Shown here: positions 1 to 50,084 of the stretch, one piece after another
Layout: every line of letters starts with the position of its first letter
How positions within the stretch are numbered: the stretch's first letter is position 1
Assembly: GCA_902762785.1 (NCBI GenBank)
Contig: CACWPL010000020.1
Location: forward strand, 1-50,084
Reading direction: 5' to 3'
Length of the DNA stretch: 50,084 nt
Source of the DNA: an uncultured Ruminococcus sp.
GTDB taxonomy: Bacteria; Bacillota; Clostridia; Oscillospirales; Ruminococcaceae
The notes under the pieces: model-generated
Databases searched by the model: none
Told to the model about the DNA's origin: nothing
Seen by the model: the letters and a program-made list of their open reading frames with translations, nothing else
Position numbers and translations under genes: made by a program

Positions 1-48
1 TTTTCTAGGCGGCTTCTCCCCACCCCCCTGCCCCCCGCCCCCAGGGGC

Positions 49-156
49 GGGGGGAGAAAATGGCGGCCCTGCGGGCCGCCGCCGCTTTTTCCGCCGCCTG
101 CCGTCGGCGGTATCAAAGATCGCCAAATGATAAAAGTAAGGTTTTTCGACAAGCTG
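49..156. repeat. Dispersed GC-rich repeat, copy 1 (inverted relative to copy 2)
   Basis: The reverse complement of this stretch closely matches 36680-36791: both carry a cagcttgtcgaaaaacct end, a gataccgccg block, an aaaaagcggcggcggcccg block and a ccattttctcccccc end. The middle 20-25 bases differ. It contains GC hairpins (ggcggccctgcgggccgcc) and has no coding capacity of its own. It resembles a REP- or MITE-like intergenic element. Another GC hairpin (about 31-54) lies beside it, and nothing else is recognisable in 1-349 apart from the sbcD promoter. Confidence 0.8.
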
Positions 157-287
157 TTTTTTTAAAAAATTTTGGAGGACGCCGTCCTCGATGCCACCTA
201 ATTATAGCATGGGGCGGCGGAGGATGTCAAGCAAGGGTCGATCCGGCGCTGTCTGTCCCATCCGCGGGACATTGCGCGTGAGAACGG

Positions 288-316
288 TTGACATCGCGCG
301 TGCTTTGTGGTAAAAT
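288..316 (+). promoter_or_regulatory. Sigma-A promoter of sbcDC
   Basis: TTGACA at 288-293 and TAAAAT at 311-316 are separated by 17 bp, with a TG dinucleotide just before the -10 box (extended -10). A strong ribosome binding site (AAGGAGG, 335-341) precedes the sbcD ATG at 350. Confidence 0.8.
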
Positions 317-349
317 GACAAAAAACGACACACGAAGGAGGCAACATCC

Positions 350-1483
350 ATGGAATTCCTGCACATCTCCGACCTGCACCTCGGCAAGCCGCTGGGCGGG
401 TGGTCGCTCTACGATGACCAGAAGCACATCCTTGCCCAGATCGTGGACATCGCACGCGAGAAGGCGCCCGACGCCGTCCTCATCGCGGGGGACGTGTTCG
501 ACCGGTCCGCACCGGCGGCAGAGGCCGTCGCGCTCTTCGATGCGTTCCTGGGCGACCTGGCCGACCTCGGCAAGCCCGTCCTCATCATCGCTGGCAACCA
601 CGATTCCGCCGAGCGCATCGCCTATGGCGGGCGCATCATGCGGCGCGGGGGCGTCCATCTCTCGCCCGTGTATGACGGCACGCTCACGCCCGTCACCCTC
701 GAGGACGCGCACGGCCCAGTGCAGGTCTGGCTCCTGCCCTTCCTCGACTACGCGGCCGTCCGCCAGAAGTTCCCCGACGAGACGATCTCCGACACGACCG
801 ACGCCGTCCGCACCGCCCTCGCCCATGCCCCCATCGACCCGTCCGTGCGCAATGTCCTCATCGCTCACCAGTACGTCACCGGTGCCGCGAGCGCAGGCTC
901 CGAGGAGCTCTACCGCGGCGGCCAGGAGAGCATCCCCGCCGCCCTCTTCGATGTCTTCGACTACACCGCCCTCGGCCATCTCCACCGCCCGCAGGACGTC
1001 GGCGGACGCCCGATCCGCTACTGCGGCACGCCCCTGGCCTACTCCCTCTCCGAGGCAGGACAGGAGAAGTCCGTCACGTTCGTCACGCTCGGGGAGAAGG
1101 GCACGCCCGCCCAGATCGAGACCGTCCCGCTCGTGCCGCTGCGCCCCGTCATCCGCAGGACGGGCACCTTCGAGGAGATGATGGCGCTCCCGCCGCTCGA
1201 GGCCTATGTCCATTTCGACCTGACCGATGAGAAGGACGTCCTCGATGCCGCCGGCCGCCTTGCCAAGCGCCATCCGTACTTCATGGGGATGGCCTATGTC
1301 GGCAGGAAGACCGCCCGCGCCGTGACCGCCGACACCGACGCGATCATGGAGGAGGCCGCCCCGCTCGACCTGTTCTCCGCGTTCTTCCAGAGCATCCACG
1401 GCGATGCGCTCACCGAGGACCAGAAGCAGCTCCTGGAGGGACTGATCGACGACATTTGGAACAAGGAGGAGGATGACGCATGA
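350..1483 (+). CDS. sbcD: Exonuclease SbcCD subunit D (Mre11-family nuclease)
   Basis: This is the nuclease subunit of the SbcCD (Rad50-Mre11-like) complex, which opens DNA hairpins and trims blocked double-strand ends in the cytoplasm. The 377-residue protein has the calcineurin-like phosphoesterase motifs in order: a DLHLG metal-binding motif at residues 8-12, GDVFD near 48, a GNHD motif near 82 and a late GHLH motif near 210. Length is normal for the family. The ATG follows an ideal AAGGAGG by 8 bases. Its stop overlaps the sbcC start by 4 bases (ATGA), so the two are translationally coupled. Identification is secure. Confidence 0.96.
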   Translation: MEFLHISDLHLGKPLGGWSLYDDQKHILAQIVDIAREKAPDAVLIAGDVFDRSAPAAEAVALFDAFLGDLADLGKPVLIIAGNHDSAERIAYGGRIMRRGGVHLSPVYDGTLTPVTLEDAHGPVQVWLLPFLDYAAVRQKFPDETISDTTDAVRTALAHAPIDPSVRNVLIAHQYVTGAASAGSEELYRGGQESIPAALFDVFDYTALGHLHRPQDVGGRPIRYCGTPLAYSLSEAGQEKSVTFVTLGEKGTPAQIETVPLVPLRPVIRRTGTFEEMMALPPLEAYVHFDLTDEKDVLDAAGRLAKRHPYFMGMAYVGRKTARAVTADTDAIMEEAAPLDLFSAFFQSIHGDALTEDQKQLLEGLIDDIWNKEEDDA

Positions 1484-4400
1484 GACCGATCACTTTGGAG
1501 ATGGCCGCCTTCGGCCCCTACGCCGAGCGGCAGGTGCTCGCGCTCGACAAGCTCGGCAAGGACGGGCTCTTCCTGATCTGCGGCCCCACCGGTGCCGGCA
1601 AGACCACCGTGTTCGACGCGATCTCCTACGCGCTCTACGGCAAGCCGTCCGGGCAGTTCCGCGAGGCGGACATGCTCCGCACCAAGGGCATCGACCCGAA
1701 GCTGCCGACCTATGTCCGCCTCACGTTCGAGCATGCCGGCAAGGAATACGAGATCTACCGTTCCCCCGGCGGCCACGTCAAGTCCATGCGCGGCGGCAAG
1801 ACCGCGGAGGCGCTCCCCGAGGTCAAGCTGTCATATGGGGACGTCACCCTCACGAAAAAGAAGGAGGTCAAGGACAAGATCCAGGAGATCCTCGGGATGG
1901 ACCTCGACCAGTTCGCCAAGATCGCCATGATCGCCCAGGGCGACTTCCGCGACCTCCTGATGGCGTCCTCGTCCAAGCGCGTCGAGCTCCTGCGCGACAT
2001 CTTCGGCACGGAGAAGTTCAACACGCTCAAGCAGCGTCTGCGCGAGCTCGCCGCCGATGCCCGCCGTGACAAGGAGCACGCCCGCGAGACCTTCGATACC
2101 CTCCTGGCCCAGGTGCGTCTCTCGGACACGCAGGCCGAGACCGCCGAGGGCATCGCCCTGCGCGAGGGACGCATGTCCGCCGCCGAGATCGGGGACTATC
2201 TCACGCGCATCATCGCCGAGGACACCGCCGCGCGCGGCGCAGTCACCAAGGCGGAGGACTCCTGCCGCACGACCATCGCGGCGGCAGGGGAGCGGCTGCG
2301 GCAGGGGCAGGCGCGTGCCGAGAAGCAGGCGCAGCTCGAAGCGCTCGAGCGCCAGATCGGCGTCGATACCGAAGCGCTCGACCGCCTCACGGACGCTTGG
2401 AAGGATGCCAAGGCGCGGCTCCCCGAGGCGGAGGCCGCCACCCGTCAGGCAGCGCAGCTCGAGGACAAGCTCCCCGCCTATGACGCCCTCGCCAAGACCG
2501 CCGCAGACGTCGCCGCGTGCAGACAGGAGGCCGATGCCGCCGCCAAGGCGCAGAAGGAGGCCGCCGCGCGTCATCAGGCGCTCGTGCAGGCTCTGGAGGA
2601 CGACAAGGCGTCCCTCAAGGCGCTCGCGGATGTCGGGAGGGAGATCGCCGACCTCGAGGCCGCGCAGGCCCGTCTGGACGGACGGACGACCGTCGTTTCC
2701 CAGCTCGGGACAGCGCTCGCAGAGCTGCGTGCCGCCGAGGACGCCCTCACCAAGGCACAGACCGCCCAGTCCGCCCGGCAGACGGCGTTCGAGAAGCTGT
2801 CCCGGGAGGCGAAGGACGCCGCCGCGGCGTGCGACCAGATCCGCCGCGACCGCGATGCCCTCAGCGATGCACAGGTCGTGGCCGCCGACCTTGCCCACAC
2901 GCGTGAGCGGCAGTCGGATGAGCTGACGCGTATCACCGAGACGGCGTCTCAGCTCGACCGCTGCCGTGACCGCGCCGCCGAGGTCAAGTCCGCACAGGAA
3001 AAGGCCGATGCCGCCCGTGACGCCGCCGCGTCTGCGGAGACCGCGGTGACGGAGGCCAAGGAGGCGCTCGAGTCCCTGCGGACGGCGCGCGCCGCCCTCG
3101 ACGATGTGCCAGTCGCACGGATGGCCGCCGCACAGGAGCAGGCCGCCCTCGATGACCGCCGCGACCGTCTGCATGGCCTGACCGACCTGCTCACCGCCTG
3201 GGGGACTCTCGATGCCAAGGCCAAGGACGCCCAGACGGCCTATCAGACCGCGCAGGACGCCTACCAGTTCGCCCGTGACGCCTACGAGGACGCCAACGAC
3301 GCCTTCCTCGCCGACCAGGCCGGCGTGATCGCGCAGCGTCTGCGGCCCGGCTGTGCGTGCCCGGTCTGCGGTGCGCTCGAGCATCCGGCGCCGGCGCATA
3401 AGAGCGAGACGGCACCGACCGAGGCCGAGGTCCGTGCGCTGCGGGAGGCTGCCGATGCGGCCGCGCAGGTCCGCGAGGAGAAGAGCAGCGAGGCCGGTGC
3501 CGCGAACAGTGCCGCCGAGTCCCTCCTGGCACAGGTCAAGGAGACGGCCGAGTCTCTCCTTGGCACGTCCGATGGCAGCATCCCCGCCGCCGTCCAGACC
3601 GCGCTCGCCAAGGTGCAGGCCGACCAGACCGCGCTCGATCTCCGTGTGAAGGCACTGGACGGCGACATCGCCCGCGCTGCCGCCCTCGATACCGAGATCC
3701 AGGCGGCCGAGACGACGCTCGCCGCCCGCCAGTCCGACCGGGACGACGCGCAGAAGGCCGTGCAGACGGCGGAGAGCGAGTCCGTCCGGATCGCGAGCGT
3801 GCTGGAGACGGAGCAGGCCGGAGCGCTCCGTGCCGCGTCCGCGCTGCTCGGGGAGACGCTGACGGCGGATGCCGCGTCTGACCGTGTCGCCGTGCAGCGG
3901 CAGAAGGCGGAGGCGGCCCTCCGGGAGACGGACAAGGCCATCGACGCCAACGACGAACGTCTCAAAAAGCACGCCGCCCTTTGCCGTGCCCTCGACGAGC
4001 AGACGGCACGCTGCCAGTCCCTCGAGGACGATGTGGCTTCGCAGGAGCAGACGCTCCATGCGGCCGCGCTCGCGATCGAGAAGGACAGCGGCGGTCTCGA
4101 GAATCAGCGCACTGCCCTCGCAGGCCGTCTGGCCGAGGCGCTCGACGGGTGTTCGCTCGCGGACGCGCCGGCACGTCTGGACAAGGAGCGGGCCGCGCTC
4201 GAGGCGCAGTCCCGGGAGACGGCCGACCGTCTTGACGATGCCCGCCGCCGTGCCGACCGCCGCAGGGCGCTCGAGGCCGTCATCCCCCAGCGGGAGGAGG
4301 AGGCCGCGGCTGTGGCAGAGCAGATGCGTGCCCACGAGCGTGACCATGCCGGTCTGACGGCCAAGCTCGCCGCGCAGGAGGCACAGCTCGCGCAGGCACA

Positions 4401-5292
4401 GGCCGCGCTGCCCTATCCCACCCGGGACGAGGCCGAGGCCGCGCTCGCACGCTGCCAGCAGACGGCACGCGAGATCGCCGCGGCCGTGGACATGCGCGAG
4501 CAGGCACGCAGCGAGGCCGCCGCGGCGCTCGACGACCTGCGCGGACAGGCCAAGGGCCTTGCCGACGTCGTGGCAGAGATGCCCGTGATCGACGCCGCCG
4601 CCGAGACCGCCCGCCGCGACGAGGCCGCCGCACAGCTCACGGCACTGGGCGCGCAGAGCGAGGCGCTCTCCGAACGCATCCATCAGAACACCGTCCAGAA
4701 GCAGCGGATCGCGGCGCAGTCCGGCAGGATCGCGCAGCTCGAGGCGCGGCACGACATGGTCAAGGTGCTCGCGGACACGGCCGCCGGCCAGGGCGCCTCG
4801 CACATCCCGCTCGAGGTGTATGTGCAGACGGCGCTCTTCGAGGACGTCGTCCGCCGTGCCAACGCGCGTCTGGCGATCATGACGGACGAGCGCTATGAGC
4901 TGGTGCGCAGCGAGGAGGCACGCGGCGGCAACGGTGCCGACGGCCTCGAGTTGGACGTCATCGACCACTGGAACGGCACCCGCCGTCCCGCGCGCTCCGT
5001 GTCCGGCGGTGAGACGTTCATGGCGTCGCTGGCGCTGGCGCTCGGCCTCTCCGAGCGGATCCAGGCCACCAAGGGCGGCATCCGTCTCGACACCATGTTC
5101 ATCGACGAGGGCTTCGCCACGCTCGACCGGGAGCGCCTGTACCCCGTGATGAAGGCGCTCGAGAGCCTCGTCGAGAGCGACCGCGTCGTGGGCATCATCT
5201 CCCATGTCGACGTGCTGCACGACAGCATCCGCCAGAAGATCTGCATCCACCGCCGCAAGGACGGCACCAGCACGGCCGAGATCGTGCTGTGA
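1480..5292 (+). CDS. sbcC: Exonuclease SbcCD subunit C (Rad50-like SMC ATPase)
   Basis: This is the ATPase and tether subunit that partners SbcD in processing DNA ends and hairpins. The 1270-residue protein has an N-terminal ATPase half with Walker A GPTGAGKTT (about residues 34-42). Long Ala/Glu/Gln-rich coiled coils flank a CPVCG zinc hook near residue 627. The C-terminal half has the ABC signature SVSGGET and the Walker B/D-loop LDTMFIDEGFATLD near 1207. Everything needed for activity is present. It is the second gene of the sbcDC operon and ends at a clear terminator. Confidence 0.96.
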   Translation: MRPITLEMAAFGPYAERQVLALDKLGKDGLFLICGPTGAGKTTVFDAISYALYGKPSGQFREADMLRTKGIDPKLPTYVRLTFEHAGKEYEIYRSPGGHVKSMRGGKTAEALPEVKLSYGDVTLTKKKEVKDKIQEILGMDLDQFAKIAMIAQGDFRDLLMASSSKRVELLRDIFGTEKFNTLKQRLRELAADARRDKEHARETFDTLLAQVRLSDTQAETAEGIALREGRMSAAEIGDYLTRIIAEDTAARGAVTKAEDSCRTTIAAAGERLRQGQARAEKQAQLEALERQIGVDTEALDRLTDAWKDAKARLPEAEAATRQAAQLEDKLPAYDALAKTAADVAACRQEADAAAKAQKEAAARHQALVQALEDDKASLKALADVGREIADLEAAQARLDGRTTVVSQLGTALAELRAAEDALTKAQTAQSARQTAFEKLSREAKDAAAACDQIRRDRDALSDAQVVAADLAHTRERQSDELTRITETASQLDRCRDRAAEVKSAQEKADAARDAAASAETAVTEAKEALESLRTARAALDDVPVARMAAAQEQAALDDRRDRLHGLTDLLTAWGTLDAKAKDAQTAYQTAQDAYQFARDAYEDANDAFLADQAGVIAQRLRPGCACPVCGALEHPAPAHKSETAPTEAEVRALREAADAAAQVREEKSSEAGAANSAAESLLAQVKETAESLLGTSDGSIPAAVQTALAKVQADQTALDLRVKALDGDIARAAALDTEIQAAETTLAARQSDRDDAQKAVQTAESESVRIASVLETEQAGALRAASALLGETLTADAASDRVAVQRQKAEAALRETDKAIDANDERLKKHAALCRALDEQTARCQSLEDDVASQEQTLHAAALAIEKDSGGLENQRTALAGRLAEALDGCSLADAPARLDKERAALEAQSRETADRLDDARRRADRRRALEAVIPQREEEAAAVAEQMRAHERDHAGLTAKLAAQEAQLAQAQAALPYPTRDEAEAALARCQQTAREIAAAVDMREQARSEAAAALDDLRGQAKGLADVVAEMPVIDAAAETARRDEAAAQLTALGAQSEALSERIHQNTVQKQRIAAQSGRIAQLEARHDMVKVLADTAAGQGASHIPLEVYVQTALFEDVVRRANARLAIMTDERYELVRSEEARGGNGADGLELDVIDHWNGTRRPARSVSGGETFMASLALALGLSERIQATKGGIRLDTMFIDEGFATLDRERLYPVMKALESLVESDRVVGIISHVDVLHDSIRQKICIHRRKDGTSTAEIVL

Positions 5293-5307
5293 CCGCACCG
5301 CATACAT

Positions 5308-5347
5308 ACCGCCCCCTGCGCAGCGCACGCAGGGGGCGGTGTTTTTT
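5308..5347 (+). terminator. Rho-independent terminator of sbcDC
   Basis: A perfect 13-bp stem (accgccccctgcg / cgcagggggcggt) with a 7-base loop is followed by gttttttg. It sits 15 bp after the sbcC stop and lies between convergent genes, so it may also stop transcription coming from cotH. Confidence 0.9.
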
Positions 5348-5362
5348 GTGATGGGGGACGAC

Positions 5363-6952
5363 TTAGCCCCAGACCGTATCGAGGAACGCGACTCGCGCGG
5401 TGAGCCAGTCGGAGAGGATGGCGGCGGTGTCGGCGTGGGTGCGGCAGCGGCGGACGGCGACCGTCCACTCGCTCGAGGCTTCGTTGTGCGTGAGGGTGTC
5501 CCAGCGTGCCTCGTCACGGGCGAAGGCGTCGGCGCAGGTCTCCGTATCCGACGCGATCCCGGCGAGCGCACGGTCGAAGACGCCGCCGTCCCGCGCGGCC
5601 GCCCACTTCTCCCGGACGATGTCCTGGAACCAGTCCTCATGGATCAGTACCGCGAGCCACGGCTGGATGGACTGGTACTGGTCGTTGACGTCCCAGAGGA
5701 TGTTCGCGGCATAGAGGCCGGTGCCGTCGGCGCAGCGGTCCTTGTTGCCCATGGTGGAATCGAAGTCCCACGGCGCCTCGAATCGCAGGCGGCCGTCCCC
5801 GTCCGGGCCGAGGTCGCAGGTGAGGAAGAAGCTCGACCAATAGAGGTCCGCGTCACAGGTCAGCTCGCAGAGCAGGTACATGTCCGCGAGGGAATCGAGG
5901 TCCGCCACCTGTGAAACGGCCTCCTGCGGGGCGATGTCCGCCTCCGTGAGGGCACCGTCCGGCCCGAGCACGAGCGCACGGTCCTCATAGGCGGCCGCGT
6001 ACATGACCTCGTAGACCGCCTCGAGCCGCGCGGCGATGCAGTCGCGCTGGGCGGCGGAATAGACGTCGCTCTTGATCGTGTAGCCCACGACCGGGCGGAC
6101 GTCATGCCGCCCGACGGGGAGGGGCGTCATCCGCAGACCGCTCTCGTCCTGTCCGTCGAACGGGACGAGCGGGGCGTTCTCCGCATAGCCGATGGTGAAG
6201 CTGTGGAGGTCGTCCTCCTCGGTGTAGTAGCCGTCGAACTCGAGGAGATAGCCGATGTCCGTGCCCTCATAGCCGTCCGCGGGCTTTGTGATGTCGATGC
6301 GGTCGCCATCGACCTGCTGCTGCTCCGTGAGCAGGTAGACGCCCCAATACTGGCCGTCCACCGTGACCTCCACGAGCTGGGAATCGGCGGCATAGAGCCC
6401 GTCCGCGCCGAGGATGTCCCGCGCCATGGCCAGCGCGGTCTTGTCGCGCAGGAGGGACGTGTCCTTGTAGAGCGCGAGCAGCACCCAGCTCTTGAAGGCC
6501 TCGCCGCCGTTCAGGCCGAGGACGGACTGCTTCTCGTCGAACTTGATGCGCAGGGGCTTTTTGTCATAGGTGGTCGTCCAGTTGCCGCGCACCTTGACCT
6601 GTGCGGGGGCGGAGAGGAGCGCCGTGCCGCCATCCGTGACGGTGATGCTGCATGGCTCGTACCACGGGGCGGGGGGCATCTGGTAGCCGGGCGTCCAGCT
6701 CGCGATCTGCGCGGAGACGTGCGGCGCGACCGGGTCGGTCACGAAGGCGAGGGCATCGTCACCGGTCTTTTCGGTCACGATGGAGATGACCGGGAGGACG
6801 TCGCCCTCGAAGGGCGGCAGCGTCTCGCCGTCCGTCTCAGTGATCGGCGGCACGTCATCCGGCACGGACGGCGTGGAGGACGTGGACGGCGTGGACGCAC
6901 ATCCCGTGCAGACGAGGAGGCAGGATAGCGTTATGGCAAGGATACGTTTCAT
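5363..6952 (-). CDS. CotH-family protein kinase-like lipoprotein
   Basis: The 529-residue secreted lipoprotein has a signal peptide ending in a lipobox (LLVCTGC, lipid Cys at about residue 18) and a short Ser/Thr/Pro linker. A CotH domain follows: KSWVLLALYKDTSLLRDK, then GVYLLTEQ with a QVDGDRIDI segment, and a late PWDFDSTMGN motif that matches the CotH metal/ATP site. CotH proteins are atypical kinases first described in spore coats. In ruminococci and clostridia, secreted versions occur with carbohydrate-active systems. It starts 15 bp after the hsdS stop, with its ribosome binding site (GGAGA) at the end of hsdS, so it is probably co-transcribed with hsdM-hsdS. Its substrate is unknown. 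Confidence 0.85.
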   Translation of the reverse strand: MKRILAITLSCLLVCTGCASTPSTSSTPSVPDDVPPITETDGETLPPFEGDVLPVISIVTEKTGDDALAFVTDPVAPHVSAQIASWTPGYQMPPAPWYEPCSITVTDGGTALLSAPAQVKVRGNWTTTYDKKPLRIKFDEKQSVLGLNGGEAFKSWVLLALYKDTSLLRDKTALAMARDILGADGLYAADSQLVEVTVDGQYWGVYLLTEQQQVDGDRIDITKPADGYEGTDIGYLLEFDGYYTEEDDLHSFTIGYAENAPLVPFDGQDESGLRMTPLPVGRHDVRPVVGYTIKSDVYSAAQRDCIAARLEAVYEVMYAAAYEDRALVLGPDGALTEADIAPQEAVSQVADLDSLADMYLLCELTCDADLYWSSFFLTCDLGPDGDGRLRFEAPWDFDSTMGNKDRCADGTGLYAANILWDVNDQYQSIQPWLAVLIHEDWFQDIVREKWAAARDGGVFDRALAGIASDTETCADAFARDEARWDTLTHNEASSEWTVAVRRCRTHADTAAILSDWLTARVAFLDTVWG

Positions 6953-6967
6953 AGGGCAGGTCTCCGT

Positions 6968-8134
6968 TCATATAGTCTCAAGGTCGGGGAAGCAGCGCCG
7001 CTCGAGCGCGGGGCGGAGCTGGGCGATTCGGTCGAGGCGTGTGCGGACGTCCTGGCGCGCGGCGCCGATCTGGCGGAGGAAGGCCGCGAGGGTCTCCTGC
7101 CGGTCGAGCGGCGGCACGGGCACGGGCATCGCGCCGTAGGTGCGGGCATTGACGTTCGGCCGGGACGACGCCGCACACGCGCGCGCGACCATGTCCCGGA
7201 AATAGGGCGTCCCGGTGAGCCAGTGCAGATAGACGGGCAGCACCTGCGCACGGTCGGGCACCACGCGGATCAGGTACCCCGCGTACTGGCAGGGGCCGTG
7301 GCGTGCCGCGTCGTACAAAAAGCACTTGCCGACGGTCGCGCCGCTCCGGGCAAGGAGCAGGTCGCCGTCATGGAGACGATGGGACGCGCTGCGGCGGGCG
7401 GGGGAAACGGCCTCGTCCCCCAGACGCCCGTCCGGGAGGATGTCCGTGATGCGGACATAGCGCATCGTCCCATCGAACGGCACGGCCGGGTCCGGGGCGC
7501 CGTAGGTCAGCGGGGCGGACGCCGTCTCCCGCAGCGGCCGCATCGGCCACGGGGAGCGTGCGGGGTCGCCAAAAAGCGCATAGCCGCGTGCATCCGCGAG
7601 ACGGTCGAGCGCGGCGAGCTCGTCCCGGCAGAGCGCGGCGGCATGGTCGGCAAGACCGAGCATCGCGGCCGTCTCCCGCTGGCGGACGGCATCGGGGAGC
7701 GGCACCGGCCACGCACGGAGCCACGCGGCAGACAGGTTCTGCTGGGCGCTGCCCCTTGCCGCGGCGAGGCACTGGCGCCGGAACGCCGCCGTCCCGAGGA
7801 GGGCGGCGAGGTACGCCGGGTCGACTGCCCCCTCCCGCACGCGCAGCACCGCGATCCGCTGGTTGAGGACGGCGGGGAGCATCGCCTCGGTGACGACTGC
7901 CGTCCGGCCGACATAGCCGGTCAGCGTCACGAGGATGTCGCCCGCGCGCAGGGGACAGCGGCCGGCATCGGGGTCGTCGGGGGCGAGGTAGCGCGGGGAC
8001 GTGTCCTCGAGCCACCCCTCCCGGACGTTCGAGATGCGGATGACGCGCAGGCCGCGGTCGGTGAAGCGGGCGCTGGGGTAGGCGCAGCCCGTGCGGATGG
8101 TGCAGAGGCGGCCGAGGGGCATCGTCTCAATCAT
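6968..8134 (-). CDS. hsdS: Type I restriction-modification specificity subunit HsdS
   Basis: This is the DNA-recognition subunit of a type I methyltransferase. The 388-residue protein has two target-recognition domains, each followed by a helical spacer. The first begins LGRLCTIRTGCAYPS and contains GDILVTLTGYVGRTAVV. The second begins RETASAPLTYGAPDP and contains DGDLLLARSGATVGK. The same reading frame stays open upstream, but ATG 8134 was chosen because it overlaps the hsdM stop by 8 bases and begins the HsdS homology (MIETMPLG). No hsdR lies on either side in this window. Confidence 0.88.
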   Translation of the reverse strand: MIETMPLGRLCTIRTGCAYPSARFTDRGLRVIRISNVREGWLEDTSPRYLAPDDPDAGRCPLRAGDILVTLTGYVGRTAVVTEAMLPAVLNQRIAVLRVREGAVDPAYLAALLGTAAFRRQCLAAARGSAQQNLSAAWLRAWPVPLPDAVRQRETAAMLGLADHAAALCRDELAALDRLADARGYALFGDPARSPWPMRPLRETASAPLTYGAPDPAVPFDGTMRYVRITDILPDGRLGDEAVSPARRSASHRLHDGDLLLARSGATVGKCFLYDAARHGPCQYAGYLIRVVPDRAQVLPVYLHWLTGTPYFRDMVARACAASSRPNVNARTYGAMPVPVPPLDRQETLAAFLRQIGAARQDVRTRLDRIAQLRPALERRCFPDLETI

Positions 8135-9389
8135 CGAGCATCGCCTCCAGCTTGGCGAGGTCCTCGGCGATCCGGCGCTCCGTCTCGCGGATCTCGGCGA
8201 GGATGACGGCCGGCGGCGGGACGTCCTGCGGCACGGCCTCGGCGCGGGCATAGCGGCGGTACGAGAGGTCATAGCCCGCAGCGGCGATCTCGTCGGCGGG
8301 GACGAAAAAGCTCTGCGCCGTGCGGGGACGCACCGTCTCGTCCTCCAAATGCGAAAAACGCGCGAGGATGTCCGGGATGTCGTCCTCGGGGACGGGGACG
8401 CGGCGGTCGTCGAGGGAGAAGCCGTCCGCGTGCATCTCATAAGACCAGACGCGGTCAGTCGTGCCGCCGCGCGTGAAGAGGAGGACGGCCGTGGCGATCC
8501 CGGCATACGGCCGGAACACGCCCCCCGGCATCGAGATGACAGCGCGGAGCGTGTTCTCGGTGACGAGGCGTTCGCGAAGGAGACGGTGCGCCCGCGTCGT
8601 CCCGAAGAGCAGACTGTCCGGCACGATGACGGCACAGCGTCCGCCCTCCCGCAGCATCCGCAGGATGAGCGCGAGGAACAGCAGCTCCGTGCGCTTGGTG
8701 GAGGCGGGGGCGAGGCCGGGGGCGGCGCTGTCCCGGCGGCCGGTGAAGGGCGGGTTGGCGAGGACGAGGTCGCATGCGGGGGAGACGTCCGCTTCGAGCG
8801 CGTCACAGCGGCGCAGGTCGGCATCCGTGACGCCCGCGAGCCGGAGGGACATCCCGGCGAGGCGCACCATGGTCGGGTCGATGTCGAGCCCGGTGAGCCG
8901 GACGGACGCGCACGCGGCGGCCGCGGTGAGGAAGCCGCCCGTGCCCATGGCGGGGTCGCAGACGTGCTCGCCGGGGCGGGGGGCAGCGAGGGCGGTCATC
9001 ATGCGGATGATGTGGCGCGGCGTGCGGAACTGCCCGTTGCGGCCGCTGGCATCGAGCTTGGAGAGCAGGTGCTCGTAGACGTCGCCCATGAGGTCGCGGT
9101 CGGCGAGGTCGAGGCGGTCGATGGCGTCCATCGTCTGCACGAGGAGCGCCGGCGTCCCGATCAGCATCGCGGCGCCCTCCCGCAGCCCCGGGAACACGCG
9201 CTCGCGCATCTCCGTGAACAGCACCTCCGGCGCCATCTCGCGCATCCGCCCCCACGCCGCGGCATCGTGCAGGCGCAGGAAGAGCAGGTCGCAGATCTGG
9301 TCGATGACGGTCTTGAGGTCGGGCAGACCGTTCGCCCAGAGCCGGTCGATGACAGCGTCGATCTCGCGGCGGCGTTCCCCGGTGAGCAT
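8127..9389 (-). CDS. hsdM: Type I N6-adenine DNA methyltransferase HsdM
   Basis: This is the methylation subunit of a type I system, which transfers a methyl group from S-adenosylmethionine to adenine in the site chosen by HsdS. The 420-residue protein has an N-terminal helical HsdM domain, the segment GRNGQFRTPRHI typical of HsdM, SAM-binding motif I DPAMGTGGF (145-153) and catalytic motif IV NPPF (212-215). It is slightly short compared with typical 480-520-residue HsdM proteins. The ATG follows GGAGGGACTGCC. The gene leads a minus-strand hsdM-hsdS-cotH group with no restriction subunit. Confidence 0.92.
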   Translation of the reverse strand: MLTGERRREIDAVIDRLWANGLPDLKTVIDQICDLLFLRLHDAAAWGRMREMAPEVLFTEMRERVFPGLREGAAMLIGTPALLVQTMDAIDRLDLADRDLMGDVYEHLLSKLDASGRNGQFRTPRHIIRMMTALAAPRPGEHVCDPAMGTGGFLTAAAACASVRLTGLDIDPTMVRLAGMSLRLAGVTDADLRRCDALEADVSPACDLVLANPPFTGRRDSAAPGLAPASTKRTELLFLALILRMLREGGRCAVIVPDSLLFGTTRAHRLLRERLVTENTLRAVISMPGGVFRPYAGIATAVLLFTRGGTTDRVWSYEMHADGFSLDDRRVPVPEDDIPDILARFSHLEDETVRPRTAQSFFVPADEIAAAGYDLSYRRYARAEAVPQDVPPPAVILAEIRETERRIAEDLAKLEAMLDD

Positions 9390-9415
9390 GGCAGTCCCTC
9401 CTTATCATGTAGATA

Positions 9416-9449
9416 GTATCATGATACCATGATCAGACCAGTCTGTCAA
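9416..9449 (-). promoter_or_regulatory. hsdM promoter with palindrome over the -10 box
   Basis: On the minus strand, TTGACA (9449-9444) and TATCAT (9426-9421) are 17 bp apart. The -10 box lies inside the perfect 12-bp palindrome GTATCATGATAC (9416-9427). Further CATGAT half-sites lie at 9403-9409 and 9428-9434. This looks like an operator for a dimeric regulator. Confidence 0.65.
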
Positions 9450-9690
9450 GCGGCCCGGAGCCCGGGCTGGCGATCCCCATCCGGGCGGCACGGCGCACGT
9501 TGCTTTTGACCGCAATGCCCCCAATGGCCTCGCGGCCAAAGGGGGCAAAGCTGCTTTCGATATACGCGCTGCGAGCAGCGCGGCGCGTTCTTGATACCAT
9601 GGCTTTGTACCCCGGGCGGGGTCGCATCTCGCACGATCCTAGGACAGTCTCTCTGTGCAGGATGACGAAATTTTGGAAATGCGGGGACAG
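9450..9690. other. Intergenic spacer upstream of hsdM and the secreted flavodoxin gene
   Basis: About 240 bp between two divergent promoters. It contains several short GC palindromes (for example cccggagcccggg and ggcctcgcggcc), but I find no gene, ribosome binding site or recognised RNA. It may be a decayed repeat. Confidence 0.4.
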
Positions 9691-9693
9691 GTA

Positions 9694-9743
9694 TTGACAT
9701 CGTGTCAGAATACTGCTATAATAATGATAATGACAGTGTGTCA
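9694..9743 (+). promoter_or_regulatory. Promoter with twin TGACA-N3-TGTCA operators
   Basis: TTGACA (9694-9699) and TATAAT (9717-9722), 17 bp apart with a TG extension, form a strong promoter. Palindrome 1, TGACATCGTGTCA (9695-9707), covers the -35 box. Palindrome 2, TGACAGTGTGTCA (9731-9743), lies just after the -10. Their centres are 36 bp apart. The same plan occurs upstream of the TetR gene at 32905, so this promoter is probably repressed by that protein. Confidence 0.85.
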
Positions 9744-9792
9744 AAATGCGACTCGACCGAGGGGACGTCCCCATGACCGAAAGGAGGCCGTG

Positions 9793-10890
9793 ATGAGAAA
9801 AATGATCTCCCTGCTCGCTGCGGGGCTCGTGGTGCTGGGCGCGGCGGCGCTGCCGGCGTGTGCGTCCGTGGGGACGGGCGCGCCGCGTGTGAACGTGCAT
9901 GATGTACAGCGGATGGCGGCCTTCCTCCATGGGATGTCCGGCGCGGAGGACCTGTCCGATGCCGACTATGACAAGAACGGCGACGGCCGCTGGGACGTCT
10001 TCGACCTGGCGCTCATGAAGCGCGAGGCCGCCGCAGAGACGCCCGGGTCCCAGAGCACCAGCATCGTCGTCTACTTCTCCCGCACGGGCAATACGGAGCG
10101 CATCGCCGAGATGCTGACCGCCCTGACCGGCGCGGACAGCTACGTCATCGAGGCCGCCGTGCCGTATACGGATGACGACATCGACTACAATGTCTCCGGG
10201 TGCCGCGCGAACGTGGAGCAGAACGACAAGTCCGTCCGTCCCGCGATCGCAGAGCCGCTCGATTCCCTCGACGGCTATGACACGGTCTTCCTCGGCTACC
10301 CCATCTGGTGGGGCGAGGAGCCGCGCATCATCGACACTTTCCTGGAGACCTATGACTTTTCCGAGAAGACGGTCGTCCCGTTCTGCACCTCGGGCAGCAG
10401 CGGCATCGCGACGAGCGAACGCAATATCGCCGCGCTCGTCCCCATCGGGACGCAGCTCCCGGGCAAGCGCTTCTCCGCCACCGCCACCCAAGCGGACGTC
10501 CAGGCGTGGTACGACACGCTCGACCTCCCCAAGGCCGACCCGCAGCTCCAGATCCAGATCGGGGACACGACCCTGACCGCCGCCCTCGCGGACACGACCG
10601 CCGCCGCGGAGCTGGCAAGCAAGCTCCGGGAGGGCCCCGTCACCGTGACGCTCGGGGAGTATGGCGGGTTCGAGAAGGTCGGTGCGCTGCCGTGGACGCT
10701 CACGCAGTCGGACGAGCGCATCGAGGGCGCGCCGGGCGATGTCCTGCTCTACCAGGGCGGGCAGATGACCGTGTTCTATGGCACGAATGCCTGGAGCTAT
10801 ACGCGCCTTGCCCATATCGACATCCCCCAGGCAGAGCTGGCCGACATCCTCGGGAACGGCGATGTCACGGCCGTCCTGTCTGTGAGATAA
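9793..10890 (+). CDS. Secreted flavodoxin with N-terminal dockerin-like module and C-terminal cyclophilin-like domain
   Basis: This 365-residue predicted export product starts with a signal peptide; a possible lipid Cys is at residue 23 (LPAC, an imperfect lipobox). Residues 33-80 resemble a shortened dockerin: the first repeat lacks its calcium loop (NVHDVQRMAAFLHG), while the second is complete (DYDKNGDGRWDVFDLALMKR). A flavodoxin fold follows (about 90-235; FMN loop FSRTGNTER, then GYPIWWGEEPRI) and then a cyclophilin-like domain (about 255-365; FYGTNAWSYTRLAHIDI). ATG 9793 was chosen because it has GGAGG nearby and begins the signal peptide. An extracellular flavodoxin is unusual, and its electron partner is unknown. 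Confidence 0.82.
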   Translation: MRKMISLLAAGLVVLGAAALPACASVGTGAPRVNVHDVQRMAAFLHGMSGAEDLSDADYDKNGDGRWDVFDLALMKREAAAETPGSQSTSIVVYFSRTGNTERIAEMLTALTGADSYVIEAAVPYTDDDIDYNVSGCRANVEQNDKSVRPAIAEPLDSLDGYDTVFLGYPIWWGEEPRIIDTFLETYDFSEKTVVPFCTSGSSGIATSERNIAALVPIGTQLPGKRFSATATQADVQAWYDTLDLPKADPQLQIQIGDTTLTAALADTTAAAELASKLREGPVTVTLGEYGGFEKVGALPWTLTQSDERIEGAPGDVLLYQGGQMTVFYGTNAWSYTRLAHIDIPQAELADILGNGDVTAVLSVR

Positions 10891-10947
10891 GACCGCGTGA
10901 CGCGGTGACGTGGAAAGCGGACCCAACGTGAAAAGCAAAGGACGCCT

Positions 10948-10981
10948 GCATGTCTCCTCGCGGATGCGGGGAGACGTGCAG
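10948..10981 (+). other. Hairpin between flavodoxin and CMD-cupin genes
   Basis: ctgcatgtctcc and ggagacgtgcag form a 12-bp stem with one G-U pair and a 10-base loop. There is no T tract. It ends 32 bp before the next ATG and may be an mRNA processing, stability or attenuation element. Confidence 0.45.
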
Positions 10982-11013
10982 AAACTTGAATACTATATAA
11001 GGAGGCTCCCAAC

Positions 11014-11769
11014 ATGAGCGAAAGGATCGTACAAACGGCCGGGCGTGACCAGCTCGGCAGCTTCGCGCCAATGTTCGCGCATCTCAATGACGATGTGCTG
11101 TTCGGCGAGGTATGGAACGAGGCGTCCATCGACGTCAAGACGCGCTGCATCATCACGGTGGTGTCGCTGATGGCCTCGGGCATCACGGACAGCTCGCTCG
11201 TCTACCATCTGCAAAACGCCAAGGCGCACGGCGTCACCCGTGAGGAGATCGCGGCGATCGTGACCCATGCGACGATGTATGTCGGATGGCCGAAGGGGTG
11301 GGCGGTGTTCCGTCTGGCCAAGGAGGTCTGGGACGAGGCCGCGCCCGCGGCGACCGAGAAGGAGCGCTACCAGAACACGCTCTTCTTCCCCATCGGCGAG
11401 CCGAATCCCTATGGACAGTATTTCGTGGGGCAGAGCTACCTCGCCCCGCTCTCGACCACGCAGGTGCCGATCTTCAACGTCACCTTCGAGCCGGGATGCC
11501 GTAACAACTGGCACATCCACCACGCCAAGTCCGGCGGCGGGCAGATGCTCGTCTGCGTCGGCGGCCGGGGGTACTATCAGGAACAGGGCAAGGACCCCGT
11601 CGAGATGACGCCCGGCACGGTCATCAACATCCCGCCCGAGGTCAAGCACTGGCACGGTGCCGCCCCGGGGGAGTGGTTCTCGCATCTGGCCATCGAGGTC
11701 CCCGGCGAGGACGGCAGCACGGAATGGTGCGAGCCGGTCGCGGATGCGGACTATCAGGCACTGAAGTGA
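11014..11769 (+). CDS. Carboxymuconolactone decarboxylase-like / cupin fusion protein
   Basis: The 251-residue cytoplasmic protein joins an AhpD/CMD-like helical domain (about 15-110, including EASIDVKTRCIITVVSLMASG) to a cupin domain (about 150-240). The cupin carries the metal-ligand motifs WHIHHAKSGGG and PPEVKHWHG. Such fusions are common in anaerobes beside flavodoxin or oxidoreductase genes. The CMD part suggests peroxidase- or thiol-type redox work, but no reaction can be assigned. The start follows AAGGAGG. It lies between two flavodoxin genes, 46 bp ahead of the second, which points to a redox operon. Confidence 0.85.
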   Translation: MSERIVQTAGRDQLGSFAPMFAHLNDDVLFGEVWNEASIDVKTRCIITVVSLMASGITDSSLVYHLQNAKAHGVTREEIAAIVTHATMYVGWPKGWAVFRLAKEVWDEAAPAATEKERYQNTLFFPIGEPNPYGQYFVGQSYLAPLSTTQVPIFNVTFEPGCRNNWHIHHAKSGGGQMLVCVGGRGYYQEQGKDPVEMTPGTVINIPPEVKHWHGAAPGEWFSHLAIEVPGEDGSTEWCEPVADADYQALK

Positions 11770-11815
11770 CGGCGCACGCCTGCCGCCCCTAACGAATGAA
11801 CAGGAGGTACACACC

Positions 11816-12277
11816 ATGAGCAAGAAGCTCGTCGCCTATTTTTCCGCCAGCGGCCGCACGGCCAAGACCGCACAGCAGCTCGCTGCCGCCGCATCCGCCG
11901 ACCTCGCAGAGATCGTGCCGGCCGTCCCGTACACGTCCGCTGACCTGAACTGGCAGGACAAGCAGTCCCGCAGCAGCGTCGAGATGGGCGACCCGGCCTC
12001 GCGTCCCGCCATCGCCGCGCCCGCCGACGTCGCCGCGTATGACGTCATCTACATCGGCTTCCCGATCTGGTGGTACGTCGCCCCGACCATCATCAACACC
12101 TACCTCGAGAGCGCCGACTTCTCCGGCAAGAGGATCATCCTCTTCGCCACCTCCGGCGGCAGCGGCTTCGGCAAGGCCGTGGCCGGTCTGCAAGCGAGCG
12201 CGCCCGGTGCCGTCATCACCGAGGGGAAAGTAAATCCCTCCGCCAAGGACCTCGAGGCCCTTGCAGCGATGGACTGA
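11816..12277 (+). CDS. Flavodoxin (small FMN protein)
   Basis: The 153-residue protein has the flavodoxin FMN phosphate loop FSASGRTAKTA near its N-terminus and the GFPIWWYVAP isoalloxazine loop at about 80-90. These are the same signatures as in the secreted flavodoxin two genes upstream, but there is no signal peptide, so it acts in the cytoplasm. It belongs to the short Flavodoxin_4 type often annotated as a putative NAD(P)H dehydrogenase or flavodoxin. The start is preceded by AGGAGG, and the gene is followed directly by a terminator. Confidence 0.9.
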   Translation: MSKKLVAYFSASGRTAKTAQQLAAAASADLAEIVPAVPYTSADLNWQDKQSRSSVEMGDPASRPAIAAPADVAAYDVIYIGFPIWWYVAPTIINTYLESADFSGKRIILFATSGGSGFGKAVAGLQASAPGAVITEGKVNPSAKDLEALAAMD

Positions 12278-12289
12278 GTAAAAAAAAAG

Positions 12290-12321
12290 AGCGCCGTCCC
12301 CGCGCAGGACGGCGCTTTCTG
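12290..12321 (+). terminator. Terminator of the flavodoxin/CMD-cupin group
   Basis: A perfect 10-bp stem, agcgccgtcc (12290-12299) and ggacggcgct (12307-12316), is followed by ttctg. An A tract precedes it. It lies 13 bp after the flavodoxin stop. Confidence 0.8.
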
Positions 12322-12365
12322 CTGTGTCACACCCTCTTTCGAGCCAATGATATGCTGCCGCATAG

Positions 12366-12394
12366 TTGACATTTCTCTAGAAAGATGGTACAAT
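12366..12394 (+). promoter_or_regulatory. Promoter of the diguanylate cyclase gene
   Basis: TTGACA (12366-12371) and TACAAT (12389-12394) with a 17-bp spacer. A purine-rich ribosome binding site (AGGAAGGGGGGGG) lies just before the start at 12426. Confidence 0.8.
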
Positions 12395-12425
12395 AGAAGA
12401 AAGACAGGAAGGGGGGGGACATGAT

Positions 12426-13532
12426 ATGCTGGTCATTGGATACATTTCCGAATATTGGGGACTGCTCGTCATCCTGATCGGCACGGCGCTCGTGCTGCAC
12501 AGCGATGTCCACCTGGAGCGGCGCATGGTCAGAAGGATCTTCGCCTCGAACATCATGCTCTTCGCCTATTCCATCACGACCTTCACCGAGTCCTACTTTG
12601 GCGACCTCGATACCCTCCACCTCGCGCGCCCGATCCTCTCCGCGATCAATTACAGCCTCGTGACCTTCATCCTTGTCAACAGCATCCTCATCATGTACCC
12701 CATGCAGAAACGGCAGCTCTTCATCCCCGCGTACATCAATGCCCTCCTCTGCTTCGTGTCCATCCCCACCGGGGTCGTGTTCTATTACACGGACGACAAC
12801 CACTTCCAGCGCGGGATGCTGGGCTATCTGCCGTATTTCATCAATGCGCTCTATCTCGTCTATCTCTTCTACCGCCTCTTCCACAGCGACAGGATGCAGC
12901 GGGAGGACATGCGCGTGCTGATCTTCGTCGTCATCACGTCGATCCTCTGCCTCGTGCTGCCGCTCTTCTATTATAATGCGTCGTCGCTCTGGTTCACGAT
13001 GACCATCGCGGGCGACATCCTCCTGTACTACGTCTTCCTGCTCCAGCAGTTCACCAAGCGCGACTCCCTGACCAAGCTCCTCGACCGGCAGAGCTATTAT
13101 TCCGACCTGGAGCGCTACAGCGCCCGCATCTCCTCCCTCATCGCCATCGACATGAACGGCTTGAAGGAGATCAACGACAGCGCCGGCCATATCGCGGGCG
13201 ACGCGGCCCTCGTGGCGCTGGCGGACTGCTTCTGGAAGGCCGCGCACGATGACCAGCGCGTCTACCGCATCGGCGGCGACGAGTTCGTCATCCTCTGCAT
13301 CGGCGGCGACCGGAAGGATGCCGAGGACTTGATCACGCGGATCCGGGAGAACGTCGGCAAGACGGGGTACACCTGCGCGATCGGCATGGCGATGCGTCCC
13401 GAGGCGGAGAGCCTCGAACTGCTCTACCAGCTCGCCGACCGCCGTCTCTACGAGGAGAAATCCCGATTCTACGAGGCCACCGGCAAGACCCGCCGCAAGC
13501 GCGAGCACGCCGCCGCCCAGACCGCAAAATGA
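12426..13532 (+). CDS. Membrane-bound diguanylate cyclase (GGDEF domain)
   Basis: This predicted enzyme makes cyclic-di-GMP from two GTP. The 368-residue protein has an N-terminal half of about six hydrophobic helices (residues 5-205) as a membrane sensor and a C-terminal GGDEF domain starting KRDSLTKLLDR. The active-site motif RIGGDEF (about 280-286) is intact. The expected upstream RxxD inhibitory site is not visible, so product inhibition may be absent. A 49-bp gap separates it from a PAS-EAL phosphodiesterase, suggesting a make-and-break signalling pair transcribed from the promoter at 12366. Confidence 0.92.
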   Translation: MLVIGYISEYWGLLVILIGTALVLHSDVHLERRMVRRIFASNIMLFAYSITTFTESYFGDLDTLHLARPILSAINYSLVTFILVNSILIMYPMQKRQLFIPAYINALLCFVSIPTGVVFYYTDDNHFQRGMLGYLPYFINALYLVYLFYRLFHSDRMQREDMRVLIFVVITSILCLVLPLFYYNASSLWFTMTIAGDILLYYVFLLQQFTKRDSLTKLLDRQSYYSDLERYSARISSLIAIDMNGLKEINDSAGHIAGDAALVALADCFWKAAHDDQRVYRIGGDEFVILCIGGDRKDAEDLITRIRENVGKTGYTCAIGMAMRPEAESLELLYQLADRRLYEEKSRFYEATGKTRRKREHAAAQTAK

Positions 13533-13581
13533 TGAAAATGATGTGACGGCACACGGAAGCTGACACAAAGGAGGCGATCAC

Positions 13582-15234
13582 ATGGATCGGGAACGCAAGG
13601 CAAGGCTCGACAGCATCTTCGAGGCCTTCTCCATCATGGCGGAGGGGCGTTATGTCTACGTCTGCGACATGCGGGAGGACCTTTCCCGGTGGTCGCATTT
13701 GGCTGTGGACTATTTCGACCTGCCGTCTGAATACATGACCGGCGCAGGGGACATCTGGGCGGAGCGCATCCACCCGGACGACCTGCCTGCCTACCAAAAG
13801 AGCATCGACGGCATCTTCGCCGGGACGGACGGCAGCCATGACATGCAGTACCGTGCGCGCGACAGGGAAGGGAACTATGCCGTCTGCACCTGCCGGGGCG
13901 TGGTGCTGCGCGACGGCGCGGGCACGCCGATCTATTTCTGCGGGGCCATCCAGAACCACGGCGCCATGAGCTATGTCGACACCATCACGGGACTGCGCAG
14001 TCTCTATGGCTTTTTCGATGACCTCAAGTCGATGTCCTGGGCGCATGATCCCGGCACCGTCCTCCTGCTCGGCCTGAGCAGCTTCTCCACCATCAACGAC
14101 CTCTACGGCTACAGCTTCGGCAACGACGTCCTGCGCGTCCTCGGGAACTACCTCACGCAGACCTTCGCCGGCCGCGGCAGCGTCTACCGCATGGACGGGA
14201 CGAAGTACGCCGTCATCTCCCATTCGCTCGATGCCGCCGAGATGCAGGCCGTCTACCGGCAGCTCCAGCTCGATGTCCGGCACCATTTCTCGGTCGGGGA
14301 AGAGTCGGTCGGGCTCACGCTCAACGCCGGTCTCGTCGTCGCGAACACCTTCGACATCAGCGCGGAGACGATCTACACCTGTCTGAAATATGCCTATTCT
14401 CGCAGCAAAACGCAGCTCCACGGCCACTGTGTCGTCTTCACGGACGATGTGACCGCCGAGAGCCGGCACTATCTCGACCTCCTCAACCGCATCCGCGCCG
14501 ACGTGACGCAGGACTGCCGGGGCTTCTACCTCTGCTACCAGCCGATCGTGGACGCGCAGACCGACCGTCTCACGGGCATGGAGGCGCTCCTGCGCTGGAG
14601 GGACGAGAGCGGCACCGTCCCGCCGGACCGATTCGTCCCGGTGCTCGAGCAGGACTCGGTGTTTCCCGTGCTGGGGCATTGGATCCTGCACCGCGCCATG
14701 ACGGACGCGCGCCGTCTCCTCGACCGCTGGCCGGATCTGGTCGTGAACGTCAACCTCTCCTACACGCAGCTCGAGCACAGCGGCTTCGTCGATGAGGTGC
14801 TCGACCTGCTCGAGGAGACCGGCCTGCCCCCGCAGAATCTGTGCCTGGAGCTGACCGAGCGCTGCAAGATGCTCGACAAGGCGCTCCTGAAGACGACCTT
14901 CCGCACGCTGCGCCGCTGCGGCATCCGCATCGCGGTGGACGATTTCGGCACGGGATTCTCGTCCTTGGGGATCCTGCGCGACCTGCCCGTCACCTGCATC
15001 AAGGTCGACCGGGAGTACGTCAAGAACGTGGAGACGAGCAGCCGCGACTGCAAGACCGTGAAGTGGATCTCGGAGCTGGCGAGCGCGTTCCATATGGAGG
15101 TCTGCGTCGAGGGCGTCGAGACGGCCGCGATGCGCGATCTCCTTCGGCAGTACCACGTCGCGCGGTTCCAGGGCTATCTCTATTCCCGCCCCATCCCGTT
15201 CGAGCAGTTCTGGGAGAAGTATCACGAAGCATGA
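13582..15234 (+). CDS. PAS / degenerate GGDEF / EAL cyclic-di-GMP phosphodiesterase
   Basis: This predicted cytoplasmic enzyme hydrolyses cyclic-di-GMP. The 550-residue protein has a PAS-like sensor (about 20-130), a GGDEF-like domain in which the catalytic motif has become MDGTKY (about 210-220), and an EAL domain (about 295-545). The EAL motifs are intact: GMEALLRW, NVNLSYTQLE, LELTE, VDDFGTGFSSL, IKVDREY, CVEGVE and FQGYLYSRP. The enzyme should therefore only degrade, with the dead GGDEF serving as a GTP or c-di-GMP sensor or structural part. The start follows AAAGGAGG. It directly follows the membrane cyclase gene. Confidence 0.93.
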   Translation: MDRERKARLDSIFEAFSIMAEGRYVYVCDMREDLSRWSHLAVDYFDLPSEYMTGAGDIWAERIHPDDLPAYQKSIDGIFAGTDGSHDMQYRARDREGNYAVCTCRGVVLRDGAGTPIYFCGAIQNHGAMSYVDTITGLRSLYGFFDDLKSMSWAHDPGTVLLLGLSSFSTINDLYGYSFGNDVLRVLGNYLTQTFAGRGSVYRMDGTKYAVISHSLDAAEMQAVYRQLQLDVRHHFSVGEESVGLTLNAGLVVANTFDISAETIYTCLKYAYSRSKTQLHGHCVVFTDDVTAESRHYLDLLNRIRADVTQDCRGFYLCYQPIVDAQTDRLTGMEALLRWRDESGTVPPDRFVPVLEQDSVFPVLGHWILHRAMTDARRLLDRWPDLVVNVNLSYTQLEHSGFVDEVLDLLEETGLPPQNLCLELTERCKMLDKALLKTTFRTLRRCGIRIAVDDFGTGFSSLGILRDLPVTCIKVDREYVKNVETSSRDCKTVKWISELASAFHMEVCVEGVETAAMRDLLRQYHVARFQGYLYSRPIPFEQFWEKYHEA

Positions 15235-15238
15235 GAAT

Positions 15239-15277
15239 GCGCCCCTGTCCGGGATGGACGGGGGCGCGGTCGTTTCT
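15239..15277 (+). terminator. Terminator after the c-di-GMP gene pair
   Basis: gcgcccctgtcc and ggacgggggcgc form a 12-bp stem with one G-U pair and a 5-base loop, followed by a weak T run (ggtcgtttctc). It begins 5 bp after the phosphodiesterase stop. Confidence 0.7.
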
Positions 15278-15288
15278 CAAAACTACTC

Positions 15289-16332
15289 TTATTGACCGCC
15301 CCTCTGCACCCGCAGCGAGTCGCCGCGGGAGGTGACGATCTGGTAGCCTACGCTCGCCACGCGGCGGGAGAGACAGTCCTTACACTGCGCCGACTCCTCG
15401 CCGGTGCAGATCTTGTTGTCGTAGAGCAGGTACTTGTCCCGCACGCCGACGGGCGAGAGGTTCGGCATGAGGACGTTCGCGCCCCATTGCAGGCCCATCT
15501 CCCGGCCGCGCGGATGGATCGTGCCGAGCGCCGTGGTCGCCGGGAGCAGCACCCCCGGGAACAGGAGCCGCAGCACGCCCAGCAGACGCAGCGTCAGCGC
15601 CAGCGACCCGGACGGCGCGTCCTTGAACGGCGTGTCCTTGTGGGGGAGGAAGGGGCCGATGCCGATCATGTCCGGCCGGAGGTCCTGGAGGAATCGGATG
15701 TCCTCCACGATGTGCGCGAGCGTCTGCCCCGGCGACCCGACCATGATGCCCGCCCCGACCTGATAGCCGATGTCCCGCAGCGTGTAGAGGCACGCCTTGC
15801 GGTGCGCCCCGCTGAGGTCAGACGGATGGAGCATCGCATAATGCGCCTCGTTGGCCGTCTCGTGGCGCAGGAGATAGCGGTCGGCGCCGGCATCGAAAAA
15901 GCGCTGGTAGCTCTCGCGGGACTTCTCCCCGATCGAGAGCGTGATCGCGCAGTCCGGGAACGCCGCACGGATGTCCCCCACGATCTGACAGACGCGGTCG
16001 TCCGTGAAATACGGGTCCTCGCCGCCCTGGAGCACGAACGTCCGAAACCCGAGGGCATGTCCCTCCCGGCAGCACGCCAGGATCTCGTCCTCGGTGAGAC
16101 GATAGCGCGCGGCGGCGCCGTTGCTGCGCCGGATGCCGCAATAGTAGCAGTCATTTTTGCAGTAGTTCGTGAACTCGATCAGGCCGCGCACATAGACGTC
16201 CGTGCCGTAGCTCTCCCGCCGGACAGCATCGGCCGCGGCGCGCAGGGCGTCGTCATAGCGGTCGGTGGCCAGCAGGTCGAGGAGGGCGGCGTCGTCCAGG
16301 TCGTGCGTTTCTCTGAGCGTGTCGATCAGCAT
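15289..16332 (-). CDS. hydE: [FeFe]-hydrogenase maturase HydE (radical SAM)
   Basis: This radical-SAM enzyme takes part in building the di-iron subcluster of [FeFe] hydrogenase. The 347-residue protein has the radical-SAM cluster motif CKNDCYYC, the HydE signature LQGGEDPYFTDDRV, and a C-terminal C-x7-C-x2-C cluster (CTGEESAQCKDC) found in some HydE proteins. The frame is open further upstream, but ATG 16332 has a GGAGGATACCTACC leader and begins the family homology. It is the last gene of a fprA-deacetylase-hydE group. HydF is encoded 2.6 kb away; HydG is not in the window. Confidence 0.92.
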   Translation of the reverse strand: MLIDTLRETHDLDDAALLDLLATDRYDDALRAAADAVRRESYGTDVYVRGLIEFTNYCKNDCYYCGIRRSNGAAARYRLTEDEILACCREGHALGFRTFVLQGGEDPYFTDDRVCQIVGDIRAAFPDCAITLSIGEKSRESYQRFFDAGADRYLLRHETANEAHYAMLHPSDLSGAHRKACLYTLRDIGYQVGAGIMVGSPGQTLAHIVEDIRFLQDLRPDMIGIGPFLPHKDTPFKDAPSGSLALTLRLLGVLRLLFPGVLLPATTALGTIHPRGREMGLQWGANVLMPNLSPVGVRDKYLLYDNKICTGEESAQCKDCLSRRVASVGYQIVTSRGDSLRVQRGGQ

Positions 16333-16408
16333 GGTAGGTATCCTCCTTGCCAACATGCCCCTCCCTTGGCGGAAAGGGCATGTCGTCGATACTGTGGACG
16401 GGACGTGT

Positions 16409-17089
16409 TCAGAGCAGCACCTCGGCATTCGTCCCATAAAAGATGTCGTCTCGCCCGGCGAGCAGGTCGAGGAGACGCTCCAGGCGGTCCCAGGTGCCGT
16501 CCCCGTCGAGCTCGTAGCTGTGTCCCCAGACGCAGAAGATCTGCGGGACGTCGGGCGTCATGTCCCGGAACTGCGCGGCGAGGTCGAAGAGCGCGTCATC
16601 GTTGTGATGGCAGGTCGGACGAAAGCGCATGAGGTCCGTCTGCACGCCGAACGCATGGGACGCATCCACGCCCCTTGCGTACCGCAGACCGAGCCGCTGC
16701 GCCTCCGCGACCGCGCGGTCGTCATAGGCACCATAGGCATACGCCATCCCGACCGGCGCACGGCCAAAGAGCGCCGTGAGCGCGGTGACATCGTCCGCCA
16801 GCTCCCTGTGGAGGGCGGCATCGTCCAGCTCCGGGAGCGCCAGGTGCTGCGCCCCATGGACGGCGACCTCGTGCCCCGCATAGACCCCCGCGGCCTCCCG
16901 CAGGTCGAGCCGCCGCACCCACGCGCCCTTGTACTGCCACGCGCCCGCATCCCCGCTGAGGCCGGAATTGAGGTTGAAGGTGGCCTTCATCCCGTAGCGG
17001 TCGAAGAGCGCGATCAGGCGGACGTCCTGCTCGTTGCCGTCGTCATAGCTGAACGTCAGCGCCTTGCGGTGGTGCGCGGTCCAGCTCAT
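16409..17089 (-). CDS. Polysaccharide deacetylase (NodB-like)
   Basis: The 226-residue protein opens with the NodB-family motif ALTFSYDDGN, containing the catalytic and metal Asp residues. It continues with FDRYGMKATFNLNSG and a metal-binding segment EVAVHGAQHLALPEL, where the usual SHTxxHP motif is replaced by VHGAQHL. It removes acyl groups, probably N- or O-acetyl, from a cell-wall or other polysaccharide. No signal peptide is visible, so it may act in the cytoplasm or be exported by another route. Its ATG overlaps the flavodiiron stop by 4 bases, so the two are translationally coupled. Confidence 0.83.
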   Translation of the reverse strand: MSWTAHHRKALTFSYDDGNEQDVRLIALFDRYGMKATFNLNSGLSGDAGAWQYKGAWVRRLDLREAAGVYAGHEVAVHGAQHLALPELDDAALHRELADDVTALTALFGRAPVGMAYAYGAYDDRAVAEAQRLGLRYARGVDASHAFGVQTDLMRFRPTCHHNDDALFDLAAQFRDMTPDVPQIFCVWGHSYELDGDGTWDRLERLLDLLAGRDDIFYGTNAEVLL

Positions 17090-18249
17090 GCCATCAGCTC
17101 GTCGGCGAGGGCGGCGAGGGCAGCGCGGGAGGTGTCGTTCAGCGCGGACTTGATGGTCACGGTCGTGTCCATAAAGGTGATGTTCTTGGACTTCTCGAAG
17201 AGGCCCTTCATGGTCTTCCCGGCGGTCGGCGCCCAGGAGCCGTTCTCGATGATGCCGATGCGCTTGTTCTGGTAATTGCGCTCGGTGAGCCACTCGATGA
17301 ACGTCCGCATGAACGGGAAGACGTCGTTGTTATACGTCGTCGACGCGAGGACGAGCGTGCCGTAGCGGAACGCATCCTCGACGGCCTCGGCCATATCGTC
17401 ACGGGCGAGGTCGGTGACGGCGACCTTGGGGCACCCCTTCTCGGTCAGCATCGCGGCGAGCTGCTCGACGGCCTCCTTGGTGTGGCCATAGACGGACGTA
17501 TACGCGATGCAGATGCCCTCGCTCTCGGCGCCGTAGGTCGACCAGGTCTGGTACAGACCGAGGTAGTAGCCCAGGTCCTCGGTGAGGACGGGGCCATGCA
17601 GCGGGCAGATGGTCTGGATGTCGAGCGCGGCGGCCTTCTTGAGGACGGCCTGCACCTGCTGGCCGTACTTGCCGACGATGCCGAAATAGTAGCGGCGCGC
17701 CTCGCAGGCCCAATCCTCCTCGACATCGAGCGCGCCGAACTTGCCGAACGCGTCCGCGGAGAAGAGGACCTTGTCGGTGCTGTCATAGGTGAACATGACC
17801 TCCGGCCAGTGGACCATGGGCGCGAAGACGAACTTCAGCTCGTGGCGGCCGAGGGACAGCGTCTCGCCGTCCTTGACGGTGCGCATCTTCTCGGCGGGGA
17901 CGGTCAGGTCGGGATAGAACTGCCCGAGGAGGCCGAAGGTCTTGGCGTTGCCGACGAGGACGGCGTCCGGGTAGGTCTGCACGAAGAGGGCGATGTTGGC
18001 GGAGTGGTCGGGCTCCATGTGCTGGATGATGAGGTAGTCGGGCTTGCGGCCGTCGAGCGCGGCGGCGAGCTCGCCGAGCCATTCCTGGCCGAACCTCGCG
18101 TCGACGCTGTCGAAGACGGCGACCTTCTCGTCGAGGATGACATAGGAATTGTAGGCCATGCCGTTCGGGACGTCATACTGCCCCTCGAAGAGGTCGAGGA
18201 CATGGTCGTTCACGCCGATGTAGCGGATGTCGTTGGTGATGCTGTTCAT
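17086..18249 (-). CDS. Flavodiiron protein (FprA-family A-type flavoprotein)
   Basis: This cytoplasmic enzyme reduces O2 to water or NO to N2O and protects anaerobes. The 387-residue protein has a metallo-beta-lactamase-like domain with the di-iron motif HMEPDHSAN (about 80-88), a later MVHWPEV segment and CPLHGP. A flavodoxin domain follows (IAYTSVYGHTKEAVEQ, about 253-268). ATG 18249 follows GGAGGAACATCCCT. It leads an operon with the deacetylase and hydE from a promoter at 18287-18315. Proximity to hydrogenase maturases fits protection of O2-sensitive hydrogenase. Confidence 0.93.
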   Translation of the reverse strand: MNSITNDIRYIGVNDHVLDLFEGQYDVPNGMAYNSYVILDEKVAVFDSVDARFGQEWLGELAAALDGRKPDYLIIQHMEPDHSANIALFVQTYPDAVLVGNAKTFGLLGQFYPDLTVPAEKMRTVKDGETLSLGRHELKFVFAPMVHWPEVMFTYDSTDKVLFSADAFGKFGALDVEEDWACEARRYYFGIVGKYGQQVQAVLKKAAALDIQTICPLHGPVLTEDLGYYLGLYQTWSTYGAESEGICIAYTSVYGHTKEAVEQLAAMLTEKGCPKVAVTDLARDDMAEAVEDAFRYGTLVLASTTYNNDVFPFMRTFIEWLTERNYQNKRIGIIENGSWAPTAGKTMKGLFEKSKNITFMDTTVTIKSALNDTSRAALAALADELMA

Positions 18250-18286
18250 AGGGATGTTCCTCCGTTCCATAGTTTGGGATGCCTTT

Positions 18287-18315
18287 ATTATACCATATTT
18301 GCGGACGTTTGTCCA
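18287..18315 (-). promoter_or_regulatory. Promoter of fprA-deacetylase-hydE
   Basis: On the minus strand, TGGACA (18315-18310) and TATAAT (18292-18287) are 17 bp apart. Confidence 0.75.
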
Positions 18316-18378
18316 CACCCTTCCTTGAAAAAGATGGCGCCGTCCCCTTCCCTTTTTTCAACAGTCCAACGTCTCTTT

Positions 18379-18594
18379 GTTGAAAAAACCAAATGGTTCT
18401 TTCAACACCTCCATCCTTTGTTGAAAAAACCAAAAGGTTCTTTTCACAGTTCTCCACACTGGTTTTCAACATCTCAACAGACTTGCACGGTGGAGAACGG
18501 TGAAAAACGGCATTTCCCGTCGTTTTTGGAGACGGTGGCGTCTCTTTTCCATGTTGAAAAAACCTTAAGGTTTTTTTTCGCTGTTGAAAAAACC
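18379..18594. repeat. Four copies of GTTGAAAAAACC in an AT-rich spacer
   Basis: The 12-mer GTTGAAAAAACC occurs at 18379, 18420, 18553 and 18583. Some copies are followed by a partial complement (ggttctttcaac at 18395, ggttctttt at 18436), giving short hairpins, and ggttttcaac stands alone at 18461. The segment is AT-rich in contrast with its surroundings and has no coding capacity. Confidence 0.8.
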
Positions 18595-18604
18595 TGATAG
18601 TGAG

Positions 18605-18888
18605 CCTGTACCTGTACCTGTTCCTGTTCGTGTTCCTGTACCTGAAAATGATAGTGAGTGTGAGCGTGTGTGTGAGTGTGTGCGTGAACGTGAGTGTGAG
18701 CGTGAGTGTGAGCGTGAGTCGGTGTCGCTGCGCTCCCGCAAGCTCTCGCGCGAGGCGGGGCTCCTGCGTCCTCAAGAAAAGAAACACACGAACACACAGA
18801 CACACAAACACACACACACCACACACAGACACACACACAAGCATCATTTTTTTTTCACAAACAACAGACAACAACACAACAACAGCAG
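18605..18888. repeat. Low-complexity block: CCTGTN, GTGAGN and ACACN arrays
   Basis: Three microsatellite-like arrays lie in order: imperfect CCTGTA/CCTGTT hexamers (18605-18644), GTGAGT/GTGAGC/GTGTGT hexamers (18651-18719) and ACACAC/ACACAG pentamers and dimers (18784-18839). An A/C-rich CAACA run extends to 18888. The GT-rich and AC-rich arrays are complementary in inverted order and could fold into a long imperfect hairpin with a loop of about 65 nt. No gene is credible here. Confidence 0.85.
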
Positions 18889-18907
18889 CGAAGAAGGGCT
18901 CTTCTCC

Positions 18908-18968
18908 AAAAAAACTGCCCGCCGGCGCCCTCACGTCCCCAAGAGGACGGACAGGCGCTGACGGGCAG
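18908..18968 (-). terminator. Terminator of hydF
   Basis: On the minus strand a 15-bp stem (ctgcccgtcagcgcc with ggcgccggcgggcag, two wobble pairs) encloses a smaller hairpin and is followed by TTTTTTT. It starts 5 bp after the hydF stop. Confidence 0.85.
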
Positions 18969-18972
18969 CGTC

Positions 18973-20178
18973 TCATTCACCGTCGAGCATCGCGGCGACG
19001 GCAGGGAAGACGGACAGGCTGCGGCGCAGGATGCCGTGACAGTGCGCGATGGCGGTGCCGTAGTTCGTGATGGGCACGCCCTGCTCGGCGGCCAGCGTCT
19101 GCCGGAACTGCACCTCACGCGGCGGCAGCATACACGCCCCGCAATGCACGATGAGCCGATAGCCCCCAAGGTCCCGCGGGAACCCCGTGCCGGAGCTGGT
19201 CTCGAAGACCGGCTCGCATCCTGCCTTCTCGCGGATCCAGCGCGGGAGCTTCACCGTGCCGATGTCGTTGCACTGGCGATGATGGGTACATCCCTCCGCG
19301 AGGAGCACGCGGTCGCCGTCCTGCAAGCGGTCGATGGCCGCCGCACCGCACACGAACGTCTCCAGGTCGCCCTTATAGCGCGCAAATAAAATGGAGAAGC
19401 TCGTCAGCGGGACGTCCTCCGGCACCTCGCGGGAGACGCGCCCGAAGGCCTGACTGTCCGTGATGACCATGCGCGGGGACGGGATGCGTGCGAGGGTCGC
19501 CGCCAGCTCCGTGTCACGGCAGCAGACCGGGATCGCCCCCGCCTCGAGCGCCGCACGGATCACCTGCTGCTGCGGCAAAATGAGCCGTCCCTTCGGCGCC
19601 GATTCGTCGATGGGGATGACCAGCACCAAAATGTCCCCGGCCGTCACGAGGTCGGCGAGGAGGGGCTTGGGGTTCGCAGGACGCGCCGTCTGCTTGGCGA
19701 GGAGCGCGCGCAGGGCAGGGATGTTCTCGCCCGTCCTCGCGCTCACGCAGATCTCGTGGGCGCTCGTCACCGGCGGCATCATGCCGAGGTCGGCTTTGTT
19801 ATAGGCGATGACATAGGGGAGCTTGCGCTGCTCGAACTCCGCGAGGAGGCGGCGGTCGGCATCGGCCATCCCCTCCGTGCCGTCCACCACGAGGACGGCG
19901 ATGTCCGTCTTGGCGAGGACGGCGAGGGACTTCTCCACGCGCAGACGCCCGAGCTCGCCCTCATCGTCGATGCCCGCCGTGTCCACGATCATGACGGGAC
20001 CGAGCGGCAGGATCTCCATGGCCTTGTAGACCGGGTCGGTGGTGGTGCCGCGCACGTCCGACACGACCGCCAGCGGCTGCCCGGTCACGGCGTTCACGAC
20101 AGAGGACTTGCCCGCATTGCGCCGCCCGAAAAAGGCGATGTGCAGGCGTTCGGAGGAGGGGGTATCATTGAGGCTCAT
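18973..20178 (-). CDS. hydF: [FeFe]-hydrogenase maturation GTPase HydF
   Basis: This is the scaffold GTPase that carries the di-iron precursor and delivers it to the hydrogenase. The 401-residue protein begins with a G domain: G1 GRRNAGKSS, a G2-region RGTTTDP, G3 DTAG and G4-region YNKADLG. Its C-terminal part has the cluster-binding pattern CTHH followed later by HCGAC. ATG 20178 starts the conserved G domain; no strong ribosome binding site is visible. A possible minus-strand promoter, TTGCTT-17-TATAAT, lies at about 20230-20258. The companion hydE is in the neighbouring operon. Confidence 0.94.
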   Translation of the reverse strand: MSLNDTPSSERLHIAFFGRRNAGKSSVVNAVTGQPLAVVSDVRGTTTDPVYKAMEILPLGPVMIVDTAGIDDEGELGRLRVEKSLAVLAKTDIAVLVVDGTEGMADADRRLLAEFEQRKLPYVIAYNKADLGMMPPVTSAHEICVSARTGENIPALRALLAKQTARPANPKPLLADLVTAGDILVLVIPIDESAPKGRLILPQQQVIRAALEAGAIPVCCRDTELAATLARIPSPRMVITDSQAFGRVSREVPEDVPLTSFSILFARYKGDLETFVCGAAAIDRLQDGDRVLLAEGCTHHRQCNDIGTVKLPRWIREKAGCEPVFETSSGTGFPRDLGGYRLIVHCGACMLPPREVQFRQTLAAEQGVPITNYGTAIAHCHGILRRSLSVFPAVAAMLDGE

Positions 20179-20250
20179 AGCGTTCTTTCCTTTCCGTTGG
20201 GATGTCCCGCAGAGGCGGGGCGCTGTCCTTATTATACACCAGGACGGCGA

Positions 20251-20285
20251 AAAAAGCAAGATGCCGGAGCGGGCGCCCCGGCATC
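20251..20285 (-). terminator. Terminator of the double-dockerin protein gene
   Basis: On the minus strand, an 8-bp stem (gatgccgg / ccggcatc, 20285-20260) with an inner GC stem is followed by cttgcttttttcg. The T tract overlaps the probable hydF promoter, so the two units are packed end to end. Confidence 0.7.
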
Positions 20286-20314
20286 ATTGCCGTAGTGGGT
20301 GGAGAGACGGACGG

Positions 20315-22051
20315 TCAGCTCTGGATCGGCAGCGTGACGAGCTTCACGACGGCCTTGAGGATGTTGAGGGCGTCCGTGGTGTCGATGGCCTTGTTGCGGT
20401 CGACATCGGCGGCGGCCTTTCCGGCGCCCGTCAGCGTCAGGCCGCCCAGCAGGCTCTTGTTGATCGCGATGACGTCGAGGATGTCGACCGTGCCGCTGCC
20501 GTCCACATCACCATAGACGATGTCGTCGATGTCGGTCGTCTCGGTGTCCTCGGTGGACTCGGCCGTCTCCGTGGGCGGCTCGGTCGGGAGGGTCGAGGCG
20601 GTCGTGGTGGTCGTCTCGGTGGGCGGCTCGGTCGGGACGGTCTCGGTCGGCGTGGTCTCGGTCGGGATGATGGGGGAGGTGGTCGTCTCAGTCGTGGTCG
20701 TCTCGGTCGTGGTCGTCGTCTCGGCCGTGGTGGTCGTGGCGGGAGGCGCGGTCTCGCCCTCGTGTACGATCGTATAGGCCACGTCCAGCGGTTCGAGATG
20801 ATAGAAGACATCGACCGTGAAGCCCTCCTGCGCGGACGGGACCTTGAAGGTCGTGCGCCAGGTGCCGTTCGTCAGGAAGATGCTGGTGGCTTCGCTGCTC
20901 GGCGGCGAGAGCCAGTTGATGTGCAGGTAGACCTCCTGCCGGCTCGCGCCGTTGAGGTCGATGACGATCTTGTCGCCTGCGGCGAGCGTGTCGTTGCCCT
21001 TGAGGACGCCGTGCAGCCAGGCGGCGGTGGTCATCTCGGTGGTGGTGGTCGTTTCGGGGGTCGTCTCGGTGGGCGCGGGGGTCGTCTCGGTCGGCTCTGG
21101 GGTCGTCTCGGTCGTCTCCGTGGTCTCCTCGACCTGGCCGGTGACAAAGACGCCGCCATTCAGGGCATCGCAGTCGAACCGGCAGGGCGTCCCGCTGCAG
21201 CGTGCCCAGAACGCATCCGCCCCGGTATTCGGCGCGGTGTCCAGATACGTCACATCGAAGACATCATCGGGGGCGGTGTCCTCCGGGAGCACGAGCGCCA
21301 GCTCGAAGATGGGCGTCGGATCTTCCAGCATGTAGGAAGAGGCGCCTGTGATCCAGATGATGTTGTCCTGGATGGCGGCGGCCACATGCCCGAAGCGATC
21401 GGTGACATGGACCTCCGCGACCTCCGGCGAGACGGTGATGCCGAACGAATAGCTCGTGACGGCCGGGGCCTCCAGCATCTTGACGGTGAGCGTCACCGGA
21501 TCGTCATTGGCCTTGAGCTCCTCGCAGTCGATCTGCACTGCTTCGATGCCCAGCACGACCGGATCCATGCCCGTCGGAGGGTCGTCCCTCGAGATGAGCT
21601 GCTCCCACGGGTCGACGCCGTCGGCGAAGGTCGAGCTGATGTACTGGAGGATGTAGTCGGCGTCGATGGCGTCGATGGTCCCGGAGCCGTCGACGTCGGC
21701 ATTGTGGCGGGCGAGCTTCTCCGTCGCTTCATCCTCGCTGCACAGGAGCACGTCCTCCTTGGCCACGGCCTCGCGCGCGCAAAAGTCCAGCACGATGCGG
21801 ACATCCAGGTCATCGACCTGGCCATCGAGATTCACGTCGCCGATGAGGGAGCCGTCCGCGGTCACCTCAGGGCCGGAGGTCGGGTCGGTGGGGTCAGCGG
21901 CACTGGGGTCGACGGGGTCGGCACTGTCATCGCCCTCGGCGAAAACGGTCGGCACCGCGGGGACGACCGACGTCATCGGCATCGAGAGGCTCATCATGCT
22001 CATGCTCGCCGCAGAGAGCAGCGCGAGCAGGCGTTTCCAATGTGTTCTCAT
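20315..22051 (-). CDS. Secreted double-dockerin protein with cohesin-like domain
   Basis: The 578-residue exported protein has a signal peptide (about 1-38), an N-terminal dockerin (about 70-140: GDVNLDGQVDDLDV and ADVDGSGTIDAIDADYILQY) and a cohesin-like beta domain (about 165-305, ending NGGVFVTG). A Thr/Glu/Pro linker is followed by a small beta-rich module (about 343-430, perhaps carbohydrate-binding), a second linker, and a C-terminal dockerin (about 513-578: GDVDGSGTVDILDVIAINKSLLGG). A protein with both a cohesin-like domain and dockerins could act as an adaptor scaffoldin. ATG 22051 was chosen because GGAGGATGC precedes it and the signal peptide begins there. Function is inferred from architecture. 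Confidence 0.8.
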   Translation of the reverse strand: MRTHWKRLLALLSAASMSMMSLSMPMTSVVPAVPTVFAEGDDSADPVDPSAADPTDPTSGPEVTADGSLIGDVNLDGQVDDLDVRIVLDFCAREAVAKEDVLLCSEDEATEKLARHNADVDGSGTIDAIDADYILQYISSTFADGVDPWEQLISRDDPPTGMDPVVLGIEAVQIDCEELKANDDPVTLTVKMLEAPAVTSYSFGITVSPEVAEVHVTDRFGHVAAAIQDNIIWITGASSYMLEDPTPIFELALVLPEDTAPDDVFDVTYLDTAPNTGADAFWARCSGTPCRFDCDALNGGVFVTGQVEETTETTETTPEPTETTPAPTETTPETTTTTEMTTAAWLHGVLKGNDTLAAGDKIVIDLNGASRQEVYLHINWLSPPSSEATSIFLTNGTWRTTFKVPSAQEGFTVDVFYHLEPLDVAYTIVHEGETAPPATTTTAETTTTTETTTTETTTSPIIPTETTPTETVPTEPPTETTTTTASTLPTEPPTETAESTEDTETTDIDDIVYGDVDGSGTVDILDVIAINKSLLGGLTLTGAGKAAADVDRNKAIDTTDALNILKAVVKLVTLPIQS

Positions 22052-22213
22052 GTCGCATCCTCCTAACTTGTTGATCACCAAAAGAATAACGGGATATGGG
22101 TAATTTTATGATACGATATTTGGCAGGAAAAAGCAAGGGGCAGGCGGCGTCTGCGGCACATTTTCTCTATCCTGCACAGATCCGCCCCGCCTCGATCGGC
22201 GGATATGCCGAAG

Positions 22214-22242
22214 CGCCGCCGTCCTGCGGGAGGACGGCGGCG
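22214..22242 (-). terminator. Terminator of the dockerin-cysteine peptidase gene
   Basis: A perfect 12-bp stem (cgccgccgtcct / aggacggcggcg) with a 5-base loop. The T run on the minus strand is weak. The same hairpin and its flanks recur at 25031-25059 after the GH5 gene. Confidence 0.65.
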
Positions 22243-22265
22243 GGGCGTGTCTTTTGGGGGACGGG

Positions 22266-24806
22266 TCAGCTCTTGACGGGGAGCGTCACGAGCTTGACGA
22301 CGGCCTTGAGGATGTTGAGGGCGTCGGTGGTGTCGATCGTGCCGTTGCCGTCGACATCGGAGGCGGTCTTGGCGGACTTTTTCAGCGTCAGGCCGCCGAG
22401 GAGGCTCTTGTTGATGGCGATGGCATCGAGGATGTCGACCGTGCCGCTGCCGTCGATGTCGCCGACGGCGCGCGGGGACGTCTGGGCGATGAGGGTCTCA
22501 TAGGTGCCGTCGCCGTCCTTGTCGACAGAGACACCGATCGTGTCCTCGTCGATCTCGTAGAGGAAGACCTCGCCGGCGTCGGTCGAGAAGGTCAGGCGCG
22601 GGTCGGCGTCGTCGCTCTCCGCGAAGAGGGTGACGTCCGTGAGCGTGTCACCAGACAGGAGATAGCCGCCATCTGCCTTGCGGAGCGTGACCTCGCCCGC
22701 CGTGCCGGAGGCGCGCATGCGGTACCAGTCCGTCGGGGCGCAGCCGTCGTTCGAGAGGATCTCGAGCGTGTAGGCGGAGGAGTCGCCCGCGGCCTCGATG
22801 TAGCCGGACGGGTCGAATACGACCTCGGTCGCGTCGGCGAACTCTGCCAACAGACGGTCGTTCTTGTAGCGCATGACCATGTCGATGTCCTCGTTCTGCT
22901 TCAGATCCATGACGACGCCCTTGGACTCGCCCTTGATCGCGAATTTGATGTCGGATTCGACATCCTGTGCCGTGTACGAGGAGAACATCTTGATATCATC
23001 ATCGCTCCCGGCGTTGAGCGTCCATCCGCTGCCATTCAGGGACATCCGGCGCAGAGAGAAGTCGGCCGCGATCGCCTTGGAGCTGAGGATCGGGATGAAC
23101 TCCGTCAGGCCAGTGGACGATGCGCCTTGCAGGTAACCGTGGTAATTGATGATGCCGAGGTCATCGGTCGTCAGGCCGAGCGTGCCGCCGTCGGCGGTAC
23201 TGGCGCCCCTATAACCCGGGATCGTCCAACTGCTGTTGGAGGTGTTGATGTACATGCAGTAGTCGTCATCATACACGATATTATTGTTGTCATAGGTGAT
23301 GATCTTCACATTATAGGCCTTTTTGTTGATGACGAAGCTGCCGTATTCCACATCATACGCCACGACGGCATGGCCGCCGCCCAAACCAAGGAAGAACGTT
23401 AGGAGCGTCGGAGAGCCGTCCTCGAGCTGGGACAGGAGCTGCGCGATCTTCTGCGCCTCGGTCTTGTAGTAGAGCGCCTGGACCGTATGCTGGTAGACCT
23501 CATCGGTCACTTGAAGCGCGAAATAGTAATTGATCAGCGACTTGACGTCATCCGAGACGGGCGCCTCGATGTCGCTCAGGAAGCTCGCGCCCTCCTGGTA
23601 CTGCGCGGCGTCCAGGATCCCGTAGCAGGAGAGGATCGAGGTCGCTGCCATGCCGTAGCAGGAGCCCTCGTGCGGGCCGCTCAGGATGGCCTTGACATCC
23701 TCCTGCTCGCCCCGCTTCAGGCCGTCCAGGAGCTTCGTGAGGTAGTCGTTGGAGATGTAGTATTCATCATTCGGCTCGCCGACCTGGTAGTTATAAAAGC
23801 CCCAGTTGTTGACGCCGTCCACGAACTTCGCCTCGGTGGGCGTGGCAGTCGTGGTGGTCGTGGTGGTGGCGGTCGTGGTGGTAGTCGTGGTGGGACGGGT
23901 GGTCGTCGTTGTCGTGGTGGCGCGGGTGGTGGTGGTCGTGGCGCGGGTGGTGGTGGTCGTGGCACGGGTGGTGGTGGTCGTGGTGGTCGTGGCGGCCTCG
24001 CCCTTGATCTTGACGTAGCCCTTGGCATAGCTGCATCGGTAGTCGACATTCGTGCCGCCTCTGGACGAACAGAAGGCCGTCCTGCCGTTGCTCCGCAGCA
24101 GGAACTCCACCTCGAACGTATCACCGGGCGCGGCCGTGTCCGGGAGCGTCAGCTCGAGCGTGAGGACATCTGCATCCCCCTTGAGCGCGCGGGTCATCGC
24201 AGCGGCGAGCCAGACCGTGTTCTTCGAGACGGCGCTGTACGGGGCGACCGTGCTGGGCGTGACCGCGATGTCCTTCACCCCGTCTGCCACGGAGAGACCG
24301 AACTCGAAGCAAGTGACCGGCGGTGCCTGCGCGACATGGAGCGTGAGCGGCACCTTGTACTCCATCGACTTCACGTCGGCGAGGTCCAGCTCGAGCCTGT
24401 CGAGGTAGAGGTCGACGGTCTCAGTGCTCTGCGTCACGCTGCTCGGCAGGACCAAGTCCCATGGATCGGGGTACCCGGCGCCTAGGGAGCTCGCATACTG
24501 TAGGATGTAGTCGGCATCGACGGCGTCGACCTGCCCGGAGCTGTCCACGTCCGCTGCGGCGCGCTGCGCATCAGTGAGGATCTGCCCGCCCGCACTGGCC
24601 CCGCTCTCTGCGGCGTCCATCAGCACAGAGGCCGCGTCTATGACGTTGACGAGGCCGTCGCTGTTCACGTCGCCCAGCAGATAGTCGTCCTCCGCATGCA
24701 CGGTCGGCACGGCGGGGGCGATGCCCGCGAGCGGGGCGGTGAAAGTCATCAGGCTCATGCCGGCTGCGGCGAGCGCGGCGATCGTGCGTTCCCATAGTCG
24801 TTTCAT
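22266..24806 (-). CDS. Secreted dockerin-bearing cysteine peptidase with cohesin-like domain
   Basis: The 846-residue exported protein has a signal peptide (1-38), an N-terminal dockerin (about 44-108: GDVNSDGLVNVIDA and ADVDSSGQVDAVDADYILQY) and a cohesin-like domain (about 135-268). A Thr-rich linker (about 272-323) precedes a papain-like peptidase domain with Cys383 in GSCYGMAATS, His479 in GGGHAVVAYDV, and an Asp/Asn pair near 506. Beta-rich sequence and a C-terminal dockerin (about 781-846) follow. Dockerin-linked cysteine peptidases are known from rumen cellulosomes, where roles in processing or defence have been suggested. The start has GGAGGGA upstream. It shares its plan with the downstream neighbour. 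Confidence 0.85.
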   Translation of the reverse strand: MKRLWERTIAALAAAGMSLMTFTAPLAGIAPAVPTVHAEDDYLLGDVNSDGLVNVIDAASVLMDAAESGASAGGQILTDAQRAAADVDSSGQVDAVDADYILQYASSLGAGYPDPWDLVLPSSVTQSTETVDLYLDRLELDLADVKSMEYKVPLTLHVAQAPPVTCFEFGLSVADGVKDIAVTPSTVAPYSAVSKNTVWLAAAMTRALKGDADVLTLELTLPDTAAPGDTFEVEFLLRSNGRTAFCSSRGGTNVDYRCSYAKGYVKIKGEAATTTTTTTTRATTTTTRATTTTTRATTTTTTTRPTTTTTTTATTTTTTTATPTEAKFVDGVNNWGFYNYQVGEPNDEYYISNDYLTKLLDGLKRGEQEDVKAILSGPHEGSCYGMAATSILSCYGILDAAQYQEGASFLSDIEAPVSDDVKSLINYYFALQVTDEVYQHTVQALYYKTEAQKIAQLLSQLEDGSPTLLTFFLGLGGGHAVVAYDVEYGSFVINKKAYNVKIITYDNNNIVYDDDYCMYINTSNSSWTIPGYRGASTADGGTLGLTTDDLGIINYHGYLQGASSTGLTEFIPILSSKAIAADFSLRRMSLNGSGWTLNAGSDDDIKMFSSYTAQDVESDIKFAIKGESKGVVMDLKQNEDIDMVMRYKNDRLLAEFADATEVVFDPSGYIEAAGDSSAYTLEILSNDGCAPTDWYRMRASGTAGEVTLRKADGGYLLSGDTLTDVTLFAESDDADPRLTFSTDAGEVFLYEIDEDTIGVSVDKDGDGTYETLIAQTSPRAVGDIDGSGTVDILDAIAINKSLLGGLTLKKSAKTASDVDGNGTIDTTDALNILKAVVKLVTLPVKS

Positions 24807-24860
24807 GTCATTCCCTCCTTGTCAGGGGTCGCGTGTTGGTGATGTATACTATATACTATC

Positions 24861-24910
24861 ATCATACACAAAACAGCGCAAAAAGTCAACGTATCTCACA
24901 AAATAGATAC
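24861..24910 (-). promoter_or_regulatory. Promoter of the dockerin-cysteine peptidase gene with upstream inverted repeat
   Basis: On the minus strand, TTGACT (24889-24884) and TATGAT (24866-24861) are 17 bp apart. Just upstream of the -35, GTATCT-N8-AGATAC (24910-24891) is a perfect 6-bp inverted repeat, a possible regulator site. Confidence 0.65.
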
Positions 24911-25030
24911 AGATCTCTACCATCTGCACAGATCCCGAGACGGCAGATCGTGGAGGATGACGGACCGCCCCCTGGCCATTCGGCAAGGGACGGCAACCGG
25001 CATTTTGGGGCAAGTATGGGGATAAAACAG

Positions 25031-25059
25031 CGCCGCCGTCCTGCGGGAGGACGGCGGCG
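25031..25059 (-). terminator. Terminator of the GH5 cellulase gene
   Basis: The same 12-bp stem as at 22214-22242. Here the minus strand continues with ctgttttatcc, a better T tract. Confidence 0.75.
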
Positions 25060-25082
25060 GGGCGTGTCTTTTGGGGGACGGT

Positions 25083-26810
25083 TCAGCTCTTGACGGGGAG
25101 CGTCACGAGCTTCACGACGGCCTTGAGGATGTTGAGGGCGTCGGTGGTGTCGACGGACTTGTTGTGGTCGACGTCGGCATTGGCCTTGCCCTGGTCGGAG
25201 AGGGTCAGGCCGCCGAGGAGGCTCTTGTTGACTGCGATGACGTCGAGGATGTCCACGATGCCGGTCTCATCGACATCGCCATAGACGACCGCACCGTATT
25301 CGTCGGTCGGGTCGGTGAAGGTCGGGAGGGGCGCGGTGGGGTCGGTCGCCTCGGTGGTATCGGCGGGATCGGTGGGCGCGGTGGTCTCAGTGGGCGTGGT
25401 GGGCGCGGGGGCGCCGCTGTAGTATTCGGTCAGTGAGATGCCGTTCTGGCCGATCGGGATCTGGTGGTCGAGACTGATGAATCTGCCGTCCTCGGTCTGC
25501 CAGAGCGCGGGCTTGATGAACTCATACTTCACATCGTCCCACTTGCCGAAATTGTCATAGACCAGACCGCCGGTGTCGGAGGAGTTCTCGTTGAAGCACC
25601 AGAACGTGTGGTGGATGTGCATGTCGATCATGTAGTCGCGGATCTCCTGGAGCCAGTGGCGGTTCTCGCCGGTCTTGTCGTGCGCCTCATCGACCCAGCC
25701 GCCCCACTCGCCCATGAGCAGCGGATAGCGGCCCTCCTCGACGAGGTAGGCCCAGGAGTCGTACCAATAATCATCCAGGAGGGACTGGCGGTCGAAGGTC
25801 TTGGTGTCGTCCGTGAGGTAGAACCAGCTCTGATTGTGGACCTCGGGGCCGTAGTCATGGGGCGAATAGACGATCTGCTTGGTATATTCGCCGATGTCCA
25901 CGGGGTGATCCTTGACGCCGCGCAGATTGCCGCCCCACCACGCGCCGAAGACCTTGGACGGCTCGTCGTAATGGGCGTAATCGACCAAGGGGGTCGTCCA
26001 GTCGGCGCCGCGGGAGAAGTCCGGGTAGCACTCCGTGCCCTCGACCATGATGAGCAGATTCGGGTTCTGCTCGAGGCAGGCCATGGCGCCGCGCTCGGCG
26101 GCGTACTTCCAGTTGTTCTCGTCGGTGCTGTCGTCCCACTTGGCGAACTTGCCCTCCTCGGGCTTGCCGTGGGGCTCGTTCTTGAGGTCGATGGCGATGA
26201 TGGTGTCGTCGTCCTTGTAATACGCGGCGAACCACGAGAGCGCCTCGAGCCAGTCGTCGGTGGAATAATTCTCATCGTACCAGAGCGGATACTGATGGCC
26301 GGCGGCATTGGTGGACGCGCTGTGGACGTCCATCATGATCTTGATGCCCTCCTCACGGCACCACGCCACGACCTGATTCCAGATGTCGAAGCTGTACATC
26401 GGCGTGCCGCCCGGGATGCCCTCGACGGTCAGCTCCGGGTTGGAGTGTTCGTTGAGCTTGATCATGGGGTCGGGCTCGCGGTTTTTCCACTGGAGGAGGA
26501 TCTGGGTGGACATGGGGACGCGCAGGAGGTTGAAGCCGTGGTCGGAGATGAGCTTGAGGCAGTCATGGACATTGACCGACCATGCGCCGTCGAAGATCTG
26601 CGAGCCGACATTGTAGCCGAACCAGTTGACGCCGGTCATCCAGACCTCGTGGCCGTCCATGTCGACGATCTTGCCGTTCTCGACATGGAGCCAGTCGTCA
26701 TGGTAGCCGTCCGGCGGATCTGCCGCCGCTGCCGGGAGGGATGCGCCAAGTCCCAGCAGCATCGTGCCTGCCGTCAGTGCCGCGGCGAGGCGGGGGAGGA
26801 TGTGTTTCAT
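25083..26810 (-). CDS. Secreted GH5 cellulase (endoglucanase) with C-terminal dockerin
   Basis: This predicted endo-beta-1,4-glucanase cuts cellulose or related beta-glucans outside the cell, attached to a cellulosome. The 575-residue protein has a signal peptide (1-30) and a GH5 barrel (about 35-450). The acid/base Glu212 is in IDLKNEPHG and the nucleophile Glu368 in LLMGEWGGW; FNLLRVPMS and VHSAS are further GH5 motifs. A Thr/Pro linker and dockerin (about 508-575) follow. The dockerin closely matches those of the two proteins encoded downstream. The start follows AAAGGAG, and a promoter lies at 26899-26927. Confidence 0.93.
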   Translation of the reverse strand: MKHILPRLAAALTAGTMLLGLGASLPAAAADPPDGYHDDWLHVENGKIVDMDGHEVWMTGVNWFGYNVGSQIFDGAWSVNVHDCLKLISDHGFNLLRVPMSTQILLQWKNREPDPMIKLNEHSNPELTVEGIPGGTPMYSFDIWNQVVAWCREEGIKIMMDVHSASTNAAGHQYPLWYDENYSTDDWLEALSWFAAYYKDDDTIIAIDLKNEPHGKPEEGKFAKWDDSTDENNWKYAAERGAMACLEQNPNLLIMVEGTECYPDFSRGADWTTPLVDYAHYDEPSKVFGAWWGGNLRGVKDHPVDIGEYTKQIVYSPHDYGPEVHNQSWFYLTDDTKTFDRQSLLDDYWYDSWAYLVEEGRYPLLMGEWGGWVDEAHDKTGENRHWLQEIRDYMIDMHIHHTFWCFNENSSDTGGLVYDNFGKWDDVKYEFIKPALWQTEDGRFISLDHQIPIGQNGISLTEYYSGAPAPTTPTETTAPTDPADTTEATDPTAPLPTFTDPTDEYGAVVYGDVDETGIVDILDVIAVNKSLLGGLTLSDQGKANADVDHNKSVDTTDALNILKAVVKLVTLPVKS

Positions 26811-26898
26811 GTGGGGGTGCTCCTTTCATAGGTGGGGACCGCGAAGCGCGGTCGGGGTGCCTTGCCGCCTACAGGCGCGGACAAGCGCTCATAGTACC

Positions 26899-26927
26899 AG
26901 TTTACCACTTTTTCGGGCGATCGTCAA
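26899..26927 (-). promoter_or_regulatory. Promoter of the GH5 gene
   Basis: On the minus strand, TTGACG (26927-26922) and TAAACT (26904-26899) have a 17-bp spacer. Confidence 0.65.
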
Positions 26928-26937
26928 TGATCTTTTA

Positions 26938-26972
26938 GAAAAAATGCGCCCCCTCCGCATGGAAAGGGCGCA
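26938..26972 (-). terminator. Terminator of the LDH-fold dehydrogenase gene
   Basis: On the minus strand, tgcgccc and gggcgca form a stem closed by further G-C pairs and followed by TTTTTT. It begins 20 bp after the stop. Confidence 0.75.
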
Positions 26973-26991
26973 CCTCGGTCTCACCGATCGT

Positions 26992-27951
26992 TCACGGCAG
27001 CTTGGCCAGCATCTCCCCGAGGGCATCGGCGGACGCATGGAAGCGGCGGCGCTCCTCGGCCTCCCAGCGCTCTCGGATGCGGAGCTGCACGCCGCCGCCC
27101 CCGACCACCGAGGGCATCGAGAGCGCCGTCCCGCGGATGCCGTACTCCCCGCGCAGCACCGTGCTGACCGACGCCACCGTCGGCCGCTGGTCGATGACCG
27201 CCGAGGCGAGCTGGCAGACGCACGTCGCGATGCCGAAATGCGTGCGGCCCTTCGCGCGGATGATCTGCGCCCCGAGGCCGCGCGTCTCGGCGGCGATGCG
27301 TGCGCGGACGTCCTCGTCCCACGGTATCCCGACCTCGGCGCAATACTCCGCGATCGGCACGCCGCCGACCGTCACATGGCTCCAGACCGGCACCTGTCCG
27401 TCCCCGTGCTCCCCGACCACATAGCCGCAGACCGCGCCCGTGCTCAGTCCCACATGGTCGGCGATGGCGCTGACGAATCGCGAGCTGTCGAGCGTACACC
27501 CGGAGCTGAACACCCGCCCGTCCGGCAGGCCCATCCATTCGGTGACACGGGCGGTGAGGATGTCGACGGGGTTCGAGATGATGAGGATGACGCCGCGCGT
27601 GTAGTGCTTTTGCAGCTCGTCGATGACGCCGCGCATGATCGCGATGTTCTCGCTGGCGAGGTCGAGGCGCGTCTCACCGGGACGGCGGCCGCGTCCGGCG
27701 GTGATGATGATGAGGTCGCAGTCGGCACAGTCGGCATACGTCCCGGCGAAGACGTCCGCCGTGCCGAGGGACTGGACGCCGTGGCGGATGTCCGCGGCCT
27801 CGCCCTCGGCCTTCTCACGGTCGATGTCGATCAGGACGATCTGACGGGCGATGTCGCGCAGCGTCAGTGCATACGCGATCGACGCGCCGACATAGCCCGC
27901 GCCGATGATGGCCGTCTTGCGGTTCCCGGGGAGATAGCTCGTTCGTTCCAT
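26992..27951 (-). CDS. L-lactate/malate dehydrogenase family enzyme (LDH fold, Arg at the substrate-discriminating position)
   Basis: This NAD-dependent 2-hydroxyacid dehydrogenase acts in the cytoplasm. The 319-residue protein has the NAD-binding GAGYVGAS, the loop TAGRGRRPGETRLDL, catalytic Arg158 in LDSSRF and proton-transfer His182 in GEHGDG. The backbone is LDH-like (PGETRLDL). However, the residue aligned with Gln102 of Bacillus LDH is Arg89, and an Arg at this position is what malate dehydrogenases use. The substrate may therefore be oxaloacetate/malate or another 2-oxoacid rather than pyruvate/lactate. The start follows AAAGGAG; a promoter TTGCTT-17-TATGAT lies at 28023-28051. Confidence 0.88.
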   Translation of the reverse strand: MERTSYLPGNRKTAIIGAGYVGASIAYALTLRDIARQIVLIDIDREKAEGEAADIRHGVQSLGTADVFAGTYADCADCDLIIITAGRGRRPGETRLDLASENIAIMRGVIDELQKHYTRGVILIISNPVDILTARVTEWMGLPDGRVFSSGCTLDSSRFVSAIADHVGLSTGAVCGYVVGEHGDGQVPVWSHVTVGGVPIAEYCAEVGIPWDEDVRARIAAETRGLGAQIIRAKGRTHFGIATCVCQLASAVIDQRPTVASVSTVLRGEYGIRGTALSMPSVVGGGGVQLRIRERWEAEERRRFHASADALGEMLAKLP

Positions 27952-28022
27952 GTGGATGCTCCTTTGTTTTATGTGGATGCCGCCCGTTTGGCGGATGAGG
28001 GGAGTTTGCCTATACTAACTCT

Positions 28023-28051
28023 ATCATACCGCATCTCACAGGAAAAAGCAA
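28023..28051 (-). promoter_or_regulatory. Promoter of the LDH-fold gene
   Basis: On the minus strand, TTGCTT (28051-28046) and TATGAT (28028-28023) have a 17-bp spacer. Confidence 0.6.
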
Positions 28052-28121
28052 GCCCGGAGCACGCGCATGAAAAGCGCTGGAGCAGATGCCCCGGCACTTG
28101 CGGTGTCGTTCTTGTGCGGAC

Positions 28122-29477
28122 TCATGCGGTCCCCTTCTTCTCCTCCCTTCGGATGACCCACGCAAGGAGCGAGACGGACGCGGCCATCATGATCGCCTCC
28201 GTGACCGGCTGTGCCCAGATCATGCCGGAAAAGCCGAACACACGGTCGAAGATGAGCAGCAGCGGGACGTACAGGAAGAGCTGGCGCACGAGCGTGATCC
28301 CGAACGCATACTGCGGCTTGCCCATCGCCTGGAACGACATCCGGCTCATCGAGATCGCCCCCACGAACGGCAGGATCCACATGATCGCCCGCAGCACCTG
28401 CGTCCCCGTCGCGATGGTCACGGCGTTGTCCGAGAAGATGTCGATGAGCTGCGGCGCGAAGACCCCGCAGACCAGCAGGACCATGCCCTCCGTCCCGCTG
28501 ACGATCAGCACGCCTGCCCGCAGGACGCGCAGCATCCGTGCATAGTTCCGGGCGCCGTAATTGTAGCCCATGATCGGCTGCGTGCCCGCGGCGAAGCCCT
28601 GGTAGACGTAGCTGCCGAAGGACAGGATCTTCTGCGCGACGCCCATGGCCGCGACGTTCAGATCGCTGTAATGTGCGGCGAGGCGGTCGTTGAGGATGTA
28701 GGCGGCGGAGGTCAGGAGCGTCTCGAGCGTCGCGGGGACGCCGACCCAGAAGATCTCCCCCAGGATCTCGGCGGTCGGGCGGAGGTACCGCAGGCGCGGC
28801 CGCAGGAGCGTCCGTCCGCTGAGGTAGAAGAGCAGCGACACGAGCAGCGAGACGGCGTTCCCGAGGACGGTCGCGACCGCCGCGCCGCGGATCCGCATCC
28901 CGAGATGGAAGATGAAGAGCGGGTCGAGGACGATGTTCGTCAGCGTCCCCGCGATCATCCCGGCGACCGACTTCATGACCGCGCCCTCGCTGCGCAGGAG
29001 CGCCCCGAGCGTGTAGCTGCCCATGGTGAAGATGCTCCCCATGAGGATGATGCTGACATACTGCGATGTATAGGCGAAAGTATCGTCTCCCGCGCCCAGT
29101 CCCCGGACGATCTGCGGCAGGAGGAGCAGTCCGGCCGCCGTGACGAGCAGACTGTTCACGAGCGTCAGGAGGAAGGCGGTGGTGACGGTGTGGTCGGCCT
29201 TGTTCTGGTCGCCCGCGCCGAGGGAGCGTGCGATGAGCGAGGCCGCGCCCGTGCCGACCATGTTCGAGATGGCCACCGAGACCATCATGACCGGGTAGGC
29301 GAAGTTGACCGCCGCGAGCTGGTAGTCGTCCTTCATCAGGCCGATGAAATAGGTGTCCACAAGGTTATAAAAAACCATGATGCACAGCCCCAAGATCAGC
29401 GGCACCCCGAGCCGGATGACCGCCTCTGCCGGGGGCGCGTCCCGCAGGAGGGCGAGGCGTTCGTCGTTGTTTTTCAT
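28122..29477 (-). CDS. MATE-family efflux transporter
   Basis: This 451-residue membrane protein has about 12 hydrophobic segments and MATE hallmarks in both halves (FYNLVDTYFIGL near the start, RSLGAGDQNKA, then AAGTQPIMGYNYGARNY in the second half). It would export toxic organic compounds using a Na+ or H+ gradient; substrates cannot be predicted. The frame is open far upstream, but the MATE homology begins at ATG 29477, which has AAAGGCAG before it. Its promoter (TTGACG-17-TATAAT, 29543-29515) is back to back with that of the aldo/keto reductase gene. Confidence 0.9.
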   Translation of the reverse strand: MKNNDERLALLRDAPPAEAVIRLGVPLILGLCIMVFYNLVDTYFIGLMKDDYQLAAVNFAYPVMMVSVAISNMVGTGAASLIARSLGAGDQNKADHTVTTAFLLTLVNSLLVTAAGLLLLPQIVRGLGAGDDTFAYTSQYVSIILMGSIFTMGSYTLGALLRSEGAVMKSVAGMIAGTLTNIVLDPLFIFHLGMRIRGAAVATVLGNAVSLLVSLLFYLSGRTLLRPRLRYLRPTAEILGEIFWVGVPATLETLLTSAAYILNDRLAAHYSDLNVAAMGVAQKILSFGSYVYQGFAAGTQPIMGYNYGARNYARMLRVLRAGVLIVSGTEGMVLLVCGVFAPQLIDIFSDNAVTIATGTQVLRAIMWILPFVGAISMSRMSFQAMGKPQYAFGITLVRQLFLYVPLLLIFDRVFGFSGMIWAQPVTEAIMMAASVSLLAWVIRREEKKGTA

Positions 29478-29514
29478 TGTGATCTGCCTTTCTTTGGTAG
29501 CTTTGTCCATGACT

Positions 29515-29597
29515 ATTATAGCACATCGGTGGCGGGGCGTCAAGGCGCGGCCGTCTCCGAAAAGCCCTTGACGATCGCCCGGTCTATCGTATATAAT
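29515..29597. promoter_or_regulatory. Divergent promoters of the MATE and aldo/keto reductase genes
   Basis: Minus strand: TTGACG (29543-29538), 17 bp, TATAAT (29520-29515). Plus strand: TTGACG (29568-29573), 18 bp, TATAAT (29592-29597). Confidence 0.75.
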
Positions 29598-29645
29598 AAA
29601 GATAACAGACCGCACCCGATGCGGACAGGAACGGAGGGCTCTTTC

Positions 29646-30767
29646 ATGGAGACATATTTTGGCAAGGACGTTTTCAAGCTGGGCTTCGGCCTGATGCGCC
29701 TCCCCAAGCGCGAGGACGGCAGCATCGACGTGGAGACCGTCTGTCAGATGGTCGACCGCTTCATCGAGGCGGGCGGTACCTATTTCGACACGGCCTACGT
29801 CTACAACAACGGCGAGTCCGAGGAGGTCGCTCGCAAGGCCCTCGTCGACCGCTATCCGCGCGACCGCTTCACCCTCTGCACCAAGCTCAATGCCGCGATG
29901 CAGTGCCACGATGAGGCCAGCGCCAAGCAGCAGTTCTACACCTCCCTCGAGCGCACCGGCGCGGGCTATTTCGATTACTACCTGCTCCACGCCCTCGGCC
30001 GCGGGAATTACAGGAAATACGAGGAATACCATATCTGGGAGTTCGTGCAGGACCTGAAGGCGCAGGGGCTCGTGCGGCACTACGGCTTCTCCTTCCACGG
30101 CGACCCCGCCCTCCTCGAGGAGCTGCTGACCGCCCATCCCGACGTCGACTTCATCCAGCTCCAGATCAACTATGCCGACTGGGAGGACCCCGGCGTCGCC
30201 TCGCGGCAGTGCTGGGAGATCGCGCGTCGGCACGGCAAGTCCATCACCGTCATGGAGCCGGTCAAGGGCGGCGCGCTCGCGTCTCCGCCGGAGTCCGTCC
30301 AGGCGCTCTTCCGTGAGGCCGACCCCAAGGCGTCCATGGCGTCGTGGGCGATCCGCTTCGTCGCGTCCCTCGACGGCATCATCACCGTCCTCTCGGGCAT
30401 GTCGAACATTGAGCAGATGGACGACAATCTCTCGTATATGCGTGACTTCCATCCCCTCAACGGGGACGAGCAGGCCGTGATCGCGGCGGCACAGGCCGCG
30501 CTGCGCGGGGACGTGCAGATCAAGTGTACCGCCTGCCATTACTGCACGGACGGGTGTCCCATGGGCATCGCCATCCCGGAGATCTTCGCGGTCAAGAACG
30601 GCGAGCTGCGCCGCCCGAGCTGGGACGGCGGCAAGCAGGCCTACGCCATCGCCACCCACGGCAAGGGCGTCGCCTCGGACTGCATCGAGTGCGGCCAGTG
30701 CGAGGGCGTCTGTCCGCAGGGCCTCCCCATCATCGACCTGCTCAAGAAGTGCGCCAGCATGGAGTGA
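29646..30767 (+). CDS. Aldo/keto reductase with two C-terminal [4Fe-4S] ferredoxin motifs
   Basis: The 373-residue cytoplasmic oxidoreductase has an aldo/keto reductase barrel (GFGLMRLPK, FDTAYVYNNGESE, CTKLN, DYYLLHALGRGNY) up to about residue 280. A ferredoxin-like tail follows with two cluster motifs, CTACHYCTDGCP and CIECGQCEGVCP. This subfamily is widespread in anaerobes and annotated as iron-sulfur aldo/keto reductase; its physiological substrate is unknown. The ATG follows ACGGAGGG, and it has its own promoter (29568-29597) and a strong terminator. Confidence 0.93.
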   Translation: METYFGKDVFKLGFGLMRLPKREDGSIDVETVCQMVDRFIEAGGTYFDTAYVYNNGESEEVARKALVDRYPRDRFTLCTKLNAAMQCHDEASAKQQFYTSLERTGAGYFDYYLLHALGRGNYRKYEEYHIWEFVQDLKAQGLVRHYGFSFHGDPALLEELLTAHPDVDFIQLQINYADWEDPGVASRQCWEIARRHGKSITVMEPVKGGALASPPESVQALFREADPKASMASWAIRFVASLDGIITVLSGMSNIEQMDDNLSYMRDFHPLNGDEQAVIAAAQAALRGDVQIKCTACHYCTDGCPMGIAIPEIFAVKNGELRRPSWDGGKQAYAIATHGKGVASDCIECGQCEGVCPQGLPIIDLLKKCASME

Positions 30768-30784
30768 GCCTTTTGTACATGAGA

Positions 30785-30824
30785 CTGCCCCCGGACGGCG
30801 CGTCCGGGGGCAGCATTGTTTTTT
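30785..30824 (+). terminator. Terminator of the aldo/keto reductase gene
   Basis: A perfect 12-bp stem (ctgcccccggac / gtccgggggcag) with a 5-base loop is followed by cattgtttttta. It lies between convergent genes. Confidence 0.9.
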
Positions 30825-31917
30825 ACACGGTCGGCACACCGCCGATGAGCGTCTCCATGATGGCGGCATCGACGGGGTAGGGGCAGGTGCGCAGCTTCGC
30901 GGTGTTGGCGAGGACCGCCTCTGCGGACTGCCGGAGCAGGGCGGCATCGGCCTTGACCGGCGCATGGACGGCGATCCAGTCGCCGAGGGACGCCGTGTCC
31001 GGGAAGCCCGCCGCATGCAGCACGGCCTCCCGCCGGACAGGGTCGGCGAGGGCGAGGAACCGCGCCTGGAACGCCCCGACGGCCGCCCCGTGGGGGATGC
31101 CGCCCCGGCAGGTCAGCAGGTAGCTGAGCGCGTGGGGGAGGGACGTGCCCGTCTGTGCGATGGACATGCCCCCGAGCGTGGCGGCGTGCATGAGCTGTCC
31201 GGCCGACGCGGCGTCGAGCGCGGCCCTGCCCTCGAGGACGTCCCGGCAGGCGCGCCAGGCCGTCAGTCCGGCGAAGGCGGTCATGTCGCTGTAGGCGTCG
31301 GCGCGGGCATTGATGACCGTCTCGATGAGATGGGAGAGCGTGTCGACGGCCGTGTTCACGAGGATGCGCTGGGGCGCGTGCAGGAGATAGCGCCCGTCCA
31401 CGAGCGCGAGGCGCGGGAAGACGCGCGGCGTCATGGAGACCTTCGTGCCGAGGTCATGGCGCGTGAGGACGGCGATGCCCGTCACCTCCGAGCCGGTGCC
31501 GCAGGTGGTCGGGACGGCCACGACGGGGAGCGCGGGCGCGGGGCCGTCGTAGAGATGCGTCCACCCCTTGTCCGGGGCGGCGAGCATGACGGCCGCGGCC
31601 TTGGCGGCGTCCATGGGCGAGCCGCCGCCGACGCCGATGACGAACGCCGCACCGCCCGCGAGACCGGCGTCGCGTGCCGCCATGACCGTCTCGACGGACG
31701 GGTCCTCCTCGACGGCATCGAAGATCGTATAGTCCACGCCCTGCGATTCGAGCGCGGCGGTGACGTCGTCGAGCGAGCCGTTCATCCGGGACGAGCGGCG
31801 GCCGGTGACGATGAGCGCGTGCGGGCCGAGCGCGGCGAGCGCGTCCGCATGGCGGGCGACGCAATCCGGCTCTTGGCAGACGCGGGTCGGCATGTAAAAA
31901 CGAAGCGTATCGTGCAT
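30823..31917 (-). CDS. Iron-containing alcohol dehydrogenase
   Basis: This NAD(P)-dependent alcohol or aldehyde oxidoreductase is cytoplasmic. The 364-residue protein has the nucleotide site IGVGGGSPMDAAK, the family motif VPTTCGTGSEVT and iron ligands in the DTLSHLIE, SLPHALSYLLT and GIPHGAAVG segments. It resembles butanol or 1,3-propanediol dehydrogenases but is slightly shorter than the usual 380-390 residues. The substrate cannot be fixed. It starts 45 bp after the PHP-domain gene and is probably co-transcribed with it. Confidence 0.92.
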   Translation of the reverse strand: MHDTLRFYMPTRVCQEPDCVARHADALAALGPHALIVTGRRSSRMNGSLDDVTAALESQGVDYTIFDAVEEDPSVETVMAARDAGLAGGAAFVIGVGGGSPMDAAKAAAVMLAAPDKGWTHLYDGPAPALPVVAVPTTCGTGSEVTGIAVLTRHDLGTKVSMTPRVFPRLALVDGRYLLHAPQRILVNTAVDTLSHLIETVINARADAYSDMTAFAGLTAWRACRDVLEGRAALDAASAGQLMHAATLGGMSIAQTGTSLPHALSYLLTCRGGIPHGAAVGAFQARFLALADPVRREAVLHAAGFPDTASLGDWIAVHAPVKADAALLRQSAEAVLANTAKLRTCPYPVDAAIMETLIGGVPTV

Positions 31918-31962
31918 GATGTACCTCCTGATGTGGGATGTGAAAACAGGGCAGACGTGCGG

Positions 31963-32679
31963 TCAGAGCAGCGCGTGGACGATGCTGCGGCGCTCCATCT
32001 CGCGGAGGGAGTGGGCGTCGTAGCCGATGACGGTCGCGGCCGTCTCCGGGACGAGCGACCAGAACGCCTCTCGATAGAGCCGATCGCTCTCCATCGAGCA
32101 GAGATTCCGCTCGAGTGGCAGTCCCGCGCGGACGGCCGCTGTGATGACGGCAGAGGCCATGCTCTGCATCCGTGCGTCCCAGTCCCCGCAGCGGCGAAAG
32201 ATGCGGTCGGGGTGCGCGACGGCGTCGAAATAGCCGCTCTCGATGCCATGCACGAGCGCCGTCCCGAGCAGCACGAACTCCTCCCGGTCGAGGACGCCGC
32301 GCGGCAGGGAGAAGGAGTAGGCGGGCGGATCATCGGATATTTGCGCCATGTGCTGCCCGAGGAGGAGCATCTCCAGACCCGGGATCTCTCGCAGCTCGCG
32401 GTAGTAGCCGGCGGCGTCAAAATGGGGGAAATACTCCGTCTCTAGGCCGATGTGGACGGCGATGTCGGTGTGCTGCGCCTGGAGGCGGCGGAGGGTCGTG
32501 ACGTACTCCTCGAGCTCGGCGTAGGCCATCCGGGCGCCGAAGGGGTCGCCGGGGAAGGGCGCGTGGTCGGTGAACCAGATCTCGTCCGCGCCGAGGGCGG
32601 CCGCTTTGCGGATGTAGGCCTCGTCCGGGACATGCTCGGCGTGGCCGCAGCGGTAGGTGTGGACATGGAAGATCTTCAT
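31963..32679 (-). CDS. PHP-domain phosphatase (histidinol-phosphatase-like)
   Basis: The 238-residue protein has the PHP metal motifs FHVHTYRCGHAEH at the N-terminus, WFTDHAPFP, GLETEYFP, and a late VAHPDRIFRR. PHP proteins are metal-dependent phosphoesterases. HisK-type histidinol phosphatases are the closest match by length and motifs, but no histidine genes are nearby, so another phosphoester substrate is possible. The ribosome binding site AAAGGCAGG precedes it. The promoter TTGCAT-17-TATAAT is at 32753-32725 on the minus strand, divergent from the TetR gene. Confidence 0.82.
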   Translation of the reverse strand: MKIFHVHTYRCGHAEHVPDEAYIRKAAALGADEIWFTDHAPFPGDPFGARMAYAELEEYVTTLRRLQAQHTDIAVHIGLETEYFPHFDAAGYYRELREIPGLEMLLLGQHMAQISDDPPAYSFSLPRGVLDREEFVLLGTALVHGIESGYFDAVAHPDRIFRRCGDWDARMQSMASAVITAAVRAGLPLERNLCSMESDRLYREAFWSLVPETAATVIGYDAHSLREMERRSIVHALL

Positions 32680-32724
32680 GGCGATGCGCCTGCCTTTCGT
32701 GACGTGTCGTGTCTCTTACTTTTT

Positions 32725-32753
32725 ATTATAGCACAGGTCGGCGCGGGATGCAA
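32725..32753 (-). promoter_or_regulatory. Promoter of the PHP phosphatase / iron ADH pair
   Basis: On the minus strand, TTGCAT (32753-32748) and TATAAT (32730-32725) have a 17-bp spacer. Confidence 0.6.
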
Positions 32754-32835
32754 GGGGACGTTGTGGGATACTTGCGATCGGAGCACGCGGGGGCGGGGCG
32801 ATCTGGGAGATCTCCCAGAAATGAGAGACAGTCTA

Positions 32836-32885
32836 TTGACATCGTGTCAGTTCAATGGTATACTAAATATAGTGACACGATGTCG
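32836..32885 (+). promoter_or_regulatory. TetR-MATE promoter with twin TGACA-N3-TGTCA operators
   Basis: TTGACA (32836-32841) and TATACT (32859-32864) with a 17-bp spacer. Palindrome 1, TGACATCGTGTCA (32837-32849), covers the -35 and is identical to the one at 9695-9707. Palindrome 2, TGACACGATGTCG (32873-32885), follows the -10. The centres are 36 bp apart, exactly as at 9701/9737. This is a likely autoregulatory operator of the TetR protein. Confidence 0.88.
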
Positions 32886-32904
32886 ATACAAAGGGGGTAC
32901 CATT

Positions 32905-33525
32905 ATGCCAAAGGGATCACCGGAGCTGACCGCGACGCGCCGAGAGGAGATCATGAACGCCTGCGCCAAGCTCTACCAGACCATGCGCTCGAGCGAGATC
33001 ACGATGGGGCAGATCGGGGCGGTCACGTCCTTCACACGGACGTCCATCTACAACTATTTCCAGACCAAGGAGGAGATCTTCCTCGCGCTGCTCGAGCGCG
33101 AGTACCGCCTGTGGACGGACGAGCTGGACGCCCTTGCGGCGAGCCACGAGACGATGACCGCGGCGCAGTTCGCAGAGGCGGTGGCGCGCTCGCTCGCGGC
33201 ACATGAGCTGCTGCTCAAGCTCCTCTCGATGGACCACTACAACATGGAGGAGAACGCGCGGTTCGAGCGCCTCGTGCCCTTCAAGGTCGCCTATGGGGCG
33301 TCGCTCGATGCGATGCGGCGGTGCGTGGGAAAGTTCTTCCCGGAGACGGACTGCGAGCAGTTCCTGTTCGTGTTCTTCCCGTTCCTGTTCGGGGTGTACC
33401 CCTATGCGGTCGCGACGGAGAAGCAGCTCGACGCGATGCGCGAGGCGGGGATCGCGTTTCGGATGCACACCATCTATGAGATGGTCTATGCCTGCGTGAT
33501 CGGCCTGCTCGGCGAGCGGGGATGA
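32905..33525 (+). CDS. TetR-family transcriptional regulator
   Basis: The 206-residue repressor has an N-terminal helix-turn-helix (about residues 12-55: EITMGQIGAVTSFTRTSIYNYFQTKEEI) and a variable ligand-binding helical domain. It probably binds the two TGACA-N3-TGTCA palindromes in its own promoter and those upstream of the secreted flavodoxin gene at 9793. The start follows AAGGGGG; the frame is open upstream, but the homology starts here. Its stop overlaps the MATE start by 4 bases (ATGA), so the pump is coupled to its regulator. The ligand is unknown. Confidence 0.9.
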   Translation: MPKGSPELTATRREEIMNACAKLYQTMRSSEITMGQIGAVTSFTRTSIYNYFQTKEEIFLALLEREYRLWTDELDALAASHETMTAAQFAEAVARSLAAHELLLKLLSMDHYNMEENARFERLVPFKVAYGASLDAMRRCVGKFFPETDCEQFLFVFFPFLFGVYPYAVATEKQLDAMREAGIAFRMHTIYEMVYACVIGLLGERG

Positions 33526-34886
33526 AGCACACAGACGGGGCGTTCACGGAGGGGCCGGTCTGGCGGATCATCCTGCGGCAGGCCGTGCCGCTGATGCTCG
33601 CGCAGCTCGTCCAGCTCCTCTACAACGTCGTCGACCGGATCTACCTCGGGCATCTCGACGGCGGCGACAGCATCGCCCTGACCGGCGTCGGCCTGACGTT
33701 CCCGGTCATCACGTTCCTCGTCGCGTTCGCCGCCCTCTTCGGGATGGGCGGCGTGCCGCTGTTCTCCATCGCGAGCGGCGCGGGACGGCAGGACGAGGCG
33801 GGGCAGATCCTCGGGGTCTCGTGCTGGCTGCTGGGCGTGAGCGCGTGCGTGCTGACGGCGGCGGGGTACCTGCTGTGTACGCCGATCCTGTACCTGCTCG
33901 GGGCGAGCGCGGCGTCGTATCCCTATGCGGCGGCCTATCTGCATGTCTACCTCGCGGGGACGGTCTTCTCCATGCTCGGCGTGGGACTGAACGGCTACAT
34001 CAGCGCCCAGGGCTATCCCCGGATCGGGATGCTCACGACGGTCATCGGCGCCGTCCTCAACATCCTCCTCGACCCGCTCTTCCTCTTCGTGCTGCACCTC
34101 GGGATCGCGGGCGCGGCGCTGGCGACGGTGCTCAGTCAGGCCGTGTCGGCGGTCTGGGTCGTGGTCTTTTTGACGGGACGGGAGACGCCCGTGCCGCTGC
34201 GGCGCGAGCACGTCCGCTTCGTCCCCGCCATCGCCGGGAGGATCTGCAAGCTGGGCACGTCCAATTTCGTGATGCAGGGGACGGCGTGCTTCGTGCAGGC
34301 GGCGTGCAATGCCACGCTCCAGCAGTTCGGCGGGGACGTGTATGTCGGCATCATGACCGTGCTGAACTCCGTCCGGGACGTCATCGGACTGCCGATCGGC
34401 GGTCTGGTCAGCGGCTCACAGCCGGTGCTGGGCTTCAACTACGGCGCGGGACGGCGCGGCCGCGTGCGGGCAGCGATCCGGTTCGACACGTTCGCGGGCG
34501 CGGTCTACACCACGGCGGCATGGCTCCTGATCGTGCTGTTCCCGGCGTTCTGGTTCCGCATCTTCTCGGACGACCCGTCACTGACAGACGGCGGCATCGG
34601 CGCGATCCGGATCTATTTCTTCGGCTTCGTGTTCATGTCGTTCCAGTTCGCGGCACAGTCGACGTTCCAGGCGCTCGGGAAGGCCAAGCAGGCGATCTTC
34701 TTCTCGCTCCTGCGCAAGGCGATCATCGTCATCCCGCTGACGCTGCTCCTGCCGCGGCTCGGGATGGGCGTGACGGGGGTCTTCCTCGCCGAGCCCATCT
34801 CCAATGCCATCGGCGGCCTCGCGTCGTTCACGACCATGTACCTGACCATCTACCGCCCCCTCGCGCGGGAGACGGGCGGGAAATGA
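33522..34886 (+). CDS. MATE-family efflux transporter
   Basis: The 454-residue membrane protein has about 12 transmembrane helices and MATE motifs (QLLYNVVDRIYLGHL, and GSQPVLGFNYGAGRRGR in the second half). It probably exports a toxic compound sensed by the overlapping TetR gene. It is distinct from the other MATE pump in the window (28122-29477), which has its own promoter on the other strand. A strong terminator ends the operon. Confidence 0.92.
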   Translation: MKHTDGAFTEGPVWRIILRQAVPLMLAQLVQLLYNVVDRIYLGHLDGGDSIALTGVGLTFPVITFLVAFAALFGMGGVPLFSIASGAGRQDEAGQILGVSCWLLGVSACVLTAAGYLLCTPILYLLGASAASYPYAAAYLHVYLAGTVFSMLGVGLNGYISAQGYPRIGMLTTVIGAVLNILLDPLFLFVLHLGIAGAALATVLSQAVSAVWVVVFLTGRETPVPLRREHVRFVPAIAGRICKLGTSNFVMQGTACFVQAACNATLQQFGGDVYVGIMTVLNSVRDVIGLPIGGLVSGSQPVLGFNYGAGRRGRVRAAIRFDTFAGAVYTTAAWLLIVLFPAFWFRIFSDDPSLTDGGIGAIRIYFFGFVFMSFQFAAQSTFQALGKAKQAIFFSLLRKAIIVIPLTLLLPRLGMGVTGVFLAEPISNAIGGLASFTTMYLTIYRPLARETGGK

Positions 34887-34889
34887 AGC

Positions 34890-34930
34890 CGTCCCCGGCA
34901 CGATGGGAGGTGCCGGGGACGTTCGTTTTT
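34890..34930 (+). terminator. Terminator of the TetR-MATE operon
   Basis: A perfect 12-bp stem (cgtccccggcac / gtgccggggacg) with an 8-base loop is followed by ttcgttttt. Confidence 0.9.
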
Positions 34931-34946
34931 ATGAGGTGGGACGGCG

Positions 34947-35438
34947 CTAGTCCTTGGGCTTGAAGATGCCCATGCGCGCTTGCAGGAGCGTGATGAGGAG
35001 CTGGCCGAGGACGTAGGCGCTGACGATCTCGCCGACCGCCACATAGACCGCGAGCAGCGGGATCGGGATCTCCAGTCCGTAGGCGCAGCGCAGGACGAAC
35101 GGCACGATCACCGCGTTCGACACGATCGTCGGGATGGGGGCGAGCCATCTGTTCCTCCGCAGCAGATACGCCCCGACCGCCCCCAGCAGCGTCGCGAGAC
35201 TGCCAAAGAGCGTGTCCCAGATGACGGCGCCGCCGAGGATGTTCCCTAATAGACACCCGACGAATAGCCCCGGGACGGCCGCCGGCGTGAACAGCGGCAG
35301 CACCGTCAGCACCTCCGCGAACCGCACCTGCATCGCCCCGAACGAGATCGGCGCGAACACCACCGTCAGCACCACATAGAGCGCCGCGATCACCGCGCCC
35401 TGCGCGATCTGCTGGATCTTCTTTTTGTTCTCCTTCAT
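34947..35438 (-). CDS. queT: Queuosine precursor transporter QueT family
   Basis: The 163-residue integral membrane protein has five or six hydrophobic helices and the QueT pattern AQGAVIAALYVVLTVVFAPISFGAMQVRFAEVL, quoted here only as the N-terminal helix region around residues 12-44. QueT proteins are thought to be substrate-binding components of ECF transporters that import a queuosine precursor such as preQ1. The leader is only about 50 nt and shows no recognisable preQ1 riboswitch. A TATAAT box lies at 35496-35491 on the minus strand, with a poor -35. GGAGGGGACG precedes the ATG. Confidence 0.85.
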   Translation of the reverse strand: MKENKKKIQQIAQGAVIAALYVVLTVVFAPISFGAMQVRFAEVLTVLPLFTPAAVPGLFVGCLLGNILGGAVIWDTLFGSLATLLGAVGAYLLRRNRWLAPIPTIVSNAVIVPFVLRCAYGLEIPIPLLAVYVAVGEIVSAYVLGQLLITLLQARMGIFKPKD

Positions 35439-35617
35439 CGTCCCCTCCCGGATGTGACCGCCGCGGCGGAAATGTCTTTCTCATCTTTTCATTATACCAC
35501 ATCCTGCCGGGGGATGCACCCGTCCTGCCGAAAATGTCCCCAAGATCTGGCGCATCGTACAGATCTGGAATCGACATTTTATGCGCTTTGCATGATCCCT
35601 TTTTCGCCTTTTTATGG

Positions 35618-35623
35618 TATAAT
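35618..35623 (+). promoter_or_regulatory. Extended -10 promoter before the VanX fragment and hydrolase
   Basis: TATAAT preceded by TGG (extended -10); no good -35 box is visible. It would drive the VanX fragment (AGGAGG at 35648-35653) and the hydrolase after it. Confidence 0.5.
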
Positions 35624-35659
35624 AGTAGATGCCAAGACGATCTGACTAGGAGGTACCCC

Positions 35660-35806
35660 ATGACAGATGCAGAAAGAAAGCGCGCGATGGACTCTTCCGG
35701 CTTCGTGCCGCTCGACTGCGAGTGGTGGCATCTCACCCTCAAGGACGAGCCCTACCCGGACACCTATTTCGAGTCCCCCGTCTTGGCGGGATACCTCAAG
35801 CGCTGA
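35660..35806 (+). CDS. VanX-like D-Ala-D-Ala dipeptidase, C-terminal fragment (gene remnant)
   Basis: The 48-residue frame reads like the last quarter of a VanX/DdpX D-alanyl-D-alanine dipeptidase: GFVPLDCEWWHLTLKDEPY, then PDTYFESPV. The EWWH motif holds the catalytic Glu and a zinc-ligand His of VanX (about 200 residues when complete). The first 150 residues, with the other zinc ligands, are missing, so it cannot be an active peptidase. It nevertheless has a ribosome binding site (AGGAGG) and a -10 box, as if an internal deletion fused the 5' end of a gene to its 3' end. It is followed 38 bp later by a hydrolase gene. Confidence 0.7.
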   Translation: MTDAERKRAMDSSGFVPLDCEWWHLTLKDEPYPDTYFESPVLAGYLKR

Positions 35807-35844
35807 CGGGAAATGCCCATACATCGCAGGAAAGGAGACGCACG

Positions 35845-36636
35845 ATGTCTGTCGAGATGCTCTCAAAGGACGGTGTGACCGTCCGCTATCTCCGCTTTGG
35901 AGACCCCGCGGGGCGGCCGTTCGTCATCCTGCCGGGGGCGTCCGTCAAGCCGGTGACCGGCCAGGGGCCGTTCGTGGAAAAGCAGTTCGCGGCGTTCGCC
36001 GAGCGGTATGACGTCTGCCTGATCGACCGCCGCAGCGATCCGCCCGCCGGCATGACCATCGAGCAGATGGCCGCGGACACGGCGGCGGTCATGGATGCGC
36101 TGGGACTGCGGGACGCGGCCGTCTACGGCGTCTCGCAGGGCGGCATGATCGCGCAGGCACTGACGCTCGCAAGGCCGGATCTGGTCGGATGCCTCGTCCT
36201 CTGCTCGACGGCCGCGCATGTCTCCGAGGCGGCGGCGTCCGTCCTGGGCGGATGGGTGCGCAGCGCGGCGGCGGGCGACTGCGAGGGACTGATGGCACAG
36301 TTCGCGGAGCATGTGTATTCGCCGGCATATCGCGAAAAATACGCCGGCGCGTTCCGGGTGCTCGCCGGCCTCGTGACGGAGGAGGAGCGGGAGGCTTTCG
36401 TGCATCTCGTGGCGGATGCGGGCGGATTCGATGTCCGTGCGCGCCTGCACGAGATCAGGTGCCCCGTGCTCGTCATCGGGGCGGGGCAGGACAGAATCTT
36501 CGGGGTCGCGGCCTCCGAGGCGATCGCGGCCGCGACCGGCGGCACGCTCGTCCGCTACCCGGACGGCGCCCACGGGGTCTACGATGAGGACCCGGACGTG
36601 CTGGTCAGGATCCGCGCTTTTTTGGATGCACATTGA
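35845..36636 (+). CDS. Alpha/beta hydrolase
   Basis: The 263-residue cytoplasmic hydrolase has the expected alpha/beta-hydrolase fold order: an HG-like loop (VILPGASVKP), nucleophile Ser in YGVSQGGMIAQ (about residue 95), acid Asp in IGAGQDRIF and catalytic His in DGAHGVYDED. It probably cleaves a small ester or amide, but the substrate is unknown. The start follows AAAGGAGACG. It seems co-transcribed with the upstream VanX fragment. The gene is intact, unlike its neighbours. Confidence 0.87.
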   Translation: MSVEMLSKDGVTVRYLRFGDPAGRPFVILPGASVKPVTGQGPFVEKQFAAFAERYDVCLIDRRSDPPAGMTIEQMAADTAAVMDALGLRDAAVYGVSQGGMIAQALTLARPDLVGCLVLCSTAAHVSEAAASVLGGWVRSAAAGDCEGLMAQFAEHVYSPAYREKYAGAFRVLAGLVTEEEREAFVHLVADAGGFDVRARLHEIRCPVLVIGAGQDRIFGVAASEAIAAATGGTLVRYPDGAHGVYDEDPDVLVRIRAFLDAH

Positions 36637-36679
36637 GATACAGCGCACGCCCTCCCTGGGGATGTCCCGGGGAGGGCGC

Positions 36680-36791
36680 CAGCTTGTCGAAAAACCTCCT
36701 TTTTATCGTTAGATGTTTCTTGATACCGCCGCCGTAAGGCGGCGGAAAAAGCGGCGGCGGCCCGCAGGGCCGCCATTTTCTCCCCCCGCCC
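36680..36791. repeat. Dispersed GC-rich repeat, copy 2
   Basis: This is an inverted copy of 49-156, with conserved ends and a diverged centre. It abuts the first codons of the 5'-truncated pectate lyase gene, so one border of the repeat coincides with a broken gene. Confidence 0.8.
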
Positions 36792-36803
36792 ATCCTCACG
36801 AAT

Positions 36804-38642
36804 TTGAAGAGCAACACCAAGGCCGGTCCCGTCTGCATCCGCTTCGTCGGCAACATCACCGACCCGTCCACCCTCAACAAGGGCGACCTCCTCGTCGACA
36901 CCGTCACCTGCGGCCTGACCATCGAGGGCATCGGCAAGGATGCGACGTTCAACGGCTTCGGCCTCGTGCTGAAGAACAGCTCGAACGTCGAGGTGCGCAA
37001 CATCGGCTTCATGAACTGTAACTCCTCCGAGGGCGACAACTGCGGCCTCCAGCAGGGGAACGACCATGTTTGGGTGCATCACTGCGACATGTTCTACGGC
37101 GACGCCGGGTCCGATGCCGACCAGGTCAAGGGCGACGGCGCGCTCGATACCAAGACCTCGAGCTATATCACCCATTCCTATAACCATTTCTGGGACAACG
37201 GCAAGTGCGACCTCCAGGGCATGAAGAGCGAGTCCACGGAGAATTACATCACCTACCTCGTGCGCGACACGTCTGCGGGTCTTCGCGTGGACATCCCGGG
37301 CGTCCCGGCGGGCACCTATTCCGTCTCGCTGACCACGGCCAAGGGCACCATCGTGCAGAGCGGCCTCGAGGTCAATGCACAGGACCGCTCCGGCTATGCA
37401 CATTTTGACTACACCGCCGGCGTCGGCGCGTACCAGGACAACGGCACGCTCAAGCCGAACACCAATGCCGGCATCATCAAGAAGCTCGCCGAGGATGGCA
37501 CGCCCCTCGTGGTCCGCATCGTCGGCAGCGTCAAGGCGCCCGCCGGTCTGACCGCCTATGACTCCACCGACTTCGGCGGCTCCGTGGGCGACAACGGCTA
37601 CATGGCGCGCATGAAGTCCGGCAAGGACGTCACCATCGAGGGCATCGGCACCGATGCGGTCGTCGATGGCTGGGGCTTCCACTTCATCGCCGAGACCGCC
37701 GCGCCCGACTTCGGCAAGAGCTTCGAGATCCGCAACATCGTCTTCCGCAACGTCCCCGAGGACTGCGTCGGCATGGAGGGCGTGCAGGAGAGCTCCAAGC
37801 TGACCGCGCCCGTGGAGCACTGCTGGGTCCACAACTGCGAGTTCTACAAGCCCACCATCTCGAACCCGGCCGAGTCCGACAAGGCCGGCGGTGACGGCGC
37901 CTGCGACTTCAAGCGCGGCCTCTACTTCACCAACAGCTACTGCTACTACGAGGGCTACCACAAGACGGACCTCGTCGGTGCGTCGGACTCGAATCTCCAG
38001 TTCCATTTGACCTATCATCACAACTACTGGAACAAGTGCGGATCCCGCGGCCCGCTCGCCCGTCAGGCCAACATCCACATGTACAATGATCTATTCATCG
38101 GCCAGACCAGCTACTGCATGGACTCCCGCGCGAACGCCTACATCTTCTCCGAGTACAACTACTTCGAGAACTGCAAGGACCCGATGCAGGTCAAGCTCGG
38201 CGCGGTCAAGAGCTACCATGACGTGCTGACCGGCTGCAAGGGCGACCAGCAGGGGACCGTCGTGACCGACAAGTCCGCCAAGGTCGATACCGACTGCCAG
38301 TACGCGAACTTCGACACGAACGCCTCGATCTGCTACATCCCCTCCGGCGACTACTTCCTCCAGACCGACACGTCCGCGCTCGCGTCCTACTTTGAGGTAT
38401 ACGGCGGCACGATGGACGCCACCACCGTCGCCCTCGGCACCACCTCGGTAGACGGCTCCACCACCCCCACCACGCCCACCGACCCGCAGCCTGCCGCAGT
38501 CCGCGGTGACGTGGATGCGGACGGCAAGGTGAGCGTCTCCGATGTCGTGATGCTCCAGAAGTACCTCCTCGGCGCCGCCTCTCTCCTGCCTATTTGCAAA
38601 CGATGTGAACTTTCTGTTTCCTTTCTTGACAGCGCTTTCTAA
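36804..38642 (+). CDS. Chimeric, truncated PL1-type pectate lyase with partial dockerin (probable pseudogene)
   Basis: The open frame of 612 codons begins at TTG with no ribosome binding site or signal peptide. Residues 1-151 resemble the first half of a PL1 pectate lyase (including VWVHHCDMF), but the sequence breaks at about residue 151, where HHN... would be expected. A second, apparently complete PL1 unit follows after a small beta-rich module: its Ca-site/WVH region is CWVHNCEFY, and LTYHHNYW and the RxPxxR-type catalytic motif (GSRGPLARQ) are present. The C-terminus has only the first dockerin repeat (GDVDADGKVSVSDVVMLQKYLLG) before switching to unrelated residues. Both ends and the middle therefore look rearranged. 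Pectin cleavage was the original job; activity is doubtful. Confidence 0.75.
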   Translation: MKSNTKAGPVCIRFVGNITDPSTLNKGDLLVDTVTCGLTIEGIGKDATFNGFGLVLKNSSNVEVRNIGFMNCNSSEGDNCGLQQGNDHVWVHHCDMFYGDAGSDADQVKGDGALDTKTSSYITHSYNHFWDNGKCDLQGMKSESTENYITYLVRDTSAGLRVDIPGVPAGTYSVSLTTAKGTIVQSGLEVNAQDRSGYAHFDYTAGVGAYQDNGTLKPNTNAGIIKKLAEDGTPLVVRIVGSVKAPAGLTAYDSTDFGGSVGDNGYMARMKSGKDVTIEGIGTDAVVDGWGFHFIAETAAPDFGKSFEIRNIVFRNVPEDCVGMEGVQESSKLTAPVEHCWVHNCEFYKPTISNPAESDKAGGDGACDFKRGLYFTNSYCYYEGYHKTDLVGASDSNLQFHLTYHHNYWNKCGSRGPLARQANIHMYNDLFIGQTSYCMDSRANAYIFSEYNYFENCKDPMQVKLGAVKSYHDVLTGCKGDQQGTVVTDKSAKVDTDCQYANFDTNASICYIPSGDYFLQTDTSALASYFEVYGGTMDATTVALGTTSVDGSTTPTTPTDPQPAAVRGDVDADGKVSVSDVVMLQKYLLGAASLLPICKRCELSVSFLDSAF

Positions 38643-38655
38643 AATGTGGTATACT
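38626..38655 (+). promoter_or_regulatory. Promoter of the leucine-rich-repeat dockerin gene
   Basis: TTGACA (38626-38631), 18-bp spacer, TATACT (38650-38655). It overlaps the end of the pectate lyase reading frame. Confidence 0.7.
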
Positions 38656-38751
38656 ATCAATGATCCCACCGTGACCGGTGAGGGAGAAGTGTGCAGGCGC
38701 TGTGGTTGGTGCCCGCGCCAAGAAGATATCGCTGCTGAAAGGATGAGCATT

Positions 38752-40005
38752 ATGAGAGGAAAGTTCATGAGGAAGTCGGCTGCGCTCGCGCTCGGCTGTA
38801 TGCTGGCCGTCAGTGCCGCCGTGCTGCCGCCGGTGCAGGCGCTGTTCCCGGCGCTGACGGCTGCGGCGGAGGATGCCGCCTATGTGGAGGGGACGCTCGA
38901 TGGGCTGACGTATCAGAGATACGCCGATCATGTCGTCATCTCCAAGGGCGATCCCACCCTGACAGACGTGGTGATCCCCGAAACGATCGAGGGACTGCCC
39001 GTGACGCGCATCGGCAACAATGCTTTCGAGGAGGCCGCCGTGACCACCCTGAAGCTGCCCCCGGCGCTCCAGGAGATCGGGGAGTTCGCCTTCTTCCAGT
39101 GCGGTAAGCTCACGGCCGTGGACATCCCCGGGACGGTCGCTGTCGTTGAGAAGAACGCATTTGGCTATTGCACTGCGCTGGTAGACCTGACGCTCCATGA
39201 GGGGACGCGCGAGCTGCGGCAGGGCGCGTTCAGCGATTGCGGCTTCACCTCCGTCACGCTGCCGGAATCGCTGGGCGTGCTCCGGTCGGGCGCCTTCTCA
39301 TGGTGTGAGAAGCTCGAGGAGGTCAACTTCCCGGAGCGGCAGGTCGATGTCTATTCCGAGGTATTCGCTGAGACGCCGTGGCTCCGTGCCATGCGCGAGA
39401 AGGATCCGCTCGTCATCGTCAACGGCACGCTGATCGATGGCTATACCTGCAAGGGGGATGTCGTGATCCCGGATGATGTCACCATCATCTCGGCGGAGGC
39501 CTTCAGCCTGAATATGGGCATCACCTCCGTGGTCGTCCCGGCCAGCGTCAAGGACATCTGGGACAGGACCTTCTCCTATTGCCTGAACCTTGAAAAGGTC
39601 GAGATCCGGGGCGCGCGATACATCGGCCCGGAGGCATTCGGCACCTGCTCCAAGCTCACGGACGTCAAGCTCCCCGGCACGCTCACGGAGGTGGGCGAGG
39701 ATGCGTTCAATGGCATCAGCACGCGCATGACCTGGCAGTTCGGCGGCACGCAGGAGCAGTACAAGGCCATCACCGTCGGCGCGAACAACATGCTCTTCAA
39801 GATCGGCATCCCGAAATATGGCGTCCTCGGAGACGTCGATTGGAACACCAAGGTCGAGGTCGCGGACGTCATCGCCATGCAGAAGTGGCTCTTGCAGGTG
39901 CCCGGTGCGGGGATCAATAATTTGGTCATGGCCGACCTCGACACCGACGGCGATGTCGATGTCTTCGACCTGGCGATGCTCAAGAGAGTGCTGCTCGGGA
40001 AGTAA
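38752..40005 (+). CDS. Secreted BspA-type leucine-rich-repeat protein with C-terminal dockerin
   Basis: The 417-residue exported protein has a signal peptide (about 1-40) and a BspA-like LRR domain (about 45-345). Its repeats follow the pattern VVIPETIEGLPVTRIGNNAFEE, quoted here as the 22-residue class around residue 70. A dockerin follows (about 355-417: GDVDWNTKVEVADVIAMQKWLL and ADLDTDGDVDVFDLAMLKR). LRR proteins of this kind bind surfaces or other proteins; with a dockerin it would sit on the cellulosome. ATG 38752 was preferred to ATG 38743 because AAAGGA lies 8 bases upstream. Confidence 0.85.
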   Translation: MRGKFMRKSAALALGCMLAVSAAVLPPVQALFPALTAAAEDAAYVEGTLDGLTYQRYADHVVISKGDPTLTDVVIPETIEGLPVTRIGNNAFEEAAVTTLKLPPALQEIGEFAFFQCGKLTAVDIPGTVAVVEKNAFGYCTALVDLTLHEGTRELRQGAFSDCGFTSVTLPESLGVLRSGAFSWCEKLEEVNFPERQVDVYSEVFAETPWLRAMREKDPLVIVNGTLIDGYTCKGDVVIPDDVTIISAEAFSLNMGITSVVVPASVKDIWDRTFSYCLNLEKVEIRGARYIGPEAFGTCSKLTDVKLPGTLTEVGEDAFNGISTRMTWQFGGTQEQYKAITVGANNMLFKIGIPKYGVLGDVDWNTKVEVADVIAMQKWLLQVPGAGINNLVMADLDTDGDVDVFDLAMLKRVLLGK

Positions 40006-40024
40006 GATCAATAGCCCCCCTTTT

Positions 40025-40071
40025 CCCCGGGATCTGTAGCCGCACTACGGATCTCGGGGTCTTCTTTATCA
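40025..40071 (+). terminator. Terminator of the LRR-dockerin gene
   Basis: ccccgggatctgta and tacggatctcgggg form a 14-bp stem with wobble pairs, followed by tcttcttt. Confidence 0.7.
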
Positions 40072-40085
40072 TGCGTCGGCGCCCA

Positions 40086-40690
40086 TTTTCAAGCGAGCTT
40101 TGGGAGATGAACGCCGACCTTTGCCGCGTCAGCGGCATTGGGAGGCGCCTCGCCAGCGCGGGCTAATTATAATGGGGGGCGCCGCCCGCCCGCATGAGTG
40201 CGGGGCTAGACCTCCCTCCGCTGCGCTGCGGTCGGTCACGCCCCGCAGCGGTCGGCTGCCCCCCATACCCCCCGAATTAGCCCAATTAAAATGGGAGGCG
40301 CCTCGCCAGCGCGGGCTCCGCGTCCCGCCCGCATAAGTGCGGGGCGTCCCCGTTTCAAGAGAGCTTCGGGAGATACCTGCCGACCTTTGCCGCGCCAGCG
40401 GCATTGGGAGGCGCCTCGCCAGCGCGGGCTCCGCGTCCCGCCCGCATAAGTGCGGGGCGTCCCCGTTTCAAGAGAGCTTCGGGAGATACTTGCCGACCTT
40501 TGCCGCGCCAGCGGCATTGGGAGGCGCCTCGCCAGCGCGGGCTCCGCGCCGCCCTGCCGCGGTCGGCTGCCCCCCAAGCCCTAATTATAATGGGGGGCGC
40601 CGCCCGCCCGCATAATGGCAGGGCTACACCTCACTTCGCAAGCTCCGTTCGGTCACGCCCTGCCGCGGTCGGCTGCCCCCCAAGCCCCCC
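40086..40690. repeat. Compound repeat region with 113-bp tandem units
   Basis: This is about 600 bp of non-coding, GC-rich repeats. A 113-bp unit containing tgggaggcgcctcgccag recurs at 40292, 40405 and 40518; a diverged copy is at 40139. A second element starting taattataatggggggcgcc occurs at 40164-40270 and 40582-40690. Each unit has strong palindromes (ggcgcc, ccgcgccagcggc). There is no credible reading frame. The block ends just before a regulator gene that lacks its 5' end. Confidence 0.85.
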
Positions 40691-40786
40691 CTTTTCCTTT
40701 GCACATCTTGACATCCCCCCGCCTACGTCCTCGCCGAGGAGAGCATCTACCGCCTTGCTGCGCACATCGGCCTCGACGGCCTGATC

Positions 40787-41914
40787 GTGGCGGCGGGGAA
40801 GTATCACAACGCCCACGTCGCCGACCGCATCCTGCAAAGCCTGCGCGGCGTGCGCTTCCCCTGCCTGTGTACCTATTATCCTAACGACGACCTTCCGAAC
40901 GTCGAGGTGCCGCAGGGCGACAGCATCCGCGCGGTCACGGAGCATCTGATCGGGTACCACGGGTATCGGCGGATCTTTTGTCTGACGGGGCCGCAGGGCT
41001 TCGCTGAGGCCGAGGAGCGTCTGGCCGGTTGGCGCAACGCCATGACCGCCGCCGGACTGGACACGTCCCGCTACCGCTACGGCGACTTCTGGCTCGACGC
41101 CCCCGCCCGCCTCGAGCAGCTCTCCGGCCGCGACCGCATGACCGGGATGCTCGACCTCAAGGGCATCTCCCGCAAGCTCCCCGCCGCGCGGACGTTCGCC
41201 GTCATCCTCCTGGAGATCGGGTGGGTGCAGGCCGCCGACCGCGCCCCGAGCATCCCGCCCGGCCTCTTCGTGGCCAACGCGATCCAGATGAACTGCTCCG
41301 AGGGGGAGCTCTGCTTTCGGTACAATAAGGACGTGTTCGGGGTGCTCCTGCCTGTCCCGGAGGGGATGGCGCCGGAGCGGCTGCGGGAGGAATGGGTCAT
41401 GCGCTTCGATGCCTTCATCGAGCTGGTCCGCCAGAGCGACAAGGACATGGAAAAGCCCGTCCTGCGTATTTTTTACGACATCCTCACGACCCGGGACAAC
41501 GCCCTCCGCGAGCAGCTCGAGCAGATGATCGAGCCGCATCTCCACCACCAGCACCTCGCGCCGACGGTCAAGGGCGGTCTCGTGCAGCAGCTCGAGGAGA
41601 TCCGCCGTCAGATCATCCGCACGCCCGCCGAGCCGTGGACGATGGACGACATCGCCGCCGCCATGCAGATCAGCGTCAGCTATTTTCGGCGGCTCTACAA
41701 GCAGCATTTCGGCGTGCCGTTCCACACCGACCTGATCCATCTGCGCATGACCCACGCCATGGAGCTTTTGCGCCAGACGGACATGAACATCAAGATGATC
41801 GCCGCCCAGTGCGGCTACACGAGCACGTTCCACTTCATGACGGCGTTCAAAAAGGAGACCGGCCTGACCGCCACGGATCACCGGAACGGTGCGCAGAAGA
41901 CGCCTGAATCATAA
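40787..41914 (+). CDS. AraC-type regulator with truncated LacI-like sensor and degenerate GGDEF-like domain
   Basis: The frame is open from 40712; the only start candidate near it is GTG 40787, without a ribosome binding site. In-frame residues before it (ESIYRLAAHIGLDGLIVAAG) belong to a LacI/periplasmic-binding-type sensor, so the true N-terminus is missing. The sensor stops again after a GDFWLDAP segment. It continues with a GGDEF-like start (RDRMTGMLDLKGI) whose active site has become RYNKDVF, then an intact AraC helix-turn-helix region (WTMDDIAAAMQISVSYFRRLY, then KMIAAQCGYTSTFHFMTAFKK). Sugar sensing is likely lost. The target is unknown, though the neighbouring cyclase and surE genes follow 12 bp later. 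Confidence 0.72.
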   Translation: MAAGKYHNAHVADRILQSLRGVRFPCLCTYYPNDDLPNVEVPQGDSIRAVTEHLIGYHGYRRIFCLTGPQGFAEAEERLAGWRNAMTAAGLDTSRYRYGDFWLDAPARLEQLSGRDRMTGMLDLKGISRKLPAARTFAVILLEIGWVQAADRAPSIPPGLFVANAIQMNCSEGELCFRYNKDVFGVLLPVPEGMAPERLREEWVMRFDAFIELVRQSDKDMEKPVLRIFYDILTTRDNALREQLEQMIEPHLHHQHLAPTVKGGLVQQLEEIRRQIIRTPAEPWTMDDIAAAMQISVSYFRRLYKQHFGVPFHTDLIHLRMTHAMELLRQTDMNIKMIAAQCGYTSTFHFMTAFKKETGLTATDHRNGAQKTPES

Positions 41915-41926
41915 GGAGGTATCCCG

Positions 41927-42526
41927 ATGATCTACGACATCTCGCAGGAGGCCTTCTCCTGCCATGTGTTCCCCGGCGACCCGCCGCCGCAGCGCGAGCG
42001 CCTGCAGTCCATCGCGGGCGGGGATAGCTGTAACCTGACCGCGCTCTCGATGTGTGCCCACAACGGGACGCATGTCGACGCGCCGTACCATTTTCTCGAG
42101 GACGGGCGGACGATCGACCAGATGGGGCTCGTGCCGTTCGTGGGGGCGTGCTATGTCGCGCAGCATACGGGGGACGTGACCGCCCGGGACGCGGCCGCGA
42201 TGCTCGAAAAAGCCCGCGCCGCCGGGGCAGGGGAGCGCCTCCTGATCGGCGGACGTGCGGCCGTCACGGAGGATGCCGCACGCGTCTTCGCGGACGGGAA
42301 AGTCCTTCTGATCGGGAACGAGAGCCAGACCGTCGGGCCGGAGGACGCGCCGATGGCGGTGCATCTGATCCTGCTGGGGGCGGGCGTCGTCCTGCTCGAG
42401 GGCATCGTGCTGACGGACGTGCCGGAGGGGGCGTATCACCTGAGCGCCGCGCCGCTTTGCCTCGGCGGGAGCGATGGGGCGCCGTGCCGTGCGTACCTGG
42501 AGACGAGGGAAGGAGGCCGCCGATGA
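41927..42526 (+). CDS. Cyclase-family metal hydrolase (kynurenine formamidase-like)
   Basis: The 199-residue protein has the cyclase-family metal motif HNGTHVDAPYHF (HxGTHxDxPxH; about residues 45-56). This family includes arylformamidases and isatin hydrolases, metal-dependent amidohydrolases of small cyclic or aryl substrates. No tryptophan-degradation genes are near, so the substrate is open. The start follows AAGGAGGT. The stop overlaps the surE start by 4 bases, suggesting coupling. Confidence 0.87.
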   Translation: MIYDISQEAFSCHVFPGDPPPQRERLQSIAGGDSCNLTALSMCAHNGTHVDAPYHFLEDGRTIDQMGLVPFVGACYVAQHTGDVTARDAAAMLEKARAAGAGERLLIGGRAAVTEDAARVFADGKVLLIGNESQTVGPEDAPMAVHLILLGAGVVLLEGIVLTDVPEGAYHLSAAPLCLGGSDGAPCRAYLETREGGRR

Positions 42527-43239
42527 GGACCATCCTCCTGACGAACGATGACGGCATCGCCGCGGACGGCCTCCTGCGTCTGGCCAAGGCGGCGCAGGCG
42601 CTCGGCGAGGTCTGGATCGTGGCGCCGGACGGACAGCGCAGCGCCGCCTCCCACGCGATCACGCTCCATGGGACGGTGGACGTCATGCCGTGCGCGTACC
42701 CGCTCGCCGGAGTCCGTGCGTTCACCTGCACCGGGACGCCCGCGGACTGCGTGCGGGTCGGGAGCCTGTACGTCATGGAGCACAAGCCCGACCTCGTCCT
42801 CTCCGGCATCAACCGCGGCTACAATACCGCCACGGACATCCAGTATTCCGGCACCTGCGGGGCGGCGTTCGAGGGGGCGTTCCAGGGCATCCCCTCGATC
42901 GCGCTCTCCGAGCAGGACGGTGACTGTCACGACGTCACCGCGCGGTATCTCCCCGACCTCCTCGCCGCACTCGCCGAACGGCCGCTCGAGGATGGGTCCA
43001 TCTGGAACGTGAACCTCCCCGGGTGCCCGCTGGCGGCATGCCGGGGCGTGCTGTGGGACAGGGCGGTGTCGCGGGGGGCGTTCTACCGTGACCGCTATCA
43101 GGCGGTGGCGCAGCTCGCGGACGGCGGCGTGCGTCTGGCCGTCGACGGGCAGTACAATGAGGACGCCGAGCCGGACACCGACTTCCGCGCGGTCGTGGAC
43201 GGCTATGTCTCCGTCGGCATCGCGCGGAACGTGGGCTGA
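42523..43239 (+). CDS. surE: 5'/3'-nucleotidase SurE
   Basis: SurE is a metal-dependent phosphatase that removes phosphate from nucleoside monophosphates. The 238-residue protein has the N-terminal metal site LLTNDDGI (residues 5-12), the PDGQRSAASHAIT loop, the CTGTPADCV segment and SGINRGYNTATDIQYSGT with the second metal-binding part. Length is normal. It overlaps the cyclase stop (ATGA) and forms a two- or three-gene operon with the upstream genes. Confidence 0.95.
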   Translation: MRTILLTNDDGIAADGLLRLAKAAQALGEVWIVAPDGQRSAASHAITLHGTVDVMPCAYPLAGVRAFTCTGTPADCVRVGSLYVMEHKPDLVLSGINRGYNTATDIQYSGTCGAAFEGAFQGIPSIALSEQDGDCHDVTARYLPDLLAALAERPLEDGSIWNVNLPGCPLAACRGVLWDRAVSRGAFYRDRYQAVAQLADGGVRLAVDGQYNEDAEPDTDFRAVVDGYVSVGIARNVG

Positions 43240-43243
43240 GCGC

Positions 43244-43272
43244 TTGACACCGTCCCCGAAGGATGGTATAAT
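43244..43272 (+). promoter_or_regulatory. Promoter of the second TetR gene
   Basis: TTGACA (43244-43249) and TATAAT (43267-43272) with a 17-bp spacer. Confidence 0.8.
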
Positions 43273-43301
43273 AAAAAGGAAGAAAGCCGCGAGAGGAGCG
43301 A

Positions 43302-43880
43302 ATGACCATGGCAGAGAAAAAGACCCCCGACCGCCGCACGCTCAAGACCCGCCGCGCCCTCAGCGACGCGCTCGCAGAGCTGCTGGTCGACCACGAGCTG
43401 CATAAGGTGACGGTGCAGCAGATCGCCGACAAGGCCGATGTCAACCGCGTGACGTTCTACAAGCATTTTTTGGATGTGTACGACCTCTATGACAAGATCG
43501 AGTCGGAGTGTCTGGTCGACCTTGGGATGCTGATGCTCCAGCTCGAGCAGCAGGACGATGAGACGATCTTCACGGAGCTGGTCGGCTACATCTCGGAGCA
43601 TCGGAAGATGTTCCAGATGATCTTCAGCCCGAACGCCACGGGACAGCTCCGCAGCAAGCTCGGCAAGCTCCTCGAGGGCGTGTTCGTCAAGCTGCAGAGC
43701 GAGCAGCACGGCCTCCCCATCACCGATAAGCGCCTGCCCTATCTGTGCGGCTACCACGCCACCGGGTGCCTCTCCGTGATCTCGCGCTGGGTGCTGGGCG
43801 GCTTCGTGGAGGAGGACAAGTTCATCATCCAGATGCTCACCGACCTCGACGGCAATTGGGAGGTCGGCCTCGACCTCTGA
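43302..43880 (+). CDS. TetR/AcrR-family transcriptional regulator
   Basis: The 192-residue protein has an N-terminal helix-turn-helix (about 15-55: RRALSDALAELLVDHELHKV, then IADKADVNRVTFYKHF) and a C-terminal helical domain resembling the TetR_C_7/DhaS-like group. The start follows GAGAGGAG. It has its own promoter and terminator, with no obvious operator palindrome or adjacent target; the genes on either side are separate units. The regulated genes are unknown. Confidence 0.88.
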   Translation: MTMAEKKTPDRRTLKTRRALSDALAELLVDHELHKVTVQQIADKADVNRVTFYKHFLDVYDLYDKIESECLVDLGMLMLQLEQQDDETIFTELVGYISEHRKMFQMIFSPNATGQLRSKLGKLLEGVFVKLQSEQHGLPITDKRLPYLCGYHATGCLSVISRWVLGGFVEEDKFIIQMLTDLDGNWEVGLDL

Positions 43881-43884
43881 TACC

Positions 43885-43911
43885 AGGCGGCCCCCGGCGG
43901 GCCGCCTTTTC
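43885..43911 (+). terminator. Terminator of the second TetR gene
   Basis: A 9-bp stem (aggcggccc / gggccgcct) with a 5-base loop is followed by tttt. Confidence 0.8.
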
Positions 43912-43934
43912 TCATCCCTCCATCGCAAAACAAG

Positions 43935-43969
43935 GATGCTCTGTCCCCGTGCAGTCGGGACAGAGCATC
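43935..43969 (-). terminator. Terminator of the Thr-rich lipoprotein gene
   Basis: A 13-bp stem (gatgctctgtccc / gggacagagcatc) is followed on the minus strand by cttgttttgc. It lies between convergent genes. Confidence 0.75.
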
Positions 43970-44027
43970 TTTCGGTGTATGGGAAGCAGCGGCGCTGCCC
44001 CTCTCACTGTATGCCGCTGCGGGGGCG

Positions 44028-45170
44028 TCAGTCTGCGAGGCGGGCGAGCGTCCGGGCGTTCGCGCCGGCCTCCGTCCAAACGGCGGCAGTGCCGTCCAGG
44101 ACGACCGTGCCTGTGCTGTTCGTGGAGACGACCGCGTTGTCGTTGAGCGTGCCGTCTGCGGTGTACTGGAAGACCTCCTTGGCGGCATCCGTGTAGGTGA
44201 CAGTGAGCGTGTCGCCGTCCGCGGTGACGGTGCCGGTCATCGTCCAGACGCAGGTCTCGAAGGGGCCGTTCGCCATGGAGACGGTGATGTGTGCGCCGTC
44301 CGTGCCGCTGGCGGTGACGAATAGGGACGCTGCGCCGTCCGAATAGCGGCCGATGCGGTCCGCGAGGACATCCTGGCCGTCGGCGGCGGGGACGCTGGAC
44401 GCCGCCCAGTCTGCCTCGGAGAGGACGAAGGTCTTGCCGACGATGTAGAAGTCGATCTGGGAATTGCAGCCGCGCTTGGCGACGCCGACCTTGAACGTTC
44501 CCTCACATCCCTCCATCTCCGTGCAGAGGATGACGGAGGCACCGTCCCCGACGAACGCGAGCGCCTTGGCCTCCGCGTCACGCTTGGCGGCGAAGTACAG
44601 CGCCTGCGCCGAGAAGGAGCGGCCGCTGAACTCGTCCTCCGTGATGCAGAAGCCCTCGCCGGCGCACAGGGAGACGACGTCTGCGCTGTCCTCCTCGGAC
44701 ACGAGGTCGATCTGGAGCACGCCCTTCTGGCCGGCCACCTCCGTCACGCCGGCCACGCGGTACCCTGCGCCGACATAGGCGAGCGCCTTGGCCTCTGCGT
44801 CCTCCTCACGCGCGTCCGTGTCGGCAGCGGTCGTCTCGGTGGAGACGGCGGCGGTCGTGACGGCGGCAGTCGTAGTGGACTTCACAGTCGTGGAGGCGGC
44901 GGTGGTCGTCTTCTTGGCGGCCGTGGAGGCGGCGGTCGTGGTCGTGGCCTTGGCGGTCGTGGCGGCGGCCGTGGCCGTGGTCTTCACAGTCGTGGAGACG
45001 GCGGTGGTCGCCTTCGCAGTCGTGGAGACGGCAGTCGTCTCGATGGAGACGGTCGCGGCCTCGACAGCGGGCGCGGTCTGGATCGGCATCTGCTGACGGG
45101 CAGCACCGCAGCCGGTCAGGGCAAGGGAGGCAGCAAGCAGGATCGTCGCAGCGAATACAGTCTTTTTCAT
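44028..45170 (-). CDS. Thr-rich linker lipoprotein with duplicated domain, function unknown
   Basis: The 380-residue lipoprotein has a signal peptide and lipobox (LALTGC). A long Thr/Ala-rich linker (about 30-125) is followed by two related segments starting AEAKALAYVGAGYRV and AEAKALAFVGDGASV, then a beta-rich C-terminal region (ITVSMANGPFETCVWTMTGT). The first repeat resembles a PepSY-like small domain, but I cannot name a family. ATG 45170 was chosen because GGAGA lies 8 bases upstream. A cre-like palindrome sits inside its promoter, suggesting sugar-responsive control. Probably surface-exposed. Confidence 0.75.
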   Translation of the reverse strand: MKKTVFAATILLAASLALTGCGAARQQMPIQTAPAVEAATVSIETTAVSTTAKATTAVSTTVKTTATAAATTAKATTTTAASTAAKKTTTAASTTVKSTTTAAVTTAAVSTETTAADTDAREEDAEAKALAYVGAGYRVAGVTEVAGQKGVLQIDLVSEEDSADVVSLCAGEGFCITEDEFSGRSFSAQALYFAAKRDAEAKALAFVGDGASVILCTEMEGCEGTFKVGVAKRGCNSQIDFYIVGKTFVLSEADWAASSVPAADGQDVLADRIGRYSDGAASLFVTASGTDGAHITVSMANGPFETCVWTMTGTVTADGDTLTVTYTDAAKEVFQYTADGTLNDNAVVSTNSTGTVVLDGTAAVWTEAGANARTLARLAD

Positions 45171-45245
45171 GGTCATCTTCTCCTTATCATCACGCGTCGG
45201 TCGACGCGGCAGCTTCATTCGGGCTCTCGCCCTTTCCATGATCCT

Positions 45246-45274
45246 ATGATACCACGAAAACGTTTTCACTGCAA
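45246..45274 (-). promoter_or_regulatory. Lipoprotein promoter containing a cre-like palindrome
   Basis: On the minus strand, TTGCAG (45274-45269) and TATCAT (45251-45246) are 17 bp apart. Between them lies the perfect palindrome GAAAACGTTTTC (45256-45267), close to the catabolite-response (CcpA/LacI-family) consensus. Confidence 0.7.
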
Positions 45275-45292
45275 TCGCCAGTTCGCCGCCGC

Positions 45293-45342
45293 GCTGTTGC
45301 CTAAGCGACACATCCCGCCGCCCTTGTCGCTTAGACGACAGC
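45293..45342. repeat. 18-bp imperfect inverted repeat between divergent genes
   Basis: The arms gctgttgcctaagcgaca (45293-45310) and tgtcgcttagacgacagc (45325-45342) pair over 18 bp, with a perfect 10-bp core and a 14-base loop. No T tract follows on either strand. It may be a regulatory site or RNA structure in the spacer between the lipoprotein gene and the kinase-like operon. Confidence 0.65.
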
Positions 45343-45418
45343 GCAGGGGAGGATCGGCGCCGGGGACGTCCCACGTCCGGCGAAAAGCCGCTCCTCATAG
45401 CAAAAGCATCGATAAGTA

Positions 45419-45447
45419 TTGACAAAAATATGGGCAAGTTGTATAAT
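45419..45447 (+). promoter_or_regulatory. Promoter of the kinase-like/vWA/PP2C locus
   Basis: TTGACA (45419-45424) and TATAAT (45442-45447) with a 17-bp spacer. Confidence 0.85.
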
Positions 45448-45486
45448 TAACATAACACTTGCCTTGTTCTCAACAATGGAGGTGTG

Positions 45487-46137
45487 ATGGAAAACTATTA
45501 CTATGAAAAGCTCACGGAGGAGCAGAGGATCTTCTATCAGGATCTGTGTGAAGGCCTGAGACATCGGGCGGACAAGGTCCCGGCGCCCCCCGGTCTGAAG
45601 CGGAACGCGTTCCTGACGGCCATCGACGCGGTCGTGGTCGAGGGCTATGCCCTAGAGCCTGGCAAGAAGGACTACGGCGGCCACGCATGGGACCTCCGCT
45701 GGCCGCTCCTCCTCGTCACGGAGGAGGACCCCAAGACCGGCGATGTGCTGATCGTGGACAACGACAACGTCTCCGCCGATCGGACGGACAGGAGCACGGT
45801 CATCGGCATGCGGGGCTATATGGCGCCGGAGATCGTGCGCAGCAGGTCCCGGAGCGCGCTGCGAAGCGCGATCCTCATGGGCGATGCGATCGGCGATGAG
45901 GAGGCCAGGAGGGCGGTCCGCGGCTTCGTCAAGGACGGCGACCAGAGCATCGTTGCCGTACAGGACAGCGAGCAGATCATCTCCAGGATCGTCACCGCCA
46001 CGGTGAAGACCATCCGCGGCATCCCGCAGGCCGCGGCCGAGCAGGACGACGCCCCGTCTCCTGCGCCGGATGCGTTTGCATATCCTGCGGGAACGGATGC
46101 CCCGGAGTTCCCCGGCGGCAGCGTGCTGTCATTTTGA
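45487..46137 (+). CDS. Mosaic protein with kinase activation-segment and vWA-tail-like pieces
   Basis: The 216-residue protein is not one recognisable domain. Residues 1-50 (MENYYYEKLTEEQRIFYQ) resemble the start of ruminococcal transglutaminase-like proteins. Residues 83-118 (GDVLIVDNDNV, then GYMAPEIV) match the DFG-equivalent and APE parts of YegI-type Ser/Thr kinases, without catalytic loop or N-lobe. Residues 130-180 (AIGDEEARRAVRGFV, then QIISRIVTATVKTI) resemble the C-terminal end of a TerY-type vWA domain. It cannot be an active kinase. GGAGG precedes ATG 45487; GTG 45484 is an alternative. It leads the operon from a strong promoter. Domain assignments are by eye. Confidence 0.55.
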   Translation: MENYYYEKLTEEQRIFYQDLCEGLRHRADKVPAPPGLKRNAFLTAIDAVVVEGYALEPGKKDYGGHAWDLRWPLLLVTEEDPKTGDVLIVDNDNVSADRTDRSTVIGMRGYMAPEIVRSRSRSALRSAILMGDAIGDEEARRAVRGFVKDGDQSIVAVQDSEQIISRIVTATVKTIRGIPQAAAEQDDAPSPAPDAFAYPAGTDAPEFPGGSVLSF

Positions 46138-46148
46138 GGAGGATGTAT

Positions 46149-47645
46149 ATGCAAGATCATCACTTTCAGATCCAGGATGAAGGACGCAGCGTTTGGATCG
46201 ACGGGCAGTGCTACCAGCCGATCGCGCATGCAGAGCTGCCCGGCTCGATGCGCTGTGCCCAGACCGGGCAGATGGTATTGGTCCATCGTTATCCGGATCT
46301 GACAGGGCCGGAGGTCGAGGCAAAGACCATGCAGATCCTCGGCCGATACTTTCGAGACACCTGCGGCATCAGCCAGATCCGCACGGACCGCGATCGGTAT
46401 ATGGAGGATGCGCGGCGCGAGCTGCGGAGCGCCCGCGACGGCGTCCGCTATCTCGTGCCGGAGGGCATCACGGTCGTCGGGCAGGCGGATGGGATGTACA
46501 GTGTCTACACCTACAGTCGGCTCCCGGCGCAGTTCACCGAGCAGACCCACGTCCTCAGCAGAGTGGTCGCCGCGCAGAAGACGGTCCCTGTGAAGGTGCG
46601 CATGCGCGCGGCGAGGTGGCTCGCGGCCGGACTGGAGCAACTGTATGCACGATTCGGCGGTCAGCTCTACAGCCTCCTGCCGGAGGATGTGCTCGTGGAC
46701 ATCAAGACCGGCGCGGTGTGGCTCGTGCTGGGACGGTGCTTCGTCGCCTCTGACGTGAGCCTGGCGCCCGATCCCCAGGCGCTGTACTACATACGGTGCT
46801 GGGGCACGGAGCCTCTCCCGGAGCATGAGCTCGTGCGGTCCGCGGCCTACTCCTGCTTCCGTCTGCTGCTCGGCGAGGATCCCTATGACGGCAGATACAC
46901 GCTCGTCAACTATCCGCTCCTGACCGAGCGCGTGCTCTGGAGACTGCATCGGGGCATCCTGCGGCCGGAGGACGACAGCGGCGCTGCCGACCGTTTCATC
47001 TGTGGGAGCGCGGTCAACGGGGAGTCGCGGATGATCGGCCACGGCATCCGTGACCGTTACGAGAGGCTCCCGGCGTTCATCAAGGAGCGCTTCCAACAGA
47101 CGCTCGGCGTGCCGGAGCCGTCGATCACGCTCCAGGCGTGGACCAGGGAGATGTGCATGCTGTATGACTGCCTGCTCTGTGACAGTGAAAAGGATCAGTA
47201 CGTCTTCTGGGATCCGGAGCAGGCGCGGCCGCTCCTGTATCTCAAGAACGACAGCGGGTATCAGATCCCGCTCTGGCGCGGCAAGGAGATCTGCTGGTAC
47301 CACATCGGATGCAGCTATCAGGACAGCGTGAACGGCGTCCAGAAGGGCCGCGTCGGTGCGGTCCACATGCAGGGCACCACCCCCTGTCTACAGAACAAGA
47401 CCAACAGGAGCTGGGACGTCGTGGATGCGAATGGCAAGCGGCGGTCGCTGCCGCCGGGCGGCGAGATCCCGCTCTCCCCGCAGATGCGCATCGCGATCGG
47501 CGATGTCTCCTTCGAGGTCGCACACAGCGTCCCTGAAGGACGTGCCGGCTCGCAGCAGATCGCCGATAAGCCTTTGACATACAGCGACCTGCGCGCGCGC
47601 CTCTTCGAGGACGTGTCGAAGTCGGAGGAAGGGGAGACGTCATAA
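46149..47645 (+). CDS. Pseudokinase-like protein with C-terminal FHA-like region
   Basis: The 498-residue protein follows the layout of a YegI-like kinase but lacks the active residues. The N-lobe strand reads VLVHRYPD where the ATP-binding Lys is expected, and GPEVEAK may be helix C. The catalytic loop HRDxKPxN is replaced by YSLLPEDVLVD (174-184), and the DFG by VLG (193-195). A C-lobe-like part continues (SAAYSCFRLLLGEDPYDG, LPAFIKERFQQ). The last 110 residues resemble the beta-rich FHA-like end of such proteins (SWDVVDANGKRRSLPPGG). It may act as a scaffold or sensor. ATG 46149 follows GAGGAGG by 6 bases. Confidence 0.6.
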   Translation: MQDHHFQIQDEGRSVWIDGQCYQPIAHAELPGSMRCAQTGQMVLVHRYPDLTGPEVEAKTMQILGRYFRDTCGISQIRTDRDRYMEDARRELRSARDGVRYLVPEGITVVGQADGMYSVYTYSRLPAQFTEQTHVLSRVVAAQKTVPVKVRMRAARWLAAGLEQLYARFGGQLYSLLPEDVLVDIKTGAVWLVLGRCFVASDVSLAPDPQALYYIRCWGTEPLPEHELVRSAAYSCFRLLLGEDPYDGRYTLVNYPLLTERVLWRLHRGILRPEDDSGAADRFICGSAVNGESRMIGHGIRDRYERLPAFIKERFQQTLGVPEPSITLQAWTREMCMLYDCLLCDSEKDQYVFWDPEQARPLLYLKNDSGYQIPLWRGKEICWYHIGCSYQDSVNGVQKGRVGAVHMQGTTPCLQNKTNRSWDVVDANGKRRSLPPGGEIPLSPQMRIAIGDVSFEVAHSVPEGRAGSQQIADKPLTYSDLRARLFEDVSKSEEGETS

Positions 47646-47726
47646 GGCATCTCGCTGATGCCCGCGGCGGATCCAATGACCATTCTGACAAAGGAGGAAG
47701 TACGCTCAAGGGAGCGGAAATGCATT

Positions 47727-48065
47727 ATGAAAGAGGAACTGATGAAAGTGGAGAGCCTGACTCCGCAGATCGGCGACCTGACCGTAGAGCGTTCCTTGAA
47801 GCTCCTGAACATGTTCTTCATCGTGGATGTGTCGGGCAGCATGGTGACGGACGGCGAGCCGACCCCGCGGGACGACTACCAGCCCGCCCTGGAGCGCCTC
47901 AAGGAGAATGCCTGGTCCCAGAACGCGCAGCGCTTCGCTGTCCTGATCGGCAGGGATACCGTGAACAGTCCGTCCGCCAGAAAGGCGGTCGGCGGCTTCG
48001 GGAGCTTCGACGACTACGGTGACGGGTCCGATGAGCCCCCGACCTTCGGCGGGAAAAACTATTGA
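47727..48065 (+). CDS. vWA N-terminal fragment with MIDAS motif
   Basis: The 112-residue protein begins like a TerY/YegL-type von Willebrand A domain: LNMFFIVDVSGSMVTDG, with the DxSxS MIDAS metal site at residues 34-38. The rest of the domain is absent; the sequence instead continues with polar, Gly/Asp-rich residues ending PPTFGGKNY. The missing vWA C-terminal end appears in the first gene of this locus (45487-46137). GGGAGCGG lies about 10 bases before ATG 47727. It may be a deletion remnant or a small adaptor. Confidence 0.6.
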   Translation: MKEELMKVESLTPQIGDLTVERSLKLLNMFFIVDVSGSMVTDGEPTPRDDYQPALERLKENAWSQNAQRFAVLIGRDTVNSPSARKAVGGFGSFDDYGDGSDEPPTFGGKNY

Positions 48066-48137
48066 TAGGCCCATCTGCGCTGCTCCCCGTGCGATACCGG
48101 GGAGCAGCGGCAGATCACAGGAACGAGAGGATCGAAT

Positions 48138-50084
48138 ATGGACTTCAACTACAAACCATTCTCGAGCTGCCAGGTCGGGGCCTCGCATGTCGAGGCAGGA
48201 AAAGGATGCGAGGACTACGCCGCCGGCTATCGAGACCCGGACGGCCGCTTCTGTATCTCCGTCATCTGTGACGGCCGCAGCGACAGCAACTGCTTTCGGA
48301 GCGCCGCCGGCGCGCGGTTCGGGTGCGAGGCGGGCATCCATGTGCTCACCCGCTTTTTTCAGACATATCACGAGGGATGCGGCGATCTTCCGACGGAGCT
48401 GAAGCTGCGCAGATACGTCGCCCCCTCCATGAGGCGCCTCAAGATGAGCATCAAGCAGTGCTGGGACGACATGGTGGCCCAGGACCTCGCCCAGCACCCG
48501 CTCACGCCAGAGGACATCATGCAGGCACGCAGCAAGGAGGCCCGCGAGGCCTACCAGGCCGGCAAGATGCAGGAGACCATCTACGGTGCGACCTTCCTGG
48601 CGCTCGGCATCTGCAAGGACTTCTTTCTCGCCATGCAGATCGGCGACGGCACGATGCTGGTGATCCAGGAGGACGGCCCGTATGTGTATCCTCTGCCGCC
48701 CGATCCCAGCAGCGAGGACGGCTCGCCTGCGTCGCTGTGTGACGGCGACCTGCTCCGCCGCGAGGAGGCGTTCCGCAGCTATCTCAGCACCAAGCTCCCG
48801 GTGGCGGCGGTCGTCATGTCCGACGGCATCGGCGACTTGGACGAGCTGGATCTGCGCGCTGTGATCTGCAAGGAGCTCCAGACCTGTGCCGCGCAGGATG
48901 ACCCGTCCTCCACGCGCTTCGATCTGCGGCAGCAGGAGCATCTCGACCGCTTCGTCTCCTACTGGACGGGCAAGGACGTGCTCCATAATGATGACTGCTC
49001 GCTGGCCGGATTCTTCCGCGTGGGCGCGGCGATCCCCGAGGTGCGGCTGCTGCCGGACATGGGGGCGGCGCTCCTTGAGAAGGAACGCATCATCTTCAAC
49101 GCCAGGATCGAAAAGCTGGAAAAGGACAAGGCGCTGTGTCTCCAAAAGGTCGAGGAGCAGGATCGGACAGCCGCGATCGCACGCGGCTCTGACTTCATCC
49201 ATCGGCCTGAGCGCGAGCTGCGGTACCTGAAGGAGAAGGCGCAGCTCGAGAACTTCAAGCGCGTCCTGTTCAAGGTCGTCGAGGCCGAGGAGCGGCAGAT
49301 CGACCATCATTGCGGCCGTGTCCGCCTGATCCTGCGCTTCTTGGGGAACGAGGATCAGACCGAGTTCTATCTGAAGAACGAGTCGGCCACGCGGCCTGTC
49401 CCCTTCGACCGGGAGAGATTCGCGCTCGATGAGGACTTTGCGGCCTATATGGCACAGCAGGCGGCCGAGGCGCGCGCCGCCGCAGAGCCCGTCCCGTCGG
49501 ACGATGCCGCAGAGGCCGTCCCATCGGACGAGACCGCAGAGCCCGTCCCGGCGGAGGATGCCGCAGAGGCCGTCCCGTCGGACGAGACCGCAGAGCCCGT
49601 CCCGTCGGAGAATGCCGCAGAGCCCGTCCCGTCGGACGAGACCGCAGAGGCCGTCCCGTCGGAGGATGCCGCAGAGGCCGTCCCGTCGGACGAGACCGCA
49701 GAGTCCGTCCCGTCGGACGAGACCGAAGAGCCCGTCCCGTCGGACGAGACCGCAGAGCCCGTCCCGTCGGACGAGACCGCAGAGCCCGTCCCGTCGGAGG
49801 ATGCCGCAGAGACAGTCCCGTCGGACGAGACCGCAGAGCCCGTCCCGTCGGAGAATGCCGCAGAGCCCGTCCCGTCGGACGAGACCGCAGAGCCCGCTCT
49901 GTCGGACGAGACCGCAGAGCCTGTCCCGACAGACGATAACGCAGAGCCCGTCCCGTCGGACGATGCCGCAGAGCCCGTCCCGTCGGACGACACCGCAGAG
50001 CCCGTCCCGTCGGACGAGACCGCAGAGACCGTCCCGTCGGACGAGACCGCAGAGCCCGTCCCGTCGGACGAGACCACAAAGGCC
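48138..50084 (+). CDS. PP2C-like protein phosphatase with acidic repeat tail (runs off the window)
   Basis: This predicted metal-dependent Ser/Thr phosphatase is open at the window's end (649 codons seen). PP2C motifs appear in order: GKGCEDYA (Asp26), ICDGRSDS (Asp45-Gly46), YGATFLALGI, MQIGDGTMLV, VVMSDGIGD and NDDCSLAGFF. The metal-binding Asp residues are therefore present, although the usual DGHG is DGRS. A helical linker (about 310-420) with coiled-coil character leads into 22 nine-residue repeats of the type AEPVPSDET (from about residue 449). It belongs to the YegK/TerY-P-type phosphatases by motif and context. GAGAGGAT precedes the ATG. Confidence 0.82.
   Translation, partial: MDFNYKPFSSCQVGASHVEAGKGCEDYAAGYRDPDGRFCISVICDGRSDSNCFRSAAGARFGCEAGIHVLTRFFQTYHEGCGDLPTELKLRRYVAPSMRRLKMSIKQCWDDMVAQDLAQHPLTPEDIMQARSKEAREAYQAGKMQETIYGATFLALGICKDFFLAMQIGDGTMLVIQEDGPYVYPLPPDPSSEDGSPASLCDGDLLRREEAFRSYLSTKLPVAAVVMSDGIGDLDELDLRAVICKELQTCAAQDDPSSTRFDLRQQEHLDRFVSYWTGKDVLHNDDCSLAGFFRVGAAIPEVRLLPDMGAALLEKERIIFNARIEKLEKDKALCLQKVEEQDRTAAIARGSDFIHRPERELRYLKEKAQLENFKRVLFKVVEAEERQIDHHCGRVRLILRFLGNEDQTEFYLKNESATRPVPFDRERFALDEDFAAYMAQQAAEARAAAEPVPSDDAAEAVPSDETAEPVPAEDAAEAVPSDETAEPVPSENAAEPVPSDETAEAVPSEDAAEAVPSDETAESVPSDETEEPVPSDETAEPVPSDETAEPVPSEDAAETVPSDETAEPVPSENAAEPVPSDETAEPALSDETAEPVPTDDNAEPVPSDDAAEPVPSDDTAEPVPSDETAETVPSDETAEPVPSDETTKA
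49482..50075 (+). repeat. 22 tandem copies of a 27-bp repeat in the phosphatase gene
   Basis: Units of 27 bp encode variants of A-E-P-V-P-S-D-E-T (for example AEAVPSDET, AEPVPSENA, AEPVPTDDN). There are no frameshifts, because the unit is a multiple of 3. The protein tail is acidic, Pro-rich and probably extended. Such arrays change length by recombination. Confidence 0.92.

Follow-up and report, generated by a model that had tools for sequence, protein, structure and literature searches.

The question raised by the end of this contig is whether a bacterial phospho-signaling module that is present there in altered form is a degenerate locus, or whether it is a new minimal system in which a phosphatase works together with a pseudokinase, both of which had been offered as possibilities in an initial annotation of this DNA. 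Sets of this kind are represented in E. coli by yegI-yegK-yegL, which encode a kinase, a PP2C phosphatase and a vWA protein. As outlined in passages of PMC11090510 that cite Anantharaman et al. 2012, the related TerY-P triad comprises a TerY-like vWA protein, a PP2C and a Ser/Thr kinase with a zinc ribbon. The window (the whole stretch of DNA analyzed, 50,084 bases) is the entire contig C20 of a 62-contig draft genome that is 92% complete, and our analysis of the altered operon as a whole is that of one draft genome.

From position 45487 to the window end, the ORF listing gives four ORFs, all on the (+) strand (Table 1), in agreement with the four consecutive genes that had been claimed. The intergenic gaps are short, at 11, 12 and 72 bases for ORF1/2, ORF2/3 and ORF3/4, respectively (taking the ATG at 46149 as the start of ORF2), and by homology the order ORF2-ORF3-ORF4 corresponds to the kinase-vWA-PP2C order that is canonical for the triads compared, with ORF1 as an extra gene in front. 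A sigma-70-type promoter lies 5' of ORF1, at the point where the interval of the initial annotation starts; when the promoter scan was run at a 9-of-12 threshold, it returned 1 site in the region compared to 0.7 expected from shuffles. The gap between ORF3 and ORF4 holds a strong hairpin, of which nothing beyond weak partial matches (E 0.69) was found elsewhere in the genome.

Table 1. Coordinates (window positions) and supporting evidence for the features of the altered operon.
Feature	Position	Strand	Evidence
Sigma-70-type promoter, TTGACA-17-TATAAT, 5' of ORF1	45419..45447	+	12/12 consensus matches
ORF1, 216 aa (ATG start), with a unique N-terminus followed by a kinase activation segment and a probable vWA scrap	45487..46137	+	
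ORF1 orphan kinase activation segment (DNDN ... GYMAPEIV), without catalytic loop	45727..45855	+	hhalign E 1e-12
ORF1 stretch like ORF3, probable vWA scrap	45847..45927	+	0/200 shuffles as good vs ORF3
ORF2, 498 aa, TerY-P-related putative pseudokinase with FHA-like C-terminal domain	46149..47645	+	
ORF2 FHA-like C-terminal beta domain, residues 363-460	47235..47528	+	predicted structure, Foldseek
ORF3, 135 aa from first ATG, later in-frame ATG at 47727; vWA without middle	47658..48065	+	
Strong hairpin in the 72-base ORF3-ORF4 gap	48071..48121	+	-35.1 kcal/mol, z -3.96, 0/200 shuffles as good
ORF4, with PP2C domain, linker and a tail of 27-nt repeats; the frame runs off the contig	48138..50084	+	
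22 in-frame copies of a 27-nt tandem repeat within ORF4	49480..50075	+	

Residues 84-458 of ORF2 align to a profile built from 30 TerY-P kinases (hhalign E 1.4e-11), at 20-24% identity to the aligned kinases. In the alignments, Ser replaces the catalytic Asp and DxDN has no counterpart, while both features are present in 51/51 of the kinases compared, a set preselected by likeness and length. The profile alignment and the motif comparison together support the TerY-P origin and the pseudokinase nature that had been proposed for this protein. The related claim that it had lost its catalytic residues holds for the Asp and for DxDN, and for the beta-3 Lys depends on the alignment, as this residue is K59 in alignment A1 and is recovered neither in alignment A4 nor in the 51-kinase comparison. 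If a pseudokinase is defined by kinase homology without the catalytic Asp and DxDN, ORF2 is, as judged from its sequence, a pseudokinase. In the zinc ribbon, the first CxxC is kept (C341, C344) and the second Cys pair falls in an alignment gap, and ORF2 lacks the activation segment that is carried by ORF1, including the Ser/Thr residues present in the ORF1 segment. At the N-terminus, residues 1-83 show no kinase similarity and have a mean pLDDT of 58 in the model, and for residues 1-130 shuffled sequences scored as well in 45/200 cases. The C-terminal part is predicted with higher confidence (pLDDT 83-94 by block for residues 401-460), and can be described as FHA-like in the predicted structure, for which several FHA structures were among the Foldseek matches (E 1.7e-4 to 1e-3, target TM ≤0.69); a Pfam search with this domain gave no match.

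The initial annotation had also placed a kinase activation segment in another gene, and this is borne out by residues 82-124 of ORF1. The best match of this segment among the genomes is a 447-aa kinase frame (E 3.0e-6, 58% identity). Its mean identity to 44 kinases is 53.3%, compared to 59.2-74.2% for each of the 44 against the rest, in a comparison where the kinases were chosen by likeness to canonical ones and 5/49 were left out as the pattern found no match in them. The ORF1 segment is thus farther from kinases than any of the 44, as expected if its role in a kinase has been lost. A further stretch of ORF1 is probably a vWA scrap, to judge from its likeness to ORF3, through which alone it is seen: compared to vWAs directly, the similarity is not significant (21/200 shuffles as good), and further comparisons with vWA profiles and libraries gave no match. 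The first 82 residues match only themselves in 38 genus genomes, leaving unsupported the idea that the N-terminus derives from a transglutaminase-like gene; one 36-residue match to the N-terminus was found in a small library (E 0.02). In the C-terminus, 83 aa are 33% identical to an oxidoreductase-like protein of 501 aa (E 1.2e-5, small library). We attribute this similarity to chance, rather than to a shared C-terminus, since the remainder of the two proteins is unrelated. ORF1 had no match in viral_contigs.

The first and third vWA metal motifs (DVSGSM and VTDGEPT) are directly adjacent in ORF3, with 0 residues between them compared to a median of 96 in 41 vWAs (chosen by likeness to canonical ones; the median was used since the motif pattern failed for one vWA or more, as shown by a minimum of -42). 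Both sides of this junction are recognizable by hhalign against the vWA profile, with E 1.8e-7 for residues 62-102 and E 1.2e-4 for residues 46-65, and the mean identity of the segment to vWAs is 35.2%, with 2/41 vWAs lower, perhaps through misfiring of the pattern. The middle being absent, ORF3 does not have a complete vWA metal site (DxSxS ... T ... D), and its predicted structure, with 15 vWAs in the alignment, shows no confident fold (pLDDT 45.3, pTM 0.18), such that ORF3 is unlikely to form a normal vWA domain. The vWA had been described as split; vWA pieces are indeed present, but the domain is not simply halved, as ORF3 holds both ends.

The phosphatase, which had been called intact, is clearly recognizable in ORF4 (Pfam PP2C_2, E 4.1e-18; residues 3-296 against the PP2C profile, hhalign E 8.2e-27), and the metal-center aspartates D26, D45, D170, D229, D285 and D286 are all kept in an alignment of 8 PP2Cs. 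What does not fit this description is the DGHG motif, which is common to 7/7 aligned relatives and reads DGRS in ORF4. The His of this motif is regarded as a general acid in some PP2Cs, so that phosphatase activity of ORF4 is likely, but not certain, from its sequence. ORF4 is the longest branch among 34 PP2Cs, which makes its position in the tree unsure, and the PP2C profile had 0 matches among solved structures. Contig C41 opens with the 27-nt repeat of ORF4 (C41:1-433, 88%), the only other match in the genome being 40 bases on C8, and the repeat peptide continues on C41, with a non-repeat tail, to a stop at 821. To judge from this repeat, ORF4 is probably completed on C41. The idea of an intact kinase farther downstream was dropped, as by eye no kinase, vWA or PP2C was present among the ORFs read on the 19-kb C41.

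The same genome carries an intact canonical triad on contig C13, with frames of 487 aa (kinase), 268 aa (vWA) and 319 aa (PP2C). By eye, it is preceded by a leucine-rich-repeat-like gene, as in genome G033, and a gene related to the one downstream in G033 follows after one extra gene. Outside C13, type-B kinase and vWA queries gave no long matches in the assembly; the other matches were to the C20 pieces and, on C5, to a 791-aa frame that matched the kinase in part (26%). Conservation of the altered gene order in related genomes, the check suggested at the outset, was not observed: a search for ORF2 orthologues yielded none among 38 genus genomes (self only), 396 family genomes (self and 7 weak partial matches, E 7.2e-5 to 6.1e-3) and 394 order genomes (self and 1 weak partial match), these three draws overlapping. 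ORF2 likewise had no match in viral_contigs, nor, when used alone, in genome_contigs.

Compared to the TerY-P triad, the C20 operon has the same three protein types in kinase-vWA-PP2C order, and the PP2C metal aspartates. It differs in that ORF2 lacks the catalytic Asp, DxDN and one of the two Cys pairs of the zinc ribbon, the ORF3 vWA lacks its middle, DGHG is altered in ORF4, and the chimeric ORF1 is extra. As three tested features of the triad (kinase motifs, zinc ribbon and vWA metal site) are not present in full, we file the operon as TerY-P-derived rather than as a TerY-P triad. According to the parts of PMC4978471 that deal with them, the TerY-P clusters of H. pylori are incomplete through internal deletion and gene disruption, and are by this description similar to the present case as a TerY-P set broken by internal deletion; the same passages describe a larger island, however, whereas on C20 the probable deletions preserve the reading frame and the kinase gene encodes a full-length-like pseudokinase.

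Whether the four genes are decayed or kept can be addressed through their frames and codon use. None of the four ORFs is interrupted by a stop or frameshift, and their in-frame codon scores are 0.43 (ORF1), 0.34 (ORF2), 0.40 (ORF3, taken from the frame shifted by one base, as the segment scored was offset by one base) and 0.53 (ORF4), compared to -0.59 to -0.27 over six frames of the upstream gap and to 0.21-0.74 for 14 reference ORFs, of which 3 are doubtful genes in that two score higher, and one about equally, on the other strand. The chance of an open frame in randomized sequence is 1.0e-6 for ORF2 and 4.2e-6 for the 443 pre-repeat codons of ORF4, compared to 0.003 for ORF1 and 0.03 for ORF3, and in 2000 Markov sequences each, the frame stayed open in 0 (ORF2), 0 (ORF4 domain), 16 (ORF1) and 44 (ORF3). 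As ORF2 and ORF4 are far diverged and yet have open frames, this suggests selection. The argument assumes that the divergence postdates the time from which the locus could decay, as a locus that first evolved fast and was lost only recently would look alike, and open frames are weak evidence in a GC-rich genome. For ORF1 and ORF3, the open frames are only a weak sign of selection, as recent in-frame deletions would explain both.

Taking these considerations into account, we favor, with a probability of roughly 0.45, an interpretation of the sequence in which this is an extra, fast-evolving TerY-P operon that may have kept ORF2 and ORF4, perhaps as an erasing pair, and lost its kinase and vWA function. 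ORF1 and ORF3 would then be products of in-frame internal deletions, without a working kinase or vWA domain, and ORF2 and ORF4 would still be maintained as proteins. ORF4 would act as a metal-dependent Ser/Thr phosphatase and ORF2 as its non-catalytic partner, the pseudokinase and FHA-like domains of which may hold or recognize targets. The phosphate would be added by the intact TerY-P kinase of C13, in which case the altered C20 operon could only erase. Counting against this interpretation are the occurrence of the operon in no relative found, the change of DGHG to DGRS in the phosphatase, and the three in-frame joins without frameshift, which would also be expected of a maintained protein.

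The main rival, which follows closely in probability, is plain decay, with the whole operon being a dying second TerY-P copy in which ORF2 and ORF4 are not yet broken. Such decay would account for the deletion-like ORF1 and ORF3, the unusual divergence of all four genes and the failure of any relative found to keep the operon, which the intact C13 triad would make redundant; a precedent exists in H. pylori, where the TerY-P clusters described in the relevant part of PMC4978471 are all incomplete. It is harder to reconcile with coding-like codon use throughout four ORFs that lack any stop or frameshift, with a 12/12 promoter, and with the low chance of an open frame in randomized sequence (about 1e-6 and 4e-6 for ORF2 and the ORF4 domain, respectively). 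Of the two initial alternatives, a degenerate locus is the better fit for ORF1 and ORF3, and a phosphatase working with a pseudokinase is possible for ORF2 and ORF4.

We consider it improbable that all four genes form a working minimal system, a kinase-free TerY-P derivative in which the C13 kinase would phosphorylate the ORF1 segment in trans as a bait, ORF2 would bind and hold it, and ORF4 would reset it, the switch having been rebuilt as a sensor and an eraser. This would make use of the segment with Ser/Thr residues that ORF1 has and ORF2 is missing, of the predicted FHA-like domain as a putative phosphopeptide binder, and of a single promoter in front of four open, coding-like ORFs, but it is at odds with the lack of conservation in the searched genomes, with the conservation of the ORF1 segment, which is lower than that in each of the 44 kinases, and with an ORF3 without predicted fold. 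Collapse of a normal locus in a short-read draft is most improbable of all, despite the 62 contigs and the break of C20 within a repeat, given that direct repeats in 45174-49470 are short (at most 31 nt, at 77%, in the best 20 of 22 families), that this 92% complete assembly has no full-length kinase or vWA of TerY-P kind other than on C13, and that three in-frame joins are unexpected from misassembly.

If ORF2 and ORF4 do work, this would be a TerY-P operon that has kept its phosphatase and lost its kinase activity, meaning that the non-catalytic role of the kinase would be selectable on its own; if the locus is decaying, it would be a further case of erosion of a TerY-P module, comparable to that in H. 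pylori as far as described in PMC4978471. Within the open-access library searched, 'TerY-P' and 'pseudokinase' were not found together in one paper. TerY-P variants with an OB-fold kinase act against phages (Gao et al. 2020, as summarized in parts of PMC11090510 and PMC7699616), and these modules are, by that description, similar to the present one in their vWA, PP2C and kinase set, and different in the OB fold of the kinase, where the end of ORF2 is FHA-like. In PADLOC, ORF2, ORF3 and ORF4 had no match and ORF1 reached E 0.03-0.04, in a library that is weak for such proteins in that the canonical vWA and PP2C of G033 also had none, and the canonical G033 kinase matched other kinase models.

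A scan of genome_contigs with alignment A1 gave at least 21 loci with 20-25% identity to ORF2, using only the pattern DLN..G.FF, which cannot find pseudokinases, such that the scan is no evidence of their absence. Among the matches listed, 14 of the 21 loci have kinase, vWA and PP2C and 7 are without one or two of these, as determined by BLAST of greedily chosen ORFs (which may hide some) within the stretch covered, for loci chosen by catalytic motif. Solitary kinases are also seen in family loci L084 and L088. PP2Cs similar to ORF4 occur in 28/38 genus genomes at 1e-5 and in 64/396 family genomes at 1e-12, in both cases including this genome.

The tail of ORF4, the PP2C gene of the operon, contains a 27-nt repeat that lies at the ends of two contigs, namely the window itself (contig C20) and C41 of the same genome, and it is probably through this common repeat that the two contigs are joined. 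Between ORF3 and ORF4, a strong RNA hairpin (z −3.96) lacking a T run is predicted, for which a search of the genome found no second good copy. In genome G002, we observe a triad with two tandem vWA genes, flanked by the kinase on one side and the PP2C on the other, an arrangement that could serve as a model for the pair of vWA scraps in the window (one in ORF3, the other probably in ORF1).

Features discussed, with coordinates
Feature	Genome	Position
Repeat patch, apparently non-coding	this genome	window 40082-40690
ORF3-ORF4 hairpin	this genome	window 48071-48121
27-nt repeat, ORF4 tail	this genome	window 49480-50075
27-nt repeat, second contig	this genome	C41:1-433 (L133)
Triad with tandem vWA genes	G002	L048:3153-4914
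Gene behind canonical TerY-P triad	G033	L042:6307-7497
Gene behind canonical triad	this genome	L040:8907-11024
Kinase and following proteins	G036	L094:1-5029
TerY-P type A kinase, example		L042:2918-4291

The N-terminal part of the G033 gene is similar to cytidine deaminases (match to dCMP_cyt_deam_1 at E 3.7e-4, under the curated cut-off) and is followed by a long low-complexity tail; such a deaminase-like gene may be a partner of the canonical triad. Judged by eye, the gene behind this genome's own canonical triad is of the same kind. In G036, a kinase related to those of TerY-P precedes several proteins that, judged by eye from a motif, may be TerD-like.

Kinases usually carry Asn five residues after the catalytic Asp; in 20 of the 51 kinases compared, a set preselected by likeness and length, this position is Gly, a feature noted for TerY-P kinases of type A. 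Finally, the repeat patch comprises a tandem 113-nt unit (2.3 copies, 99%) surrounded by related copies of 83, 59 and 49 nt.
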